NCBI RefSeq assembly: GCF_018860825.1
Contig: NZ_JAHKPZ010000034.1
Coordinates: 186,001 to 250,000 of the forward strand
Direction of reading: 5' to 3'
Length of the DNA stretch: 64,000 nucleotides
Source: Lacinutrix sp. C3R15
GTDB lineage: Bacteria > Bacteroidota > Bacteroidia > Flavobacteriales > Flavobacteriaceae
This document shows, one piece after another, positions 1 through 64,000 of the stretch. A program made the translations under genes and the position numbers. The notes under the pieces were generated by a model. That model saw only the letters and a list, made by a program, of their open reading frames with translations, had not been told where the DNA came from and did not search any database. Positions within the stretch are counted from its first letter, which is position 1; the number at the start of each line of letters is the position of its first letter.

Positions 1-475
1 CTAATTTTTCTTGTGTTAAATCTGAAACAATTTTTTGTGCTAAATCAGGACGACCAACATCACCAATAAACAATGTATCTCCTGTAACAATACCATGCTC
101 TTTTTCGTTTTCATCTATCAACAAATAGGTAGTACTTTCCATAGTATGCCCTGGAGTATGGATGACTTTTATTTTGTAATCACCAACTTCAAATACTTGT
201 CCGTCTTCAGCAATTATAGCATCATAAGAAGGTTTTGCTGTTGGGCCAAACACTATTTGTGCTCCCGATTTTTCTTTTAAATCTAAATGACCTGAAACAA
301 AATCTGCATGAAAATGTGTTTCAAATATGTATTTTATTTTAGCATCATCTAATTTTGCTCTATTAATATAAGGCTGTACTTCTCTTAATGGGTCAATAAT
401 TGCTGCTTCACCATTACTTTCAATATAATAAGCCGCATGTGCTAAACAACCTGTATAAATTTGCTCTATTTTCAT
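1..475 (-). CDS. MBL-fold metallo-hydrolase, persulfide dioxygenase-like (C-terminus outside window)
   Basis: The reading frame opens at the ATG at 473-475 and runs off the left edge without a stop, so only the first 158 residues are visible. The metal-binding signature THFHADFVSGH lies near residue 50, followed by PGHTMESTTY and GDTLFIGDVGRPDL. These are hallmarks of the ETHE1/Blh-type persulfide dioxygenase branch of the metallo-beta-lactamase superfamily. In this phylum such proteins are often about 470 aa with rhodanese domains after the MBL domain, but that part is not visible here. Family members oxidise glutathione persulfide or related sulfane sulfur to sulfite in the cytoplasm. The neighbouring TauE/SafE exporter and Crp/Fnr regulator on the same strand fit a sulfide or sulfite handling group. 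The exact substrate is inferred from family and context. Confidence 0.85.
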   Translation of the reverse strand, partial: MKIEQIYTGCLAHAAYYIESNGEAAIIDPLREVQPYINRAKLDDAKIKYIFETHFHADFVSGHLDLKEKSGAQIVFGPTAKPSYDAIIAEDGQVFEVGDYKIKVIHTPGHTMESTTYLLIDENEKEHGIVTGDTLFIGDVGRPDLAQKIVSDLTQEKL

Positions 476-597
476 TTTCTAATTCTTTTTAAAATTTGGT
501 AAAATTGTGTTCACCTTTCGGTTTAGGACATTTTATCTATTTTATTCTTCAAATTTACTAATGTTTTTAAGTTTTTACAGCAACATTAGTTACATAA

Positions 598-1392
598 TTA
601 AAAAACTAACTCTTTTAATACAATGTAAACAGACATGGCTAATACAAACCAGCCAAAACTCTTTTTTAATTTTTTATTGGATATAAACTTAGAAAAGTAA
701 CCACCTACTAAAATGCCTATAATTGTTAAAAAAGAAAAGGTCAGTAAAAAATGCCATTCAATATCTAATATTTGTACATCACCTAAAAAACCTATTAAGG
801 AATTTAATGCTATAATTATTAATGAAGTACCTACAGCTTTTTTCATATCTAAACCTGCCCAAAGGACTAATGCTGGCACATATAAAAAACCTCCTCCTGC
901 ACCAATTAACCCTGTAATAACACCTATAACCACACCTTGACTAAAAGTTTTGTAATAGGGTTGTGCACCTTTACTTGTTTGATTTTTAGATTTAGATTTA
1001 ATCATGGAAATAGCTGCTAGCAACATGATTATGGCAAAAAATATCATGATTGCCATTTCTTTAGTTAAAGAAAAGCCTCCAATAGAAAAAAGTGTTTCAG
1101 GAATTGCAGGAACAAGAAATCTTCTTGAAACATAAACTGCAATAAAAGATGGAAATGAAAATGCTAATCCAGTTTTAAAGTCAACTAATCCTTTTTGATG
1201 TTTTTGAATAACACCAACCAATGAGGATGAGCCAACAACAAATAAGGAATAAGCAGTAGCTATAACGGGGTTATAACTTAAAAAATATACTAATAAGGGT
1301 ACGGTTAAAATAGAGCCTCCTCCTCCTATTAATCCTAATATGGCTCCAATTAAAAAAGCACCTAAATAAGTTATTATTTGTTGTAAGTCCAT
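598..1392 (-). CDS. TauE/SafE family sulfite exporter-like permease
   Basis: This 264-aa integral membrane protein has about eight hydrophobic segments in two related halves. Each half opens with a glycine-rich motif, GLIGGGGSILTVPLL near residue 20 and GLIGAGGGFLYVPAL near residue 160, the inverted-repeat signature of the TauE/SafE (DUF81) family. Members export sulfite, sulfoacetate or other organosulfonates across the inner membrane. It lies 122 bp upstream, in transcription order, of the persulfide-dioxygenase-like gene and 66 bp downstream of a Crp/Fnr regulator, all on the minus strand. Removal of sulfite made during sulfide or thiosulfate oxidation is the likely role. The family assignment is firm; the substrate is an inference. 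Confidence 0.88.
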   Translation of the reverse strand: MDLQQIITYLGAFLIGAILGLIGGGGSILTVPLLVYFLSYNPVIATAYSLFVVGSSSLVGVIQKHQKGLVDFKTGLAFSFPSFIAVYVSRRFLVPAIPETLFSIGGFSLTKEMAIMIFFAIIMLLAAISMIKSKSKNQTSKGAQPYYKTFSQGVVIGVITGLIGAGGGFLYVPALVLWAGLDMKKAVGTSLIIIALNSLIGFLGDVQILDIEWHFLLTFSFLTIIGILVGGYFSKFISNKKLKKSFGWFVLAMSVYIVLKELVF

Positions 1393-1458
1393 TTAAATAA
1401 TATTAAAAGCCAAATTTAGTTAGCATATTTAGCTTTTATAGTAACAAAGGTTACATAT

Positions 1459-2091
1459 TTACAAATCAATAACTTTTATATTATTTCTATGCAATTCAAT
1501 TTTTTTGTTAATTTCTAAAGTTTTTAACAACCTAGAGATCACCACTCTAGACGTATGCAAATCTCTTGCTATTTCTTGATGTGTAACATGAATTACTTCA
1601 CTATGGTTAACCATTGCTTTATCTTTTAGGTATTTAAATAAACGCTCGTCCATTTTTAAAAACGCAATAGTATCTATGGCTTCCAGTAACTCAGACATGC
1701 GATTATGGTAACTTTGTAATACAAATTGTTGCCATGTTTTATATTTACCTAACCACTCTTCCATTTTTGAAACTGGTACCATAATTAACTTGGTGTCTGT
1801 TTCTGCTATGGCTCTAATTTCACTTTTAGAATTTCCTAAACAACAAGATAATGTCATAGCACAAGTATCCCCTTGTTCTATAAAATAAAGAATAAGTTCA
1901 TCTCCATCATCGTCTTCTCTTAAAATTTTAATGGCACCACTAACCAAAAGAGGCATAGACTTTATATAATCGCCTATTTCAATTAACTTGAAACCCTCAG
2001 GAATATCTTTAAACGTACCAACGTTATTAATTTCTTGAAGCAATTCATCTTCAAATAAATAACCATAATGTTGTTGTAATTCTTCTAGCAT
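1459..2091 (-). CDS. Crp/Fnr family transcriptional regulator
   Basis: This 210-aa protein has an N-terminal cyclic-nucleotide-binding-type beta barrel (about residues 25-130) and a C-terminal winged helix with HVTHQEIARDLHTSRVVISR near residues 165-190, the usual Crp/Fnr recognition helix. It does not carry the N-terminal four-cysteine cluster of classical Fnr. A CC pair sits in the barrel (TLSCCLGN), which might sense redox or sulfur species, though this is speculative. It is the first gene of the minus-strand group with the TauE exporter and MBL hydrolase and probably controls them. Family is certain; the effector is unknown. Confidence 0.88.
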   Translation of the reverse strand: MLEELQQHYGYLFEDELLQEINNVGTFKDIPEGFKLIEIGDYIKSMPLLVSGAIKILREDDDGDELILYFIEQGDTCAMTLSCCLGNSKSEIRAIAETDTKLIMVPVSKMEEWLGKYKTWQQFVLQSYHNRMSELLEAIDTIAFLKMDERLFKYLKDKAMVNHSEVIHVTHQEIARDLHTSRVVISRLLKTLEINKKIELHRNNIKVIDL

Positions 2092-2171
2092 AATAACAAT
2101 TTTACCCTTACAAAGTTATATAAATAACTTAAATGTAACGCCTAATATGAAAGAAAACAAATTAGCTTTTA

Positions 2172-2179
2172 TATCTTCG
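2172..2179 (+). promoter_or_regulatory. Bacteroidota-type -7 promoter element (TATCTTCG)
   Basis: TATCTTCG is a one-base variant of the phylum consensus TAnnTTTG and lies 20 bases before the HAD hydrolase start. The same octamer occurs before uvrA in this window. Confidence 0.4.
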
Positions 2180-2199
2180 CTTTTAAAAATATATTTATA

Positions 2200-2856
2200 A
2201 TGGTAAAAGCTGTTTTATTTGATATGGATGGTGTAATTGTAGACACAGAGCCGCTACATTACAAAGCATATTACGGCATGTTTAATGACTATAAACTAGA
2301 AGTTAATGATGCTTTATACCAGTCTTTTACAGGACAATCTACAATAAATGTTTGTAAAAGATTATGTACCCATTTTAAATTAGATGTTCCTGCTAATGAA
2401 CTTGTTGATAGAAAACGATATCATTTTAAAGATCTTTTTTTTAATGATTCTAGTTTAGGTTTAATTGATGGTGTACATGACATAATTAAAGACTACTACA
2501 ATAACGGATTAACCTTAGTGCTAGCCTCTTCTGCATCGATGCTTACTATTAACAATGTTTTTACTCGTTTTGATTTAGACCAGTATTTTATTGCAAAATT
2601 AAGTGGAGCAGACTTGAAGGCCTCTAAACCGCATCCTGAAATATTTATTAAAGCAGCTGAAGCTTCTGGTTATAAAAGAGAAGAATGCATGGTAATTGAA
2701 GATTCTACTAACGGAATAAAAGCAGCTTATGATGCTGGAATTTATTGTATTGGTTACGATAGTTTAAACTCTAAAAACCAAGATTATACATTAGCAAATA
2801 AAGTGGTTTCAAGTTTTAAAGAAATAACCTTTAAAGAGGTTAAAGATTTATTTTAA
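2200..2856 (+). CDS. HAD family hydrolase, beta-phosphoglucomutase-like
   Basis: This 218-aa soluble protein begins with the HAD motif I, FDMDGVIVDTEPLH, whose first Asp is the nucleophile. Motif II is SSAS near residue 110, motif III is KPHPEIF with its Lys near residue 147, and motif IV is EDSTNGIKAA near residue 168. A helical cap is inserted after motif I, making it subfamily I, the group that holds beta-phosphoglucomutase, phosphoglycolate phosphatase and small sugar-phosphate phosphatases. The substrate cannot be read from sequence. It is monocistronic and convergent with mnmE. Confidence 0.85.
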   Translation: MVKAVLFDMDGVIVDTEPLHYKAYYGMFNDYKLEVNDALYQSFTGQSTINVCKRLCTHFKLDVPANELVDRKRYHFKDLFFNDSSLGLIDGVHDIIKDYYNNGLTLVLASSASMLTINNVFTRFDLDQYFIAKLSGADLKASKPHPEIFIKAAEASGYKREECMVIEDSTNGIKAAYDAGIYCIGYDSLNSKNQDYTLANKVVSSFKEITFKEVKDLF

Positions 2857-2892
2857 ATAAATGAATTATTTAAATATAAGTACAACCAATTA

Positions 2893-4281
2893 TCATTTCC
2901 CGATACAGAAATTAGCAAAGATATTACCTAATAAATCATCGCTTGTAATTTCTCCTGTAATTTCACCAAAGTGATATAAAGCTTGCCTAATATCTATGGC
3001 AAGCAAATCTCCTGACAAACTAGACTCTAAACCATATTTTACTTTGGTTACCTCTTCAAATGCTTTTTGTAGTGCATCATAATGCCTAGAATTAGTAACA
3101 ATAGTTTCGTTATTACGTAAAGCTCCAGTATTTACAAAACCTAAAAGTTTTTCTTTTAACTCTTCTACTCCAACTCCTGTTTTAGCAGATAATAAATGTA
3201 GATTATTTATAGTTGCTTTTAATGTTTCTACCTCTGTATTGGATAATTTATCTACTTTATTAGCTATTACTACCAATGGTTTTAAAGGGTATTTATTCTT
3301 TATTTTTTCAATTTCAACAATAAATTTTTCACTATCGGTTTTAAATTGTTCTGCATCAAATAGGTATACTACTACTTGTGCTTGTTCTATTTTTTCAAAA
3401 GTTTTCTTAATACCAATACTTTCCACCACATCAACTGTTTCTCTTATTCCTGCAGTATCAATAAACCTAAAACCAATGCCACCAATAACTATTTCATCTT
3501 CAATGGTGTCTCTAGTAGTACCTGCTATTTCACTAACAATGGCACGTTCTTCGTTTAAAAGGGCATTAAGTAATGTAGATTTACCAACATTAGGTTCCCC
3601 TACAATAGCAACCGGAATTCCGTTTTTAATCACATTTCCAACGGCAAAACTATCTATCAATCGTTTTAACACAAAAACAATTCTATTTACTAAATCTTTA
3701 AATTGTGTTCTGTCTGCAAATTCTACATCTTCTTCAGCAAAGTCAAGTTCTAATTCTATTAAAGAAGCAAAGTTTAAAAGCTCTTCACGTAGTTTCGCAA
3801 TTTCTGAAGAAAAACCTCCACGCATTTGTTGCATAGCTATTTGATGCGATGCTTCATTATCACTAGCAATTAAATCTGCTACAGCTTCTGCCTGACTTAA
3901 ATCTAATTTTCCGTTTAAAAAAGCACGTAAAGTAAATTCTCCTGCATTAGCCATTCTGCAACCATTACGTAAAAACAATTGTATAATTTCTTGCTGAATA
4001 AATATAGATCCATGACAAGAAATTTCTATAACATTTTCTCCTGTATAGGAATGTGGATTCTTAAAAATAGAAACTAAAACCTCATCTAAAGTTTTGTTGT
4101 TTTCAATAATATGACCTAAATGAATGGTGTGTGTTTTCTGTTTACTTAAATCTTTATTGTGAATTGATTTAAAAAATGTAGAACAAATAGTAATTGCCTC
4201 AGGTCCAGAAAGTCTTATAACAGCAATAGCTCCTGCTCCTGAAGGAGTTGCTAGTGCAACAATTGTATCATTTAATATCAT
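2893..4281 (-). CDS. mnmE: tRNA uridine-5-carboxymethylaminomethyl(34) synthesis GTPase MnmE
   Basis: MnmE with MnmG places the carboxymethylaminomethyl group on wobble U34 of several tRNAs. The chosen start at 4281 gives 462 aa beginning MILNDTIVALATP, the typical MnmE N-terminus. An in-frame ATG at 4386 would add 35 residues with no family counterpart and would overlap the promoter and start of the divergent gene. The tetrahydrofolate-binding N-domain is followed by the G-domain with P-loop GEPNVGKSTLLN, switch motif DTAGIRET and NKVD. The C-terminus ends in CIGK, the invariant C-[ILV]-G-K of the family. Confidence is very high. Confidence 0.96.
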   Translation of the reverse strand: MILNDTIVALATPSGAGAIAVIRLSGPEAITICSTFFKSIHNKDLSKQKTHTIHLGHIIENNKTLDEVLVSIFKNPHSYTGENVIEISCHGSIFIQQEIIQLFLRNGCRMANAGEFTLRAFLNGKLDLSQAEAVADLIASDNEASHQIAMQQMRGGFSSEIAKLREELLNFASLIELELDFAEEDVEFADRTQFKDLVNRIVFVLKRLIDSFAVGNVIKNGIPVAIVGEPNVGKSTLLNALLNEERAIVSEIAGTTRDTIEDEIVIGGIGFRFIDTAGIRETVDVVESIGIKKTFEKIEQAQVVVYLFDAEQFKTDSEKFIVEIEKIKNKYPLKPLVVIANKVDKLSNTEVETLKATINNLHLLSAKTGVGVEELKEKLLGFVNTGALRNNETIVTNSRHYDALQKAFEEVTKVKYGLESSLSGDLLAIDIRQALYHFGEITGEITSDDLLGNIFANFCIGK

Positions 4282-4327
4282 GATACAAAAGTAAGCAATT
4301 GTTAAAATAAAACTAACATATTTACAT

Positions 4328-4361
4328 TTTGAAAATAAATTAGTTATAACTCTTATATTTG
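4328..4361 (+). promoter_or_regulatory. Bacteroidota promoter for the TlpA-like gene
   Basis: TTTG at 4328-4331 and TATATTTG at 4354-4361 match the phylum -33 (TTTG) and -7 (TAnnTTTG) elements with 22 bases between them. The start codon of the downstream lipoprotein gene is 19 bases beyond, so the leader is short. Confidence 0.6.
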
Positions 4362-4380
4362 TGGTAAAAAAAACAATTTT

Positions 4381-5505
4381 ATGCAACGAATTATATCCGT
4401 ATTATGTATTTCTCTTTTTTTAATTTCTTGTTCTAAAGAAAAAAATGAAGGTTATGTAATTCATGGAAAATTAGACAATCCGCAAGACAATAGTTTAGTA
4501 CAACTTTTAAAAGCAGACGGCAGAAAAAAAGTGCTTTTAGACACTGCAAGAGTTACCAATAATACATTTACCCTAAACGGAAAAGTAGAGAGCTCAGACA
4601 TGGTATTTCTTACCATTAACGGAGTAAAGAGTAGTCTTCCGTTTATAATTGATAATGAAAAGATTAATTTAAATATTTATACAGATAGTATTTTTGCTTC
4701 AGATATTCAAGGAGGAAAACAAAACGATTATTTTAATGAATATCAGGATTTTGTTCAAACACTACGTAACAAAAACAAAAAGCTATCTGAAGAGTTTAAT
4801 ATTGCAAAGCGAAATCAAGATACAGCTAAAATAAATGAACTTAGAAAAACTTATGAAGGCATTTTAAAAGAAAACGACGAGAATGACATTGCATTCATGA
4901 CAAAAAATAAAGACGCCACTTTATCTGCTCTTATTTTAGAACGCGCTTTAATGGGCAACAAAATTGAATTTGCAAAAGGAAAAGAGTTATATGCTAATTT
5001 TGACCAAACAATAAAAGACACAAGAGCCGGAAAAGCCATAGCCACATTTATTAAAGCAAATGAAAAAACAGCAGTTGGCAGTATAGTTCCAGATTTTTCT
5101 GCTCCAAATCCTGAAGGTGAAACAATTTCTTTAAACGAAATTAAAGGAAAGGTTACTATTATTGATTTTTGGGCTGCTTGGTGTGGACCATGCCGAAAAG
5201 AAAACCCAAATGTGGTAAAAGTATATGAAAAATACCATGAAAAAGGGCTGGAAATTATTGGTGTTTCTTTAGATGGTACACCACAACAAAAAGATGCTAA
5301 ACAAGCTTGGTTAGATGCTATTGAAAAAGATAATTTAACTTGGCATCATGTTTCTAATTTAAAATATTTTAATGACCCTATTGCAAAAGAGTTTAATATC
5401 AATGCTATTCCTGCAACCTTTATTATTGATGCAGAGGGTAAAATAATTGCAAAAAATTTAAGAGGTCCTGCTTTAGAAGAAAAGATAGCAGCATTGCTAA
5501 ACTAA
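4381..5505 (+). CDS. TlpA-like thiol:disulfide oxidoreductase lipoprotein (DUF4369 plus thioredoxin fold)
   Basis: This 374-aa protein starts with a lipoprotein signal ending in FLISC near residue 17, so it is lipid-anchored in the periplasm or outer membrane. Residues about 25-120 form a DUF4369-type beta domain and 130-220 are helical. From about residue 235 there is an AhpC/TSA-thioredoxin fold with the redox motif WAAWCGPC (Cys268 and Cys271) and the cis-Pro region NAIPATFIID. Such proteins are common in Bacteroidota and reduce periplasmic disulfides, for instance during cytochrome c maturation or stress. Partner not identifiable here. A strong terminator follows at once. Confidence 0.9.
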   Translation: MQRIISVLCISLFLISCSKEKNEGYVIHGKLDNPQDNSLVQLLKADGRKKVLLDTARVTNNTFTLNGKVESSDMVFLTINGVKSSLPFIIDNEKINLNIYTDSIFASDIQGGKQNDYFNEYQDFVQTLRNKNKKLSEEFNIAKRNQDTAKINELRKTYEGILKENDENDIAFMTKNKDATLSALILERALMGNKIEFAKGKELYANFDQTIKDTRAGKAIATFIKANEKTAVGSIVPDFSAPNPEGETISLNEIKGKVTIIDFWAAWCGPCRKENPNVVKVYEKYHEKGLEIIGVSLDGTPQQKDAKQAWLDAIEKDNLTWHHVSNLKYFNDPIAKEFNINAIPATFIIDAEGKIIAKNLRGPALEEKIAALLN

Positions 5506-5543
5506 TAAGCAAGGAAACTTGTTTTTATACCAAATTATTATAT

Positions 5544-5577
5544 AAAAAAAAGCTGAATTAATTTTCAGCTTTTTTTT
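5544..5577. terminator. Bidirectional intrinsic terminator
   Basis: A perfect 14-bp stem (core AGCTGAA/TTCAGCT extended by A/T tracts) with a 6-base loop lies between the convergent TlpA-like and rhomboid genes. The A- and T-tracts give a U-run on either strand. Confidence 0.85.
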
Positions 5578-5593
5578 AGTTTATTTCTTCTTT

Positions 5594-6244
5594 TTACATC
5601 TTATTCATTCGTTTTAAAACAAACAATAATACAATTGGTATTGCTAACAAACCAATCATTAACAAGTTTGTTTTAAAAAGCCAAGTAGCCAAAAACAGTG
5701 TAATTATATAACCACCAATTGCACCTCCAAAATGGGCATCATGCCCAATATTACCCACTTTATTTTTCATTCCGTAAATAGAATATAAAAGGTATCCTAT
5801 TCCAAACACATAAGCAGGTATTGGTATAGGTACAAAAAACATATACAAACTCATTTCCGGACGCAATAAAATAGCAGAATATAAAATACCGGTTACAGCA
5901 CCACTAGCTCCAACAGCACTATAATGGTACTCGTCTTTATGAAAATATAAAGACAATAAACTACCAAGTAACAAGCTGCCAATATAAACAAATAAGAAAC
6001 TTAAGGTACCTAAATCTTGTATAACAATATCGGCAAAAAAGTATAAGGTTAACATGTTAAACAATAAATGTTGTGTATCAACATGTAAAAAACCAGAACT
6101 AAACATTCTAAACTTTTCACCACGTTTTATACCTCCTACATGAAACTTATATGTATCAAAAAAATTAAAATCATTAAACCCCTTATAAGAGATTAACACA
6201 TTTGCAACAATAATTACTATTGTTACAATACTTAAATTGCCCAT
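5594..6244 (-). CDS. Rhomboid family intramembrane serine protease
   Basis: This 216-aa protein has about six hydrophobic segments. The catalytic Ser lies in GASGAVTG (about residue 114), the general GxSG rhomboid motif, and the His partner in HDAHFGGAIGGY (about residue 170) in the last core helix. HVDTQHLLFNML near residue 55 matches the conserved HxxxxHLxxN region of loop 1/TM2. Rhomboids cleave single-pass membrane proteins within the inner membrane. Substrates are unknown. The gene stands alone between a bidirectional terminator and a divergent acyltransferase. Confidence 0.92.
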   Translation of the reverse strand: MGNLSIVTIVIIVANVLISYKGFNDFNFFDTYKFHVGGIKRGEKFRMFSSGFLHVDTQHLLFNMLTLYFFADIVIQDLGTLSFLFVYIGSLLLGSLLSLYFHKDEYHYSAVGASGAVTGILYSAILLRPEMSLYMFFVPIPIPAYVFGIGYLLYSIYGMKNKVGNIGHDAHFGGAIGGYIITLFLATWLFKTNLLMIGLLAIPIVLLFVLKRMNKM

Positions 6245-6247
6245 AAA

Positions 6248-6282
6248 TTTGAAACTTTTAAATCAAATATAACATATATTTG
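6248..6282 (+). promoter_or_regulatory. Bacteroidota promoter for the acyltransferase gene
   Basis: TATATTTG at 6275-6282 matches TAnnTTTG. A TTTG at 6248-6251 could serve as the -33 element, though the 23-base spacing is slightly long. The start codon is 24 bases downstream. Confidence 0.5.
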
Positions 6283-6306
6283 CTCTTGCAAATCTAAAAT
6301 TATTTC

Positions 6307-7197
6307 ATGCAATTTCTTGCTTACATTTTAATTTATCCATTTTTATGGATTATTTCTATTCTTCCGTTTAAAGTATTATACTTTATTTCAGATATTTTAT
6401 ATGTTTTAGTCTATTATGTAATTGGTTACAGAAAGAAAACAGTTATGTATAACTTAAGACTTGTTTTTCCTGATAAAACCGAAAAAGAACGCATTAGCAT
6501 TTCTAAAAAATTTTTTCACCATTTATGTGATATGATTTTAGAATCTATAAAATCATTAACTATTTCTGAAAAGGAAATGAAAAAACATTTCACATTTACT
6601 AATGTAGAACTTATTCAAGAGTTAGAAAAAACAGATAAAAACATTGCTTTAATGTGTGCACATTATGCAAATTTTGAATGGATTTTTATACTACAAACCT
6701 ACGTTAACAGAAAAGGTTATGCGGTATACAAACGCTTAACCAACAAATATTTTGATGCTTTGGTTAAACGTATTAGAGCTAGATACAATAGCTATTTAAT
6801 TACTACTAAAGAAACTATTCCTACTTTATTAGAATCTAAAAAAACCGGAGAACTATCTATTAGCGGATTTGTATCTGACCAATCACCAAAAGCGCAAAAA
6901 GCTTTTCACTGGAATGCGTTTATGGGCATTAAAGTTCCTGTACACACAGGAGCAGAAATGCTTGCTAAACGTTTAGATATGTCTGTAGTTTTCTTTGGTG
7001 TTAAAAAAATAAAACGTGGCTATTATGAAACCTCATTTAAAACCCTCGCTTTAAATGCCAACGACTATAAAGACTATGAAATTACAGATATGTTTTTAAA
7101 ATTAGTAGAAAAACAAATACTAGAAGCTCCTGAATATTATTTATGGACACATAAACGCTGGAAACATAAAGATAAAGTTCCTGCTAAGTTTAAATAA
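6307..7197 (+). CDS. Lysophospholipid / lipid A acyltransferase (LpxL/HtrB family)
   Basis: This 296-aa protein has an N-terminal membrane segment and the catalytic HX4E motif HYANFE near residue 118 (CAHYANFEWIF). It also has the SDQSPK segment near residue 199 and a TGAEMLAKRL stretch seen in the LpxL/LpxM (HtrB/MsbB) family. These inner-membrane enzymes add secondary acyl chains to lipid A; some Bacteroidota homologues act on other lipids such as aminolipids. Single gene, ended by a strong terminator. Family certain, acceptor inferred. Confidence 0.88.
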   Translation: MQFLAYILIYPFLWIISILPFKVLYFISDILYVLVYYVIGYRKKTVMYNLRLVFPDKTEKERISISKKFFHHLCDMILESIKSLTISEKEMKKHFTFTNVELIQELEKTDKNIALMCAHYANFEWIFILQTYVNRKGYAVYKRLTNKYFDALVKRIRARYNSYLITTKETIPTLLESKKTGELSISGFVSDQSPKAQKAFHWNAFMGIKVPVHTGAEMLAKRLDMSVVFFGVKKIKRGYYETSFKTLALNANDYKDYEITDMFLKLVEKQILEAPEYYLWTHKRWKHKDKVPAKFK

Positions 7198-7205
7198 CTT
7201 TAAGT

Positions 7206-7244
7206 AAAAAAAATCCTTAAAACATTGTTTTAAGGATTTTTTTT
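7206..7244. terminator. Bidirectional intrinsic terminator
   Basis: A perfect 18-bp stem (7206-7223 with 7227-7244, core ATCCTTAAAAC/GTTTTAAGGAT) and a 3-base loop separates the convergent acyltransferase and glmM genes, with A/T tracts on both sides. Confidence 0.88.
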
Positions 7245-7252
7245 ATTGTCTA

Positions 7253-8641
7253 TTAAATTCCTGCAATTTCTTTTAGTTCTGCAATAAACCTATCTGCTAA
7301 AGCATCTGCAATTTCTTGTGATTTTGCTTCGGTATAAATTCTAATTATTGGTTCGGTGTTACTTTTTCTAAGATGCACCCAATTTTCAGCAAAATCAATT
7401 TTAACACCATCAACAGTGGTGATATTTTCATTTGCATAACGCGATTGCATGGTATTTAAAACCGCATCTACATCAATTTGTGGTGTAAGTTGAATTTTCT
7501 TTTTGCTCATAAAATAGCTCGTGTAGGTTTTACGTAATTCGCTTACCTGCATTTCTTTTTCGGCTAGAAGACTTAAAAACAAAGCTACTCCCACTAAAGA
7601 GTCTCTACCATAATGAGATTCTGGATAGATAATTCCGCCATTACCTTCACCTCCTATTACTGCCTTATTCTTTTTCATTAAAGCTACCACATTTACTTCT
7701 CCAACAGCACTAGCCTCATAAGTACCTCCATGCTTTTCTGTAACATCGCGTAAAGCTCTAGAAGAACTCATGTTACTTACTGTATTTCCTGGCGTTTTAC
7801 TTAAAACGTAATCTGCACAAGCAACCAAGGTATATTCTTCTCCAAACATTTCCCCATTTTCATCCATAAATGCCAATCTATCTACATCTGGATCTACTAC
7901 AATACCAAAATCAGCATTTTCTTTAACTACCATTTCAGATAAGTCGGTTAAATGCTCTTTTAAAGGTTCTGGGTTATGCGGAAATTGTCCGTTAGGCTCA
8001 CAATACAATTTAACAGGATGTACACCTAAACGCTCTAGTAATTCTGGAATAGCAATTCCTCCTGTAGAGTTCACACCATCTACCACTACTTTTAAATTAG
8101 CATCCTTAATAGCTTTTACATTTACTAGGTCTAAATTTAAAACTTCATCAATATGTAAATCTATATATGCTTGGTTTTTTGTTATTTCTCCTAAGTCATC
8201 TACTTCGGCAAATTGCATGGTATCTGCTTCTGCTATTTTTAAAATCTTCTCTCCTTCTACTCCATTTAAAAATTCGCCTTTTGCATTTAAAAGTTTTAAA
8301 GCATTCCATTGTTTTGGATTATGGCTTGCCGTTAAAATAATACCACCATCTGCATGTTCCATTGGCACAGCAATTTCAACAGTTGGTGTTGTAGACAAAC
8401 CTAAATCTACCACATCAATACCAAGACCAACTAAAGTATTCATTACCAAATTCTGAATCATTTCACCAGAGATTCTAGCATCTCTACCAACCACAACTTT
8501 ATAGTGTTCTTTATAGCGTTGCTCTTTTAACCATGTACCATATGCAGCTGCAAATTTTACAGCATCTAAAGGTGTTAAATTATCACCTACTTGCCCTCCT
8601 ATAGTTCCTCTAATTCCAGAAATTGATTTTATTAAAGTCAT
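7253..8641 (-). CDS. glmM: Phosphoglucosamine mutase / phosphohexomutase
   Basis: The 462-aa alpha-D-phosphohexomutase has the active-site serine loop TASHNPKQWN (Ser106), the magnesium loop DPDVDRLAF near residue 240, the sugar-binding loop GEGNGGIIYP near residue 330 and the phosphate-binding RKSNTEPIIRIY near the C-terminus. It interconverts hexosamine or hexose 6- and 1-phosphates; in this phylum this version is generally taken as GlmM, feeding UDP-GlcNAc for peptidoglycan and LPS. The GEGNGG loop differs from the GEQSGH of proteobacterial GlmM, so phosphomannomutase activity is a real alternative. Confidence 0.82.
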   Translation of the reverse strand: MTLIKSISGIRGTIGGQVGDNLTPLDAVKFAAAYGTWLKEQRYKEHYKVVVGRDARISGEMIQNLVMNTLVGLGIDVVDLGLSTTPTVEIAVPMEHADGGIILTASHNPKQWNALKLLNAKGEFLNGVEGEKILKIAEADTMQFAEVDDLGEITKNQAYIDLHIDEVLNLDLVNVKAIKDANLKVVVDGVNSTGGIAIPELLERLGVHPVKLYCEPNGQFPHNPEPLKEHLTDLSEMVVKENADFGIVVDPDVDRLAFMDENGEMFGEEYTLVACADYVLSKTPGNTVSNMSSSRALRDVTEKHGGTYEASAVGEVNVVALMKKNKAVIGGEGNGGIIYPESHYGRDSLVGVALFLSLLAEKEMQVSELRKTYTSYFMSKKKIQLTPQIDVDAVLNTMQSRYANENITTVDGVKIDFAENWVHLRKSNTEPIIRIYTEAKSQEIADALADRFIAELKEIAGI

Positions 8642-8715
8642 AAATATTTAATGTTTGCAACAAATATAATATTTCAAATTGGGAATCTTATGTTATGAAT
8701 TTGTAAATTCACAGA

Positions 8716-9309
8716 ATGAATTTTTTAGCACACATTTACCTTTCTGGAAACAACGAATTAATTACTATTGGTAACTTTATTGCCGACGGCATTAGAGGTA
8801 AAAAGTATCAAGAATTCTCTAAAGACATACAAATTGGTATACTATTACATAGGGAAATAGATACCTTTACAGATGCACATAAAACGGTTAGAGAAAGCAC
8901 CAAACGTTTGCATAAAAATTACAGCCATTATTCTGGAGTTATTGTAGATATATTATACGATCATTTTCTTGCTAAAAACTGGAGCAACTATTGCAACATT
9001 CCGTTAGAAAATTATGCCAATAATTTTTACGATTCGTTACAAGATAATTTTGAAATTTTACCTACAAGAATTCAAAAAATGATGCCTTATATGATAGCAG
9101 ATAATTGGTTATTAAGCTATGCCTCTATTGAAGGTATTAGCAAAGTTTTAGAAGGAATGAACCGAAGAACAGAAAACCGCTCTAAAATGAATCTAGCAGT
9201 AAAAGAACTACTTGAATTTTATAACGAATTTGAGGATGAATTTACACGGTTTTTTGAAGAACTTATTGCTTTTTCAAAAACCAAATTACTAGAATTACAA
9301 ACCAGATAA
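8716..9309 (+). CDS. Acyl carrier protein phosphodiesterase-like (AcpH family)
   Basis: This 197-aa soluble protein starts MNFLAHIYLSG, the characteristic N-terminus of the AcpH/DUF479 family. It carries conserved GNFIADGIRG near residue 22, LHREIDTFTDAH near residue 46 and VDILYDHFLAKNW near residue 78, the HD-like metal-ligand regions. AcpH removes the 4'-phosphopantetheine arm from holo-ACP. Whether the flavobacterial members keep that exact reaction is not proven. It is divergent from glmM and 56 bp ahead of the gamma-glutamyltransferase start. Confidence 0.82.
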   Translation: MNFLAHIYLSGNNELITIGNFIADGIRGKKYQEFSKDIQIGILLHREIDTFTDAHKTVRESTKRLHKNYSHYSGVIVDILYDHFLAKNWSNYCNIPLENYANNFYDSLQDNFEILPTRIQKMMPYMIADNWLLSYASIEGISKVLEGMNRRTENRSKMNLAVKELLEFYNEFEDEFTRFFEELIAFSKTKLLELQTR

Positions 9310-9365
9310 AAACAATAAAATAACTTTGCTTGCCACCATGCAATTTTAAACAAAACGAAACTATT

Positions 9366-11054
9366 ATGAAAAAACACATTTTATTTCTACTCATAAGTAT
9401 TGTTTTATGCGCTTGTAAAAAACAAGAAGAAAAAATTACAACACGACTAATTACAGAAAAAGCAATGGTTGTTTCTGCGCGTGAAGAAGCTTCAAAAATT
9501 GGTGCAGTTATAATGAAACAAGGTGGTAATGCTTTTGATGCTATGCTTGCTACAGATTTAGCTTTAGCAGTAGCCTATCCATATGCAGGAAATCTTGGTG
9601 GTGGTGGTTTTATGGTATATCGATTAGAAAACGGAGAAATTGGTGCTTTAGATTATAGAGAAAAAGCTCCTTTAGCTGCAACCAAAAACATGTATTTAGA
9701 TTCGCTTGGTAATATCATTCCTAACTTAAGTACTCGTGGTGCTATGGCTGTAGGTATTCCTGGCACTGTTGCTGGTACTTTTGAAGCACATAAACGTTTT
9801 GGGAAACTACCTGTTGAAACTATTATGAAACCAGTTATTGCACTTGCAAAAAAAGGGATAATAGTAACCAAAAAACAGGAAATTCGCCTAGCGGAAAAAC
9901 AAGAAGACTTTAAATTAGCCAATAAATCTGATTTTCTTTTTACCAAAGATTGGAAAGAAAATGATGTTATTCAGTTTCCAAAACTTGCCGAAACCCTAAC
10001 TAGAATCATGAAAAATGGTCCTGATGAATTCTACAAAGGACAAACGGCAAAAATACTAGCAAAACACATTCAAGATAATGGAGGTATTATAACCGAAGAA
10101 GACTTAGCAAATTACAAACCTAAATGGCGTACACCTATTACTTTTTCTTATGATGATTTAAACATCATTTCCATGTCTCCGCCTTCTAGTGGTGGTATTT
10201 GTCTGGCACAAATTATGAAAATGATTGAACCTTATGATTTAGATAAACTAGGACATAACTCTACTAAAGCTATCCAGATTATTACAGAAGCCGAACGTCG
10301 TGCCTATGCAGACAGAAGTTTTTATTTAGGCGATCCTGATTTTGTTAATGTACCACAACAACAATTAATTAGTAGTGCTTATTTACAAGGCAGAATGCAA
10401 GATTTTTCGTTTGAAAAAGCTACAAAATCTACAGACGTATCTCATGGAACAGTAGAGGTTATAGAAAGTAATGAAACCACACATTACTCTATTGTAGACC
10501 CTTTTGGTAATGCAGTTTCTGTAACCACCACCTTAAATTCTGGCTATGGTTCTAAATTGTATTGTAGTGAACTAGGTTTCTTTTTAAATAATGAAATGGA
10601 TGATTTTTCTAGTAAACCTGGTATACCTAATGTATATGGTTTAATTGGTGCAGAAGCCAATAGTATTTTACCAGAAAAGCGCATGTTGAGCTCAATGACA
10701 CCTACCATTGTAGAAAAAAACGGTAAACTACATATGGTTGTTGGTTCTCCTGGAGGCTCTACTATTATTACTTCGGTAATGCAAACCATTTTAAATGTTC
10801 ATGAATACAAAATGAATATGCAAGACGCTGTAAATGTACCTCGTTTTCACCACCAATGGTTGCCAGATGTAATCATGATGGAACCTTATTCTTTTCCAGA
10901 CCAAACCATTAAAAACTTACAAGAAAAAGGCTATACCATTAATGAAGAAGATGCTCCTGTTATAGGTAAAGTTGATGCTATTTTAGTTTTAGATAATGGC
11001 AAATTAGAAGGTGGCGCAGACAGACGTGGTGATGATGCTGCTTCTGGATTTTAA
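9366..11054 (+). CDS. ggt: Gamma-glutamyltransferase, periplasmic lipoprotein
   Basis: I start at the ATG at 9366 (562 aa) because it opens a lipoprotein signal (MKKHILFLLISIVLCAC, Cys17). An upstream in-frame ATG at 9330 adds 12 polar residues that spoil the signal. The large subunit has NAFDAMLATDLAL and GGGGFMVY. The autocatalytic cleavage site precedes the nucleophile Thr in NETTHYSIVDPFGNAVSVT, and the SSMTPTIV and GSPGGSTI motifs of the small subunit follow. The enzyme cleaves the gamma-glutamyl bond of glutathione and related amides in the periplasm. Length is normal for the family. Confidence 0.94.
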   Translation: MKKHILFLLISIVLCACKKQEEKITTRLITEKAMVVSAREEASKIGAVIMKQGGNAFDAMLATDLALAVAYPYAGNLGGGGFMVYRLENGEIGALDYREKAPLAATKNMYLDSLGNIIPNLSTRGAMAVGIPGTVAGTFEAHKRFGKLPVETIMKPVIALAKKGIIVTKKQEIRLAEKQEDFKLANKSDFLFTKDWKENDVIQFPKLAETLTRIMKNGPDEFYKGQTAKILAKHIQDNGGIITEEDLANYKPKWRTPITFSYDDLNIISMSPPSSGGICLAQIMKMIEPYDLDKLGHNSTKAIQIITEAERRAYADRSFYLGDPDFVNVPQQQLISSAYLQGRMQDFSFEKATKSTDVSHGTVEVIESNETTHYSIVDPFGNAVSVTTTLNSGYGSKLYCSELGFFLNNEMDDFSSKPGIPNVYGLIGAEANSILPEKRMLSSMTPTIVEKNGKLHMVVGSPGGSTIITSVMQTILNVHEYKMNMQDAVNVPRFHHQWLPDVIMMEPYSFPDQTIKNLQEKGYTINEEDAPVIGKVDAILVLDNGKLEGGADRRGDDAASGF

Positions 11055-11078
11055 TAACAAATAAAACTACTGCTTATT

Positions 11079-11747
11079 ATGAATTTCATTTCAGCACTAG
11101 ACAATACTTTTAGCAAAAATGAAAATCTAGAATTTGCTGCTCAAATGAAAGCCTATTTAAAAAACAGGTTTGATTTTTATGGCATAAAAGCTAAGCTGCG
11201 TAGAGACTTACTACAACCTTTGGCTCAAAAACACCAATTAGAAATTAGAGATACCATAAGAACCTTAACTTTTGATTTATATCAATTTAAGCAACGTGAA
11301 ATGCATTTATGTGCCATAGAATTGTTTGAAAAACAACTGCGCAAATCTTACAAAAAAGAAGACATCTATTTAATTGAAAAACTAATAACTACAAATTCAT
11401 GGTGGGATTCTGTAGATTTTATTGCCAAACAAATTCTAGGAAAATACTTGATTATTCATCCTAACGAAACAGAAAAGATAATACGTGATTTTTCAAACTC
11501 TAATAACATGTGGCTAAACAGATGCAGCATTATTTTTCAATTGGGTTATAAAGAAAACACCAACAAACAATTACTTTTTAATCAATGTTTAAAACATAAA
11601 AATTCTAATGAGTTTTTCATTCAAAAAGCTATTGGTTGGGCACTTAGAGAATATGGTAGTTATAATCCAAAAGATGTGCTTACCTTTGTAAAATCAAATA
11701 ACTTAAAACCTTTAAGTACACGAGAAGCAATTAGAAAATTAATATAA
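11079..11747 (+). CDS. DNA alkylation repair protein, AlkD-like
   Basis: This 222-aa all-helical protein matches the HEAT-like-repeat AlkD/AlkC family. It has FYGIKAKLRRDLLQP near residue 33, TNSWWDSVDFIAKQILG near residue 107 and a C-terminal FFIQKAIGWALREYG. AlkD removes bulky or cationic N3- and N7-alkylpurines without base flipping, using Trp and Asp residues; the WWD segment corresponds to that region. It follows ggt by 24 bp on the same strand and may be cotranscribed. Confidence 0.85.
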   Translation: MNFISALDNTFSKNENLEFAAQMKAYLKNRFDFYGIKAKLRRDLLQPLAQKHQLEIRDTIRTLTFDLYQFKQREMHLCAIELFEKQLRKSYKKEDIYLIEKLITTNSWWDSVDFIAKQILGKYLIIHPNETEKIIRDFSNSNNMWLNRCSIIFQLGYKENTNKQLLFNQCLKHKNSNEFFIQKAIGWALREYGSYNPKDVLTFVKSNNLKPLSTREAIRKLI

Positions 11748-11805
11748 ATTAAACTTTTAATTATCTAATATACCTTTTAAACTAATAGACATAAAAACAA
11801 AGAAA

Positions 11806-12531
11806 GTGGCTAAAAAAACAAACCTAAAAAAAATACTAAAAATAATAGCAGGAGTAATTATTTTCTTCACCTTACCTAGCTTTCTTTTTTTTGGTTTTTT
11901 ATATTTTAAATACAACCAAGAATTACCTTCAGGAATACAAGGTGAACAAGCAGATGCTTTAGCTTATAAAATGCTAGATGCCTTAGATTATAAAAAATAT
12001 AAAGCTACAGATTATATAGAGTTTACCTTTAAAAAAAGACACCATTATAAATGGAATAAAAAAGAAAACACTTGTGAAGTCTATTGGAAAAACTATAAAG
12101 TATATTTAGATTTTAACAATACTGCTAAAAGCGAAGCCTTTAAAGGAGAGCAAAAAGTTGCTGCTAAAGATGCTACAAGCTTCATACAAAAAGCTACAAG
12201 CTATTTTAACAACGATACTTTTTGGTTAGTAGCTCCTTACAAAGTTTTAGATCCAGGTACAGAACGAAGATTGGTTAAAACAAAAGATAATAAAGACGCT
12301 TTACTTATTACCTACACTTCTGGAGGCTCTACTCCTGGAGACTCTTATTTATGGGAATTAGATCCTTCTGGTAAACCAACAAGTTTTAAATTATGGACCT
12401 CTATTTTACCTATTGATGGTTTAGAAGCTTCTTGGAGCAATTGGACAATTACAAAAACAGGTGCAATGCTTCCTACTTTTCATAAACTTTTAGTTTTAGG
12501 TATAGAACTAGAAGACATAAGCTGTTTATAG
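11806..12531 (+). CDS. Conserved hypothetical membrane-anchored protein
   Basis: This 241-aa protein, read from a GTG start at 11806, is not a family I can name. Residues about 10-34 form one transmembrane helix after a lysine-rich N-terminus. The rest is a soluble, aromatic-rich domain with KRHHYKWNKKENTCEVYWKN near residue 70 and TYTSGGSTPGDSYLWELDPS near residue 168, probably facing the periplasm. No ATG offers a better start: the next in-frame Met is inside the domain. It marks the end of the conserved block; just after it the cassette-like island begins. Confidence 0.6.
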   Translation: MAKKTNLKKILKIIAGVIIFFTLPSFLFFGFLYFKYNQELPSGIQGEQADALAYKMLDALDYKKYKATDYIEFTFKKRHHYKWNKKENTCEVYWKNYKVYLDFNNTAKSEAFKGEQKVAAKDATSFIQKATSYFNNDTFWLVAPYKVLDPGTERRLVKTKDNKDALLITYTSGGSTPGDSYLWELDPSGKPTSFKLWTSILPIDGLEASWSNWTITKTGAMLPTFHKLLVLGIELEDISCL

Positions 12532-12574
12532 TATCACAATCAAATTATTTATTAACAACTATCTTTAGTAAGTA

Positions 12575-12583
12575 GTTGGGCAC
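12575..12583. repeat. Left cassette boundary A, R'-like core (GTTGGGCAC)
   Basis: GTTGGGC fits the integron R' core GTTRRRY exactly. Its perfect 9-base inverse complement GTGCCCAAC stands 28 bp after the stop of the enclosed gene at 13031-13039. A small hairpin (CAACTA 12556-12561 with TAGTTG 12573-12578) overlaps its left side. Confidence 0.5.
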
Positions 12584-12646
12584 AAGCTGAGGAACTGGGT
12601 GAAAAACTAAAATAAGTGAGTAAACTAAATCTATCGGAATTACAAA

Positions 12647-13003
12647 ATGAATAAAAACAAAATAACAGCGATATTGATAATTGTCGCCATTTGTGTTTTG
12701 TATTATTTTTTTAACTACAAACAAAAAAGAGAGGTCATTGATTTTGGTGTTTCTACTAATACTAAAATCATAAATTATTCCTATGGTAGTCAAGGTAAAA
12801 ACTGGGTTACTTATAAATACTCTGTTGATGGAATTGAATATGAAGGACAGGAGGCTGTTTCTTCTTTTAAATGCGATGAGGAAGATAATAATAAGAAAGG
12901 ATGTGTTGGAATGACATTCAAAGTAGTTTATTCCAAAAGAAACCCCGAAATAAGTGAGATTAATTTAGGAAAATATAATAAATACAAACTGACCAAATTA
13001 TAA
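12647..13003 (+). CDS. Small single-pass membrane protein, hypothetical (cassette A)
   Basis: This 118-aa protein has a transmembrane helix at about residues 6-22 followed by a small soluble beta-type domain with a cysteine pair (FKCDEEDNNKKGC). The alternating pattern (TYKYSVDGIEYEGQEAV, then MTFKVVYSKRNPEISEI) resembles DUF3592-like small exported domains, but I would not assign it. The gene lies between GTTGGGCAC at 12575 and GTGCCCAAC at 13031, the arrangement of a mobile gene cassette. Function unknown. Confidence 0.6.
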   Translation: MNKNKITAILIIVAICVLYYFFNYKQKREVIDFGVSTNTKIINYSYGSQGKNWVTYKYSVDGIEYEGQEAVSSFKCDEEDNNKKGCVGMTFKVVYSKRNPEISEINLGKYNKYKLTKL

Positions 13004-13030
13004 GTTTTTGACTAAAAAATTAAAAAGCCA

Positions 13031-13039
13031 GTGCCCAAC
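13031..13039. repeat. Right cassette boundary A, R''-like core (GTGCCCAAC)
   Basis: Contains GCCCAAC, an exact match to RYYYAAC, and is the perfect inverse complement of 12575-12583. Confidence 0.5.
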
Positions 13040-13155
13040 AAAGAACACAGGTAAAAAAAAACACTTTTCTTCATTAAATTTAGACACTATAATATTGGCT
13101 TATTAAATGGAACCATTGATTTTATAAGCTTTTTTTTGCTATTTTATTCTAATTA

Positions 13156-13180
13156 TGACCCGTCCTAAATATAGGCTACA
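13156..13180. mobile_element. Possible insertion-sequence end remnant
   Basis: The stretch opens TGACCCGTCCTAAATATAGG, which resembles terminal sequences of IS3-type elements I associate with flavobacterial genomes. No transposase frame is present beside it, so at most this is a scar. The assignment rests on memory of similar ends and is weak. Confidence 0.2.
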
Positions 13181-13484
13181 TTACTACAACCAATATCTTT
13201 TACAAAAACACAACCTATCCTTTATTTCATCTTTTGTACTAACTTCAAAATCAAACTAGGCAAGTAATAAAGTGTTCGTCAGTCATCGTTTTAGTTGCAG
13301 AAAAAACATAGTAATAAAATATTAGGTATAATAAATAAACTACGATTTTCCTTAATAAACAAAAGAAGAAATTTCCTATATTGTTCTCGCTATTAATATA
13401 TTGAATTCATAAAACCTTTGTATTATTTAGATCGTTTCAATAAAAACCACTTTTATACAACCTATAATAGAAATAAAGCGTTGG

Positions 13485-13500
13485 TTATACACGTGTATAA
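13485..13500. repeat. Perfect 16-bp palindrome TTATACACGTGTATAA
   Basis: Self-complementary over its full length, 30 bases before the HEPN-like gene. It could be a regulator site, or the inner arm of a degraded attC-like element, since GTATAA also forms the inner arm of the element at 14138-14269. Confidence 0.5.
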
Positions 13501-13504
13501 ATAA

Positions 13505-13514
13505 GTTGTGCATA
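13505..13514. repeat. Left cassette boundary B (GTTGTGCATA)
   Basis: Perfect 10-base inverse complement of TATGCACAAC at 14135-14144, on the other side of the HEPN-like gene. Allowing one mismatch, the match extends to 14 bases (GTTGTGCATARTTT). Confidence 0.55.
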
Positions 13515-13530
13515 ATTTAAACTCACTCAA

Positions 13531-14130
13531 ATGAAAAGAAAAGTTTCAATGTTTAAACAAAATGGAAAAAATTATTTCCATCTTGATGATACTGAAATTT
13601 ATTATCGGAATTTAGAAAGTGTTTACAACTATCTAGAGAGTGAATATGATATAAATTATATGAATTTCGCATATGTTACTTTATGTTCAAGTACCCTAGA
13701 AGCTTCATTGAATTATATCATTTTTCATTATTATATAAACGAATTTGGACCTGTTGATTATAAAAATTTCGCAGATAGTCTTATAAACATAAGCTTTAAA
13801 AACAAACTACACTCAACACCAAACATAGTTACTAAATCGAAATATTATTTTAATTCCGACTGTTTTACAATAAAGACTCTTGAAAAACTGATTTCGTTGA
13901 GGAATAAGATTTTACATAAAAAACCTTTACTTCAAACAACGGAATTAGATTTGCATAAAGATTTAGAGCTTGGGAAAGAAATTGAATTAAAAAATAATAA
14001 TCATATCGAACTTATCACTAAAAATGATTGTCAGAATTTCCATAAAGCTATTATGAATTTTAGAAATGAATTTATGAATCCGTTTTTAGAGAATGAATTA
14101 TTGATAACAGAATTGATTAAGGAAAAATAA
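13531..14130 (+). CDS. HEPN-like domain protein (cassette B)
   Basis: This 199-aa, mostly helical, soluble protein shows CSSTLEASLNYIIF near residue 50 and LISLRNKILHKKP near residue 120. The latter contains R-x4-H (Arg124, His129), the catalytic signature of HEPN ribonucleases. A conserved polar helix followed by a helix bearing Rx4-6H is the usual HEPN layout, and similar stand-alone proteins act in RNA cleavage, toxin-antitoxin or phage defence. No antitoxin or nucleotidyltransferase gene sits beside it. The gene is enclosed by perfect inverted repeats, with base composition and codon use like its neighbours. HEPN assignment is moderate; biological role is inference. Confidence 0.55.
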   Translation: MKRKVSMFKQNGKNYFHLDDTEIYYRNLESVYNYLESEYDINYMNFAYVTLCSSTLEASLNYIIFHYYINEFGPVDYKNFADSLINISFKNKLHSTPNIVTKSKYYFNSDCFTIKTLEKLISLRNKILHKKPLLQTTELDLHKDLELGKEIELKNNNHIELITKNDCQNFHKAIMNFRNEFMNPFLENELLITELIKEK

Positions 14131-14134
14131 AAAC

Positions 14135-14144
14135 TATGCACAAC
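14135..14144. repeat. Right cassette boundary B (TATGCACAAC)
   Basis: Lies 5 bases after the HEPN-like stop codon. It is the inverse complement of 13505-13514 and forms the first arm of the palindromic element 14138-14269. Confidence 0.55.
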
Positions 14145-14269
14145 ACCGTATAAAAATAATGCGTAGTTTAGTGCTTAATCAAGAGTCAGTGCATTTTTGT
14201 TACGTCTGATTTTCCTTCGGAAAATCCTCGCACACAAAACCGCACTATTCTTATACATCAACGTTGTAA
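14138..14269. repeat. attC-like imperfect palindrome, family 1 copy 1 (132 bp)
   Basis: The element runs from GCACAAC to GTTGTAA. The next inner arms are GTATAAAAATAATGC (left) and, on the complement of the right side, GTATAAGAATAGTGC (13 of 15 match). A central hairpin GATTTTCC-TTC-GGAAAATC tops it. Paired outer cores, paired inner arms and a variable central hairpin are the design of integron attC sites. Confidence 0.55.
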
Positions 14270-14318
14270 TTTAACGCAACCAAATGAGAATTAAAGTATC
14301 TTAAAAAAAACAAACCTT

Positions 14319-14729
14319 ATGAAAAAATTTGTTTCTATCCTCATTCTAGGAATTAGCCTTGTTTCGTGTAGCGCTGATGATGAAACAGTTATAACTAATG
14401 AAGATACCGAATTAGAATACCCAAGTATAACTGGAAAATGGAATATGGTTTCAAGCTGTGGAGGAATTGCCGATGATTGTTGGTATTCAACAGGAGATTA
14501 CACAAAAATGGTTGAATTCAAAAACAACCTTGAATACGTTGAAAAAATAAATAACATAATTGAAGTAGAATCTACTTATTTAATAACAGACACCTTATTT
14601 ATTGCTAATAGGGCAATATTTAAAATTGAGTTTGGATTTGATTACACTTCAGAATTTACTTTTATAAGCGATACTCTTAGTATTGTAAGAGGAGATTATT
14701 GGGAAAACCACATTAGAGTTACTGAATAA
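14319..14729 (+). CDS. Small lipoprotein, lipocalin-like, hypothetical (cassette C)
   Basis: This 136-aa protein begins with a lipoprotein signal (MKKFVSILILGISLVSC, Cys17), then an acidic linker and a small beta domain opening ITGKWNMVSSCGG. That G-x-W start and the alternating strands resemble the lipocalin-like lipoprotein fold common in Bacteroidota. Two cysteines near residues 46 and 53 (SSCGGIADDC) may form a disulfide. It is flanked by palindromic element family 1 upstream and family 2 downstream. Function unknown. Confidence 0.6.
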   Translation: MKKFVSILILGISLVSCSADDETVITNEDTELEYPSITGKWNMVSSCGGIADDCWYSTGDYTKMVEFKNNLEYVEKINNIIEVESTYLITDTLFIANRAIFKIEFGFDYTSEFTFISDTLSIVRGDYWENHIRVTE

Positions 14730-14741
14730 TAAACTACATAC

Positions 14742-14870
14742 AGCAACATATATAATTTATTGCTAGTTCTAGCCTACTTACAAAAATCATCACAAATTTA
14801 TATTCGGTTTCTTTTGGCTAAATTAGTCACCTAAATACGTAACGAACTCATAATCAATAACGCTAGATAC
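14742..14870. repeat. Palindromic intergenic element, family 2 copy 1
   Basis: Begins AGCAAC 12 bases after the lipoprotein stop. Inner arms include TCACAAATTTA against TAAATTAGTCA (9 of 11 pair). Its 38 bases at 14749-14786 recur exactly at 17029-17066. Size is close to the family-1 element. Confidence 0.5.
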
Positions 14871-15024
14871 AATTATTTTAAAAACACTTATAAGCAATAT
14901 ACTAAAGATTCTAAATAAGATTTGTAACATTTAATACCACAAGAGTACTAATAATATTGGTGTCTGTAATGACATTATATCTTGAACAAAATAGACATCA
15001 AAAAATTTAAATAATAAGATCTTT

Positions 15025-15194
15025 ATGAAAAAAATAACAAACTAGCAATTGGAATTGCGATTGGAGTTGGAATAGGAACCGCTGTTGGAGTTGCAACCGA
15101 TAATCTAGGATTATGGCTTAGTCTAGGAATAGCTATTGGAGTCGGAATAGGAACCACACTTGATAAAAAAAATACATCAAAAGAAAGCAATAAA
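15025..15194 (+). pseudogene. Glycine-zipper micro-protein, apparent -1 frameshift in an A7 run
   Basis: From the ATG at 15025 the zero frame stops after six codons (TAG at 15043). One base back, a frame runs from the A-run to a TAA at 15192-15194 and encodes a hydrophobic repeat: KLAIGIAIGVGIGTAVGV, then NLGLWLSLGIAIGVGIGT, then a lysine-rich tail. This matches a small glycine-zipper membrane protein type common in flavobacteria. One extra A in the run would restore about 57 codons. It may be a pseudogene, a sequencing error in the homopolymer, or a gene read by slippage. Confidence 0.55.
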
Positions 15195-15209
15195 TCCTAA
15201 TACCTTAAA

Positions 15210-15300
15210 AATAGCTCTAGCTAACACCAACGTCGTTGCGCTTTTGTAACGTCTGCTTTTTCTGCAAAAAACAACAGCCTTACAGAAATGCAAAAACTCA
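15210..15300. repeat. Palindromic element, family 1 copy 2 (partial)
   Basis: CTTTTGTAACGTCTGCTTTT near 15242-15261 parallels TTTTTGTTACGTCTGATTTT of the element at 14138-14269. The arms GCGCTTTTGTAACGTCTG and, on the complement, GCATTTCTGTAAGGCTG pair imperfectly. It begins with GCTAAC, a further RYYYAAC-type core. Confidence 0.45.
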
Positions 15301-15364
15301 CCAAACAAACATGAAACGAAACATGTTTTGTAACATTAAATAGAAATTATACACTAATTGTTTA

Positions 15365-17023
15365 ATGATTAAAGACATATTATTTCAAATTAAATACACT
15401 TTTTCTCAACTAAAATTCAATAGAAAAAAAGAGATAAACCAAAGGTTAAAAGAATCTTTTGGAGCATTGAAAGATGATTCTTTTGACTTTGACAGCATTG
15501 AAAAATACTTCAGAAAAAAAGACAATTCAAAAGCACATCAAGTATTATCAGATAAAACCTGTAACGACTTAGATTTTGATGATTTATTTATGTTTCTTGA
15601 CCGAACGAATTCAAAAGTTGGTCAACAATACTTATACAATACTCTTCGGACAATAAAAGTAAATAAAAAGCAAACCAAGCTGAACGAAGAAATAATAACT
15701 GAATTATCTGAAAACCCAGAATTAAGAATTTCGGTTCAAAAAAAGATTGAAAAACTAAAACATAAAGATGCATACTACATAACTACATTATTTCAAGAAG
15801 AGCATATAAATCCACCAAAATGGTTTTTTGTTATAAAATTATTGTCGTTTACAAGTTTAGTTTCATTGATTTTTGCCTATTTTAATCCTATATTTTTCAT
15901 AGTTTTATTAGGTATCTTTTGTGTGAATTTTGTGTTACATTATTGGAACAAAAATAATTTAGTTCAGTATGTGAGTTCAATTCCGCAACTTTTAAGACTT
16001 AATAATGTCGCTTCTCATTTATTTACCAACCCATTATTTAAAAAAATAAATCCTGACTTACCAAAGTCCATCAAATTAATAAATCAAGTTAAAAGTAAAA
16101 TGTCATTTTTTTCACTTGAAGCCAAACTTCAAGGAGAATTTGAAATCATAGCTTGGCTTGTATTTGAGATTTTTAAAACACTGTTTTTACTTGAACCTTT
16201 ATTATTATTTGGAGTTTTAAAAAGGCTAAATAACAAAAGAGGAGACATAGAAAATGTATTTAATTTTGTTGGACATATGGATATGCTAATTTCAATAGCG
16301 TCTTTAAGAAACGGACTTGAAACATTCTGTTTGCCAACTATTAATGATGGAGATAAAATTATTGTTAAAGATATCAGTCATCCTTTAATTATTAATTGCA
16401 CAACAAACAGTATTGAAATAGCTGAAAAATCCATACTTCTTACAGGTTCAAATATGTCTGGAAAAACTTCTTTTATTCGTGCCATTGGACTAAATATAAT
16501 CACAGGACTTACCATTAATACTTGTTTTGCAAAATCAATGAGTTTTCCTTTATTAAAAGTGTTTTCAGCCATCCGAATAAGTGATGATTTAATGAATGAT
16601 AAAAGTTATTATTTTGAAGAAGTAGTAACTATTAAGGAAATGCTTAAAGAGAGTGAAAACAAAAATAAAAACCTCTTTCTTTTAGATGAACTATTTAAAG
16701 GTACAAATACAGTAGAGCGTATTTCTGCTGGAAAATCTGTTTTATCTGCTCTAACAAAGCATAACAATAAAGTATTGGTTTCAACTCACGACATAGAATT
16801 AACAGATATGCTTTCAAATGCATACGAATTGTTTCATTTTAGCGAAACAGTACATGACAAGAATGTAGGTTTTGATTACAAACTAAAAGTAGGAAAATTA
16901 AAAAACAGAAACGCTATTAGAATACTTGAAATTAATGATTATCCAAAAGAGGTTGTCAAAGAAGCAATTGATATAGCAAAAGAATTAGACAAAACATATT
17001 TAGCTAAAAATACTAAAAGCTAA
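15365..17023 (+). CDS. Membrane-anchored MutS-family ATPase without mismatch-binding domain
   Basis: The 552-aa protein carries the MutS ATPase domain: Walker A GSNMSGKTS (Gly361-Thr368), Walker B LFLLDELFKGTN near residue 438 and the signature ISAGKSVLSAL with STHDIEL after it. The helical core and clamp lie about 200-340. Two or more hydrophobic segments occupy about residues 155-195, so it is probably anchored in the inner membrane. The N-terminal mismatch-recognition domain with Phe-x-Glu is absent, so classical mismatch repair is unlikely. Such MutS-related proteins recur in Bacteroidota with unknown function. It lies between family-1 and family-2 palindromes, and the GCTAAC core of the latter overlaps its stop codon. 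Confidence 0.8.
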   Translation: MIKDILFQIKYTFSQLKFNRKKEINQRLKESFGALKDDSFDFDSIEKYFRKKDNSKAHQVLSDKTCNDLDFDDLFMFLDRTNSKVGQQYLYNTLRTIKVNKKQTKLNEEIITELSENPELRISVQKKIEKLKHKDAYYITTLFQEEHINPPKWFFVIKLLSFTSLVSLIFAYFNPIFFIVLLGIFCVNFVLHYWNKNNLVQYVSSIPQLLRLNNVASHLFTNPLFKKINPDLPKSIKLINQVKSKMSFFSLEAKLQGEFEIIAWLVFEIFKTLFLLEPLLLFGVLKRLNNKRGDIENVFNFVGHMDMLISIASLRNGLETFCLPTINDGDKIIVKDISHPLIINCTTNSIEIAEKSILLTGSNMSGKTSFIRAIGLNIITGLTINTCFAKSMSFPLLKVFSAIRISDDLMNDKSYYFEEVVTIKEMLKESENKNKNLFLLDELFKGTNTVERISAGKSVLSALTKHNNKVLVSTHDIELTDMLSNAYELFHFSETVHDKNVGFDYKLKVGKLKNRNAIRILEINDYPKEVVKEAIDIAKELDKTYLAKNTKS

Positions 17024-17110
17024 CATCCTATATAATTTATTGCTAGTTCTAGCCTACTTACAAAAAATTGTCGCAGACTTTCTATCTGTAATTTATTTAC
17101 CAAATTATTT
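17018..17110. repeat. Palindromic element, family 2 copy 2 (partial, decayed right half)
   Basis: Starts with AGCTAAC overlapping the MutS-like stop codon. Bases 17029-17066 are an exact 38-bp copy of 14749-14786, after which similarity to the first copy fades. It marks the right end of the cassette-like island; the gap to uvrA beyond shows nothing else but a promoter. Confidence 0.5.
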
Positions 17111-17243
17111 ACTAAAACACGCTAAAACACAAAGTAATGTTTCCTTTAAAATGCAAAACAAAAATTAAATTTTAAAGTTATCTAGTATCCTAGTTTTAAT
17201 AAAATCCTAACTAATTACCTTTCTTAAAGACAAGTAAAAGCTG

Positions 17244-17251
17244 TATCTTCG
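17244..17251 (+). promoter_or_regulatory. Bacteroidota-type -7 promoter element of uvrA (TATCTTCG)
   Basis: TATCTTCG, a variant of TAnnTTTG, 15 bases before the uvrA ATG. No obvious LexA-type site was seen, though I cannot exclude one. Confidence 0.45.
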
Positions 17252-17266
17252 CACCTTTGCAAATTT

Positions 17267-20098
17267 ATGTCCAAATTCGAAGAAAATATAGAAGTTCAAG
17301 GTGCTCGTGTTCATAATTTAAAGAACATTGATGTTACTATTCCTAGAGAAAAACTAGTGGTTATTACTGGTTTATCTGGTAGCGGAAAATCCTCATTAGC
17401 TTTTGATACCATTTATGCCGAAGGGCAAAGACGTTATATTGAAACTTTTTCTGCCTATGCAAGACAGTTTCTTGGTGGCCTAGAGCGTCCTGATGTAGAT
17501 AAAATTGATGGTCTTTCTCCTGTTATTGCTATAGAGCAAAAAACAACTAGCAAATCACCACGTTCTACCGTTGGCACCATTACTGAGATTTATGATTTTT
17601 TACGTCTACTCTTTGCTAGAGCTAGTGATGCATACAGTTACAACACTGGCGAAAAAATGGTAAGCTATAATGATGAGCAAATAAAAGCTTTAATAATAGA
17701 AAATTTTTCGGGTAAACGCATTAATGTTCTGGCTCCTGTTGTGCGTTCCCGTAAAGGGCATTATAGAGAATTGTTTGAGCAAATTGCAAAACAAGGCTTT
17801 GTAAAGGTTAGAGCAGATGGCGAAATAAAAGACCTTGTAAAAGGTATGAAGCTAGACAGATACAAAAATCATGATATTGAAATTGTAATCGATAGATTAA
17901 AAATTGATACATCTGTAGATAATGATAAACGTTTAACCGAAACCATAAATACTGCCATGTATCATGGTAATGACGTACTTATGGTTTTAGATCAAGACAC
18001 GAACGAAACTAGATTCTTCAGCAGAAGTTTAATGTGTCCTAGTTCCGGTATTTCATATCCTAACCCAGAACCTAATAATTTTTCGTTTAACTCACCAAAA
18101 GGTGCTTGTCCTAAATGTAACGGAATTGGTACTTTGTATCAAGTTAACCAACAAAAGATAATTCCAGACCCATCCCTTTCTATTAAAAATGGAGCCCTTG
18201 CTCCTCATGGTCCAGAAAAAAATTCATGGATTTTTAAACAGTTAGAATTAATTGCACAACGCTATAACTTTAAATTAAGTGATGCCTATAAAGATATTCC
18301 GGAAGAAGCCAAACAAATGATTTTATATGGTGGAAACGAAAAATTTACGGTAGATAGCAAAACACTAGGTATTAAAAGAGATTACAAAATAGATTTTGAA
18401 GGTGTTGCTAACTTTATAGAAAGCCAATATGCAAATGCAGATTCTACCTCGTTAAAACGTTGGGCAAAAGAGTATATGGATAAAGTGGATTGTGGTCAAT
18501 GTCATGGCGCACGTTTACGCCAAGAATCGCTTTACTTTAAAATAAACAACCAAAACATAGCAGAATTAGCCAATAAAGATATAATTGATTTAGCAGCATG
18601 GTTTAAAGATTTACACAAAAACCTATCTAAAACACAACTAAAAATTGCCGAAGAAATCATCAAAGAAATCAAAGCAAGATTACAGTTTTTATTAGATGTT
18701 GGTTTAAATTATCTTTCACTAAACCGAAGCTCTAAAACCCTTTCTGGTGGAGAAGCACAACGAATTCGTTTAGCCACTCAAATAGGCTCGCAATTAGTTG
18801 GTGTACTTTATATTTTAGATGAGCCTAGTATTGGTTTACACCAACGCGATAACGAAAAACTAATAAACTCATTAGTAGCTTTACGTGATGTTGGCAACTC
18901 GGTTATTGTTGTAGAACACGATAAAGACATGATTTTAAGAGCAGATCATGTAATTGATATTGGTCCGCATGCAGGAAAACATGGAGGCGAAATTATTAGC
19001 CAAGGTACTCCTCAAGAAGTCTTAAAACACCATACACTCACTGCAGAATACCTAAACGGAAGCAAGCAAATTGAAGTTCCTAAAACACGTAGAGAAGGAA
19101 ACGGAAAATTTTTAGAACTTAAAGGCTGTACAGGAAACAATTTAAAAAATGTATCTGTAAAATTTCCTTTAGGAAAAATGATTGGCGTAACAGGAGTTTC
19201 TGGTAGCGGAAAATCTACTTTAATTAATGAAACCCTCTATCCTATTCTTAATGCCTATTATTTTAATGGCGTAAAAAAACCAATGCCTTACAAAAGTATA
19301 AAAGGCTTAGAACACATAGATAAAGTAATTGATATAAACCAATCTCCAATTGGTAGAACACCACGTAGTAATCCTGCTACGTATACAGGTACATTTAGCG
19401 AAATACGTAGTTTATTTGCTAAAATACCAGAAGCAATGATTCGTGGTTATAAACCAGGAAGATTTAGTTTTAATGTAAAAGGAGGACGATGCGAAACCTG
19501 TCAAGGTGGTGGTTTACGTGTTATTGAAATGAATTTTCTTCCAGATGTATATGTAGAATGCGAAACTTGTCAAGGAAAAAGATTTAATCGTGAAACTTTA
19601 GAAATTCGCTATAAAGGAAAAAGCATTAGTGATGTTTTAAACATGACCATTAATGAAGCTGTTGATTTCTTTGAGCACATTCCTAAAATTCATAAAAAAC
19701 TAAAAACCATTAAAGATGTTGGTTTGGGTTATATTACACTCGGACAACAAAGTACCACCCTTTCTGGAGGAGAAGCACAACGTATTAAACTAGCTACAGA
19801 ATTAAGTAAACGCGATACAGGAAACACTTTTTATATTCTTGATGAGCCTACTACAGGATTACATTTTGAAGACATTAGAGTGCTAATGATTGTATTAAAC
19901 AAGCTAGCCAACAAAGGAAATACCGTTTTAATTATTGAACATAATCTAGATGTTATTAAAACCGTAGACCACATTATAGATATTGGTTATGAAGGCGGAA
20001 AAAATGGTGGTGAAGTTTTAGTAGAAGGAACACCTGAAAAAGTGGCAAAACATAAAACCAGCTATACTGCCAAGTTTTTAAAGAAAGAATTGAATTAA
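17267..20098 (+). CDS. uvrA: Excinuclease ABC subunit A
   Basis: UvrA is the damage-sensing ATPase of nucleotide excision repair, working as a dimer with UvrB. The 943-aa protein has two ABC ATPase modules: Walker [14 protein letters not shown] near residue 34 and [15 protein letters not shown] near residue 645, ABC signatures [13 protein letters not shown] and [13 protein letters not shown], and Walker B regions [11 protein letters not shown] and [11 protein letters not shown]. Zinc-finger cysteines appear in [24 protein letters not shown] and CETCQGKR. Full length and intact. Confidence 0.98.
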
Positions 20099-20191
20099 AA
20101 AATAGTATCTAGTTTTGTTACTGTGCTAAAAAAAGAACTAAATTAGCAAGTTGCTGAAAAAACAAAATACTAAAAATAAATATTAAAATAC

Positions 20192-20881
20192 ATGAGAAAA
20201 GAACAACATCCAAAAGGATGGAATGAAAAGAAAACAAATGATTCTTGGGCCATTTTTAAAATAATGGGAGAGTTTGTTAATGGTTATGAAAAATTAAGTA
20301 AAATTGGTCCTTGTGTATCCATTTTTGGATCTGCAAGAACAAAACCTGAAGATAAATACTATAAACTAACAGAAAAAGTAGCACATAAAATTGTAGATCA
20401 TGGTTATGGTGTAATTACTGGTGGAGGACCAGGAATTATGGAAGCTGGTAATAAAGGAGCACACCTTGGTGGTGGTACTTCGGTTGGTTTAAACATTGAA
20501 TTACCTTTTGAGCAACACGATAACCCTTACATAGATCATGACAAAAGTTTAGATTTTGACTACTTCTTTGTACGTAAAGTTATGTTTGTAAAATACTCAC
20601 AAGGTTTTGTGGTAATGCCTGGAGGCTTCGGTACTTTAGATGAGTTATTTGAAGCAATTACTTTAATTCAAACTAATAAAATTGAAAAATTTCCAATTAT
20701 TTTAGTTGGTAGAGAATTCTGGGAAGGTTTATTTGATTGGGTAAAATCTACCTTATTAGCTAAATTTAATAATATTAGTCCTAAAGATTTAGATTTAATT
20801 CATCTAGTAGATACAGAAGATGAAGTTATAGATATCTTAGATGCCTTCTATAAAGAATATGGCTTTAGCCCTAATTTTTAA
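20192..20881 (+). CDS. LOG family nucleoside 5'-monophosphate phosphoribohydrolase (TIGR00730 type)
   Basis: This 229-aa Rossmann-like protein has SIFGSARTKPEDKYY near residue 44, GGGPGIMEAGNKGA near residue 78 and PGGFGTLDELFEA near residue 147. The last two are the diagnostic PGGxGTxxE and GGGxGLM-type motifs of the LOG / YgdH families. Related enzymes hydrolyse cytokinin riboside monophosphates or purine and pyrimidine monophosphates to base and ribose 5-phosphate. The bacterial substrate cannot be chosen from sequence. The T9SS nuclease starts 3 bases after its stop, so these are probably cotranscribed. Confidence 0.85.
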   Translation: MRKEQHPKGWNEKKTNDSWAIFKIMGEFVNGYEKLSKIGPCVSIFGSARTKPEDKYYKLTEKVAHKIVDHGYGVITGGGPGIMEAGNKGAHLGGGTSVGLNIELPFEQHDNPYIDHDKSLDFDYFFVRKVMFVKYSQGFVVMPGGFGTLDELFEAITLIQTNKIEKFPIILVGREFWEGLFDWVKSTLLAKFNNISPKDLDLIHLVDTEDEVIDILDAFYKEYGFSPNF

Positions 20882-20884
20882 TTA

Positions 20885-22198
20885 GTGATTACTACTAAAT
20901 TTAATAAAAAACTACTTCTAGTTTTTATAAGTTTACTAAGCATTAAAAGTGTCTTATCTCAAGATACTTTTAATGCTATGTTTTATAATGTATTAAATTT
21001 CCCTCTGCAAACCGTACCTGAAAACAGAATAGATTATTTAAGCATTATTTTAAACGACTACAAACCCGATATTTTTATGGTTTGTGAATTAAATAGCCAA
21101 GCAGGTGCCAATAGCATTATTAATATGATGCAGCAAGAAATAAACCCAAACTATGCCATGGCAAACTTTGAGTTAAACACTTCTGATGATACATTAGGCA
21201 ATCAAAACGATTTGCAAAACCTTCTTTTTTTTGATAACACCAAGTTTAGTTTACAAAGCCAAACCATAATTACAACCATTTATAGAGATTTTAATCATTA
21301 TAAATTAAAACTTAATACTACAGACCAAGACGTAAACCCTTTATATCTTGAAGTAATAGTTGGCCATTTAAAAGCTTCAGATGGTGTTGACAACCAAGCA
21401 TTACGTTTACAAATGGTAGAAGATTTAGAAAATTATTTAAACAATCTGCCACAAGACAGTCACATATTACTTTCTGGTGATTTAAATTTATATAGAAGTT
21501 CTGAACCTGCTTTTCAAGAATTAATAAATACACAAAACCATATTATATTTACAGATCCAGCTGATAAAATAGGCTCTTGGCATAATAACACCAATTATAT
21601 AGATGTATTTACACAGTCTACCAGGACCACAACAGGTTTAGGTGGTGCTACAGGTGGTTTTGATGATAGGTTTGATTTTATATTAGCATCAGAAAGCATG
21701 AGTAATGCTTCAGGAGAAAATTCTGATGTGTTTTTTGTAGAAAATTCTTATCAAGTATTTGGCAACAATGCTAATGTAAACTGCTATAATCAAGAAATCA
21801 ATTCGGCAAATTGTGCAGAAGACAGCAATCCTAACACAACAGATTATTCGTTAGAAATTAGAGAATCTTTATATAATTTTAGTGACCATCTTCCAGTTAC
21901 CTTACAAATACAAACCAATCAGCAATTTTTAAGCATTCCAGAATATATAACATCAAATTATTATGAAATAATTGGCACTAATATTATTTCTAATACCTTA
22001 AATTTACAAACTAACAATCAAGAAATCAATAACAAAAAACTAAATATTTTTAATACTTTAGGTCAATTAGTAAAAACAATTCGTTTAAATAATACAAAAA
22101 CACATTATATAGACGTTTCTAATTTAACTAATGGAATATATTATATAGTGACCCCTAATTTTAATAAAGAACCTTTAAAGTTTGTGAAAGTAAATTGA
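20885..22198 (+). CDS. Secreted endonuclease/exonuclease/phosphatase-family protein with T9SS sorting domain
   Basis: This 437-aa protein starts at a GTG 3 bases after the preceding stop and opens with a Sec signal (KKLLLVFISLLSIKSVLSQ). The catalytic domain shows DIFMVCELNS near residue 60 (metal-binding Glu), GHLKAS, LLSGDLNLYR near residue 195 (Asp/Asn pair) and FSDHLPVTL near residue 330 (Asp-His), the standard EEP order. Residues about 370-437 form a type A T9SS C-terminal domain (LNIFNTLGQLVKTI, LTNGIYYIV, KFVKVN). It should be exported through T9SS and could degrade extracellular nucleic acid or phosphoesters. It overlaps the next gene by 4 bases. Confidence 0.88.
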   Translation: MITTKFNKKLLLVFISLLSIKSVLSQDTFNAMFYNVLNFPLQTVPENRIDYLSIILNDYKPDIFMVCELNSQAGANSIINMMQQEINPNYAMANFELNTSDDTLGNQNDLQNLLFFDNTKFSLQSQTIITTIYRDFNHYKLKLNTTDQDVNPLYLEVIVGHLKASDGVDNQALRLQMVEDLENYLNNLPQDSHILLSGDLNLYRSSEPAFQELINTQNHIIFTDPADKIGSWHNNTNYIDVFTQSTRTTTGLGGATGGFDDRFDFILASESMSNASGENSDVFFVENSYQVFGNNANVNCYNQEINSANCAEDSNPNTTDYSLEIRESLYNFSDHLPVTLQIQTNQQFLSIPEYITSNYYEIIGTNIISNTLNLQTNNQEINNKKLNIFNTLGQLVKTIRLNNTKTHYIDVSNLTNGIYYIVTPNFNKEPLKFVKVN

Positions 22199-25029
22199 TA
22201 AATCGCTACCTACTTTTTTTTCTATTCACCTTAGTGAATTTTTTAAGCTTTAGTCAAAACACCATTGACCTAAAGGCAACTTTTGATGTGGAAAGTAAAA
22301 AAATTAAAATAGAACAAACTATTCAATATCAAAACACATCAAACAATACATTACAATATATTTATTTAACAGATTGGAGCAATAGCTATTCTACAAAAAA
22401 CACTCCTTTAGCCAAACGTTTTGCCGAAGAATATAAAAATGATTTTCACTTTGCAAAAAACGAAGACAGAGGTTTCACTGTTATTACTTCTTTAAAGCAG
22501 GACAATAAAGAGGTAAGTCATGAAAGATTAAAAAATCAATTAGATATTATAAAAGTAAGATTAAATACTGCATTAGCACCAAACCAAACCTATACACTGC
22601 ACTTAAATTATATTATACAAATACCTAATGCTAAATTTACACGCTATGGTATAGACAGTGATAATAATATAAATTTAAAATATTGGTATATAACTCCTGC
22701 TGTTTATGATGGTACTTGGCATTACTTTAGTAACAAAGGTATTGAAGATGCATACATACCTAAAGCAGATCAAACCTTTGAAATTACATATCCAGAAAGC
22801 TATATCTTAACCTCAGAACTTAATGAAGTAGGAAGCACGAAGCGTAACAACAACATTATAACCACTTTAAAAGGAAAAGATAGAATTAACACCAAATTAT
22901 TTTTATTTCAAGAACCTCGTTTTAATACAGTACAAACAGATTATTTTAGTGTGGTATCTAGTATTGGTGATGTAAATTTATCGCAAACAGAAAGAGTATT
23001 AATTACAGATAAGGTTGCTGGATTCATAACTAAAAACCTTGGCAATTATCCGCACGAACGTTTATTAGTATCAAACACAGATTATAAGAAAAAACCTATT
23101 TATGGTTTAAACCTATTACCAGACTTTTTTCGTCCATTTCCAGATAGCTTTCAATACGAATTAAAATTATTAAAAACAGCCTTATACAATTATTTAGAAA
23201 ACACACTTTTAATAAACCCAAGAAAAGACCAGTGGTTAGTAGATGGTTTTCAAATATATTTCTTAAAAAAATACGTGAAAGAATATTATCCAGATATGAA
23301 AATCTTTGGAAGCCTTTCTAATATCTGGGGAATAAAATCTTTTCGTGCTGCACAACTTAATTTTAATGATCAGTATAATTTATTATATATGAATATGGCA
23401 AGAGGGAACCAAGACCAACCACTTACCAAGCAAAAAGATTCCTTATTAAAATTCAACAAAAACATAGCAAACCCAAACAAAGCTGCAATAGGCTTAGAGT
23501 ATTTAAATAGTTATGATGAAAGTATACAATTAAATCAATCTATACCTGAATTTTTAACCAATCAAAAACTAAAAGCTACAACAACCAAAGATTTTGAAAA
23601 ATTTATAAAAACAAAAGCTTCTAAAGACATTAATTGGTTTTTTGATGAATTTTTAAAAACCTCAAAAAAAATAGATTACAAAATAAAAAAGGTTGAAGAA
23701 AGTAGAGACTCTATTAAAGTTGTTATTAAAAATAAAAGCAAAACAAGCATGCCTACTTCATTATTTACTTTAAATAAAGATAGTATTACAGCTAAATATT
23801 GGATTAATAACAATTCTCTTTATGACACTATAAAACTACCAAAAAACAACGCTACAAAACTTGTTATTAATCAAGACAACTTAACACCAGAGCTAAATAA
23901 TAGAAACAACACACAATCATTAACTAATTCTCTATTCAACAAACCACTACAAATAAGACTGTTAAAAGACGTTGAAGATACTAGGTATAATCAAGTTTTA
24001 ATTATGCCAATTTTAGAGTTTAACAATATTTATGATGGTATTGTGGTAGGTACAAAAGCATACAATAAAACCGTACTTAAAAAAGATTTCACCTATAAAA
24101 TTGCTCCTCAGTATGGTTTAAAATCTAATGCTTTAACTGGTTCTGCTAACCTTGTATACCATCAATATAATAATAGCAACAGAAATTTATTTAAAATTCA
24201 ATATGTACTAACAGGTAGTTATGATAGTTATGCTCCTGATCTTTTTGTAACCTCAATAAAACCATCTATAACTTTTCATTTTAGAGATACCGAAAATTTA
24301 CGAGCAAATAAAAGAGGCTATTTAAATGTAAGATATGTTAGTATTAGAAGAGATAAAGACATTAATAACATTCTATTAGACGAAGCAGAACCAAACTATA
24401 ATGTATTTAATTTAAGATATATAAACAAAAACCCTGGTTTAATAGAGTTTTCTAGTTGGTTTGCAGATTTTCAAGCATCACAAACGTTTAGTAAAATATC
24501 TTTTAATTACGAATACAGAAAGCTATACCAAAACAACAGACAACTTAATGTTAGATTCTTTGCAGGAGCATTCTTAAAAAACAACAACCTAGCAAGTAAT
24601 AATTATTTTAGTTTTGCCCTGGACAGACCTACTGATTATTTATTTGATTATAGTTATTTAGGAAGGTCTGAAAGCACTGGTATATTTAGTCAGGAACTAA
24701 TTATTGCTGAAGGTGGTTTTAAGTCTAAACTAGAAACTCCTTTTGCCAACCAATGGATGGCAACTACAAACATAAGTACATCTATTTGGCAATACATTCA
24801 TGCATATGGAGATTTAGGAACATTAAAAAACAAAAATCAAAAAGCTAAATTAATTTATGATTCAGGTTTAAGAATAAATTTAGTAGAAGATTATTTTGAA
24901 ATTTACTTTCCGGTATACTCAAATCTAGGATGGGAAATTGCACAACCACAGTACAGCCAAAAAATACGTTTTAAATTTACTGCAGATATACAATCGCTAC
25001 TCGGCCTGTTTAGAAGACGCTGGTATTAA
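22195..25029 (+). CDS. M1-peptidase-like outer-membrane protein lacking HEXXH, fused to a predicted beta-barrel
   Basis: This 944-aa protein is read from TTG at 22195, which overlaps the stop of the previous gene (TTGA) and opens a clean Sec signal (YLLFFLFTLVNFLSFSQ). Residues about 20-500 follow the M1 aminopeptidase plan: N-terminal beta domain, then a helical region with QWLVDGFQIYF near residue 346, where active M1 enzymes have W-L-N-E-G-F-A. No HEXXH exists anywhere in the protein; the place where it should sit reads LLKTALYNY. From about residue 600 to the end, alternating strands resemble an outer-membrane barrel. It is probably a non-catalytic surface or assembly protein, coupled to the T9SS nuclease. 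Function unknown. Confidence 0.75.
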   Translation: MINRYLLFFLFTLVNFLSFSQNTIDLKATFDVESKKIKIEQTIQYQNTSNNTLQYIYLTDWSNSYSTKNTPLAKRFAEEYKNDFHFAKNEDRGFTVITSLKQDNKEVSHERLKNQLDIIKVRLNTALAPNQTYTLHLNYIIQIPNAKFTRYGIDSDNNINLKYWYITPAVYDGTWHYFSNKGIEDAYIPKADQTFEITYPESYILTSELNEVGSTKRNNNIITTLKGKDRINTKLFLFQEPRFNTVQTDYFSVVSSIGDVNLSQTERVLITDKVAGFITKNLGNYPHERLLVSNTDYKKKPIYGLNLLPDFFRPFPDSFQYELKLLKTALYNYLENTLLINPRKDQWLVDGFQIYFLKKYVKEYYPDMKIFGSLSNIWGIKSFRAAQLNFNDQYNLLYMNMARGNQDQPLTKQKDSLLKFNKNIANPNKAAIGLEYLNSYDESIQLNQSIPEFLTNQKLKATTTKDFEKFIKTKASKDINWFFDEFLKTSKKIDYKIKKVEESRDSIKVVIKNKSKTSMPTSLFTLNKDSITAKYWINNNSLYDTIKLPKNNATKLVINQDNLTPELNNRNNTQSLTNSLFNKPLQIRLLKDVEDTRYNQVLIMPILEFNNIYDGIVVGTKAYNKTVLKKDFTYKIAPQYGLKSNALTGSANLVYHQYNNSNRNLFKIQYVLTGSYDSYAPDLFVTSIKPSITFHFRDTENLRANKRGYLNVRYVSIRRDKDINNILLDEAEPNYNVFNLRYINKNPGLIEFSSWFADFQASQTFSKISFNYEYRKLYQNNRQLNVRFFAGAFLKNNNLASNNYFSFALDRPTDYLFDYSYLGRSESTGIFSQELIIAEGGFKSKLETPFANQWMATTNISTSIWQYIHAYGDLGTLKNKNQKAKLIYDSGLRINLVEDYFEIYFPVYSNLGWEIAQPQYSQKIRFKFTADIQSLLGLFRRRWY

Positions 25030-25300
25030 TTTCTATTTTACCTTAAAACGAAAGCGCAACTACAAGCATATAACATCATTTTTAAAGTTTTATACTTGTA
25101 TCTATTTTAAAATTTATCGAAAAAAAGTATATTAACAGCTATAAAAGTCTTCCTTTTAAATAGTTAAATAAATTATATTTAAGTTGAAAATGCATTAAAA
25201 TATATTCATAAATTTTCTATATTAATGGTTTATATTTTGTTATTTATAAAATTAACACCTTTATATTGTTAATTTCGCAATACTTAAAGACATTAGTATA
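25030..25300. other. Intergenic stretch without a recognisable gene
   Basis: Very AT-rich, with no supported frame, RNA gene or terminator-like hairpin. It precedes the E1 promoter. Confidence 0.5.
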
Positions 25301-25331
25301 TTGCAAAAACGCTTTATTTTATGTAAATTTG
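25301..25331 (+). promoter_or_regulatory. Bacteroidota promoter of the E1 dehydrogenase gene
   Basis: TTG at 25301-25303 and TAAATTTG at 25324-25331 are spaced by 20 bases and match the TTTG / TAnnTTTG pair. The predicted transcription start falls almost on the ATG at 25338, so the message may be leaderless or may start translation at the ATG at 25353. Confidence 0.6.
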
Positions 25332-25337
25332 CCACTT

Positions 25338-27764
25338 ATGAAAGCATCAAAAATGACAACAAATCCAGAAACAATTGAAGACATTTCTTTTAACGATTTT
25401 AAAGCTGAAGTTTTAAAAGATTATACTATTGCTGTAACCTCCAGAGAATGCAGTTTATTAGGTCGTCGTGAAGTTCTTACAGGAAAAGCAAAATTTGGAA
25501 TTTTTGGTGATGGTAAAGAAATACCACAACTAGCTTGGGCTAAAGCCTTTAAAAATGGAGATTTTAGATCTGGTTATTATCGAGATCAAACCTTTATGAT
25601 GGCTATTGGTGAACTTACCATCGAGCAATTTTTTGCTGGCTTGTATGCACACACAGATATAAACAAAGACCCAATGTCTGCTGGTAGACAAATGGGAGGA
25701 CATTTTGCTACACATAGTTTAGATGAAAACGGAAATTGGAACAATTTAACCCAACAAAAAAACTCTAGTGCAGATATTTCACCTACTGCTGCACAAATGC
25801 CTCGCTTACTAGGTTTAGCACAAGCCTCAAAAATTTATAAAAATGTTGAAGGTATAGATACCTCTAACTTTTCTGTTAATGGTAACGAAGTAGCTTGGGG
25901 AACCATTGGTAACGCGAGTACTAGTGAAGGTCTGTTTTTTGAAACCATAAACGCTGCTGGTGTTTTACAAGTACCTATGGTAATAAGTGTTTGGGATGAT
26001 GAATACGGAATTTCTGTACACGCAAAACACCAAACTACCAAAGAAAACATTTCTGAAATTTTAAAAGGATTTCAACGTGAAAATAATACTAATGGTTACG
26101 AAATTTTAAGAGTAAAAGGTTGGGATTATCCTAACTTAATAGAAACTTACCAAAAAGCTGGTGAAATTGCCAGAAAAAACCATATTCCTGTTTTAATTCA
26201 CGTTAATGAATTAACACAACCTCAAGGACACTCTACTTCAGGATCACATGAACGTTACAAAGATGCAGAAAGACTTAATTGGGAAGCAGATCATGACTGT
26301 AACCTTAAAATGCGAGAATGGATAATTGCAAATAATTTTGCAACCAAAGAAGAACTTAGAGAAATTGAAAAAGACATAAAAAAGCGTGTTCGCGAAGGTA
26401 AAAAAGCTGCGTGGTCTGCCTATAGCAACCCTATTATTCAAGAACGTAGTGAACTTATTTCGCTTTTAGAAAATATTGCTAATACTAGTGCTAATAAAGT
26501 TTTTATAACTAAACTTAAAAATGATTTAACTGCTATTATAGAGCCAATAAGAAAAGACAACCTTTCTACTGCTAGAAAAGCTTTACGCTATGTAATTAGC
26601 GAAAATTCAGCAGAAAAAACACAACTTGTTAATTGGATAAATAATTATATTAATACCATACAACCTAAATACAGCTCGCATTTATATAGCCAATCAAACC
26701 GTTCTGCTTTACAAGTTGAAGAAGTAAAACCTACCTATGATGCAGATGCTAAAATGGTAGATGCAAGACTAGTAATTAGAGATAATTTTGATGCGCTTTT
26801 TGCCAAACACCCTGAAGTTTTAATTTTTGGTGAAGATGCAGGACATATTGGTGATGTAAACCAAGGTCTTGAAGGCATGCAAGAAAAATACGGTAAATTT
26901 CGTGTTTCTGATACAGGAATTAGAGAAGCTACTATTTTAGGTCAAGGAATTGGGTTGGCTATGCGTGGTTTAAGACCTATTGCAGAAATTCAATACCTAG
27001 ACTATTTATTATACGCATTACAGATAATTAGTGATGATTTAGCTACAGTACACTATAGAACACATGGTAGACAAAAAGCTCCATTAATTATTAGAACACG
27101 TGGGCACAGACTAGAAGGTATTTGGCATTCTGGATCACAAATGGGTGGTATTATTAACCTTGTTCGTGGTATTCATGTTTTAGTACCAAGAAACATGACC
27201 AAAGCTGCTGGTTTTTATAATACTTTACTTGAAAGTGACGAGCCTGCTTTAATTGTAGAATGCTTAAATGGATACAGACTAAAAGAAAAAATGCCAAACA
27301 ATATTGGTGCCTTTAAAACACCTTTAGGTATTGTCGAAACTGTAAAAGAAGGAAATGATATTACTTTAGTTTCTTATGGTTCTACTTTAAATATTGTAGC
27401 TCAAGTTGCTAAAGAATTAGTAGAAGTTGGTATTGATGCAGAAGTTATAGATGTGCAATCTTTACTTCCTTTTGATCTAAATCACGATATTGTTAAAAGC
27501 ATTGAAAAAACAAATCGTCTAATGGTTATTGACGAAGACGTTCCTGGAGGAGCATCTGCTTATATTTTAAACGAAATATTAAATACGCAAAATGCTTACC
27601 AGTTTTTAGATAGTAAGCCTCAAACTTTAACTGCAAAAAGCCATCGTCCTGCTTATGGTACAGATGGTGATTACTTTTCAAAACCATCGCACGAAGATAT
27701 TTTTGAAGCTGTATATCAAGTAATGCATGAGGCTAATCCTAATAATTATCCAAAATTAAGATAA
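25338..27764 (+). CDS. Branched-chain 2-oxoacid dehydrogenase E1, fused alpha and beta subunits
   Basis: The 808-aa protein joins an E1-alpha-type thiamine-diphosphate domain (about residues 10-390, with AGRQMGGHFATHS and NGNEVAWGTIGNASTSEG) to an E1-beta transketolase domain (about 470-790, with LIFGEDAGHIGDVNQGL, YLDYLLYA and TRGHRLEGIWHSGS). It decarboxylates branched-chain 2-oxoacids, or related acids, and passes the acyl group to the lipoyl E2. The fusion is common in Bacteroidota. The start at 25338 follows the promoter. An upstream in-frame codon at 25266 precedes the promoter and would add residues with no family match. Met6 (25353) is an alternative. E2 and E3 are not nearby. Confidence 0.9.
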   Translation: MKASKMTTNPETIEDISFNDFKAEVLKDYTIAVTSRECSLLGRREVLTGKAKFGIFGDGKEIPQLAWAKAFKNGDFRSGYYRDQTFMMAIGELTIEQFFAGLYAHTDINKDPMSAGRQMGGHFATHSLDENGNWNNLTQQKNSSADISPTAAQMPRLLGLAQASKIYKNVEGIDTSNFSVNGNEVAWGTIGNASTSEGLFFETINAAGVLQVPMVISVWDDEYGISVHAKHQTTKENISEILKGFQRENNTNGYEILRVKGWDYPNLIETYQKAGEIARKNHIPVLIHVNELTQPQGHSTSGSHERYKDAERLNWEADHDCNLKMREWIIANNFATKEELREIEKDIKKRVREGKKAAWSAYSNPIIQERSELISLLENIANTSANKVFITKLKNDLTAIIEPIRKDNLSTARKALRYVISENSAEKTQLVNWINNYINTIQPKYSSHLYSQSNRSALQVEEVKPTYDADAKMVDARLVIRDNFDALFAKHPEVLIFGEDAGHIGDVNQGLEGMQEKYGKFRVSDTGIREATILGQGIGLAMRGLRPIAEIQYLDYLLYALQIISDDLATVHYRTHGRQKAPLIIRTRGHRLEGIWHSGSQMGGIINLVRGIHVLVPRNMTKAAGFYNTLLESDEPALIVECLNGYRLKEKMPNNIGAFKTPLGIVETVKEGNDITLVSYGSTLNIVAQVAKELVEVGIDAEVIDVQSLLPFDLNHDIVKSIEKTNRLMVIDEDVPGGASAYILNEILNTQNAYQFLDSKPQTLTAKSHRPAYGTDGDYFSKPSHEDIFEAVYQVMHEANPNNYPKLR

Positions 27765-27785
27765 CCATAAGATTTATATATACTT

Positions 27786-27822
27786 AAAAAAACCTTTCAA
27801 GAAATACTTGAAAGGTTTTTTT
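27786..27822. terminator. Intrinsic terminator after the E1 gene
   Basis: Perfect 16-bp stem (AAAAAAACCTTTCAAG with its complement) and a 5-base loop, followed by a T-run. Confidence 0.88.
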
Positions 27823-27852
27823 TATATTTATAGTAAATCAAACCAACAACAA

Positions 27853-29454
27853 ATGCTTACCAAAAAAGATAAAGAACAGCTTAGAGGAACAATTTTTAGA
27901 CATTTAGATGGTATAGCAACTGCAACAACAACTTTTGCACTACATAAAAAAGGGGTTTTAGATTTTTTACTAAAAAACAAAAATATAAACACAACAGATC
28001 TTGCTGCAACATTTAAAGCTAATGAAGGCTATTTAAACATTGCCTTACGCGTTTTAGCAGCACAAGGTTGGTTGGTACAAGATATAAACAACACTACCAA
28101 TATTGTCTCTTACCAAACCAACCAAAATAGTGAAAAAGCTTTTAAACTAGCACCTTTATATGAAGAAGCTATAAAGTTACTCTCCTATTCGGTTACTTTT
28201 CCAGAAAAACATGTTAGTGCAGATGCCTTTATAGCTTTAGAACGTATTTTTAAAAATTATCAAAAAAGTTTTAATTTACAAGCAAATACAGCAATAGAAC
28301 AACAAGTCTTAAAACATATTGAAGGCTGCATTGTTGCTCCTATAATTGTCATGTTAGGTGTAAATGGTTTGTTTCATAAATACTTTATGGAAGCATCTTT
28401 TACAGCTGAGGAATATCATAAAGACCCAGAAAGTTTTAAAAAAATACTAGATTTCTTTTCACATTTAGGCTGGTTTACTAAAAAGAAAAACACCTACCAG
28501 TTTACAGATCAAGGATTATTTTTTGCAAAAAGAGCAAGTGCGTATGGTGTAACCGTTTCATACTTACCAACCTTTTTACAACTAGACCAATTACTTTTTG
28601 GTAATCCTTTGGTACTAAAAACAAGCGCTCCAGACGAAACCGAAAAACACGTGCATAGAGAAATGAATGTTTGGGGAAGTGGTGGTGCACATGCTACCTA
28701 CTTTAAAGTTATAGACCAAGTAATTATTAAACTCTTTAATAAACCTATTGAAGAACAGCCTAAAGGTATTCTAGATATGGGTTGTGGTAATGGTGCTTTT
28801 ATTAACCATATTTTTGATGTTATTGAACACCAAACATTACGTGGTAAAATACTTGAAGAACATCCATTATTATTGGTTGGCGCAGATTTTAATCAAGCAG
28901 CATTAAAAGTAACCAGAGCCAATTTAATTAAAGCAGATATTTGGGCTAAAGTAATTTGGGGAGATATTGGCAGACCAGATTTATTGGCTAAAGACTTAAA
29001 AGAAGATTATAATATTGAACTTAAAGATTTGCTTAATGTACGTACTTTTTTAGATCATAACAGAATTTGGGAAACCCCTAAAACCATCACCAATAAAACA
29101 AGTTCTTCTTCTGGTGCCTTTTCTAGCCAAGGCAAACGCCTTAGTAATAATTTGGTAGAAGATTCATTACGTGAACATTTGCAAAAATGGAAACCCTATG
29201 TTGAAAAATTTGGCTTGTTAATTATAGAATTACACACAATTAATCCTAAATTTACAGCAACAAATCTTGGTAAAACTGCTGCTACTGCTTATGATGCTAC
29301 GCATGGTTATAGCGATCAATATATTTTAGAAATAGATGTTTTTAATAAAATAGCAACAGAGGTTGGTTTACATCCTGATAACAACTATTTTTCAAAATTT
29401 CCTAATAACAATTTAGCAACAGTAAGTATTAATTTATTAAAAGGGCACAATTAA
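27853..29454 (+). CDS. Class I SAM-dependent methyltransferase, large form
   Basis: The 533-aa protein has an N-terminal winged-helix-like region (RGTIFRHLDGIATATTTFAL) similar to O-methyltransferase dimerisation domains. The SAM-binding domain has motif I ILDMGCGNGAFINHIF near residue 314, an acidic GADFNQAAL segment and IWGDIGRPDLL. The overall look recalls C-methyltransferase domains linked to polyketide synthases (AprA type), but no such cluster is present. The start is set at 27853 because a longer frame from 27808 would begin inside the preceding terminator. It is followed after 1 base by a DUF202 gene. Substrate unknown. Confidence 0.78.
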   Translation: MLTKKDKEQLRGTIFRHLDGIATATTTFALHKKGVLDFLLKNKNINTTDLAATFKANEGYLNIALRVLAAQGWLVQDINNTTNIVSYQTNQNSEKAFKLAPLYEEAIKLLSYSVTFPEKHVSADAFIALERIFKNYQKSFNLQANTAIEQQVLKHIEGCIVAPIIVMLGVNGLFHKYFMEASFTAEEYHKDPESFKKILDFFSHLGWFTKKKNTYQFTDQGLFFAKRASAYGVTVSYLPTFLQLDQLLFGNPLVLKTSAPDETEKHVHREMNVWGSGGAHATYFKVIDQVIIKLFNKPIEEQPKGILDMGCGNGAFINHIFDVIEHQTLRGKILEEHPLLLVGADFNQAALKVTRANLIKADIWAKVIWGDIGRPDLLAKDLKEDYNIELKDLLNVRTFLDHNRIWETPKTITNKTSSSSGAFSSQGKRLSNNLVEDSLREHLQKWKPYVEKFGLLIIELHTINPKFTATNLGKTAATAYDATHGYSDQYILEIDVFNKIATEVGLHPDNNYFSKFPNNNLATVSINLLKGHN

Positions 29455-29455
29455 A

Positions 29456-29719
29456 ATGACAGAAGAAAACAGCTTAACAACAAGAGATTGGCTAGCAATA
29501 GAAAGAACAAAATTAGCAAATGAACGTACTTTTTTAGCTTATTTTAGAACTTTTGTAGTCTTTCTAGGAACAGGACTTGCTATTTTAAAATTAGAACTTT
29601 TTACAGAATTAGAAACTTTTGGAATTCTACTAGTTGCTACTTCTCCAGTAATACTATTTATTGGTATTGTTAGATTATTTTTAGTAAAAAAAACTATTAA
29701 AAAACATTATAAGGTTTAA
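29456..29719 (+). CDS. DUF202 family small membrane protein
   Basis: This 87-aa protein has the DUF202 signature: LAIERTKLANERTFLAYFRT (residues about 13-32) followed by two transmembrane helices, about 33-46 and 55-76. The family is widespread and includes the VTC-associated membrane domain in eukaryotes; bacterial function is unknown. It starts 1 base after the methyltransferase stop, so translational coupling is likely. Confidence 0.85.
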   Translation: MTEENSLTTRDWLAIERTKLANERTFLAYFRTFVVFLGTGLAILKLELFTELETFGILLVATSPVILFIGIVRLFLVKKTIKKHYKV

Positions 29720-29792
29720 TTTACCTATAATAAAAAACAATTTTGTTTAGAATTTTCTAAGATTTAAGAAAATAAAAAACTCCCTTTCTTCA

Positions 29793-30269
29793 ATGAAAAC
29801 AGCTACTGTAAAACAACTTAAAGACGAACTAAAGCATAACTCTACCGAAGAGTTAATGAATCTTTGTTTGCGTTTATCTCGCTTTAAAAAGGAAAATAAA
29901 GAATTACTTACCTATTTACTTTTTGAAGCACATGACGAAGCTGGTTATATTGAAAACGTAAAACAAGAAATTGATTTACAGTTTGAAACCATTAATACAG
30001 ACAGTTATTTTTACATAAAAAAAAGCGTTCGTAAAATATTAAGACTGATTAAAAAGTTTAGCAGATACTCTTTAAAAAAGGAAACAGAAGTAGAGCTACT
30101 ACTCTACTTCTGCCAAAAACTTAAAGATTTTAAACCATCTATACAAAGAAACGTTACACTTATCAATATTTACGATAGACAAATCACTTCGATAAAAAAA
30201 ATCATCTCAGGTTTGCATGAAGATTTACAGTATGATTATAATATGGCTTTAGAGGAACTAGAAGAATAA
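29793..30269 (+). CDS. DUF6155 family protein
   Basis: This 158-aa highly helical, lysine-rich cytoplasmic protein has KQLKDELKHNSTEELMNLCL at the N-terminus and FYIKKSVRKILRLIKKFSRY in the middle, typical of DUF6155 proteins in Bacteroidota. No catalytic motif is seen. Function unknown. It is convergent with the metal-dependent hydrolase group. Confidence 0.75.
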   Translation: MKTATVKQLKDELKHNSTEELMNLCLRLSRFKKENKELLTYLLFEAHDEAGYIENVKQEIDLQFETINTDSYFYIKKSVRKILRLIKKFSRYSLKKETEVELLLYFCQKLKDFKPSIQRNVTLINIYDRQITSIKKIISGLHEDLQYDYNMALEELEE

Positions 30270-30292
30270 TACTATTCTTTATAGGTATTGTA

Positions 30293-30451
30293 TTATGCAA
30301 TGATATAGAATCTATTATTTATACTTCCTTTAAGGGTATTGCATTCGCTTAAATCATCCTGATTATTCTCTAATAGTTTACGAACTTGTTCAAGTGCTTT
30401 TCTTTCTTTAACAACTATAAACAATTCATTAATTTTAGTTTTAAAGTTCAA
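30293..30451 (-). CDS. Possible 52-aa protein overlapping the end of the MBL hydrolase gene
   Basis: A frame from TTG at 30451 (11 bases inside the end of the preceding gene) to TAA at 30293 encodes NFKTKINELFIVVKERKALE, QVRKLLENNQDDLSE and a short tail. The amphipathic, codon-like character and the coupling position suggest a real small gene or the remnant of one. No ATG start exists and I recognise no family. Confidence 0.3.
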   Translation of the reverse strand: MNFKTKINELFIVVKERKALEQVRKLLENNQDDLSECNTLKGSINNRFYIIA

Positions 30452-31118
30452 TACTTTCCCCTATTGCTAACAACATAAGGTCTTTATTTTTATTAAAAAA
30501 CTGTTTTTTAGCATTTTCATGGTCTATTTCTATATAACCAAAAGTATCAAAATGATACCCTAAAACCTTATCGCAATCTACAAAATCACTAGCAAGAATA
30601 GCATCATTAATTCCCATGGTAAAATTATCACCAATAGGTAAAATAGCTAAATCTAACTTGGTTTGCATTGGTATTAATTTCATATCCATAGTTAAGGCTG
30701 TATCTCCTGCTATGTAAATATTTTTATGTTCACTTTCTAACACAAATCCTCCTGGCTGTCCTCCATATTTTCCATCAGGAAAAGATGAAGTATGAATAGC
30801 GTTAACGTATTTAAGATTACCAAAATCAAAATCCCAAGTACCACCATGATTCATTGGGTGACCTTCTAAACCTAAATTTTGAAAGTGTGTTACTATTTCA
30901 AAATTAGAAACGATAACAGCATCTGTGCGTTTTGCAATTGCTTCTACATCAAGAATATGATCTTGATGTGCATGCGTTAATAAAATATAATCTGCTTTTA
31001 GCGTATTTATATCAATATGCGAAGCTTTTGGGTTTCCTGTTATAAATGGATCTACAAGAATGTGTATATCTTCTATTTGAATACCTAAACTGGCGTGACC
31101 GTAAAATGTTATTTTCAT
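30441..31118 (-). CDS. Metal-dependent hydrolase, UPF0173/UlaG-like MBL fold
   Basis: This 225-aa metallo-beta-lactamase-fold protein starts TFYGHASLGIQ and carries LLTHAHQDHILD near residue 48 (HxHxDH with Gln at the fourth position), then AGDTALTMDMKLI near residue 138 and GYHFDTFG. These are features of the UPF0173 subgroup (YtkL/UlaG-like). Its substrate is unknown. It lies downstream of menB and menA on the same strand but is separated by hairpins, so expression may be independent. The first two metal ligands (H, H) and the Asp are present. Confidence 0.85.
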   Translation of the reverse strand: MKITFYGHASLGIQIEDIHILVDPFITGNPKASHIDINTLKADYILLTHAHQDHILDVEAIAKRTDAVIVSNFEIVTHFQNLGLEGHPMNHGGTWDFDFGNLKYVNAIHTSSFPDGKYGGQPGGFVLESEHKNIYIAGDTALTMDMKLIPMQTKLDLAILPIGDNFTMGINDAILASDFVDCDKVLGYHFDTFGYIEIDHENAKKQFFNKNKDLMLLAIGESIEL

Positions 31119-31144
31119 AATTAATTTTTAAAAAAAGTAAATTA

Positions 31145-31184
31145 CAAAAAAAACTCAGACCAATTGTAGAATTTGTCTGAGTTT
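31145..31184 (-). terminator. Intrinsic terminator after menA
   Basis: Perfect 10-bp stem (AAACTCAGAC with GTCTGAGTTT). On the minus strand the stem is followed by a T-run (A-run 31145-31153). Confidence 0.65.
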
Positions 31185-31252
31185 CTCAATCCCCAAAATT
31201 GAAATTAATACTTAGTATTTTTACTTTACCATGAAGTATCAATAGTCTAAAG

Positions 31253-31291
31253 TTAACCATAATTGTTTGATTTACAAATAATTATGGTTAA
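31253..31291. repeat. 12-bp inverted repeat downstream of menA
   Basis: TTAACCATAATT (31253-31264) pairs perfectly with AATTATGGTTAA (31280-31291) around a 15-base loop. It lacks a T-run of its own; it may stabilise the menA transcript end or be a regulator site. Confidence 0.4.
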
Positions 31292-31326
31292 AATTATGCT
31301 TTTTAGCATATTTAACAAGAAACAGA

Positions 31327-32229
31327 TTACAATATGTATCCTATAGCAAAAAGAATAGCTAATAAAAAGGTGCTAAGTGCTACTTTTTTTAGTTCAGGAT
31401 CTAAGTGTACAGGCTCTGTATTATTTTTTACTTTTTTTAGATGTATAAATAAAGGAACAAAAGCTATAAGAAATATTAGATTAAATATGGAGTTATAATA
31501 TAAAATTGCAAAAAGTAAAGACAGAAGCATTGCTGAAACAATTAAAAGATAATGGTATTTTTTAGCTTTTACGCTACCTAATTTAACTACCAAGGTATTT
31601 TTATTTGCTTTTTTATCAGATGCAATATCTCTCATATTATTAAGGTTTAATACTGCAGTACTTAAAAAACCTAAGGTGCAAGCTGGCAAAAAAGTAATAA
31701 AATCTATTTGTTTACTATATAAAAAATAGCCTCCTATTACACTTAGCAAGCCAAAAAACACAAAAACAAAAACATCTCCTAAACCTCTATAGCCATAAGC
31801 ATTGTTTCCCATAGTATATTTAATTGCTGCATAAATAGAAGCTAAGCCTAAAATAAAAAACACCAATGTATATAGTAAGTGACTAGTACCAAAAGCAGCG
31901 AGAATTAATACAAAAGATAAGATAATTGCTATAACAATATTAATTTTTATCCCTTTTAGCATTGCTTTCTCAGAAATTTTTCCGCTTTGTAACGCACGTT
32001 CAGGACCTATTCTATCTTCATTATCTGTTCCTTTTACACCATCACCATAATCATTTGCAAAATTTGATAAAACTTGAAAACTTATGGTAGTACAAATAGC
32101 CAATATAAAAATGGTCCAATTAAAAACGTTATTATAAGCTGCTAATGCCGAAGCAACTATAATTCCGGATAAAGAAAGCGGTAATGTTCTTAATCTTGCA
32201 GCTTCTATCCAATATGAAAAAGTACTCAT
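31327..32229 (-). CDS. menA: 1,4-dihydroxy-2-naphthoate polyprenyltransferase
   Basis: MenA attaches the polyprenyl chain to 1,4-dihydroxy-2-naphthoate in the inner membrane, the step before the final methylation of menaquinone. The 300-aa protein has about eight or nine hydrophobic segments. The first aspartate-rich motif is NFANDYGDGVKGTDNEDR near residue 57 and the second is NNMRDIASDKKANKNTL near residue 195, both matching the UbiA superfamily MenA branch. It lies 3 bases after menB and is surely cotranscribed with it. Confidence 0.94.
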   Translation of the reverse strand: MSTFSYWIEAARLRTLPLSLSGIIVASALAAYNNVFNWTIFILAICTTISFQVLSNFANDYGDGVKGTDNEDRIGPERALQSGKISEKAMLKGIKINIVIAIILSFVLILAAFGTSHLLYTLVFFILGLASIYAAIKYTMGNNAYGYRGLGDVFVFVFFGLLSVIGGYFLYSKQIDFITFLPACTLGFLSTAVLNLNNMRDIASDKKANKNTLVVKLGSVKAKKYHYLLIVSAMLLSLLFAILYYNSIFNLIFLIAFVPLFIHLKKVKNNTEPVHLDPELKKVALSTFLLAILFAIGYIL

Positions 32230-32232
32230 AGA

Positions 32233-33072
32233 TTATGGTATCCACTTTTTAGGAAAGTTAGGCTTGCGCTTTTCAAGAAAAGCATCACGACCTTCTTTGG
32301 CTTCGTCTGTCATATAAGCTAAACGTGTAGCTTCACCAGCAAATACTTGTTGACCAACCATACCATCATCTGTTAAATTCATTGCAAATTTTAACATTTT
32401 AATAGATGTAGGTGATTTTTCTAATATTTCTTGCGCCCAATTATAAGCAGTTTCTTCTAATTCTTCATGAGGAATAACAGCATTTACCATTCCCATTTCA
32501 TAGGCTTCTTGTGCAGAATAATTTCTTCCTAAGAAAAAGATTTCACGTGCTTTTTTCTGACCAACCATTTTGGCTAAATATGCAGAACCATAGCCTCCAT
32601 CAAAACTAGTAACATCTGCATCTGTTTGTTTAAAAATAGCGTGTTCTTTACTTGCTAAAGTTAAATCGCAAACCACATGTAAACTATGACCTCCTCCAAC
32701 TGCCCAACCAGGAACAACTGCAATTACTGCTTTTGGCATAAAGCGAATTAAACGTTGTACTTCTAGAATATTTAATCTGTGGTAACCATCATCTCCTACA
32801 TATCCTTGATGCCCTCTTGCTTTTTGATCGCCTCCAGAGCAAAAACTCCAAATACCATCTTTAGTAGAAGGACCTTCTGCAGATAATAAAACTACACCTA
32901 TACTAGTATCTTCTCCTGCATCATAAAATGCATCATATAATTCTTTAGTGGTTTTGGGTCTAAATGCATTTCTTACATTTGGCCTGTTAAAAGCAATTCT
33001 TGCAACTCCATTACATTTTTTATAGGTAATGTCTTCGTACTCTTTAGCTGTTTCCCAGTTTAATTGACTCAT
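32233..33072 (-). CDS. menB: 1,4-dihydroxy-2-naphthoyl-CoA synthase
   Basis: MenB closes the second ring of the naphthoquinone from o-succinylbenzoyl-CoA. I start at 33072 (MSQLNWETAKEY, 279 aa); an ATG at 33114 would add 14 residues unlike the family. The crotonase fold shows WSFCSGGDQKARG near residue 82, the oxyanion-hole region GWAVGGGHSLHVVCD near residue 122 and SFDGGYGSAYLA near residue 155, and the C-terminal FLEKRKPNF is typical. First gene of the menB-menA pair. Confidence 0.95.
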   Translation of the reverse strand: MSQLNWETAKEYEDITYKKCNGVARIAFNRPNVRNAFRPKTTKELYDAFYDAGEDTSIGVVLLSAEGPSTKDGIWSFCSGGDQKARGHQGYVGDDGYHRLNILEVQRLIRFMPKAVIAVVPGWAVGGGHSLHVVCDLTLASKEHAIFKQTDADVTSFDGGYGSAYLAKMVGQKKAREIFFLGRNYSAQEAYEMGMVNAVIPHEELEETAYNWAQEILEKSPTSIKMLKFAMNLTDDGMVGQQVFAGEATRLAYMTDEAKEGRDAFLEKRKPNFPKKWIP

Positions 33073-33338
33073 ATTTTTTTTTTGGTGAGTAAAAATACTA
33101 TTTTTTTTTAACACTGTTACAACTTAAAAATATTGAAAAGTACACTTGATTTTTGTAAAACACTACAAAACAGAAGGTTAAAAATCATTCAAAATTTAAT
33201 AAAAGCGTATTTTCTTACACAAACATTGTATTTCATCGAACATTTCAAGCATTACATCGTGTATTGCGTATTTGTAATTTTTCAGTTTAAAATTGAAAAC
33301 TACAGCATATAATTTAGCTTAAAATTTAAGGTTAATTA

Positions 33339-33761
33339 ATGAAGTTATCTAATACCAAATACAATCAATTAATAAAAAATGCTTTTAAAACAGGTTTTGG
33401 CATGGTGTATTGCTTTGATAATTTTATTGTAACCGAAATAAATGAAGGGGTTATTTTTGATTTAAACTATTCTAAAGAATTAACAGCATTAATTTTTGAT
33501 TATTATGGACCTAATTATAATTTACATGTAATATCTAATAGAGTAAATAATTATTCTATTGTACCAACATATTGGTTTAATTTTTATAAGAACAAAAATG
33601 CTAACCAATTAAAAAGTGTCTCTTTTGTTTATTATAATGAATTAGCATATTTAAATGCTAAACTAGAAGAAAAATTTATTAAGTGTAAAACAGAATGTTT
33701 TAAAAACTTAGATGATGCTATATGTACCATTTCAAATATACCTAATAGAAAAATTGCTTAA
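33339..33761 (+). CDS. Hypothetical protein, tandem paralogue 1
   Basis: This 140-aa soluble protein is of no family I can name. It has FDNFIVTEINEGVIFDL near residue 26, HVISNRVNNYSIVPTYWF near residue 62 and a C-terminal helix. The fold pattern (strand, helix, strand, SNR, strand) recalls small STAS/SpoIIAA-like regulators of Bacteroidota, but this is only a resemblance. The next gene encodes a clear paralogue with ISNRINQYSINPLGW at the matching place. Both run against the men genes. Confidence 0.6.
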   Translation: MKLSNTKYNQLIKNAFKTGFGMVYCFDNFIVTEINEGVIFDLNYSKELTALIFDYYGPNYNLHVISNRVNNYSIVPTYWFNFYKNKNANQLKSVSFVYYNELAYLNAKLEEKFIKCKTECFKNLDDAICTISNIPNRKIA

Positions 33762-33935
33762 TACAATTAATAGCGTAATTGTTTAAAGCCCTGATTATAG
33801 ATAGAACCTCCTAAAAACTAATTATTCTATCTACCAATAGCTTACTTAAATTCCTCAAATCTACCTACCTACTTTTTTCGGTTAAATAACATTTATTCGA
33901 AACTACAGATTACTAATAATTTAAATTGGCTATTA

Positions 33936-34373
33936 ATGAAAATTACAGATACTACTTTAAAAGAATTTATAGAAGATGCTCATTTTTTAGAACATGGAAA
34001 CTACTATTTTTTTAAAGATTTTATTGTTTCAGAGATACATGAAGGTGTTGTTTATAACTGGGAAATTTCTCAAGAAATAATAAATATAGCTACTAATTAT
34101 TACAAAAACAGACCTGTTATAAGCTTAATATCTAACAGAATAAACCAATACTCTATAAACCCTTTAGGTTGGCAGCATTTTTTTAAATCTGGAAGGAAGC
34201 TAAATGGTCTTGCTGTTGTATCTTATACTGAAAAATCCTGGGCAAATGTGGCTGTTGAAAAATTGTTTTTTAAATCAAAAATAGAACGCTTCAATAGTAT
34301 TTTTGAAGCTGTAAATTGGGTAAAGACAATTAATTTAGAACAGCAAATTTTATATAAAAAAAACCAAAAGTAA
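33936..34373 (+). CDS. Hypothetical protein, tandem paralogue 2
   Basis: This 145-aa protein is paralogous to the preceding one: FKDFIVSEIHEGVVYNW, SLISNRINQYSINPLGWQHF and EAVNWV align with the first copy without large gaps. Identity is moderate, so the duplication is old. Lysine-rich C-terminus, no signal peptide, no transmembrane helix. It ends 7 bases from the convergent CvfB-like gene. Function unknown. Confidence 0.6.
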   Translation: MKITDTTLKEFIEDAHFLEHGNYYFFKDFIVSEIHEGVVYNWEISQEIINIATNYYKNRPVISLISNRINQYSINPLGWQHFFKSGRKLNGLAVVSYTEKSWANVAVEKLFFKSKIERFNSIFEAVNWVKTINLEQQILYKKNQK

Positions 34374-34380
34374 CAATCTA

Positions 34381-35211
34381 TTATATTAAATAAATACCAT
34401 CTTGCTTAATTGCAATAAGTTTTTGTTTATATAAAGTACCTATAGCTTTTTTAAAACTTTTTTTACTCATTTGCAGCATCTCTTTAATAAGCTCTGGGTT
34501 TGATTTATCGGTAAGATTTAAAAACCCACTATTATCTTGTAAATGCTTCATTATTTTATCTGCATTTGGCTCAATATTTCTATAACCAACTTGCCCTAAA
34601 ATAATATCTATTTTATTTCCTGGTCTTATTTTTTTAACAATTCCTTTTAGCTTGTCTCCTACGCTAATATCTTGAAAAATATTATCGGTATATATTAAAC
34701 CAGAATGTTTTTTATTTATAATCACATTCCAACCAATATCACTAGGATGCGAAGCTATTAAATCTACCTCATCAAACTCAGAAACGGTTAACTCTCTATT
34801 ATCTAAAAATTGATTGGTTTTACTAGAAGCGACTAATCTATTACTTTCTTCATCTAGATAACAATATACCAAATACCAACCTCCTTTTTTCATTTTAAAG
34901 GCTTGCTCTTTAAAAGGGCAGAATAATTCTTTTACCATTCCCCAATCTAAAAAAGCACCATGTTTTGTTTCTTCATTACAACGTAATAATGCAAATTCAC
35001 CACGTTGTATATACGGTTTATCTGTAACTGCTACTAAACGTTCTTGATTATCTAAATAAACAAACACTTCTAACTTGTCCCAAATTTTAAATTCTTCTGG
35101 CACATATCTATTTGGTAGTAAAACTTCATTGTCATCATCATCACTCAAGAATAATCCTGGTTCTGTTTCACGTATTATAGCAAGTGTATTGTATTTTCCT
35201 ATTTGTATCAT
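34381..35211 (-). CDS. S1-domain RNA-binding protein, CvfB family
   Basis: This 276-aa protein matches the CvfB/YitL architecture: three S1-like OB folds (about 1-65, 68-135 and 145-210; for example GEFALLRCNEETKHGAFLDWG and GDKLKGIVKKIRPGNKIDI) followed by a winged helix (about 215-276, MLQMSKKSFKKAIGTLYKQ). CvfB binds RNA and affects virulence and translation in Staphylococcus; the role here is unknown. It lies within the men region on the same strand as menD. Confidence 0.85.
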   Translation of the reverse strand: MIQIGKYNTLAIIRETEPGLFLSDDDDNEVLLPNRYVPEEFKIWDKLEVFVYLDNQERLVAVTDKPYIQRGEFALLRCNEETKHGAFLDWGMVKELFCPFKEQAFKMKKGGWYLVYCYLDEESNRLVASSKTNQFLDNRELTVSEFDEVDLIASHPSDIGWNVIINKKHSGLIYTDNIFQDISVGDKLKGIVKKIRPGNKIDIILGQVGYRNIEPNADKIMKHLQDNSGFLNLTDKSNPELIKEMLQMSKKSFKKAIGTLYKQKLIAIKQDGIYLI

Positions 35212-35279
35212 GCTACAAAAGTAAGGATATTAAAAATTAAAAATGCTTTTTTTTAATTACGAAATTGCTAGAAAAGAAA

Positions 35280-35305
35280 AAAGCGCTACTTTTTAGTAGC
35301 GCTTT
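35280..35305 (-). terminator. Intrinsic terminator after the DUF2853 gene
   Basis: Perfect 11-bp stem (AAAGCGCTACT/AGTAGCGCTTT) with a TTTT loop. On the minus strand a T-run follows. Confidence 0.82.
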
Positions 35306-35324
35306 AATAAATTTGATAAAGATT

Positions 35325-35666
35325 CTATTTATAAACAGACTCTTTTTTAAAATGTTGTGTTAATAAATAATATACAACTGCTCTGTATTTACTTCTATTA
35401 GATTTACCATATTTTTCCATTACAGTATCTATAGCTTTGTCTAATTCTTCACTATCTTTTAAACCTAATTTTTTAATTAAAAAATTATTTTTAACTGTTG
35501 CTAACTCAGAGGCATCAGATCCTGAAACTGTTGCAGCATCAGCATTGTAAATAGATGGACCACAACCAATAGTAACTTTAGTTAGTAAATCCATATCAGG
35601 TGTTACACCAATTTTATCTTTTAAATCTGCTGCATACTTTACAATTAAATCGTCTCTTTTACTCAT
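35325..35666 (-). CDS. DUF2853 family protein
   Basis: This 113-aa soluble helical protein has the DUF2853 features VTIGCGPSIYNADAATVSGS near residue 32 and SKYRAVVYYLLTQHF near the C-terminus. The family is small and unstudied, though a structure is known from related bacteria. It is 125 bp after menD on the same strand and ends in a strong terminator. Confidence 0.85.
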   Translation of the reverse strand: MSKRDDLIVKYAADLKDKIGVTPDMDLLTKVTIGCGPSIYNADAATVSGSDASELATVKNNFLIKKLGLKDSEELDKAIDTVMEKYGKSNRSKYRAVVYYLLTQHFKKESVYK

Positions 35667-35791
35667 TTTTATTATTTTTTAGTTAATGATTTTTAAGTAA
35701 CTTAAAGATAAGAATTAAAGTACAGTACACCAATTAATTAATTCTTAAATACTTTATTTTAACGATTAAAAGTTAGTATTTACCGACCAAT

Positions 35792-37552
35792 CTACTTTAA
35801 TGCCTTAAAGTAACGCAGCAAAATAGTATCATTGATTGTTCTTGGTGTAAAAACCTCTAATATTTTAGGGGAATCAGACGCTAAGTAAAAAGACTGCAAT
35901 GTGTCTTTTAAGGTATCAATATTAGATGCTTTTACATACTCAAAACCATACATATCACATAAATGTTTTACTGATAATTGGTGTTTCGTTTCAAAATAAG
36001 TGTCAAAATTTTCAGAGTTTTTATCTCCAGGAAGAATTCTAAAAATACCGCCTCCTTGATTATTTATTACAATAATTCTAAAGTCATTAGGAATGTAATT
36101 ATTCCAAAGTGCATTACTATCATAAAAGAAACTTAAATCGCCTGTAATAAATACCGTTTGTTTTGTGTTAGCAACAGCACAACCAACAGCAGTACTTGTA
36201 CTACCATCAATACCACTAGTACCTCGATTACAAAAAACCTCTAGCGTTTTATTTATATTAAACAGTTGTGCATATCTAATAGTAGAACTGTTACTTAATT
36301 GTAAAATGCTATTATCTGGAATAGATTTTAAAATAAATTGAAATGCTTTTAAGTCTGAAAATTCTAAGTTTTCAAAAAAAGCAGCATGCTTCTTTTTTCT
36401 AACTTTTTTTATGTGACTCCAATATTTTTGATAATCACTTTTTGTTAGGTGTTTTACTTCTTGTAAAAACTGTGTAAAAAACTGATTTGGAGCTATTTTA
36501 ATATGGTGTTCTAAACAGAAAAAAGTATCATTAGCTTTTTCTGTACCAATATGCCAATGTTGCTTTGGTTTATAAGTACGTAAAAAAGCTTTAATTTTTT
36601 TAGATACTATTAATCCTCCAAAAGTCAATAAAATATCTGGTTGCAAGGCTTTAAATTCTTCTGTATCTAAAGGCGCAATTATTTTATCTATACTTGAAAA
36701 AAACTGAGGATGGTGTAAATTAGAAGTAGTTTCTGTAAACACCACAACACTTTCATCTTCTGCCAATTCATCTAACCATTTCTGCTCGATACTGTTAGGT
36801 TTATTAACACCTACAACAATTAGCTTTTTTTTAGCATCATACCAATTAGAAACTAAATCTGCCACCTGTAAGGCTTCTATTTTGTTCGATTTAACAGTTA
36901 CTTCTTCTACTTTAGGGTTTACTGTTAAGGAGCTTATAGTTTCATATAAAGGTTCATCAAACGGAATATTTATATGTACAGGTCCGCTTTTATGTGTCAC
37001 CACATTTAAAGCCTTATTTATTTCTGCTTCGTTTTGCGTTTGAATATTTTGTTGCAGACCTAAAAGTTTTTCTATTTTAGTTTCAATATTCTTAAAAATT
37101 GGCACCTCTTCTTGTGGTGCAAAGCTATTTTCTGCTTTAACATCTTGCTTTAAATTGGCAGAATAGAGAATGTGATTTTCATACACATTTTCTTGGTTAA
37201 TGGTTTGTCCGTCACCAATTCCTATTAAATGTTTTGGTCTATCTGCAGATAAAACTACTAATGGTATATTACTATAAAAAGCTTCTGCAATGGCAGGATA
37301 ATAGTTTAACAGAGCACTACCAGAAGAACAAACTACAGCAACCGGTTTTTGTATTTGTTGCGCAATACCTAAAGCAAAAAATGCAGCACAACGCTCATCA
37401 ACAATGCTGTAACAGGAAAAATACGCATCATGTGTAAAACCTATAGTTAAAGGTGCACTTCTGCTACCTGGAGAAATTACAATATGCTTAATATGCTTTG
37501 CTTTACAAAGCTGTATTACGGTTTGTGCTAAAGGGATTTTTGGGTATTTCAT
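35792..37552 (-). CDS. menD: 2-succinyl-5-enolpyruvyl-6-hydroxy-3-cyclohexene-1-carboxylate synthase
   Basis: MenD adds succinic semialdehyde from 2-oxoglutarate to isochorismate using thiamine diphosphate. The 586-aa protein has SPGSRSAPLTIGF near residue 27, VVCSSGSALLNYYPAIAEA near residue 72 with the catalytic-region glutamate at VDERCAAFFALG, and the ThDP motif GTSGIDGSTSTAVGCA with TGDLSFFYDSNALWNN near residue 455. Full length. It follows menF by 172 bp on the same strand. Confidence 0.95.
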   Translation of the reverse strand: MKYPKIPLAQTVIQLCKAKHIKHIVISPGSRSAPLTIGFTHDAYFSCYSIVDERCAAFFALGIAQQIQKPVAVVCSSGSALLNYYPAIAEAFYSNIPLVVLSADRPKHLIGIGDGQTINQENVYENHILYSANLKQDVKAENSFAPQEEVPIFKNIETKIEKLLGLQQNIQTQNEAEINKALNVVTHKSGPVHINIPFDEPLYETISSLTVNPKVEEVTVKSNKIEALQVADLVSNWYDAKKKLIVVGVNKPNSIEQKWLDELAEDESVVVFTETTSNLHHPQFFSSIDKIIAPLDTEEFKALQPDILLTFGGLIVSKKIKAFLRTYKPKQHWHIGTEKANDTFFCLEHHIKIAPNQFFTQFLQEVKHLTKSDYQKYWSHIKKVRKKKHAAFFENLEFSDLKAFQFILKSIPDNSILQLSNSSTIRYAQLFNINKTLEVFCNRGTSGIDGSTSTAVGCAVANTKQTVFITGDLSFFYDSNALWNNYIPNDFRIIVINNQGGGIFRILPGDKNSENFDTYFETKHQLSVKHLCDMYGFEYVKASNIDTLKDTLQSFYLASDSPKILEVFTPRTINDTILLRYFKALK

Positions 37553-37558
37553 GTGTAC

Positions 37559-37577
37559 TTCCCATGAAAATGGGAGT
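37559..37577 (-). promoter_or_regulatory. Hairpin just before the menD start codon
   Basis: On the minus strand CCCAT and ATGGG pair around a TTTC loop, with near-complete flanking pairing (ACT/AGT), and end about 8 bases before the menD ATG. It could limit ribosome access; there is no proof of regulation. Confidence 0.35.
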
Positions 37578-37724
37578 CTTTTTAAATTAAAAAAAAGGTA
37601 TATACAAATGTAAGTTTTTGCGAGTAATACACGAACGTATTTTGCAATTTATATATGAAGTAAACTAGTATTAAAAAAAATATTTATAATAAACTATTTA
37701 CAATTACATCGTATTGCAACTTAT

Positions 37725-38843
37725 TTACAAAACAGCCTTAATTGTTTGTGTTTTATTTACCGTTTCTTCCCATTCATTTTCGGCAATAGAATCTTTTGTA
37801 ATTCCGCCACCAACATAAATTAAAGCTTGTTTATTTGTTAGTTGCATACAACGTAAATTTACATATAAATTAGAAACTGTTTTTATAGATGCGTATGCGT
37901 TGTTTTCTACATTGCGTCTGTTTGTATTTCTAGATTTAGTTTCTTTTATGTTTAATTCTCCTAAAAAACCTGCATAAAAACCTCTTTTATAATTTTCATT
38001 TTTTATAATAAATTGTTTTGCACTTTCTTTAGGAAAACCACAAACTGCAGGAGTTGGATGCAAGCTAGAAAGTAACTGTTTAAAAGAGAAAAGTTCTTTA
38101 TTTAAAGTTCCTGAAATTGCTGTTTTAAGATGCAATAAGCTTCCTGCTCTAACCGTTTCTACTTGAGATACGTTTATACTTTTTACCGCAAAACTCAGGC
38201 TGTTTACTACAAAATCTGTAACTATTTGCTGTTCTTCTTTTTCTTTATTTTGCCAAACTACATCTTCTGTTCCAGAGTATATTTGCGTTCCTGCTAAAGC
38301 CATAGTACTAAACCTATTTCCTTGCACTTTCAACAAAGTTTCTGGTGTTGCACCTAACCACAAACCTACTTGTGGATGATACCAACAGTACACAAATGCT
38401 GTAGCATACTTTTGTAATAAATTTTTAAAAATTTTTAAAGGATTTTCTTCTGTAAGTTCTTGTGTTTCACACCTAGACAAAACTACCTTTTGTAAATCTT
38501 TATTTTTTATAGCATCTATTCCTTTTTGCACTAATTGTACATGCGCTTCTTTGTTTTTTTCTGAAGTATTTTTGTGTATGCTAGATGCTTCTGTTGTAAA
38601 CGAGATCACATCATCTGTTTTTAATACTTCTGAAGAATTTGAAGGAATTAAAACCGCTTGTTCTTTAGCATCAAAAGGCGAAAAAACAAATCCGCTTTCA
38701 GTATAATCTTGTATAATATGCAGTTTTTCATCCTTTTGAAGCATTGCATACACCTCTAACCTATTTGGTTTTCTGTAAACTACAAATGGTAATGCGCGAT
38801 TAAAATGCTGTTGTATTTCTTCAATAAAATCAGTAGAATTCAT
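37725..38843 (-). CDS. menF: Isochorismate synthase
   Basis: The 372-aa chorismate-binding enzyme converts chorismate to isochorismate, the first committed step to menaquinone. Visible motifs are KVVLSRCETQEL near residue 118, GATPETLLKV near residue 165, LAGTQ, LHPTPAVCGFPKE near residue 262 and YAGFLGE with YVGGGITKDS at the C-terminus. Its start overlaps the thioesterase stop by one base (TAATG), indicating translational coupling. Confidence 0.93.
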   Translation of the reverse strand: MNSTDFIEEIQQHFNRALPFVVYRKPNRLEVYAMLQKDEKLHIIQDYTESGFVFSPFDAKEQAVLIPSNSSEVLKTDDVISFTTEASSIHKNTSEKNKEAHVQLVQKGIDAIKNKDLQKVVLSRCETQELTEENPLKIFKNLLQKYATAFVYCWYHPQVGLWLGATPETLLKVQGNRFSTMALAGTQIYSGTEDVVWQNKEKEEQQIVTDFVVNSLSFAVKSINVSQVETVRAGSLLHLKTAISGTLNKELFSFKQLLSSLHPTPAVCGFPKESAKQFIIKNENYKRGFYAGFLGELNIKETKSRNTNRRNVENNAYASIKTVSNLYVNLRCMQLTNKQALIYVGGGITKDSIAENEWEETVNKTQTIKAVL

Positions 38844-39268
38844 TACTTCTTTTTAGGTAATGAAATGGTTGATAATCTACATATAGATATTAAATTATCA
38901 TGATCATCGGTAATTCTAATATCTAATAATTGTGTGGTTCTACCCTTGTGTAAAAAAGTAGCTTTTGCATAGATAAAGCCTTCGGTAACACTTTTTAAGT
39001 GGTTTGCCGTAATTTCTAAACCACGAACAAATTTATTTTCGGTATCTATAAAAATATGCGACGCAAAACTACCAACACTTTCTGCTAAAGCTGCAGTAGC
39101 ACCACCATGCAAAACTCCGTCTGGCTGATACACTCTAGAATCTACAGGCATTCTGGCAACTAAAAAATCTTCGCCATAATCTACCATTTCAATATTTAAG
39201 GTTTCCATTAAGGTGTTTTTACTAGCCTCATTTGCTTTTGCTAAAACGCTTTCTTTAGTTAATTGCAT
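38843..39268 (-). CDS. PaaI-type hotdog thioesterase, likely DHNA-CoA thioesterase
   Basis: This 141-aa protein starts at 39268 (MQLTKESVLAKA); a longer frame from 39349 would add 27 residues and cross the divergent gene. The hotdog domain shows PDGVLHGGATAALAESVGS near residue 55 with the catalytic-type His-Gly-Gly and Glu, as in the PaaI/YdiI family. Position immediately before menF argues for the menaquinone step that hydrolyses 1,4-dihydroxy-2-naphthoyl-CoA (MenI role). That role is inferred from context. Confidence 0.82.
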   Translation of the reverse strand: MQLTKESVLAKANEASKNTLMETLNIEMVDYGEDFLVARMPVDSRVYQPDGVLHGGATAALAESVGSFASHIFIDTENKFVRGLEITANHLKSVTEGFIYAKATFLHKGRTTQLLDIRITDDHDNLISICRLSTISLPKKK

Positions 39269-39308
39269 ATAAATATGTATTTTTATTGTCGGATTGTAAA
39301 AGTACAAA

Positions 39309-39944
39309 ATGAATTTAGAAGAAAAAGAAATTTCATACACAACTACCAATAGTTATGCTACTTTAAACACATTAAGCGACAAGACTAAAAATGTTTGGTT
39401 TGTATGTCACGGAATGGGGTATTTAAGCAGGTATTTTTTAAGGTATTTTGAAGGATTAAATAAAGACGAGAACTATATTATTGCACCACAAGCACAAAGT
39501 AAATATTATAGTACTCCAAAATTTAAACATGTTGGCGCAAGCTGGCTAACCAAAGAAAACACCGCAACAGAAACCGAAAACGTGATGCGTAATTTTGATG
39601 CTGTTTTAGCTGCCGAAGCCTTACCAAAAAACATAAACCTTATTGTTTTAGGATACTCACAAGGTGTGAGTGTGGCAACGCGATATGTTGCAAAACGAAA
39701 ACTATCTTGTTCGCAATTAATATTGCACTCTGGAAGTATACCTAAAGAATTAAAACCTGAAGACTTTAGCTTTTTAAAAGCAAAAGTAACTATGATTTAT
39801 GGTACAGAAGATGAGTATTTAAATGAAGCACGCATTGTCTACGAAACCAATAGAGCAAAAGAATTATTTACAGATAGATTGCATATTATTTCTTTTAAAG
39901 GCAAGCATGTGGTTAATGTTGAATTGATAAATCAATTAGTATAA
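39309..39944 (+). CDS. Alpha/beta hydrolase, phospholipase/carboxylesterase type
   Basis: This 211-aa soluble hydrolase has VWFVCHGMGYLSRYFLRYF near residue 29, the nucleophile elbow GYSQGVS near residue 118, Asp in YGTEDEYL near residue 167 and His in FKGKHVV near the C-terminus, giving a complete Ser-Asp-His triad. Closest in style to the carboxylesterase/thioesterase-1 family. It is divergent from the men thioesterase and directly abuts the following acetyltransferase. Confidence 0.82.
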   Translation: MNLEEKEISYTTTNSYATLNTLSDKTKNVWFVCHGMGYLSRYFLRYFEGLNKDENYIIAPQAQSKYYSTPKFKHVGASWLTKENTATETENVMRNFDAVLAAEALPKNINLIVLGYSQGVSVATRYVAKRKLSCSQLILHSGSIPKELKPEDFSFLKAKVTMIYGTEDEYLNEARIVYETNRAKELFTDRLHIISFKGKHVVNVELINQLV

Positions 39945-40517
39945 ATGTATACACCTCATCTTGAAAACGAGTATGTAAAACTTTCGCTCTTAGACCTGAG
40001 TAACTATAAACATCTAGCTACAATTGCAGAAGAAAAAGATTTAGTATACTACTCACCTAGTGCTATTTCTCCTCCTGAAAAGCTAAAAGAATATGTACAA
40101 CTTGCTGTAGATGCTTACTACCACAAAACAGCAATTCCGTTTCTTATTTATAATAAGAAAAAACAAGTATATGCAGGATGCACACGATTTGGATTAATAA
40201 ACCATAAAAATAAAGTACTATACATTGGTTGGACATGGATTAGCAAAAATTTTCAAGGTTCTGGATTAAATACACAAGTAAAATTTTTAATGCTACAATA
40301 TGCTTTTGAAACATTAAAATTTGATAAAGTAGCATTTAAAGTAGATGAACGTAATTTAAGATCTAGAAAAGCCGTAGAAAAAATTGGAGGTACTTTTGAA
40401 GGTCTATTACGTAAAGACACACTTATGCGTGATGGATTTAAGCGCAACACTTGTTATTATGGCATTTTAAAAGAAGAATGGCCAGAAATAAAGAAAACTA
40501 TTTTTAAAGGTTTTTAA
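39945..40517 (+). CDS. GNAT family N-acetyltransferase (RimJ/RimL type)
   Basis: This 190-aa protein has the acetyl-CoA site signature of RimJ/RimL-like GNATs: GWTWISKNFQGSGLNTQVKF near residue 90 and the terminal DERNLRSRKAVEKIGGTFEG near residue 128. Such enzymes acetylate protein N-termini or small molecules; the acceptor is unknown. It starts on the base after the esterase stop and is certainly in one operon with it. Confidence 0.85.
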   Translation: MYTPHLENEYVKLSLLDLSNYKHLATIAEEKDLVYYSPSAISPPEKLKEYVQLAVDAYYHKTAIPFLIYNKKKQVYAGCTRFGLINHKNKVLYIGWTWISKNFQGSGLNTQVKFLMLQYAFETLKFDKVAFKVDERNLRSRKAVEKIGGTFEGLLRKDTLMRDGFKRNTCYYGILKEEWPEIKKTIFKGF

Positions 40518-40534
40518 ACAATTTACTTTTAATA

Positions 40535-41656
40535 CTAAGCCTTTTTGTTTTTATAATTTCGTCCATACCATAATAATACACCAGTTACAGGTAATGTTGC
40601 TACAATGAAACTAATTAAAAAAGCAATTATTTTACCAACAATACCACCAATGGCACCAATATGAATATCATAATTCATTCGTAAAACTTTATCGGCAAAT
40701 TTAGCATCTTTGTATTTACCAAAAATGGCAGGTGTTTCAATTTCTTCTAATGTATTTTGATCAAAAAAACGATAATCAGAATCATAATAAAGACCTTTGG
40801 TGTTAGAAACCTCTACATAAACACTCGTACTATCGCTTTCAGGATAATGCAACTCATAACTTTCTGCGTGAGGCGCTTCCTTTTTCAACTTAGTAATTAA
40901 ATTATCCATTGGTAATACAGCATAAGCATCTTTTGGAGTTTCACTTACATTTTCTGGAATAATAAAAGCAGGCACTTTATCTCCTCCTGTAGATACGTAC
41001 ACCACATATTTTAACCAATCATAAGAAATAACAGATCCTGTAAAAGCTATTATAAAAGCTAACCAACAAATATAAAAGCCTACAACAGTGTGTAAATCGA
41101 AGTTTTTACGTTTCCAACGTGTAGTAGCTTTCCAATCAAAAGTAACACGTTGCTTTAAATTTTTTCTCTTTTTAGGCCACCATAAAACAATACCTGAAAT
41201 AATAATAAATAGAAAAATTAAAATAGAAATACGTACTACCTGTTCTCCTATACTTTTTGGTAACCACATACGCATGTGTCCTTTTAAAATAAAGGCAAAA
41301 AAACCAGACATATGATTGTCTACTTGAATTATCTCTCCAGAATACGGATTTAAAAATACACTCTGATAAAATTCTGGTTCGGCGTCATAAAAAATAACTT
41401 CTACAGCTGCAGCATCAGAGTTTTTAAATAATGTACCATGAATAGAATTATCAGGAAAAACGCTTTGCGCTATTTCTCTTGCTTGCGTTGGTGTAATGAT
41501 AGCAGTTTCTTGTGGTGTTACAGTTTTATAATCATCATACAAACTTTCAATTTCATCTCTAAAAGCCCAACAACAACCTGTTATTGCTACAACAAAAACA
41601 ACAATTCCTGTAGTTAGACCAAGAATTTTATGCAATACTAGAATTTTTTTCCTCAT
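40535..41656 (-). CDS. PepSY-associated transmembrane protein (putative siderophore-iron reductase)
   Basis: This 373-aa protein has four membrane segments: LGLTTGIVVFVVAITGCCWA near residue 12, one near 135-160, one near 190-210 and one near 340-365. A large PepSY-type periplasmic domain lies between. Conserved histidines in the helices (LHKILG, KGHMRMW, LHTVVGFY) fit the PepSY_TM family, where some members are haem-containing ferric-siderophore reductases. It lies 97 bp after the TonB receptor gene and is probably cotranscribed with it. Confidence 0.85.
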   Translation of the reverse strand: MRKKILVLHKILGLTTGIVVFVVAITGCCWAFRDEIESLYDDYKTVTPQETAIITPTQAREIAQSVFPDNSIHGTLFKNSDAAAVEVIFYDAEPEFYQSVFLNPYSGEIIQVDNHMSGFFAFILKGHMRMWLPKSIGEQVVRISILIFLFIIISGIVLWWPKKRKNLKQRVTFDWKATTRWKRKNFDLHTVVGFYICWLAFIIAFTGSVISYDWLKYVVYVSTGGDKVPAFIIPENVSETPKDAYAVLPMDNLITKLKKEAPHAESYELHYPESDSTSVYVEVSNTKGLYYDSDYRFFDQNTLEEIETPAIFGKYKDAKFADKVLRMNYDIHIGAIGGIVGKIIAFLISFIVATLPVTGVLLWYGRNYKNKKA

Positions 41657-41753
41657 TATTTTTTAAAATAAATACTGCCTGGAATAAAAAACATCAATAA
41701 TTTTACATTCCAGACAGGATAATTATATACTGTATTTATAGGTTACCTACTTC

Positions 41754-44153
41754 TTAAAACTTATAACTAAAAGTACCTAAAAGTGTTCTGGTTTGTTGTG
41801 GTGTAACTGTACTCCAACCAGAATAATAAGTTTCATCTGTTAAGTTATTTGCTTTCACTCCAATTCTAAATTTATCTGTATCATAATAAGCAGATGCATT
41901 AAATATAGTATAAGCAGGAATATAAAAACTTCCTGTTACTGTTTTGTAATCTACCATAGTGTCATACTCCGATTGACCGTTAAAACCAGCTCCTAGACCA
42001 AAGTTTCCTAAAAATTTATAATCTGCCCAAAAGTTGTAGGTAAATTCTGGTCCTGACTCCCCATATCTGTTACCTTCTAAAAAGGTTGCAGAAGGAGAAT
42101 TTGTAATTTCAGAGTCATTATAACTAAAACCAGTATGTATATTTAAACCTTCAATTAGGTTTGCATTTACTTCTAATTCTACACCTTTACTATTAACTTC
42201 TAAATCTTGGGTTTGTGTAGACCAATAGTATTTATTATCTACATTTATGTTATAAAAACTTAATGTTGTTTCTAGTTTACTGTCTAATAAGTTAGTTTTT
42301 ACACCAAATTCAAATTGGTTTGCTTGTTCTACATCATAAGACTGTAAAGCCACATCTCCTGTAGTAAAATCTGTAATGTACTGTGGATTTACATAAGAGA
42401 AACCATTTTGGTAATTAGCAAATACAGAAACCTTATCTATAATTGGTTGGTAAACAACACCCAATTTTGGAGAAAATGTAGATTCTGTATATTCCGTATC
42501 ATCATCTGTATTGGTATTTCTATCTCCTTGGTAGTCAAATCTATCATAACGTACACTTGCCATTACAGATAAAGAAGGTAATATTTTAATAACATCTGAA
42601 ACATAAGCACCAAGTACATTTTGTCGTACATCACTATCTACAAAACCTAAACCAGAAAGCGCTGTATTTAAATTATCTGCATTAATTTCTGGCTCCCCAT
42701 AAATTAAATCTCCATTTAAGTTTATAGTATGTAAATATCCCCAATTAGAGCTATTGTCTATAATTTTAGAGTCTAAGTAATCAAAACCAACTAATAATTT
42801 ATTTTCTAGCCCTGCAATTTTAAAAGTTCCTGTAAAGTTTTGTTGCAGGTTTACGGTTTTGGTTCTAGCATTTGTATCTTGTGCATATAAGCTAAAATTC
42901 TCTGTTCCTACAGGAGCAGTAGGGTTAGAATAATCTGCAGCATTCCATAAATACGTATAAAAACCTAAAGACTTAGCTAAACCACCAGCAATAAGTGTTT
43001 GAGAAGACCAGTTATCTGAAATTTTCCAAGCAACTTCACCACGATAGTTTTGCGTTACATTATCTATAGTTACATCATCATTTGTAAAAGATAAGTTTGT
43101 ATCATAGTTTAAATCTTCAATAGAATCAAATGCTAATGGTCCATATCTATTTAAGAATAGAAATGTTTCATTGGTTTGTTCATTTGCAGAAGCTTCATAA
43201 GAGAAATTAAACGTTAGCTTATTGTTTAATTTATAAGAAATAGATGGAGCTATAAATACCGATTTTTTAAAACCAGCATCTTGAAAACTATCTTCTTGTT
43301 GAAAACCTCCATTTAATCGTAAAGAAAACTTATCATTAGCAGCTAAATTTACATCTACATTTAGCTTAGCAAAATCATTAGTACCACCAGAAACTAAAAT
43401 TTCTCCTCCTGTAGTATTGTATGGCTTTTTAGTAATAATATTTATTAATCCTCCGTAAGAGGTAACTGTACTACCAAATAAAGTACCAGAAGGGCCTTTA
43501 ATAACCTCTACTCTTTCTACGTTTGAAGGATTTATAAATCCGTTAGTAATACCAGCAACACCATTTACTAATTGTGGTTGTACCGAAAAACCTCTACTAG
43601 AATAATATCCTGCTCCATCACCACTTCTTCCTGTAGAAGACCATAATTTACTAATACCTGAAGCATTTTTTAATGCATCTTCAAAAGTATTTACCGATTG
43701 AGAAATCATTAATTGATTAGTAATGGTATTGTATACTTGAGCATTTTCAATGTTTTTTAAAGGCATTTTAGAAACATAAGCTGTTCGCTTTCTTGAAAAT
43801 TTATTTTTTCTATTTCCCTCTAAAAAAACTTCGCCTAATATTTCATTACCTTCAAAAAGTGTAATGTTTCCTAGCTCTAGATTTTGATTATTAGTTATTG
43901 TTGCTTTTACTTCTTTGGTTTTAAACCCTAAATAAGATATGGTAATTACATAATCTCCATTTTGAAGTTTATTAATTTCAAATTTTCCGTTTTCATCGGT
44001 TTGTGATCCTTTAGAAGTGTTTTTTAGCAACACATTAACTCCTAATAAAGGAGTTTGGTTATTATCTGTAACTGTTCCAGATATGCTTGCGTTTTGAGCA
44101 AACGCTACGCTTGTTAGCAAGAAAAAAGCTAAAAATGGTATAATACTTTTCAT
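41754..44153 (-). CDS. TonB-dependent siderophore receptor
   Basis: The 799-aa outer-membrane protein begins with a signal peptide, then a carboxypeptidase-D-like domain (residues about 22-100, ISGTVTDNNQTPLLGVNVL). The plug is about 120-230 (VERVEVIKGPSGTLFGS) and the barrel runs to the C-terminal Phe (LLGTFSYKF). The YDTDKFRIGVKANNLTDETYY segment is typical of FhuA/FoxA-like siderophore receptors. With the PepSY protein downstream it forms an iron-siderophore uptake pair. Substrate is inferred. Confidence 0.9.
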   Translation of the reverse strand: MKSIIPFLAFFLLTSVAFAQNASISGTVTDNNQTPLLGVNVLLKNTSKGSQTDENGKFEINKLQNGDYVITISYLGFKTKEVKATITNNQNLELGNITLFEGNEILGEVFLEGNRKNKFSRKRTAYVSKMPLKNIENAQVYNTITNQLMISQSVNTFEDALKNASGISKLWSSTGRSGDGAGYYSSRGFSVQPQLVNGVAGITNGFINPSNVERVEVIKGPSGTLFGSTVTSYGGLINIITKKPYNTTGGEILVSGGTNDFAKLNVDVNLAANDKFSLRLNGGFQQEDSFQDAGFKKSVFIAPSISYKLNNKLTFNFSYEASANEQTNETFLFLNRYGPLAFDSIEDLNYDTNLSFTNDDVTIDNVTQNYRGEVAWKISDNWSSQTLIAGGLAKSLGFYTYLWNAADYSNPTAPVGTENFSLYAQDTNARTKTVNLQQNFTGTFKIAGLENKLLVGFDYLDSKIIDNSSNWGYLHTINLNGDLIYGEPEINADNLNTALSGLGFVDSDVRQNVLGAYVSDVIKILPSLSVMASVRYDRFDYQGDRNTNTDDDTEYTESTFSPKLGVVYQPIIDKVSVFANYQNGFSYVNPQYITDFTTGDVALQSYDVEQANQFEFGVKTNLLDSKLETTLSFYNINVDNKYYWSTQTQDLEVNSKGVELEVNANLIEGLNIHTGFSYNDSEITNSPSATFLEGNRYGESGPEFTYNFWADYKFLGNFGLGAGFNGQSEYDTMVDYKTVTGSFYIPAYTIFNASAYYDTDKFRIGVKANNLTDETYYSGWSTVTPQQTRTLLGTFSYKF

Positions 44154-44340
44154 TAATTCTTATTTAGACTATTTATAAATAATAGCAAAAATATATATGT
44201 ATTACAAAACGACCAAATTATTTATAACAATTCTAAATAAATTTTAAAAAGGATGCTTTAGGTTTTTATTACAGAGGGCTTTAAGTAAAATTACAAGTAG
44301 ATTTCTATTAGCATTCCCTATGTATTACTGCATAAAAAAC

Positions 44341-44370
44341 AAAAACCCTGTAGTAGCATCCAGGGTTTTT
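44341..44370. terminator. Intrinsic terminator after the serine hydrolase gene
   Basis: Perfect 10-bp stem AAAAACCCTG / CAGGGTTTTT with a 10-base loop; minus-strand T-run follows the stem. The remaining gap to the TonB receptor shows nothing else. Confidence 0.75.
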
Positions 44371-44392
44371 TAGTATGAAAATAATAATTGTT

Positions 44393-46153
44393 TTACATTT
44401 TAATTCCTGTTATTTCTCTTCCGCCTTGCAAAAGGGTTACACTTACCACATCTCCTGCTTCATTTTTATTAAAAGTTAATTGCGCTTCAACTACTTTTAA
44501 ATAAAATACAGTATCCGATTTTGGAAAAATATTGAAAACAGGTTGTCCTGTTGCTTGTGTTTTTAATTGGCTTCCTTCTTTGGTGACTGTAATAATAAAC
44601 TCTGGAGTTATTTGATAGGCACCAACATAGCTTTGTAATACAGCATCTGCAACTACAATATCTTCTATGATATAATCAGAAACATCTTCTCCTAGTTTCT
44701 TTAAATAATCTATACCATTTTGGTTGTTTGGGTTTATAACTAAAGACTTCTTATAGTTTTCTATAGCTAACTCTTTATTTCCTTGATGCATTAATCCTTC
44801 TGCATAACTATCATAAGCATTGTAAGAACCAGGAAAAGCTTCTACATTCCATTTAAAAACCGTTACCGCTTCATCAATTTTTTCTTCTTGTAATAATTGA
44901 TAACCAATAGTATTTATTTCTCTTTCTTCTAAAGTATAGTCACTAGATGATTTTATGCTATGATACTTTTGTATTGCAGATTCTATTCCTTTAGATTGTA
45001 TTTCATCGTATATCGTTTTGGCTACAGATTTTTTAGGAAAATCATAAGTTTTATTATACATAATTCCTCTAATTGCTTGTGCAATATCATTTAGTGGTGC
45101 CATTCCTGTATTATTTAATAATACAATTAAAGATTGATCTGAAGTGGCTCTAGTAATATAGGTATTAAAACCGTTGATACCTCCTCCATGAGCTATGGTA
45201 GCCATGGTTTCACTTGTATTACCAATAGGTTCATTACCTATAAACCAGCCGTAACTATAGTAACCGTTTCCTGCTTTTGTATGCTTTTTAAAAAACAAAT
45301 TCATATACTCTTTAGAAAGTAGTTTGTTAGTATATAAAGCCTGATCCCAAAGAAATAAATCTTCAACGGTTGCATATAAAGAACCTGCAGCATAAGGAAT
45401 ACTCATGTCTAAATATTCAGAATTCACAAATTTGTTTCCCTTTGGCTCATAACCTGTAGCTCTGTTTTTTAAAATAGTTTCATGATGATCATACCCAGAA
45501 TCTTTCATATTTAAAGGAGTGAATATTTTTTCTTGTAGCATTTGCTCGTAGCTTTTTCCTGAAATTTTTTCGACTAAAACACCTAAAAGGAAATAACCAG
45601 AATTGCTATAGTTAAATTTTTCTCCAGGAGTAAAATCTAATGCCATTTCTGAAAACTCTTTAACAAATGCTTCTGGTGTATAGGGATTTCTACTTTTATT
45701 CTGAAAAAAATCTGGAAACGAAGTGTAATTAGGTATTCCGGAAGTATGCGTCAATAAATGATGTGTTGTTATTTTATTTCCGTTAGCCTTTGGATAATCT
45801 GGAAGATACTTTGTTATTGGTGCCTGTAAATCTATTTTACCTGCTTCTGCTAATTGAAGAATTAACATTGCTGTAAATTGTTTGGTTATAGAGCCTAATC
45901 TGTGTTTTGTATTGGGAGCATTAGGAATATCCCATTCCATATTAGCCAAACCAAAACCTTTTTTGTACATAATTTTACCGTTTTCTGCAATTAAAACAGA
46001 TCCGTTAAATGTATTGTATGCTGTATAGGTATTAATTAATTTGGTTATTTGTGCTTCTTTTACTTGACTAAAACTAAGGTTGACAAAAAATAATAATGCA
46101 AATAAGAAAACGGTATTTGTTTCACTGAAATAAAATTTGAATTGCTGTTTCAT
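44393..46153 (-). CDS. Serine hydrolase, beta-lactamase/class C PBP-like, with TPR region
   Basis: This 586-aa exported protein has a signal peptide ending LSFSQ near residue 30. The catalytic Ser is in GSITKQFTAM (SxxK, near residue 88), the Tyr in YSNSGYFLLG (YxN, near residue 180) and HGGGING (near residue 320) replaces KTG. Residues about 400-490 carry TPR-like helices (YDSYAEGLMHQGNKELAIEN, YKKSLVINPNNQNGIDYL), followed by a small C-terminal beta domain. Family members include esterases and D-aminopeptidases; beta-lactam resistance should not be assumed. Confidence 0.87.
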   Translation of the reverse strand: MKQQFKFYFSETNTVFLFALLFFVNLSFSQVKEAQITKLINTYTAYNTFNGSVLIAENGKIMYKKGFGLANMEWDIPNAPNTKHRLGSITKQFTAMLILQLAEAGKIDLQAPITKYLPDYPKANGNKITTHHLLTHTSGIPNYTSFPDFFQNKSRNPYTPEAFVKEFSEMALDFTPGEKFNYSNSGYFLLGVLVEKISGKSYEQMLQEKIFTPLNMKDSGYDHHETILKNRATGYEPKGNKFVNSEYLDMSIPYAAGSLYATVEDLFLWDQALYTNKLLSKEYMNLFFKKHTKAGNGYYSYGWFIGNEPIGNTSETMATIAHGGGINGFNTYITRATSDQSLIVLLNNTGMAPLNDIAQAIRGIMYNKTYDFPKKSVAKTIYDEIQSKGIESAIQKYHSIKSSSDYTLEEREINTIGYQLLQEEKIDEAVTVFKWNVEAFPGSYNAYDSYAEGLMHQGNKELAIENYKKSLVINPNNQNGIDYLKKLGEDVSDYIIEDIVVADAVLQSYVGAYQITPEFIITVTKEGSQLKTQATGQPVFNIFPKSDTVFYLKVVEAQLTFNKNEAGDVVSVTLLQGGREITGIKM

Positions 46154-46269
46154 AAGTTTTTTGATTTTGATTGATTAAAAATAAGACGATTAATAGCCTT
46201 ATAAGTTACAATAAAAAAACTTTTTTTTAAACAAAACCAACTATAACTACTTAAAAAACAATACTTTAA

Positions 46270-46311
46270 AACAAAAAAAAAGTTTCCTTTTTAAGAAAAC
46301 CTTTTTTTTCA
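46270..46311 (-). terminator. Possible terminator after nitronate monooxygenase gene
   Basis: An A-run, imperfect stem and T-run (AGTTTCC...AAAACCTTTT) in the gap between two minus-strand genes. The stem contains a bulge, so strength is doubtful. Confidence 0.35.
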
Positions 46312-46332
46312 ATCTCATTACCACTAAGTGTA

Positions 46333-47280
46333 TTAGGTTGTTAGCTTTGCAACAATATCTTTAGTAGGTAAGATAGCTTTTGTATACTCTATACTTGGTC
46401 CTGCAACCCAAACCGTTTTATAAGTAGCTTGTGTTGCTGCTTTAGTAGTTGCATTCATACCAATGGAAAAACGAATCATTTTAACCCATTTTTTAAGTTT
46501 CTTATTCTTGTTTAAAACAGATTCTAACCAAGATTCCTTTGTTCCTATTTTTTGAACATAAGGTGTATTTATAACTGTACATGGCGTACCAGAAATACGT
46601 TGTGTCATAATAATATCATCAGCACCATAATCTACACATGCTTGTTTATATTCATCAGTAACTCCAGCCTCAATAGAAGCTATAAAAGGGCTACCAACCG
46701 AAACTCCTGCTGCTCCATAACTTAACATTTTATCAATATCTGCTTTACAACCAACTCCTCCTGCAGAAATTACAGGAATGCTTAAAGCTGTACTTAATTG
46801 ACTTGTTAATTCTTGTGGTGAGAGATTCCCTCTATGTCCTCCTGCTTGATTATTTACAGCAATAGCCGCATCTGCACCTAAGCTTTCTACTTTTTTAGCA
46901 AAACGTAAATCGGTTACATCACAAAAAACTTTAATGCCAACTGCATGTGCTTTTTTTATAGTTTCTTCTGGACTACCAAGTGAGGTAATAATAAAATCAC
47001 AGCCTTCTTCACAAAGCACTCGTAATTGCTCTTTGTATTTTATATTCGATTTATTTACAATTAAATTAAACCCGAAAGAACCTCCTTCAACTTTTGCTGC
47101 TTTTAATTCTTTAATAGCTGCTCTTAATTGATCTAATGTTCTATAGTTAAGTGCAGGAATACAGCCTGCAATTCCACCTTTCATTGCTTCTATTACCATT
47201 GCTGTATTAGAAACTAAAAACATTGGAGCCTGAATAATGGGATATTTTATATTTAAAAGTTGTGTAAGTTTGGTTTCCAT
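46333..47280 (-). CDS. Nitronate monooxygenase / 2-nitropropane dioxygenase-like FMN enzyme
   Basis: This 315-aa TIM-barrel flavoprotein has YPIIQAPMFLVSN near residue 13, NNQAGGHRGN near residue 145 (the flavin-associated GGH motif), PVISAGGVGCKADI near residue 170 and GAAGVSVGSPFIAS near residue 190. Such enzymes oxidise nitronates to carbonyl compounds and nitrite, removing propionate-3-nitronate. The related enoyl-ACP reductase FabK shares the fold but usually differs in these motifs. Monocistronic. Confidence 0.88.
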   Translation of the reverse strand: METKLTQLLNIKYPIIQAPMFLVSNTAMVIEAMKGGIAGCIPALNYRTLDQLRAAIKELKAAKVEGGSFGFNLIVNKSNIKYKEQLRVLCEEGCDFIITSLGSPEETIKKAHAVGIKVFCDVTDLRFAKKVESLGADAAIAVNNQAGGHRGNLSPQELTSQLSTALSIPVISAGGVGCKADIDKMLSYGAAGVSVGSPFIASIEAGVTDEYKQACVDYGADDIIMTQRISGTPCTVINTPYVQKIGTKESWLESVLNKNKKLKKWVKMIRFSIGMNATTKAATQATYKTVWVAGPSIEYTKAILPTKDIVAKLTT

Positions 47281-47451
47281 AGTAATATCACATTTGAATG
47301 TGAATTTTTTAATTAAACTAAAATTGACTTCTTATTTATAAAGTGTTTTTACAAATATAACAAAATTTACTATGCATGCATAGTTTTTTGTATATAGTAA
47401 TTAATTTGCTTATTTACTGTAAGAAACTTTTGTAACATAATTATAAAAAAT

Positions 47452-47483
47452 AAAAACGCAACCAAATTAATGATTGCGTTTTT
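47452..47483 (-). terminator. Intrinsic terminator after dnaK
   Basis: Perfect 10-bp stem AAAAACGCAA / TTGCGTTTTT with a 12-base loop, oriented to end the minus-strand dnaK transcript. Confidence 0.7.
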
Positions 47484-47515
47484 TATAATTAGATTTCTGC
47501 TCAGGCAGAGATGTA

Positions 47516-49420
47516 TTACTTCACTTCTTCAAAGTCAACGTCTTCAACGTCGCTTCCTTCATTAGTATCTGTTCCTGCATTTGCATCAGGACCAGGTGCA
47601 GCTCCACCTTGTGCTTCTGCTTGTGCTTTATACATTTCTTCACTAGCTACTTTCCAAGCTTCGTTTATTTTATCTAAAGCAGGAGTAATTACCTCTAAAT
47701 CTTTAGTTTCGTAAGCTTTTTTAAGTTCTTCTAAAGCTGCTTCAACTGGTTGTTTTTTATCTTCAGATAATTTATCCCCAAATTCTTTTAATTGTTTTTC
47801 CGTTTGGAAAATCATAGAATCCGCTTCATTTAATTTTTGAGCGCTTTCTGCTGCTTTTGCATCTGCTTCAGCATTTGCTTCTGCATCTGCTTTCATTTTT
47901 TGAATTTCTTCTTCTGTTAATCCTGAAGAAGCTTCAATTCTGATATCTTGTGTTTTATTAGTCGCTTTATCTGTTGCTGAAACTTTAATAATTCCGTTTG
48001 CATCAATATCAAAAGTTACTTCAATTTGAGGAGTACCACGTTGTGCTGGTGGAATACCATCTAAGTGAAAACGACCAATGGTTTTATTATCTGCAGCCAT
48101 AGAACGTTCCCCTTGTAAAACATGAATTTCTACTGAAGGTTGATTATCTGCTGCTGTAGAGAATACTTGACTTTTCTTTGTAGGAATAGTTGTATTTGCC
48201 TCAATAAGTTTTGTCATTACATTACCCATTGTTTCAATACCAAGAGATAAAGGTGTTACATCTAAAAGTAATACATCTTTAACATCTCCTGTTAATACTC
48301 CTCCTTGAATTCCTGCTCCTAAAGACACAACCTCATCTGGGTTAACTCCTTTACTTGGTGCTTTACCAAAGAATTTTTCTACTGCTTCTTGTACAGCTGG
48401 AATACGTGTTGAACCACCAACAAGAATAACTTCGTCAATATCTGATTTTGATAAACCTGCAGATTTTAATGCAGATTGACATGGCTCAATAGTACGTTTT
48501 ACTAAATCGTCAATTAATTGCTCAAATTTAGCTTTAGTTAAAGTACGTACTAAGTGCTTTGGTCCACTAGCTGTAGCTGTAACGTATGGTAAATTAATTT
48601 CAGTTTGTGCAGAAGATGATAATTCAATCTTTGCTTTTTCAGCTGCTTCTTTAATACGTTGTAAAGCCATTGGGTCTTTACGTAAATCAATACCTTCTTC
48701 AGCATTAAATTCATCTGCTAACCAGTCAATAATTTTTTGATCTACATCATCACCACCTAAGTGTGTATCACCATCTGTTGAAAGTACTTCAAATACACCA
48801 TCTCCTAATTCAAGGATAGATACATCATGTGTTCCTCCACCAAAATCAAATACTACTATTTTTTGGTCTGTTCCTTTTTTGTCCATACCATAAGCTAAAG
48901 CTGCTGCAGTAGGCTCATTGATAATTCTACGCACTTTTAAACCTGCAATTTCACCAGCTTCTTTAGTTGCTTGACGTTGTGCATCATTAAAATATGCAGG
49001 AACAGTAATTACTGCTTCACTTACATCTTGTCCTAAATAATCTTCAGCAGTTTTCTTCATTTTTTGAAGAATCATAGCAGATAATTCTTGAGGTGTATAT
49101 AAACGACCATCAATATCTACTCTTGGAGTATCATTATCTCCTTTTACCACTTTATATGGTACTCTTTCTGCTTCCTTTTTAGATTCAGAATATTTATTAC
49201 CCATAAAACGTTTAATAGAATAAACTGTTTTTGTTGGGTTTGTAACTGCTTGACGTTTTGCTGGATCTCCAACTTTAATTTCGCCTCCTTCTACAAAAGC
49301 GATAACAGAAGGTGTTGTACGCTTACCTTCTGCGTTTGGGATTACAACTGCTTCATTACCTTCCATTACAGAAACGCAAGAGTTTGTTGTACCTAAATCG
49401 ATTCCAATAATCTTACTCAT
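47516..49420 (-). CDS. dnaK: Molecular chaperone DnaK (Hsp70)
   Basis: The 634-aa protein has all Hsp70 landmarks: [17 protein letters not shown] at the N-terminus, [14 protein letters not shown] near residue 190 (canonical proteins have GGGTFDVS, here His replaces Phe), [11 protein letters not shown] near residue 335, the linker [18 protein letters not shown] and the acidic tail ending [11 protein letters not shown]. It folds nascent and stress-damaged proteins with DnaJ and GrpE. The Gly/Ala-rich segment [10 protein letters not shown] precedes the tail. Neither dnaJ nor grpE is adjacent. Confidence 0.98.
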
Positions 49421-49472
49421 AATTATATTTTTATTTGTGTTGACATTTATTTTTTTGTTCGGTAACTATAAG

Positions 49473-49512
49473 TCAATGATTATGCCAATACAAAACGACT
49501 GACATGATGTCA
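49473..49512 (-). promoter_or_regulatory. dnaK upstream region: palindrome plus -24/-12-like element
   Basis: On the minus strand TGACATCATGTCA (49500-49512, perfect palindrome around a central base) is followed by TTGGCATAATCATTGA (49473-49488). The latter keeps GG-N10-G(A) spacing like a sigma-54 promoter (GG-N10-GC), with A in place of C. No TAnnTTTG element is obvious nearby. The reading as a heat-shock control region is inference. Confidence 0.4.
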
Positions 49513-49592
49513 TAAAATTATTAAATCCTTTATTTTATTTATTTTTAACTATTAATATTGAAAGTGATTTGTAACTTTAAACAAAAAAAATT

Positions 49593-50093
49593 ATGAAAAG
49601 AATCTTATCTACACTATTTGTATTTGCATTATTATTAACTTCTTGTCAGGGAGAAGACGGGATTGACGGGGAAGATGGAGGTATTTTTGTTGCCAGTTCT
49701 TTTGAAATAGAAATTGATTTTAACGCTGCCAATAATTATGAATACTTTGAAGATTATGGCTTTTATGTATACCCTTCTGATGTGACATTAGTTTATATTT
49801 TATGGGAAACAGCAGACGGACAAGATGTATGGAGGTTAATGCCACAACAAGTTACCTTTGATGAGGATACTGCCAATGAAAGTGAGTTAACGTACAATTA
49901 TGATTTTACACAAAACGATGTTAGATTCTTTTTAGACGGAACCGTAGATCTTAGCGCTATAGGCTCTGAATGGACTCAAAATCAAGTGTTTCGAGTAGTG
50001 GTAATTCCTGCAGAAAATGTAGATGCTGTTGACACTTCTAACATAGAAGCTATAATGGAAGCATATAGAATTGAAGCTTTTGAAAAAAAATAA
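49593..50093 (+). CDS. Lipoprotein, hypothetical, with short collagen-like segment
   Basis: This 166-aa protein has a lipoprotein signal (MKRILSTLFVFALLLTSC, Cys18) followed at once by GEDGIDGEDGG, a brief Gly-x-y run like those at the N-terminus of many Bacteroidota lipoproteins. An acidic beta-rich domain follows (FEDYGFYVYPSDVTLVYILW). It is divergent from dnaK and 53 bp before sdaA. Function unknown. Confidence 0.7.
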   Translation: MKRILSTLFVFALLLTSCQGEDGIDGEDGGIFVASSFEIEIDFNAANNYEYFEDYGFYVYPSDVTLVYILWETADGQDVWRLMPQQVTFDEDTANESELTYNYDFTQNDVRFFLDGTVDLSAIGSEWTQNQVFRVVVIPAENVDAVDTSNIEAIMEAYRIEAFEKK

Positions 50094-50146
50094 TATACTT
50101 TCATTACAAAATGTATATTTACGCCAACTTTAAAAAGTTTTTGTAA

Positions 50147-51568
50147 ATGGAGTGTATTTCGGTTTTTGATATGTTAAAAATAGGTGTTGGGCCTTCTAGT
50201 TCTCACACCTTAGGTCCTTGGCGAGCTGCAGAACGCTGGATTAAAGAACTCAAAGCAAATAATACGTTTAATAAAGTAGAAGGCATTCATATAGATTTAT
50301 ATGGTTCTTTATCACTTACAGGAAAAGGGCATGCAACTGACTATGCTGTAATGCTTGGTTTGTGTGGTTGTGACCCAGAATATGTTGCTACAGATACCAT
50401 TCCTATAATTATTTCAAATATTAAAAGCACAAATACATTATCTCTTAATAATGAAAAAGTAATAGATTTCAATCCAGAAACAGCCATTGTTTTTAATAGA
50501 AAGTTCTTGCCATTCCATTCTAACGGAATGACCTTTACCGCAATAATTAATGGTAAAAAGAAAAAATCTACCTTCTACTCTATTGGTGGAGGTTTTGTGG
50601 TTAAAGAAGAACGTAAAAACTCTAAACGTAACTTTGAAATAAAATGCTCTTTTCCTTATCCTATTGAAAAAGGAACAGAACTTTTACAATTTTGTAAAGA
50701 TTTAAATTTGCCTATATCTGAAGTGGTTTATGAAAACGAAAAATCTATTCGTGAAGAACCTAAAATAGATATAGAACTACAACGCATTTGGGATACCATG
50801 TTAGAGTGTATGTACATTGGCTGTCATACCGAAGGAAACCTTCCTGGAGGCTTAAACGTAAGACGTCGAGCGTATGATATGCACCAAAAACTAAAAGGAG
50901 AAACACCATATACCAATCCTGTAGAATGGATTTATGCCATAAGAAATACCGAAGTTAAATTTAGACAAATCTTAAAATGGGTTAGCTGTTTTGCTTTAGC
51001 TGTAAACGAGGTAAATGCCTCTTTAGGTCGTGTAGTTACAGCTCCTACTAATGGTAGTGCTGGTGTTATTCCTGCTGTTTTAATGTATTATTTAGTGATT
51101 GAAAACCACGACGGAAACTTTGAAGACATTAAAAAATTCTTATTGGTAGCTGGAGAAATAGGAAGTATCTTTAAAAAAGGAGCAACTATTAGTGCTGCCA
51201 TGGGAGGATGTCAAGCAGAAATTGGTGTAAGTTCTGCAATGGCTGCTGGTGCTTTAACCGAACTACTTGGTGGTACACCAGAGCAAGTTTTAATAGCCGC
51301 AGAAATTGCTATGGAACATCATCTTGGACTTACCTGTGACCCTATTGGTGGTTTGGTGCAAATACCTTGTATTGAACGTAATGCTATGGGAGCTATTAAA
51401 GCTATTAATGCTGCAGAGTTAGCCTTAGATACAGACCCGGAAAATGTAAAAGTCCCTTTAGACAAAGTGGTAAATACTATGTGGGAAACTGCAAAAGACA
51501 TGAATACTAAATATAAAGAAACTAGCGAAGGCGGATTAGCTATTGGTGTTAATTTAACAGATTGCTAA
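50147..51568 (+). CDS. sdaA: L-serine ammonia-lyase, iron-sulfur type
   Basis: This 473-aa enzyme converts L-serine to pyruvate and ammonia with a 4Fe-4S cluster. The N-terminal beta domain begins [20 protein letters not shown], the catalytic loop of the family. The alpha domain shows [13 protein letters not shown] near residue 300, [16 protein letters not shown] near residue 350 and [20 protein letters not shown] near residue 393, holding the cluster cysteines. It is the single-chain (SdaA/TdcG-like) form. Predicted cytoplasmic. Confidence 0.95.
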
Positions 51569-51852
51569 AAAAACAAGCCATTAGTTAAACAACTCTAGTA
51601 GTACAAACCTCATCTTTTAAAAAAATAAAATTAGCCTTACTACTTAAAGTAAAGACTTGTGTTATTGCTTTTAAAAAACTAAATATGCGCTATTTACTAG
51701 TAGCATATAAAAACATGGAACTCTTGCTATATTCTTGCTTTTTCAACTAAAAAAATTAAAATTTACTATTTTAAGACCTCTTTTAAATAAAAGTTTAACA
51801 GTATACACATATTTTAGTACATTTACATTCTATCAAATTATACACAAAACAG
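51569..51852. other. Intergenic stretch between sdaA and panB
   Basis: 284 AT-rich bases with no supported gene or RNA. No clear terminator hairpin was found. Confidence 0.4.
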
Positions 51853-52671
51853 ATGTCTGTAGCAAAAAAAGAATATAAAAGAGTAACCGTAAAATCTCTA
51901 GTAGAAATGAAATCTAATGGAGAAAAAATATCAATGCTTACAGCCTATGATTATACCATGGCAAAAATTGTAGATGGCGCAGGAATTGATGTAATACTTG
52001 TTGGTGACTCTGCAAGTAATGTAATGGCTGGACATGAAACCACTTTACCTATTACTCTAGACCAAATGATATATCATGCATCTTCTGTAATTAGAGCCAT
52101 AGATAGAGCTTTAGTTGTAGTAGATTTACCTTTTGGTAGTTACCAGAGTGATCCTAAAGAAGCCTTACGTTCTGCCATAAGAATTATGAAAGAATCTGGA
52201 GGTCATGCTGTAAAAATGGAAGGTGGTAAAGAAGTGAAAGATTCTATAAAAAGAATTTTACATGCAGGAATTCCGGTTATGGGACATCTAGGGTTAACAC
52301 CACAATCTATATATAAATTTGGAACCTATACCGTTAGAGCCAAAGAAGAACAAGAAGCTAAACAACTTAAAGAGGATGCTTTAATGCTTGAAAAAGCAGG
52401 ATGTTTTGCTATAGTACTAGAAAAAATACCTGCTAAATTAGCACAAGAAGTTGCAGAGAGTGTTTCTATTCCTGTAATTGGTATTGGAGCAGGAAATGGT
52501 GTAGATGGTCAAGTACTTGTAACGCATGATATGTTGGGTATGACACATGAATTTAACCCACGTTTTTTACGAAGATACATGAACTTATACGAAGAAATGA
52601 CTTCTGCTTTTACACAATATGGTGAGGATGTAAAAAGTGGCGATTTCCCTAATGATGAAGAGCAGTATTAA
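51853..52671 (+). CDS. panB: 3-methyl-2-oxobutanoate hydroxymethyltransferase
   Basis: PanB makes ketopantoate, the first step of pantothenate synthesis, from 2-oxoisovalerate and methylene-tetrahydrofolate. The 272-aa TIM-barrel has [19 protein letters not shown] near residue 28, [20 protein letters not shown] near residue 50, HAVKMEGG near residue 117, GHLGLTPQS near residue 140 and [20 protein letters not shown] near residue 215. In flavobacteria it is typically followed by a RluA-type synthase; here a broken gene intervenes. Confidence 0.96.
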
Positions 52672-52675
52672 TCTC

Positions 52676-52707
52676 GATTGTTAGATTGTTAGATTGTTAG
52701 ATTGTTA
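52676..52707. repeat. Microsatellite: four copies of GATTGTTA
   Basis: Four perfect 8-bp tandem units start 4 bases after the panB stop. Similar TTAGATTG arrays often stand beside four-helix-bundle (IVS-type) genes in this phylum, as here. Confidence 0.85.
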
Positions 52708-52750
52708 GAACTTAGCAATAAAAGAACTTAATACAGATAAAACGAAGCAA

Positions 52751-52969
52751 ATGCATCGATTTAAGGATTTAGAAGCATGGAAAAAAAGCAAATTGTTTTG
52801 TTCTGAAATTTATTTTATAATCTCTAAGTTTCCTGAAAGCGAAAAATTTGGGTTAACAAATCAATTACCAAGAGTAGCTGTTTCAATTCCTTCTAATATT
52901 GCTGAAGGCTCTTCTAGACATTCTAATAAAGATTTTATAAGATTTTTACAAATGCCCTCTAAAATTTAA
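52751..52969 (+). pseudogene. Truncated four-helix-bundle protein (23S rRNA intervening-sequence type)
   Basis: The 72-residue frame begins MHRFKDLEAWKKSKLFCSEI and continues to LPRVAVSIPSNIAEGSSRHS and FIRFLQ, an excellent match to the first 60-65 residues of the family. Full-length members are about 115-125 aa and go on with a second helical half (A-x-G-S-x-x-E-x-x-T-Q). Here the frame reads MPSKI and stops, and the missing half is not found in the 38 bases before the next gene. The 3' half seems deleted, leaving a non-functional insertion between panB and rluA-like genes. Confidence 0.75.
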
Positions 52970-53006
52970 ATCTACTCTCAAATAAATCCAAAAATAGAAC
53001 AATCTA

Positions 53007-53711
53007 GTGAGCAAAAATTCCAAAACTCTTTCTAATAAAAACAACCTTCAAGTAATTTACGAAGACAATCATATTATTGTTGTAAATAAACGAGCAGGAG
53101 ATATTGTACAAGGAGACAAAACTGGTGATAAACCATTAAGCGATGTAGTTAAAGAATACATTAAAGAAAAATACAACAAACCTGGAAATGTATATTTAGG
53201 AACTGTTCATAGGCTAGACAGGCCAACTACAGGATTAGTCATTTTTTCAAAAACAAGCAAGGCACTACCAAGATTAAACAAACTTTTTCTTACTAAAGAT
53301 ATTAGTAAAACCTATTGGGCTGTTGTAAAAAATGAACCACAAAAAACGGAAGACACCTTAATTCATTGGTTAAAAAAGAACCCGAAAAACAATAAATCTA
53401 CAGCATTTATAAAGGAGGTTGCAGGTAGTAAAAAAGCAATCCTACATTATAAAACACTAAAAAAATTAGACAACTATTATTTATTAGAAGTTAATTTAGA
53501 AACAGGAAGACACCATCAAATACGTTCGCAATTATCTAGTATTGGCTGTTCTATAAAAGGGGATTTAAAATATGGTTTTGATAGAAGTAATAAAGATGCC
53601 AGCATACACTTACATGCAAGACAAATTACCTTTACACACCCTGTTTCTAATGAAGCATTACACATTACAGCTCCTTTACCAAAAGATGCTATTTGGCAGG
53701 CTTGTAACTAG
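53007..53711 (+). CDS. RluA family pseudouridine synthase
   Basis: This 234-aa enzyme starts at a GTG at 53007, the best start because it stands just before the conserved LQVIYEDNHIIVVNKRAGDI. The catalytic Asp is in LGTVHRLDRPTTGLVIFSKT near residue 75, followed by LETGRHHQIRSQLSSIGC near residue 155, both diagnostic for RluA-type synthases. It converts uridine to pseudouridine in rRNA or tRNA; the exact site is not readable. No S4 domain precedes it. Confidence 0.92.
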   Translation: MSKNSKTLSNKNNLQVIYEDNHIIVVNKRAGDIVQGDKTGDKPLSDVVKEYIKEKYNKPGNVYLGTVHRLDRPTTGLVIFSKTSKALPRLNKLFLTKDISKTYWAVVKNEPQKTEDTLIHWLKKNPKNNKSTAFIKEVAGSKKAILHYKTLKKLDNYYLLEVNLETGRHHQIRSQLSSIGCSIKGDLKYGFDRSNKDASIHLHARQITFTHPVSNEALHITAPLPKDAIWQACN

Positions 53712-53737
53712 TATTTAATAAAAAAATAGAAAACAAC

Positions 53738-54568
53738 TTAAACTACGCGTTTTAATAATGGGTATTCAAGAGTTAAATGCACACCTTGATTTGGTTTAGA
53801 TGCTAAACTAAAGCTTGCTTCTATAAGTTCTGCTCTACTCTTCATGTTTACTAAACCAGAATTACTTTCTACTGTTTTTTCATCAAAACCAACTCCGTCA
53901 TCACTGGCGTGAATTATTAGCTTTTCTGGATAATAGTTTAAATGAATTTTTAACTGTTTTGCGTTAGAGTATTTTACGGTATTAGAAATAAACTCTTGCA
54001 AGATTCTAAATAAAATAATAGCATCCTTACTATTTTCAGTAACTGTGTTATCACCTGTTTTAATTAATTCTGCCTTAATAAGCTTCATTCTATTTAACCT
54101 ATTAATTTCTGATTGTATAGAATCATAAACTCCTTTATTCTGTATTACATCTCTATTTAAAGACTTAGATAATGCTCTAATTTCTGTCAAACTTTCTTTT
54201 ACAGCACTTTTACTTTCAGAAAATCGTTCCTTTAAGGTTTCAGGAATTTCTGTATTTAAAATACTCAACTGCATATTAGCAACAGATAGTAATTGACCTA
54301 TATTATCATGTAATTCTTGTCCAATATATTTTAACGTTTGCTCTTGAATTTCTTCATTAGTTTCTGCAAAAGCTCTTTCAAAGGCTTGTTGCATTTTTAT
54401 TTTATCTAAAAGCAGTTTATTTTTTCTTTTCTGAAAAACGATAAAAAACACAATAATTATGGTACATACAACAAGCATAACACCAATCATATACACCAAT
54501 AAATTTCTTTCAGCTGCTGTAGAAACTGGTTCTGCAACTTGTAATAAAATAAATAACATATTAATCAT
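53738..54568 (-). CDS. Sensor histidine kinase, NarX/LiaS-like (HisKA_3)
   Basis: This 276-aa kinase has one transmembrane helix (about residues 20-46), a coiled-coil linker, the HisKA_3 phospho-acceptor QELHDNIGQLLSVANMQLS (His near residue 88) and a HATPase domain with FISNTVKYSNAKQ, ASDDGVGFDE and GLVNMKSRAEL. It lacks a large sensory domain of its own; the two upstream membrane proteins may supply it. The start (54568) overlaps the preceding stop; a second ATG at 54559 lies just after that stop and could be used. The cognate response regulator is not in this window. Confidence 0.88.
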   Translation of the reverse strand: MINMLFILLQVAEPVSTAAERNLLVYMIGVMLVVCTIIIVFFIVFQKRKNKLLLDKIKMQQAFERAFAETNEEIQEQTLKYIGQELHDNIGQLLSVANMQLSILNTEIPETLKERFSESKSAVKESLTEIRALSKSLNRDVIQNKGVYDSIQSEINRLNRMKLIKAELIKTGDNTVTENSKDAIILFRILQEFISNTVKYSNAKQLKIHLNYYPEKLIIHASDDGVGFDEKTVESNSGLVNMKSRAELIEASFSLASKPNQGVHLTLEYPLLKRVV

Positions 54569-55265
54569 ATTCTGGTTTTGCTACAATTAAACCTACGGTA
54601 TAAGTTATATACATAAAGTAAATTACAAAAAAGTTAATACCAGCTCTTAAGTTTACATACTGCATATCTGCCATTCTGTAATAAGGATCAAAAAACACTA
54701 GAGGTGTTTTAATAAGCCAAAAAAGTAAAATAGCGCAAGAAATATAAAAAGTTATAGACCTATAAAAGGTTAATATTTTATCTCCTTGTAATATTTCTAA
54801 AAAATAATAAAAAACACATTGTAAAATAATTAAAGCTCCCAAAATGCTTATAATAGGTATAGCGCCTTTAAAGAAATCTGGTAAGGTGACTAATATGGTA
54901 CCAAATGAAATAATTAAGAATAGAATAATAGAAACTTTTAATATCTTTTTACTTGTAGTATTCTGCAAAACCTGTAAATAATACCAACCAAAAAATACCA
55001 CAGCAGCAATTTTCCAAAAAAGGGTATACCACCAATAATTACTTTCTAATAAAGTACCTTCTAAAAAACTAAAAATACCATCATTATAAACCCAATAGGT
55101 ATATCTACCACCTATAGCCATAAATACAATATAAACTAAAAAGTATATAAAATATTTAGCAGCTGAACCTTTATACTTACCGTAAAGTAGTACACCTGTT
55201 ACAGCTGCTAAAATTTCAACAAATATGAGTATATTTAATCTATTATTTATTAAAAACTCTATCAC
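54561..55265 (-). CDS. Multi-pass membrane protein of the kinase operon, hypothetical
   Basis: I place the start at GTG 55265, one base after the preceding stop, giving 234 aa that open directly before the first membrane helix (IEFLINNRLNILIFVEILAA). An ATG start at 55313 is open too but would overlap the previous gene by 47 bases and add a polar tail. About seven hydrophobic segments alternate with short loops, a layout seen in 7TM-type sensory proteins, though no named family is recognised. It overlaps the kinase gene by 8 bases, so the two are coupled. A signal-input role is inference. Confidence 0.65.
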   Translation of the reverse strand: MIEFLINNRLNILIFVEILAAVTGVLLYGKYKGSAAKYFIYFLVYIVFMAIGGRYTYWVYNDGIFSFLEGTLLESNYWWYTLFWKIAAVVFFGWYYLQVLQNTTSKKILKVSIILFLIISFGTILVTLPDFFKGAIPIISILGALIILQCVFYYFLEILQGDKILTFYRSITFYISCAILLFWLIKTPLVFFDPYYRMADMQYVNLRAGINFFVIYFMYITYTVGLIVAKPEYD

Positions 55266-55266
55266 A

Positions 55267-55752
55267 TTATTGTGGGTATTTTGCTCGTGGAGGCTCACCT
55301 TCTCCTCCATCATTTAATCCATTTCCTCCAGGAACATCACCATTACCTGGCGCAATAGAAAGCATACTGCCTTTAGACACAGAAGGATTACCTGTAGGAA
55401 CCATGAATACCGTTGTATAACCATCATTTTCATGAGCGCCTAAATATACACGTATACCATTCATGTCATAACCTAACTCTGTACTTTGTTTTTTAGCATA
55501 GCTAATAAAACCTTCTATATCCTCTAAAGACCACCAAGCAGAACGATTGTCTGGTCTTCCAACAATGGAGTCACTAATTAAATCGTGTCTTGAATCGTAA
55601 GCGTCATCTAATATCTTTGCTTGTTCTGGTGTAATAATTCCTTTTGGTGTATTCATTGGTGGTGCTCCTAATTTAATTTTATTATCACAATAAAAATAAC
55701 AAATCAAAAAACCAATAACAACACCAAGTAATAGTAAAAATAATTTTTTCAT
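55267..55752 (-). CDS. Membrane-anchored hypothetical protein, first gene of kinase operon
   Basis: This 161-aa protein has an N-terminal transmembrane segment (LFLLLLGVVIGFLICYFYC) followed by a soluble domain with ITPEQAKILDDAYDSRHDLI near residue 43 and NGIRVYLGAHENDGYTTVFM near residue 98. The C-terminus is Gly/Pro-rich (GNGDVPGGNGLNDGGEG) and probably disordered. It is likely periplasmic. No family name assigned. It leads the three-gene sensor operon. Confidence 0.65.
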   Translation of the reverse strand: MKKLFLLLLGVVIGFLICYFYCDNKIKLGAPPMNTPKGIITPEQAKILDDAYDSRHDLISDSIVGRPDNRSAWWSLEDIEGFISYAKKQSTELGYDMNGIRVYLGAHENDGYTTVFMVPTGNPSVSKGSMLSIAPGNGDVPGGNGLNDGGEGEPPRAKYPQ

Positions 55753-55866
55753 AAAATAAAGATATTTATTAATAGCTGTATAAAGGTAAGAAAATTAACA
55801 TAGCAGACAATCTTTTAAAACGATACTTACAACTCAGTAAACCAATATTTTTTGCGTTATAACAAA

Positions 55867-57405
55867 TTAACCCAACCAACCTTCTCTATCTAAACTTCTG
55901 TATTGTATGGCTTCACTTATATGCGAACCGTTAATTGCAGTTTGGTTTTCTAGATCTGCTATGGTTCTAGACACTTTTAAAATGCGGTCATACGCTCTTG
56001 CAGAAAGATTTAAACGCTCCATTGCTGTTTTTAACAAAGCCTTAGAAGCATCGTCTAAAACACAATACTTTCTAATTTGTTTGGTATTCATTTGTGCATT
56101 ATAATGTACTGTTTCAGAGTCTTGAAAGCGTTGTGTTTGTAGTTCTCTTGCCTTAGTAACCCGTTTTCTTATTTCTACAGAACTTTCTCCTTTACGTTCT
56201 TCAGAAAGCTTTTCAAAAGGAACAGGAGTTACTTCTATATGAATATCTATTCTATCTAACAAAGGACCTGACACTTTGCTTAAATAACGTTGCATTTCTG
56301 CAGGACTAGAAGTTATAGGAGCATCAGGATCATTAAAATAACCACTTGGACTTGGGTTCATACTGGCTACCAACATAAAAGATGAAGGATATGTTACTGT
56401 AAATTTTGCTCTAGAAATAGTCACCTCTCTATCTTCTAACGGTTGGCGCATTACTTCTAGAACTTCGCGTTTAAATTCTGGTAATTCATCTAAAAACAAA
56501 ACACCATTATGCGATAAGGAAATTTCACCTGGTTGCGGATAACTTCCGCCTCCTACAAGAGCTACATTTGATATAGTATGATGTGGACTACGAAAAGGAC
56601 GTTGAGCCATAATTCCTGTATTTGCTTTTACTCTACCAACCACACTATGAATTTTTGTAGTTTCTAATGCTTCATGAATAGTCATTGGAGGTAAAATGCT
56701 TGGTAAACGCTTAGCCAACATGGTTTTTCCTGCTCCTGGAGGACCAATTAATATAATATTATGTCCTCCTGCTGCTGCAATTTCCATACAACGTTTAATA
56801 GATTCTTGCCCTTTAACATCACTAAAATCAAACTCAGGAAATTCCAGATTTTTTTCAAATTCTTTTTTGGTGTCAATAATAGTTTTTTCTAATGCTTCGC
56901 CTTTATCAAAAAAATCAATGACTTGCTTTATATTTTCTACACCATAGACGTCTAAGTCATCTACAATAGCAGCTTCTTTTGCGTTTTCTAGAGGCAGTAT
57001 AAACCCTTTATACCCTTCTTCTTTAGCTTTAATTGCTATTGGTAAAGCTCCTTTTATTGGTTGTAAACTTCCGTCAAGAGAAAGTTCTCCCATAATTAAA
57101 AAGTCTTCTAAATTTTGGGCTTGAATTTGTTTGGTAGCAACTAGAATACCTATGGCTAATGTTAAATCATAAGCACTTCCCTCCTTGCGTAAATCTGCAG
57201 GAGACATGTTTATAATTATCTTTTTTCCCGGAATTTTAAAACCATTATTTTGCAATGCTGCAGCAATTCTAAAATTACTTTCTTTAATAGCATTGTCGGG
57301 TAAACCAACTAAATGATACCCAATTCCAGAATCTACATTTACCTCTACAGTTATTGTGGTTGCCTCTACGCCAAAGACTGCGCTACCGAAAACTTTTTTA
57401 AGCAT
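55867..57405 (-). CDS. YifB family Mg-chelatase-like AAA ATPase (ComM-like)
   Basis: The 512-aa protein has an N-terminal Lon-protease-like fold (residues about 1-165, VEVNVDSGIGYHLVGLPDNA), then a ChlI-type AAA+ module with Walker A GPPGAGKTMLAKR near residue 218 and Walker B VLFLDELPEF near residue 300. The C-terminal ChlI domain includes LSARAYDRILKVSRTIADL. The ComM member is a branch-migration helicase that helps integrate divergent DNA in transformation. That function is likely but not shown here. Confidence 0.9.
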   Translation of the reverse strand: MLKKVFGSAVFGVEATTITVEVNVDSGIGYHLVGLPDNAIKESNFRIAAALQNNGFKIPGKKIIINMSPADLRKEGSAYDLTLAIGILVATKQIQAQNLEDFLIMGELSLDGSLQPIKGALPIAIKAKEEGYKGFILPLENAKEAAIVDDLDVYGVENIKQVIDFFDKGEALEKTIIDTKKEFEKNLEFPEFDFSDVKGQESIKRCMEIAAAGGHNIILIGPPGAGKTMLAKRLPSILPPMTIHEALETTKIHSVVGRVKANTGIMAQRPFRSPHHTISNVALVGGGSYPQPGEISLSHNGVLFLDELPEFKREVLEVMRQPLEDREVTISRAKFTVTYPSSFMLVASMNPSPSGYFNDPDAPITSSPAEMQRYLSKVSGPLLDRIDIHIEVTPVPFEKLSEERKGESSVEIRKRVTKARELQTQRFQDSETVHYNAQMNTKQIRKYCVLDDASKALLKTAMERLNLSARAYDRILKVSRTIADLENQTAINGSHISEAIQYRSLDREGWLG

Positions 57406-57444
57406 AAACTATTGATTTGCTTAAATATATAAAAAAATATAAAC

Positions 57445-58401
57445 TTATAGTTGCTTAATAAATTCTAAAGCACGCAACTCATTATAGTAATAACCTCCTT
57501 TTTTAACAAACCCTACATGACCACCATAACTAGGCATTTCTAAATGTAGATTTTTATTGTTTTTTGCTTCTATTACAGGATAACATTCTGGAGATAAAAA
57601 CGAATCGTTTAAGGCATTAATAATTAACGTAGGCACTTTTATATTTGGTAAAAACTGCAAACAACTAGATTTAGTATAATAATCTCTTGCATCTGTAAAA
57701 CCATGTGCTTTTGAGGTATAAACCTCATCAAAATCTCTTAAAACTTTAATAGAACTAATGGTTTCTTCAGAAATATTGTTTGGAAATTGAAGTAATTTTG
57801 GTTGTAACTTATCTACCAAATGCTTTTTAAAACGAATAGCATACGGTTTGTTTTTAAGTTTGTGCAGCTCATTAGCAGAACCTTCTAAATAGCAAGGCAC
57901 TGAAATTGAAATTGCTGCCTTAATTTGCTTTGGAAGCACTCTGTCTTCGCCAAGATATTTTAAAGTGATATTACCACCTAAACTAAAGCCATTGATATAT
58001 ATTTCTGAATAGTTTTTATTTTCTAGAATATATTCTATTACCTCATGTAAATCTTCGGTTGCTCCAGAATGATAAGACCTATATTTTAAATTAGGTTCGC
58101 CACTACAACCTCTAAAATTGATACATACAGCATCGACTCCATTTTCATTAAATAATTTGGAAGGTCCAGTAACATAAGGACGTTGCGCATTACCTTCTAA
58201 ACCATGTAAAACAATAATTAGCTTTTCTGATTTCTCTTTAGCATAACTCCAATCTAAGTCCAGAAAATCTCCATCGCTAAGTGTAATACGCTCGCGTTTT
58301 TGTTCTAACTTAACTTTTCGAAGAAGTCCAGAATATATGGTTGCTATATTTCCATTTCTAAAAAAAATGGAAGGCTTGTATGTGCTGGTTAGAATTGGCA
58401 T
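57445..58401 (-). CDS. YheT-like alpha/beta hydrolase
   Basis: This 318-aa protein has LIIVLHGLEGNAQRPYVTG near residue 63, NFRGCSGEPN near residue 95, the nucleophile motif GFSLGGNITLKYLG near residue 140 and the catalytic His in YGGHVGFVKKGGYYY near residue 295, typical of the YheT/EMB8 family. Substrate unknown; probably an esterase. Its start overlaps the adenine deaminase stop by 1 base, so it is translationally coupled. Confidence 0.88.
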   Translation of the reverse strand: MPILTSTYKPSIFFRNGNIATIYSGLLRKVKLEQKRERITLSDGDFLDLDWSYAKEKSEKLIIVLHGLEGNAQRPYVTGPSKLFNENGVDAVCINFRGCSGEPNLKYRSYHSGATEDLHEVIEYILENKNYSEIYINGFSLGGNITLKYLGEDRVLPKQIKAAISISVPCYLEGSANELHKLKNKPYAIRFKKHLVDKLQPKLLQFPNNISEETISSIKVLRDFDEVYTSKAHGFTDARDYYTKSSCLQFLPNIKVPTLIINALNDSFLSPECYPVIEAKNNKNLHLEMPSYGGHVGFVKKGGYYYNELRALEFIKQL

Positions 58402-60020
58402 TACACTTCTAAGCTAGTAAATTTAAATTCTTTACCACTAAACAATCCTTTATCGCTTAGTTTTAAATCTGGAATTACTAATAGTGCCATAAAAGATAAG
58501 GTCATATAAGGCGCATGCAATGTGCTTCCTAATTGTTTTGCCATTTTATCTAAAGCTGCATAATCTTTACCAATAGTTTCGCCATCTTGATCACTCATAA
58601 TTCCTGCCACTGGAAGTGCTACTATTTTTTCTTCAGAATTGCTAATAGCACAAATACCTCCTTTGTTTTCAATGATTAAATTTACTGCTTTACAGATAGC
58701 TTCGTCACTAACACCAACAGCAATAATATTGTGCGAATCATGACCAACAGAACTTGCTATAGCACCTTCTTTTAATCCGAAATTTTTTATAAATGCTATT
58801 GCTGGTACGTCGTTATTGTATCTATTTACAACTGTCATTTTTAAGATATCTGTTTCTGTATTCGAAACAAGATTTCCGTTTTCAATGGTTGCTTCTTCCA
58901 TAAGTTCATTAGTTACTAACTGCCCTTCTAAAGCTTCAATAACTCTAATTTTTTCTGCGGAAGAATTAAAACTAAAATCTTCTATTTTTTTCTTTTCGGT
59001 ATTAAAATTATTCAGGTTTTTAAAAGCTACATCTTTAATGTTTACCTTACCAAAATCATACACCAATTCTCCATCAATATAGGTTTGAAGCGTCTTAAAC
59101 TCCTTTAAATCTTCTACTACAATACAATCTGCTGCATCACCAATTTGCAGTAAACCAACGTCCAGATTATAATGTTTTACCGGATTGATACATGCAGCCT
59201 GCAATACTTTAAATACATCTATATTTTTAGCAACTGCTCTTGCACATAATGCATTGATATGCGAAATCATTAAATCGTCTGGATGCTTATCATCACTGCA
59301 AAACATCATGTTTTCAAAATGCTCAGGAAGCAAATCGATTAATGCTTCAAAATTTTTGGCTGCAGAACCTTCACGAATAAGAATTTTCATTCCTTTTTGT
59401 AGTTTCTCTAAACCTTCATCATAGGTAAAACACTCATGATCTGTAGAAATTCCTGCTGCTATATATTTGGTAATATCTGCACCACGAACTCCTGGTGCAT
59501 GACCATCAACGGGTTTATTATTTTGCTTTGCATGAGCTATTTTTTTAAGCACTTCGTCATCATCAAATAAAACGCCTGGATAATTCATCATTTCGGCTAG
59601 ATATTTAATATCTGGATTTTGCATTAGCTTCTTAATGTCTTCAGAATCTATTATAGCTCCTGCAGATTCAAAACTGGTAGCAGGAACGCAACTTGGTGCA
59701 CCAAAATTAAATTTTAGAGGCACTTGTTTTCCGTTTTCAATCATAAACTCCACTCCAGGAACTCCTAATACATTTGCTATTTCGTGCGGATCACTAACAG
59801 TTGCAACTGTACCATGTTGTACAGCTAATTTTGCAAATTCACTTGGCACCAACATAGAACTTTCTATATGTATATGTGCATCTACAAAACCAGGAAGAAT
59901 ATAATGGTTACTAGTAGTATCTTTTTCTACTATAGATGCAATTTTACCATTTGCTATGGTAACTTCTCCTTTATAGATTCTTTTGTTTACAATATCTACT
60001 ATGTTTCCTTGTATTTTCAT
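58401..60020 (-). CDS. ade: Adenine deaminase
   Basis: The 539-aa amidohydrolase converts adenine to hypoxanthine and ammonia. It shows [16 protein letters not shown] near residue 45 (metal-binding HxH), [15 protein letters not shown] near residue 95, [15 protein letters not shown] near residue 173, [10 protein letters not shown] and [11 protein letters not shown] near residue 240. The C-terminal domain has [18 protein letters not shown], typical of bacterial Ade rather than the adenosine-deaminase-like enzymes. It is first in a two-gene operon with the YheT-like hydrolase. Confidence 0.93.
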
Positions 60021-60173
60021 TAAAATGTAATTGAATTATAAAAATGTAATATAAAGGAAAAAAGCTTCAGTCAAAAAACAAAAGTAATTTTAATTTTGTT
60101 GGTTTATTTTGTTTCAAATTAAGAAAAAACAGGTTTTAAATGAAATAAAATACATGTTATAGAAATAAAACTT

Positions 60174-61415
60174 CTATTCTCTTTTTTCATATTCGCGAAG
60201 AATTGCTTTAACAATTAAAGCTTGACTAATTGTTTTTTCTTTTGCTTTAATCATTTTTAAAACTGCAAACTGTAATGCATTACTAATCTCTGCACCACTG
60301 AGTTCGTATTTTTCAGAAAGCAATTCTAGGTTAACTTCAGGGTTTAGTTTTATTTTTTTTGGAATAGCGTTTTGCCATAGCTTGTATCTTTCGGTTGCAT
60401 TTGGCAAAAAGAATGGTACTTTTTCTTGAAATTTTCTACTAATATGTGGTTGTAGCGTATCTTTCTGTACTGAAAAAATAACAATTCCATTAAAACTTTC
60501 AAGAATACTTAATAAGTATGAAACTTCTAAATTTGCATAACTATCGTGTGCATCACTTATCTCTGTTCTTTTACCAAATAACGCATCGGCTTCATCAAAA
60601 AACAAAATACTATTTGATTTTTGAGCAAATTGAAGCAGTGTTAACAATTTTTTTTCTGTTTCACCAATATATTTTGAAATCAAGCTTGCCAAGACAACTC
60701 TATGTACATTTTTGTTAGTTTTCTGTCCTATCAAAGTTGCTGTTAGTGTTTTTCCTGTGCCAGGAGGACCATGAAATAACACCAAATAACTTGGGTTCAC
60801 TTTTTTTGATATTCCCCAAGTATTAAAAAGTGTAGCGCTATATGTTAACCAATCTAAAACATTTTCTATAGCTTCATTTGTTGCATTGTTTAAAACTAAA
60901 TCATCCCAATGCCATTCAGTAGTTATAACTTCTGCATTTTTAATTTTACTTATAATATTAGAAAACGTTGCACTAATTTCTATTCGTAAAGGGTCTGCAT
61001 TGGGTTTAAATAAAGTATAGTGTAAATCTAAATTTTCAAGAATTCCGTGAAACTCTAAAGTGTCTCCCCATTTAATTTTTAAAAACCTAGTATGCTTTTC
61101 TGTATCTTTTTTTTCATATACAGTATTCATAAAAATAGATAACTGCTCTTTAACATCGTGATTTTTGGAGTTGTATTTATAACCAGCAATGGTATTGGTA
61201 CCATCTAAAATAAAATCTAATTTTAATATTTCTGGATCTGCTACAACCTTTGTTATGGGTTTTATGTTGCTAGTAGTTAATTTATAATTTTGAGAGAAAC
61301 TTTTAGGGTTTACTGGTAATACAATGGGGTTAGTTTGTAATTTAGCCAAGCTAGAAAAGCTTGCATCTGTATAAGCATATATTAAAATTTTAATCAATTT
61401 TTCTGTTGTTGCCAT
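60174..61415 (-). CDS. Fusion of CIS-tube-adaptor-like domain with eCIS-type AAA+ ATPase
   Basis: This 413-aa protein joins two parts usually separate in contractile injection systems. Residues about 5-155 resemble the CIS tube/LysM-adaptor domain (Afp7/Pvc7 N-terminus): LIYAYTDASFSS, the NPKSFSQNYK segment, LDFILDGTNTIAG and FLKIKWGDTLEFHGILENLD then LFKPNADPLR. Residues about 175-413 are an AAA+ domain of the Afp15/Pvc15 kind with Walker A GPPGTGKT (216-223), Walker B LFFDEAD (Asp274, Glu275), and a C-terminal helical lid. The usual sensor-1 Asn (LATN) reads FSVQ (Gln317) and the Arg-finger FLRRF reads ISRKF (Arg327, Lys328). It follows the tube genes by 48 bp. The domain assignment of the N-terminus is from pattern memory, not a search. 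Confidence 0.72.
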   Translation of the reverse strand: MATTEKLIKILIYAYTDASFSSLAKLQTNPIVLPVNPKSFSQNYKLTTSNIKPITKVVADPEILKLDFILDGTNTIAGYKYNSKNHDVKEQLSIFMNTVYEKKDTEKHTRFLKIKWGDTLEFHGILENLDLHYTLFKPNADPLRIEISATFSNIISKIKNAEVITTEWHWDDLVLNNATNEAIENVLDWLTYSATLFNTWGISKKVNPSYLVLFHGPPGTGKTLTATLIGQKTNKNVHRVVLASLISKYIGETEKKLLTLLQFAQKSNSILFFDEADALFGKRTEISDAHDSYANLEVSYLLSILESFNGIVIFSVQKDTLQPHISRKFQEKVPFFLPNATERYKLWQNAIPKKIKLNPEVNLELLSEKYELSGAEISNALQFAVLKMIKAKEKTISQALIVKAILREYEKRE

Positions 61416-61463
61416 AATTTCATTTTTAAAATATTTTTATGTAAAATCATTTTATAGCAAGCA

Positions 61464-61919
61464 TTAAACAAGCTGAAAGTAATTATATTTTAAAACTAAG
61501 GTTTCTATAAGAATTTCTCCTTTTTCGGCATCTAGCTTACCTATTTCCCAACGCATTGGCCAAACGTAAGATAAATGCCAACGGAATAAAACTTGATGTT
61601 TATCATCTAAAACATCTATATCTATTCCTTTTATAGGTTGTTTTATAGTGTTCTGAAAAGCATTTTGACACCATTGTAATAACGCTGAATTTTCTTTTTT
61701 AACAACCCCTTTTTTTAATATTATTGGTGTATACCTAATACCTGCAGGAAGCTGATGCACAAATCTATTTTCACCACCTTCTTTTAAAAAAGTATTCTCT
61801 GTATACACGTTTAAACCAGATACAGACTGAAAGCCAATTTGTAAATGCTTTGTTTTAGGCAATCCGATAAAGGAAACATGAAAGTGAAAATTAACTAAGG
61901 GATACACATCTTTTGCCAT
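61464..61919 (-). CDS. Tail tube protein 2, T4 gp19-like (CIS tube)
   Basis: This 151-aa protein has the gp19-like core: PLVNFHFHVSF at the N-terminus, QIGFQSVSGLNVYTENTFLK near residue 27, TPIILKKGVVKKENSALLQW near residue 63, then a beta hairpin ending WPMRWEIGKLDAEKGEILIE near residue 120. It stacks as hexameric rings to form the inner tube in contractile systems. It follows tube protein 1 by 4 bases. Such second tube paralogues often form the first baseplate-proximal ring. Confidence 0.82.
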   Translation of the reverse strand: MAKDVYPLVNFHFHVSFIGLPKTKHLQIGFQSVSGLNVYTENTFLKEGGENRFVHQLPAGIRYTPIILKKGVVKKENSALLQWCQNAFQNTIKQPIKGIDIDVLDDKHQVLFRWHLSYVWPMRWEIGKLDAEKGEILIETLVLKYNYFQLV

Positions 61920-61923
61920 GGTA

Positions 61924-62391
61924 TTATTTTGCTTCTAAAATGGTTATACCTTCATGTGTTAAGACCATTGTTTCAATAGCAATTTCATTACTATCTGCTT
62001 TTAAACTTGCAGATTGAATTTTTCTTGGCCAAGCGTTATTTAATACCCAGGTTATTACTGGAACATGATTTTCATTAAGCAGTTTAATAGTTACCGTTCT
62101 TCTATACATAGAACCGGTTTCATTTCCTTCTTGAAAAAAATAGGTTTTTTTCCATTCTTTAAAAAAGTCAAAATCGCCTAAATAGGTTCCTCTTTTTAAG
62201 GTTACATCACTATACTTTGTAAGTCCTGGTTGTTTTGTTTTATAATAACTTTTACTGTTTCCAGAACGATATTCAATAACTTCTGTTTCAAAATCTAATC
62301 CACTAACTTCAGAAAATTCTATTCTAAAACTATCTCCCCATTCTACAGAGAAATGGAATTTTACTAAAGGGTAATCTGCAACTGTAGCCAT
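61924..62391 (-). CDS. Tail tube protein 1, T4 gp19-like (CIS tube)
   Basis: I start at 62391 (MATVADYPLVKFHF, 155 aa); an ATG at 62430 adds 13 hydrophobic residues not seen in the family. The tube signature is clear: RIEFSEVSGLDFETEVIEYR near residue 22, YSDVTLKRGTYLGDFDFFKE near residue 58 and NNAWPRKIQSASLKADSNEI near residue 122. It is the leading gene of a three-gene minus-strand operon with a second tube protein and the fused ATPase. No sheath gene accompanies it. Confidence 0.86.
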   Translation of the reverse strand: MATVADYPLVKFHFSVEWGDSFRIEFSEVSGLDFETEVIEYRSGNSKSYYKTKQPGLTKYSDVTLKRGTYLGDFDFFKEWKKTYFFQEGNETGSMYRRTVTIKLLNENHVPVITWVLNNAWPRKIQSASLKADSNEIAIETMVLTHEGITILEAK

Positions 62392-62549
62392 AACTTTATA
62401 TTTAAAATCAACAAACCAAAAAAAAAGCATAAAAACCTAAAAACCAGTTTTTTACAAACATAAATATACGTATTTTACTGAAATTCAACACTATGCTTTT
62501 TTATTGATCTTATAATAATTTTTAAAAACTATTAAATATGGTTCAAAAA

Positions 62550-62575
62550 AAAACCTTCCAGAAACGGAAGGTTTT
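62550..62575 (-). terminator. Intrinsic terminator after the dsbD gene
   Basis: Perfect 10-bp stem AAAACCTTCC / GGAAGGTTTT with a 6-base loop. On the minus strand a T-run follows, so the CIS operon upstream promoter must lie between here and 62391. Confidence 0.78.
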
Positions 62576-62620
62576 AAAATATATTTTAATTATTAAGGTT
62601 TTTACCTTTTTAGAAATTGG

Positions 62621-64000
62621 TTATTTCTTAAAATTTGCTACTCCTTTTATTAACCAATCATAATACTCTTCGGCATTTGGCGTATATGCTGTGGTATGAT
62701 TTAAAAGTTCCATATCATGGTTTAATAACACATAAAAAGGTTGCGAGTTGTTCTGGAAGTTTAGCGTTTGTAAGGTTGCCCATTTATCGCCAATGGTTTT
62801 AATATTTTTAATGCTTCCGTTGTGTTTTAAGAATTGAAATTGCTCCTCTTTTTCAAGTTCTTTTCTATCATCTACATATAAAGAAATGATTACATATTCA
62901 TCATTTAACACATTATAAATCTTGTCTTTACTCCAAACCTGTTCTTCCATTTTTCGGCAGTTTACGCACGCCCAACCCGTAAAATCTAACATGATTGGTT
63001 TGTTTTGTTCTTTTGCTGCTGCAACGCCTTCTTCTAAATCTTTATAGCAATTTAAACCTAAAGGACAGTCGGATTCTTTTTCATATAAACTATAAGGTAA
63101 TGGTGGCGGAAAACCACTTAACATTTTTAAGTTTGCGTGTTCTGTATTGGTTAAACCAGGAATTAAATACACTACAAATGCACCTACTAATACTGCAAAA
63201 GAGATTCTACCAAAGCTTAATTTTTTTAGCGGACTATCATGCGGAAATTTAATTTTTCCTAAAAGATATAGTAATAAACCAATACCTAAAACAATCCAGA
63301 TAGCAATAAATACTTCACGTTTTAAAAGTCCCCAATGTTTTACTAAATCTGCATTAGACAAGAATTTAAAAGCCATTCCTAATTCTAAAAATCCTAGAAC
63401 TACTTTTACTGTATTTAACCAACCTCCAGATTTTGGTAAGGCGTTTAACCATTTTGGAAACATAGCAAATAAGGTAAATGGTAAGGCTAAAGCTAAACCA
63501 AAACCAGACATTCCCATAGTAAGTTGCATGGCTCCACCATCACTAGTTAGTGATCCTGCTAGTAAAGAACCTAAAATTGGTCCTGTACAAGAAAACGAAA
63601 CAATAGCAAGAGTTAATGCCATAAAGAAAATACCAATAATACCTCCTACGTTAGATGCCGAATCCATTTTATTTCCCCAAGAAGCTGGCAAAGTAATTTC
63701 GTAATAGCCAAAGAAGGAAAATGCAAAAAAAGCAAGTATGATAAAAAAGATAATATTTAGCCACACATTGGTTGAAATAGTATTTAATATCTCTGGATTT
63801 AACGAATCTAAGAAGTGAAAAGGTAAACTTAAAAGCACATAAATAACTAGTATAAATAATCCGTAAAGCATGGCATTTGCTAATCCTTTTTGTGAGTTGC
63901 TAGCACTTTTTGTAAAAAAGGAAACCGTTAACGGAATCATAGGAAATACACATGGTGTTAATAAGGCTATTAAACCACCAAGAAAACCAAGAATAAAAAT
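62621..64000 (-). CDS. DsbD-type thiol:disulfide interchange protein (N-terminus outside window)
   Basis: The frame enters from the right edge: upstream of the ATG at 63940 it continues for 20 codons (GGLIALLTPCVFP) to the end of the window, so that ATG is not the start. The membrane domain has about eight helices, with the redox Cys in TPCVFPM and its partner in VSFSCTGPILG. A C-terminal thioredoxin domain holds FTGWACVNCRKMEEQVW near residue 346 of the visible part. DsbD passes electrons from cytoplasmic thioredoxin to periplasmic proteins. The N-terminal alpha domain, if present, is not visible. Confidence 0.92.
   Translation of the reverse strand: MFILGFLGGLIALLTPCVFPMIPLTVSFFTKSASNSQKGLANAMLYGLFILVIYVLLSLPFHFLDSLNPEILNTISTNVWLNIIFFIILAFFAFSFFGYYEITLPASWGNKMDSASNVGGIIGIFFMALTLAIVSFSCTGPILGSLLAGSLTSDGGAMQLTMGMSGFGLALALPFTLFAMFPKWLNALPKSGGWLNTVKVVLGFLELGMAFKFLSNADLVKHWGLLKREVFIAIWIVLGIGLLLYLLGKIKFPHDSPLKKLSFGRISFAVLVGAFVVYLIPGLTNTEHANLKMLSGFPPPLPYSLYEKESDCPLGLNCYKDLEEGVAAAKEQNKPIMLDFTGWACVNCRKMEEQVWSKDKIYNVLNDEYVIISLYVDDRKELEKEEQFQFLKHNGSIKNIKTIGDKWATLQTLNFQNNSQPFYVLLNHDMELLNHTTAYTPNAEEYYDWLIKGVANFKK

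Follow-up and report, generated by a model that had tools for sequence, protein, structure and literature searches.

The window, a 64,000-nucleotide stretch of the genome of the marine bacterium Lacinutrix sp. C3R15 (G000; 3.61 Mb, 99.98% complete), contains three adjacent genes for inner-tube parts of a contractile injection system (CIS), which are kept under purifying selection and stand with no sheath, spike, baseplate or cap gene beside them. The trio is genuine, intact and exactly placed, an observation far beyond chance, and our analysis established its gene content, the fusion that it contains, its conservation, the selection acting on it and the changes in its motifs. Judged by sequence, it comprises ring types of the CIS inner tube plus a loader core. 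The preservation of tube parts for which no baseplate genes were found suggests a new job for a leftover tube. We favour the reading, which still falls a little short of probable, that the trio would be a non-contractile, domesticated descendant of a CIS like those in the genomes G077 and G080, with a tube or ring stack standing on a Cis7–AAA+ collar.

Organization of the trio and assignment of its proteins

The original prediction of a tight operon of two gp19-like tube proteins and a fused ATPase was right in its coordinates and in the spacing of the genes (4 and 48 bp; Table 1), as well as in naming an adenine deaminase gene (58401–60020) and a dsbD-like gene (from 62621) as the neighbours, both on the same strand as the trio. 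It had also described a locus free of sheath, spike, baseplate and cap genes, perhaps a tube-only apparatus; inspection of C23:240001–260000 bore out these absences, and tube-only is the right description of the trio locus.

Table 1. Features of the trio and of the DNA upstream of it (window coordinates)
Feature	Position	Strand	Description
Tube 1	61924–62391	−	155 aa; Cis1/Alg1/Pvc1-like inner tube subunit; PF06841
Tube 2	61464–61919	−	151 aa; Cis5/Alg5/Pvc5-like tube initiator ring; PF06841, E = 6.8e-34
Cis7 barrel–Cis15 AAA+ core fusion	60174–61415	−	413 aa, in frame; PF19266 and PF00004
Cis7 (CIS_tube) β-barrel part	60945–61415	−	aa 1–157; LysM tail missing; from Foldseek and alignment with stand-alone Cis7
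Cis15 AAA+ core	60183–60935	−	aa 161–411; N-terminal ~180 aa of Cis15 missing; from alignment and tree
Walker A, GPPGTGKT	60747–60770	−	aa 216–223; intact
Walker B, LFFDEAD	60585–60605	−	aa 271–277; intact
Second region of homology	60426–60479	−	aa 313–330; sensor-1 Asn missing, Arg-finger pair RR changed
Conserved upstream element	62450–62480	−	candidate promoter region of the trio; from alignment of G000, G168 and G251
Terminator-like hairpin	62550–62575	−	between dsbD and tube 1; seen again in G251

Tube 1 matches PF06841 with an E-value of 2.4e-39 when its open reading frame is taken with the upstream alternative start. Its best PDB sequence match was All3324 of Anabaena (chain 7b5h_AN; E = 1.1e-49), the protein named Cis1 in excerpts of the published description (PMC8894136). 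Tube 2 was closest to 7aeb_Y from an AlgoCIS entry (E = 4.6e-29) and next to All3323, with further matches to Afp5 and Pvc5, and on this basis was placed as Cis5. The NCBIfam CIS1 and CIS5 models fail to separate the two proteins; on tube 1 both scored far under the cut-off, with CIS5 the higher, and on tube 2 CIS5 again exceeded CIS1, yet stayed under the cut-off.

The third gene, correctly called a fused ATPase in the original prediction, can be described more specifically as the barrel of a Cis7 tube initiator continued by the Cis15 AAA+ core, with PF19266 (CIS_tube) at aa 6–160 (E = 9.5e-30) and PF00004 (AAA) at aa 212–334 (E = 1.4e-22). The CIS_tube β-barrel of a Cis7 initiator is thus present, and in place of the C-terminal LysM, which is absent, stands the AAA+ core. 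In a Foldseek search with the barrel, the top six PDB matches came from CIS baseplate structures of Anabaena, Algoriphagus, PVC and AFP, and the matched chains are presumably Cis7. The AlphaFold model of the fusion (mean pLDDT, 52) was confident only for parts of the barrel (aa 11–30 and 61–150; pLDDT, 65–88); as a whole-protein prediction it was set aside, the AAA+ part, with only two aligned rows, being unreliable.

Compared with a Cis15 loader, the AAA+ core keeps Walker A, Walker B and the KY pore loop, whereas the sensor-1 Asn and the Arg-finger pair, which correspond to N597 and R608/R609 of Pvc15 according to excerpts of PMC11495950, are missing or changed. The position of the Arg-finger pair reads RK in G000, QK in G168 and QR in G251. 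Both features are missing or changed in all three fusions, that of the window being the third, and kept in all 32 stand-alone copies, which are those with fetched loci rather than a random sample (35 loci, minus the two with fusions and minus L142, a repeat of L012). Because the Walker motifs and the pore loop are intact and the sensor-1 and Arg-finger residues are not, the AAA+ core of the fusion probably binds ATP with impaired hydrolysis. Motif loss by itself does not decide activity, since Walker A and B mutations in PVC did not abolish the unfolding of tagged cargo, as stated in the excerpts of PMC11495950.

Origin of the fusion

The full clusters of G077 and G080, which belong to the same family, are the closest full-cluster relatives of the trio among the matches listed, with identities of 76–77% for tube 1, 50% for tube 2 (G077), 48–53% for the Cis7 barrel and 52–53% for the ATPase core. 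In both clusters Cis7 (235 aa with LysM in G077) and Cis15 (437–439 aa) are separate proteins, encoded ~31 kb (G077) or 25 kb (G080) apart. The gene order in G077 runs from the sheath through two other genes to tube 1, tube 2, Cis7, the spike, PAAR and gp25, and continues with large baseplate proteins, the tape measure and further genes to Cis15 (439 aa), the last; wedge genes, too, are located between Cis7 and Cis15. The trio aligns to tube 1, tube 2, aa 1–163 of Cis7 and aa 182–433 of Cis15 of this cluster, and a single internal deletion could therefore have joined them. The joint respects domain limits: Cis7 has lost its LysM tail and Cis15 its N-terminal part, and each retains its folded core. 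In the Anabaena CIS, the LysM of Cis7 binds Cis9 and Cis12 and ties the tube to them (PMC8894136, in excerpt), and a tie of the tube to the wedges through LysM is described in excerpts of PMC8894135; loss of the LysM thus fits loss of the baseplate.

In a tree of the AAA+ core, the three fusions form one clade (support, 100/100) on a long stem of 1.04 changes per column with shorter later branches, which suggests a change of role at the time of fusion followed by constraint. This clade lies beside G077 and G080, in a five-row group with support of 95/94, and apart from the ATPases of the other CIS locus of the genus, ruling out that the AAA+ part was derived from that second locus. Searches of phage and plasmid sequences returned partial matches to the fusion (59 of 50,697 phage records and 1558 of 72,556 plasmid records) and not one record covering at least 80% of the query, and an origin from such elements was rejected.

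Distribution of the trio

The trio occurs at the same site in three of the seven genomes placed in the genus by kinship label (G000, G168 and G251), with identical protein lengths (155, 151 and 413 aa); of these, G251 has a completeness of 84% and contigs that stop close to both CIS loci. In the other four (G249, G250, G252 and G253) the site is present without the trio, and a search for remnants there found none. A complete CIS cluster beside the module in close relatives, which the original prediction had named as the sign of a recent deletion, was seen at the site in none of the seven genomes, for each of which ~18–20 kb of DNA was read (a 6-kb contig only in G251). The gp25 and spike-like genes near the site in G252 and G253, both without the trio, do not belong to a CIS; they are part of a T6SS (TssD, VgrG, gp25 and TssF) located 14–24 kb away.

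Among the matches listed for a sample of 249 genomes of the family (up to seven candidates scored per genome), the full fusion was found only in G000 and G168. In a sample of 395 genomes of the order (up to four candidates scored per genome), 40 genomes had a match at 1e-30, and the whole-length match was in G000 alone; neither sample yielded a full fusion outside the genus. A profile search of genome contigs with the alignment as query gave 20 loci, with the fusion in one (L122, the G251 record), and a single-protein query against the same contigs gave no match. An apparent second fusion in G072 (match to aa 102–412) proved to be an ordinary stand-alone Cis15. The dS values of the trio fall within the range of those of the flanking adenine deaminase gene, both between G168 and G251 (0.29–0.37 versus 0.33) and between G000 and G168 (0.60–1.20 versus 0.78), as vertical descent predicts.

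A possible non-contractile ring stack

If the trio is a non-contractile derivative of a G077/G080-type CIS, the ~25–31 kb that separated the Cis7 barrel from the Cis15 AAA+ core, with the spike, PAAR, gp25, wedge and tape-measure genes, would have been lost to give the fusion, and the gene order suggests that the remaining genes of the cluster went as well. Six fusion subunits could then form a Cis7 ring bearing a coaxial AAA+ ring, on which Cis5 rings and then Cis1 rings would stack in the manner of an ordinary tube to build a short tube or a stack of rings. The nucleotide-binding collar would occupy the former place of the spike and of the contacts between LysM and baseplate; from its motif changes it is predicted to bind ATP and to hydrolyse it poorly or not at all, and it may act as a scaffold, a gate or a cargo-holding ring rather than as a contracting or fast-unfolding machine. 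A more definite form of this proposal, which we regard as possible and still doubtful, is a nanotube of Cis1 and Cis5 rings on a hexameric Cis7–AAA+ collar that would serve as a gated protein container or conduit inside the cell, with ATP bound without normal turnover and with no spike, baseplate or sheath. Against a non-contractile assembly, four of the seven genomes live without the trio, and a sheath under similar constraint in the same genome could be its partner.

The distant sheath and the second CIS locus of the genus

The genome of the window holds two gp19-like genes, one CIS_tube gene and one sheath gene, the last encoding 525 aa on a different contig from the trio (C1:308439–310016). 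The sheath gene is preceded by a gene for a 135-aa protein that resembles the C-terminal half of a 269–272-aa protein encoded before the sheath gene in G251 and G252, a family that by its position is perhaps a cap adaptor; the 272-aa protein had no match in Pfam and NCBIfam at 0.01, nor the 135-aa protein a domain match above the cut-off. The idea in the original prediction that the trio belongs to a split locus completed elsewhere in the genome thus holds as far as this single sheath, and fails for the spike, gp25 and Cis11, none of which had a match in a search of G000; the Cis11 query covered half of the protein (615 of 1281 aa) and finds all four full-cluster control genomes. gp25/Cis9 was likewise not found in G168, G251, G249 or G250. 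Measured against eCIS, the inner tube proteins are present, the sheath lies outside the cluster, and G000 yielded neither the gp25/Cis9 sheath initiator nor the Afp8-type spike and Afp11, the core pair of 98.7% of eCIS loci in excerpts of PMC8213781. For a T6SS, which would have baseplate and membrane-complex genes, gp25 and the spike were the parts looked for in G000, and neither was found.

A sheath is present in six of the seven genomes, at a second locus that YqeY and an M90 peptidase flank in G000, G168, G249 and G252. The G253 contig stops just beyond the sheath and includes the M90 flank alone; that of G251 breaks off after PAAR and includes neither flank. In G168 and G249 this locus comprises the sheath, two tubes, the spike, PAAR and a free-standing C-terminal domain from the tape-measure family, together with a short remnant matching the N-terminus of the ATPase of the locus; in G252 and G253 the ATPase and four more genes are present in addition, tube 2 not being found in G252. 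G000 retains no more of it than the sheath and the 135-aa fragment. No gp25, Cis11, Cis12 or Cis7 was found at the second locus of any genome (Cis12 within the fetched stretches), and the genus therefore has baseplate-poor CIS loci. Constraint at the second locus is weaker than that on the trio and uneven, with dN/dS of 0.24–0.33 for the spike, 0.36–0.49 for tube 2, 0.31–0.62 for the tape-measure domain and 0.09–0.88 for tube 1, the high values of the last arising at very small dS.

The main rival is accordingly a split yet contractile system with a distant sheath, in which the trio would supply tube and ATPase functions to the CIS parts at the second locus; we consider it unlikely. It is favoured by the sheath of G000, whose dN/dS to its congeners (0.20–0.24) is no higher than among the others (0.20–0.39), and by G168, which has the trio and a second locus with no intact ATPase and no Cis7, the ATPase remnant there and in G249 pointing the same way. 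However, G249 has a second locus with neither an ATPase nor the trio, and G252 and G253 have one with its own ATPase and again no trio; with these patterns, dependence of the trio on the second locus is not supported by co-occurrence, although the trio could in principle serve it in G168 and G251. The AAA+ part of the trio, moreover, comes from a different type of CIS, as seen in the tree. PVC particles require baseplate, spike and tube genes, single deletions of which abolish them (PMC12210884, in excerpt). The failure to find spike and baseplate weakens the split account for G000; for G168 the account is stronger.

Selection on the trio

All three frames are intact, which the original prediction had taken to argue against simple decay, and across the three genomes we found no indel and no stop in 719 codons. 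Pairwise NG86 estimates of dN/dS, for which dS exceeds 1 in some pairs, were 0.10–0.17 for tube 1, 0.18–0.19 for tube 2 and 0.19–0.21 for the fusion, with both of its parts constrained (0.19–0.27 for the Cis7 part and 0.16–0.22 for the AAA+ part), and no bootstrap replicate of any trio comparison reached 1. In simulations with 0.15 random substitutions per site in each lineage, ~15 stops arose in 719 codons, and none of 500 runs was free of them. The flanking adenine deaminase gene is more constrained (0.05–0.09). Selection on the three genes is thus purifying, with no sign of the relaxation that the original prediction had asked about. Part of the measured selection could be older than the loss of the baseplate, if the baseplate genes disappeared after the last ancestor shared by the trio carriers.

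Pseudogene decay is ruled out by the dN/dS values, the bootstrap and the simulation. That the trio is nevertheless a decaying relic without present function is improbable: most of the CIS has gone, the second locus is shrinking as well, four of seven genomes lack the trio and the AAA+ core has lost catalytic residues, but the frames, the equal protein lengths, the low dN/dS in all three genomes and the conservation of the upstream element speak against it. Least probable of all is an interference device, whose tube and initiator subunits would co-assemble with, and poison, the tails of infecting contractile phages or of competing CIS; retention of the Cis7 barrel without a baseplate and the patchy presence (three of seven genomes) would fit it, and the AAA+ part matches PADLOC IetA models (best, 4.4e-33), as AAA+ relatives do, with an NCBIfam IteA score of 93.9 of 510 bits, far under the cut-off, whereas tube 1 is the most conserved part of the trio rather than fast-evolving, and no defence partner is seen at the locus, since three scanned neighbour proteins and both tubes match no PADLOC model. 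The matches of the fusion were rejected as a link to defence, being general to AAA+ proteins.

Comparison with known systems

The closest solved structures are those of AlgoCIS from Algoriphagus machipongonensis and the thylakoid-anchored CIS of Anabaena, which share Cis1, Cis5 and the Cis7 barrel with the trio. In excerpts of their descriptions (PMC8894135 and PMC8894136) these systems have LysM on Cis7, a spike, Cis9, Cis11/12, a sheath and caps, all of which the trio locus lacks, and those excerpts do not mention a Cis7–AAA+ core fusion. The Pvc15/Cis15 loader shares the Walker A, the Walker B DEAD and the KY pore loop with the fusion, in which the Cis7 barrel replaces the N-terminal part of the loader. 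The orphan hcp/vgrG/PAAR islands of T6SS (PMC13098142, in excerpt) likewise keep a tube gene away from the full machine, whereas searches of G000 found no spike and no full machine, and its initiator carries a fused AAA+ core. A word search of open-licence PMC found no Cis7–Cis15 fusion, tube-only CIS or CIS in Oceanihabitans in the titles and abstract starts listed.

Should the non-contractile reading be true, a selected tube and initiator module without baseplate and spike would mean that CIS parts are reusable without contraction, and the three genes would offer a tractable system for tube nucleation and for the relation of the Cis15 core to the tube. A genome without a complete CIS cluster may still have CIS proteins under selection; the filter described in excerpts of PMC8213781 demands an operon with a minimum of ten core genes, against three at this locus, and surveys of this kind would therefore miss the module.

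Elements upstream of the trio

The conserved element upstream of tube 1 may be the promoter region of the trio; a sigma-70 consensus was looked for in it, and no match was found. The original prediction had each neighbour set off from the trio by a gap or a terminator, and a terminator-like hairpin does lie between dsbD and tube 1. One such hairpin was found against 1.1 expected in shuffled sequences, but the hairpin is seen again in G251, where one pair is changed on both sides.

The second CIS locus and its flanks

The second CIS locus of the genus, beside YqeY and an M90 peptidase, encodes the sheath, tube(s), spike, and PAAR protein in four genomes (G168, G249, G252, and G253), in none of which gp25, Cis11, Cis12, or Cis7 was seen at this locus. 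Its frames are intact, with pairwise dN/dS of 0.20–0.39 for the sheath and 0.24–0.33 for the spike, and a separate 171-aa gene represents the surviving C-domain of the tape measure. The locus may constitute an independent contractile system that lacks a baseplate. In G168 and G249, a short ATPase remnant lies between the PAAR and tape-measure C-domain genes, and marks the loss by deletion of the second-locus ATPase and its neighbours.

The M90 peptidase of G252/G253 is only 47–49% identical to that of G000 (the genome of the window), G168, or G249, whereas YqeY is 95–97% identical to the G000 copy in the genomes read and FtsZ 85–99% between genomes, which suggests replacement of the peptidase through recombination. 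In G251, the usual neighbour YqeY was not seen at this locus, upstream of which lies a phage-integrase family protein.

In G000, a 135-aa protein resembles the C-terminal half of the 269–272-aa sheath-upstream protein of G251/G252, and its dN/dS of 0.42–0.51 indicates weaker constraint than on the sheath or the trio (two tubes and the Cis7-Cis15 fusion).

Possible insertions and other genes around the trio site

The trio site, between dsbD and adenine deaminase, seems receptive to insertions. Large repeat proteins of 1170–1203 aa, apparently of the FG-GAP type, are found there in G168 and G249. The gp25 and VgrG genes of a T6SS in G252 and G253, for which gp25 and spike searches of G000 gave nothing similar, lie 14–24 kb from adenine deaminase; in G253, the one genome whose families were checked, this system comprises TssD, VgrG, gp25, and TssF, with a weak match to TssK.

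Coordinates of the features (genome:contig:position)
Feature	Position	Locus	Remark
Second CIS locus	G249:C12:4717-10230	L104	
Second CIS locus	G168:C1:622751-628263	L065	
Second CIS locus	G253:C18:7702-18319	L087	
Second CIS locus	G252:C1:42460-53407	L084	
ATPase remnant	around G168:C1:623350-623445	L065	matches aa 3-35 of second-locus ATPase
ATPase remnant	around G249:C12:5316-5414	L104	matches aa 3-35 of second-locus ATPase
M90 peptidase	G252:C1:41540-42424		beside second CIS locus
M90 peptidase	G253:C18:6775-7659		beside second CIS locus
Phage-integrase family protein	G251:C287:1934-3379	L105	upstream of second CIS locus
135-aa protein	G000:C1:308004-308411	L003:139-546	
Large repeat protein(s)	G168:C1:3747916-3755243	L039	adjoining trio
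Large repeat proteins	G249:C19:219232-222843 and 224686-228198	L102	flanking adenine deaminase, both sides
T6SS	G253:C5:149020-159426	L149	
T6SS	G252:C25:202255-212677	L150
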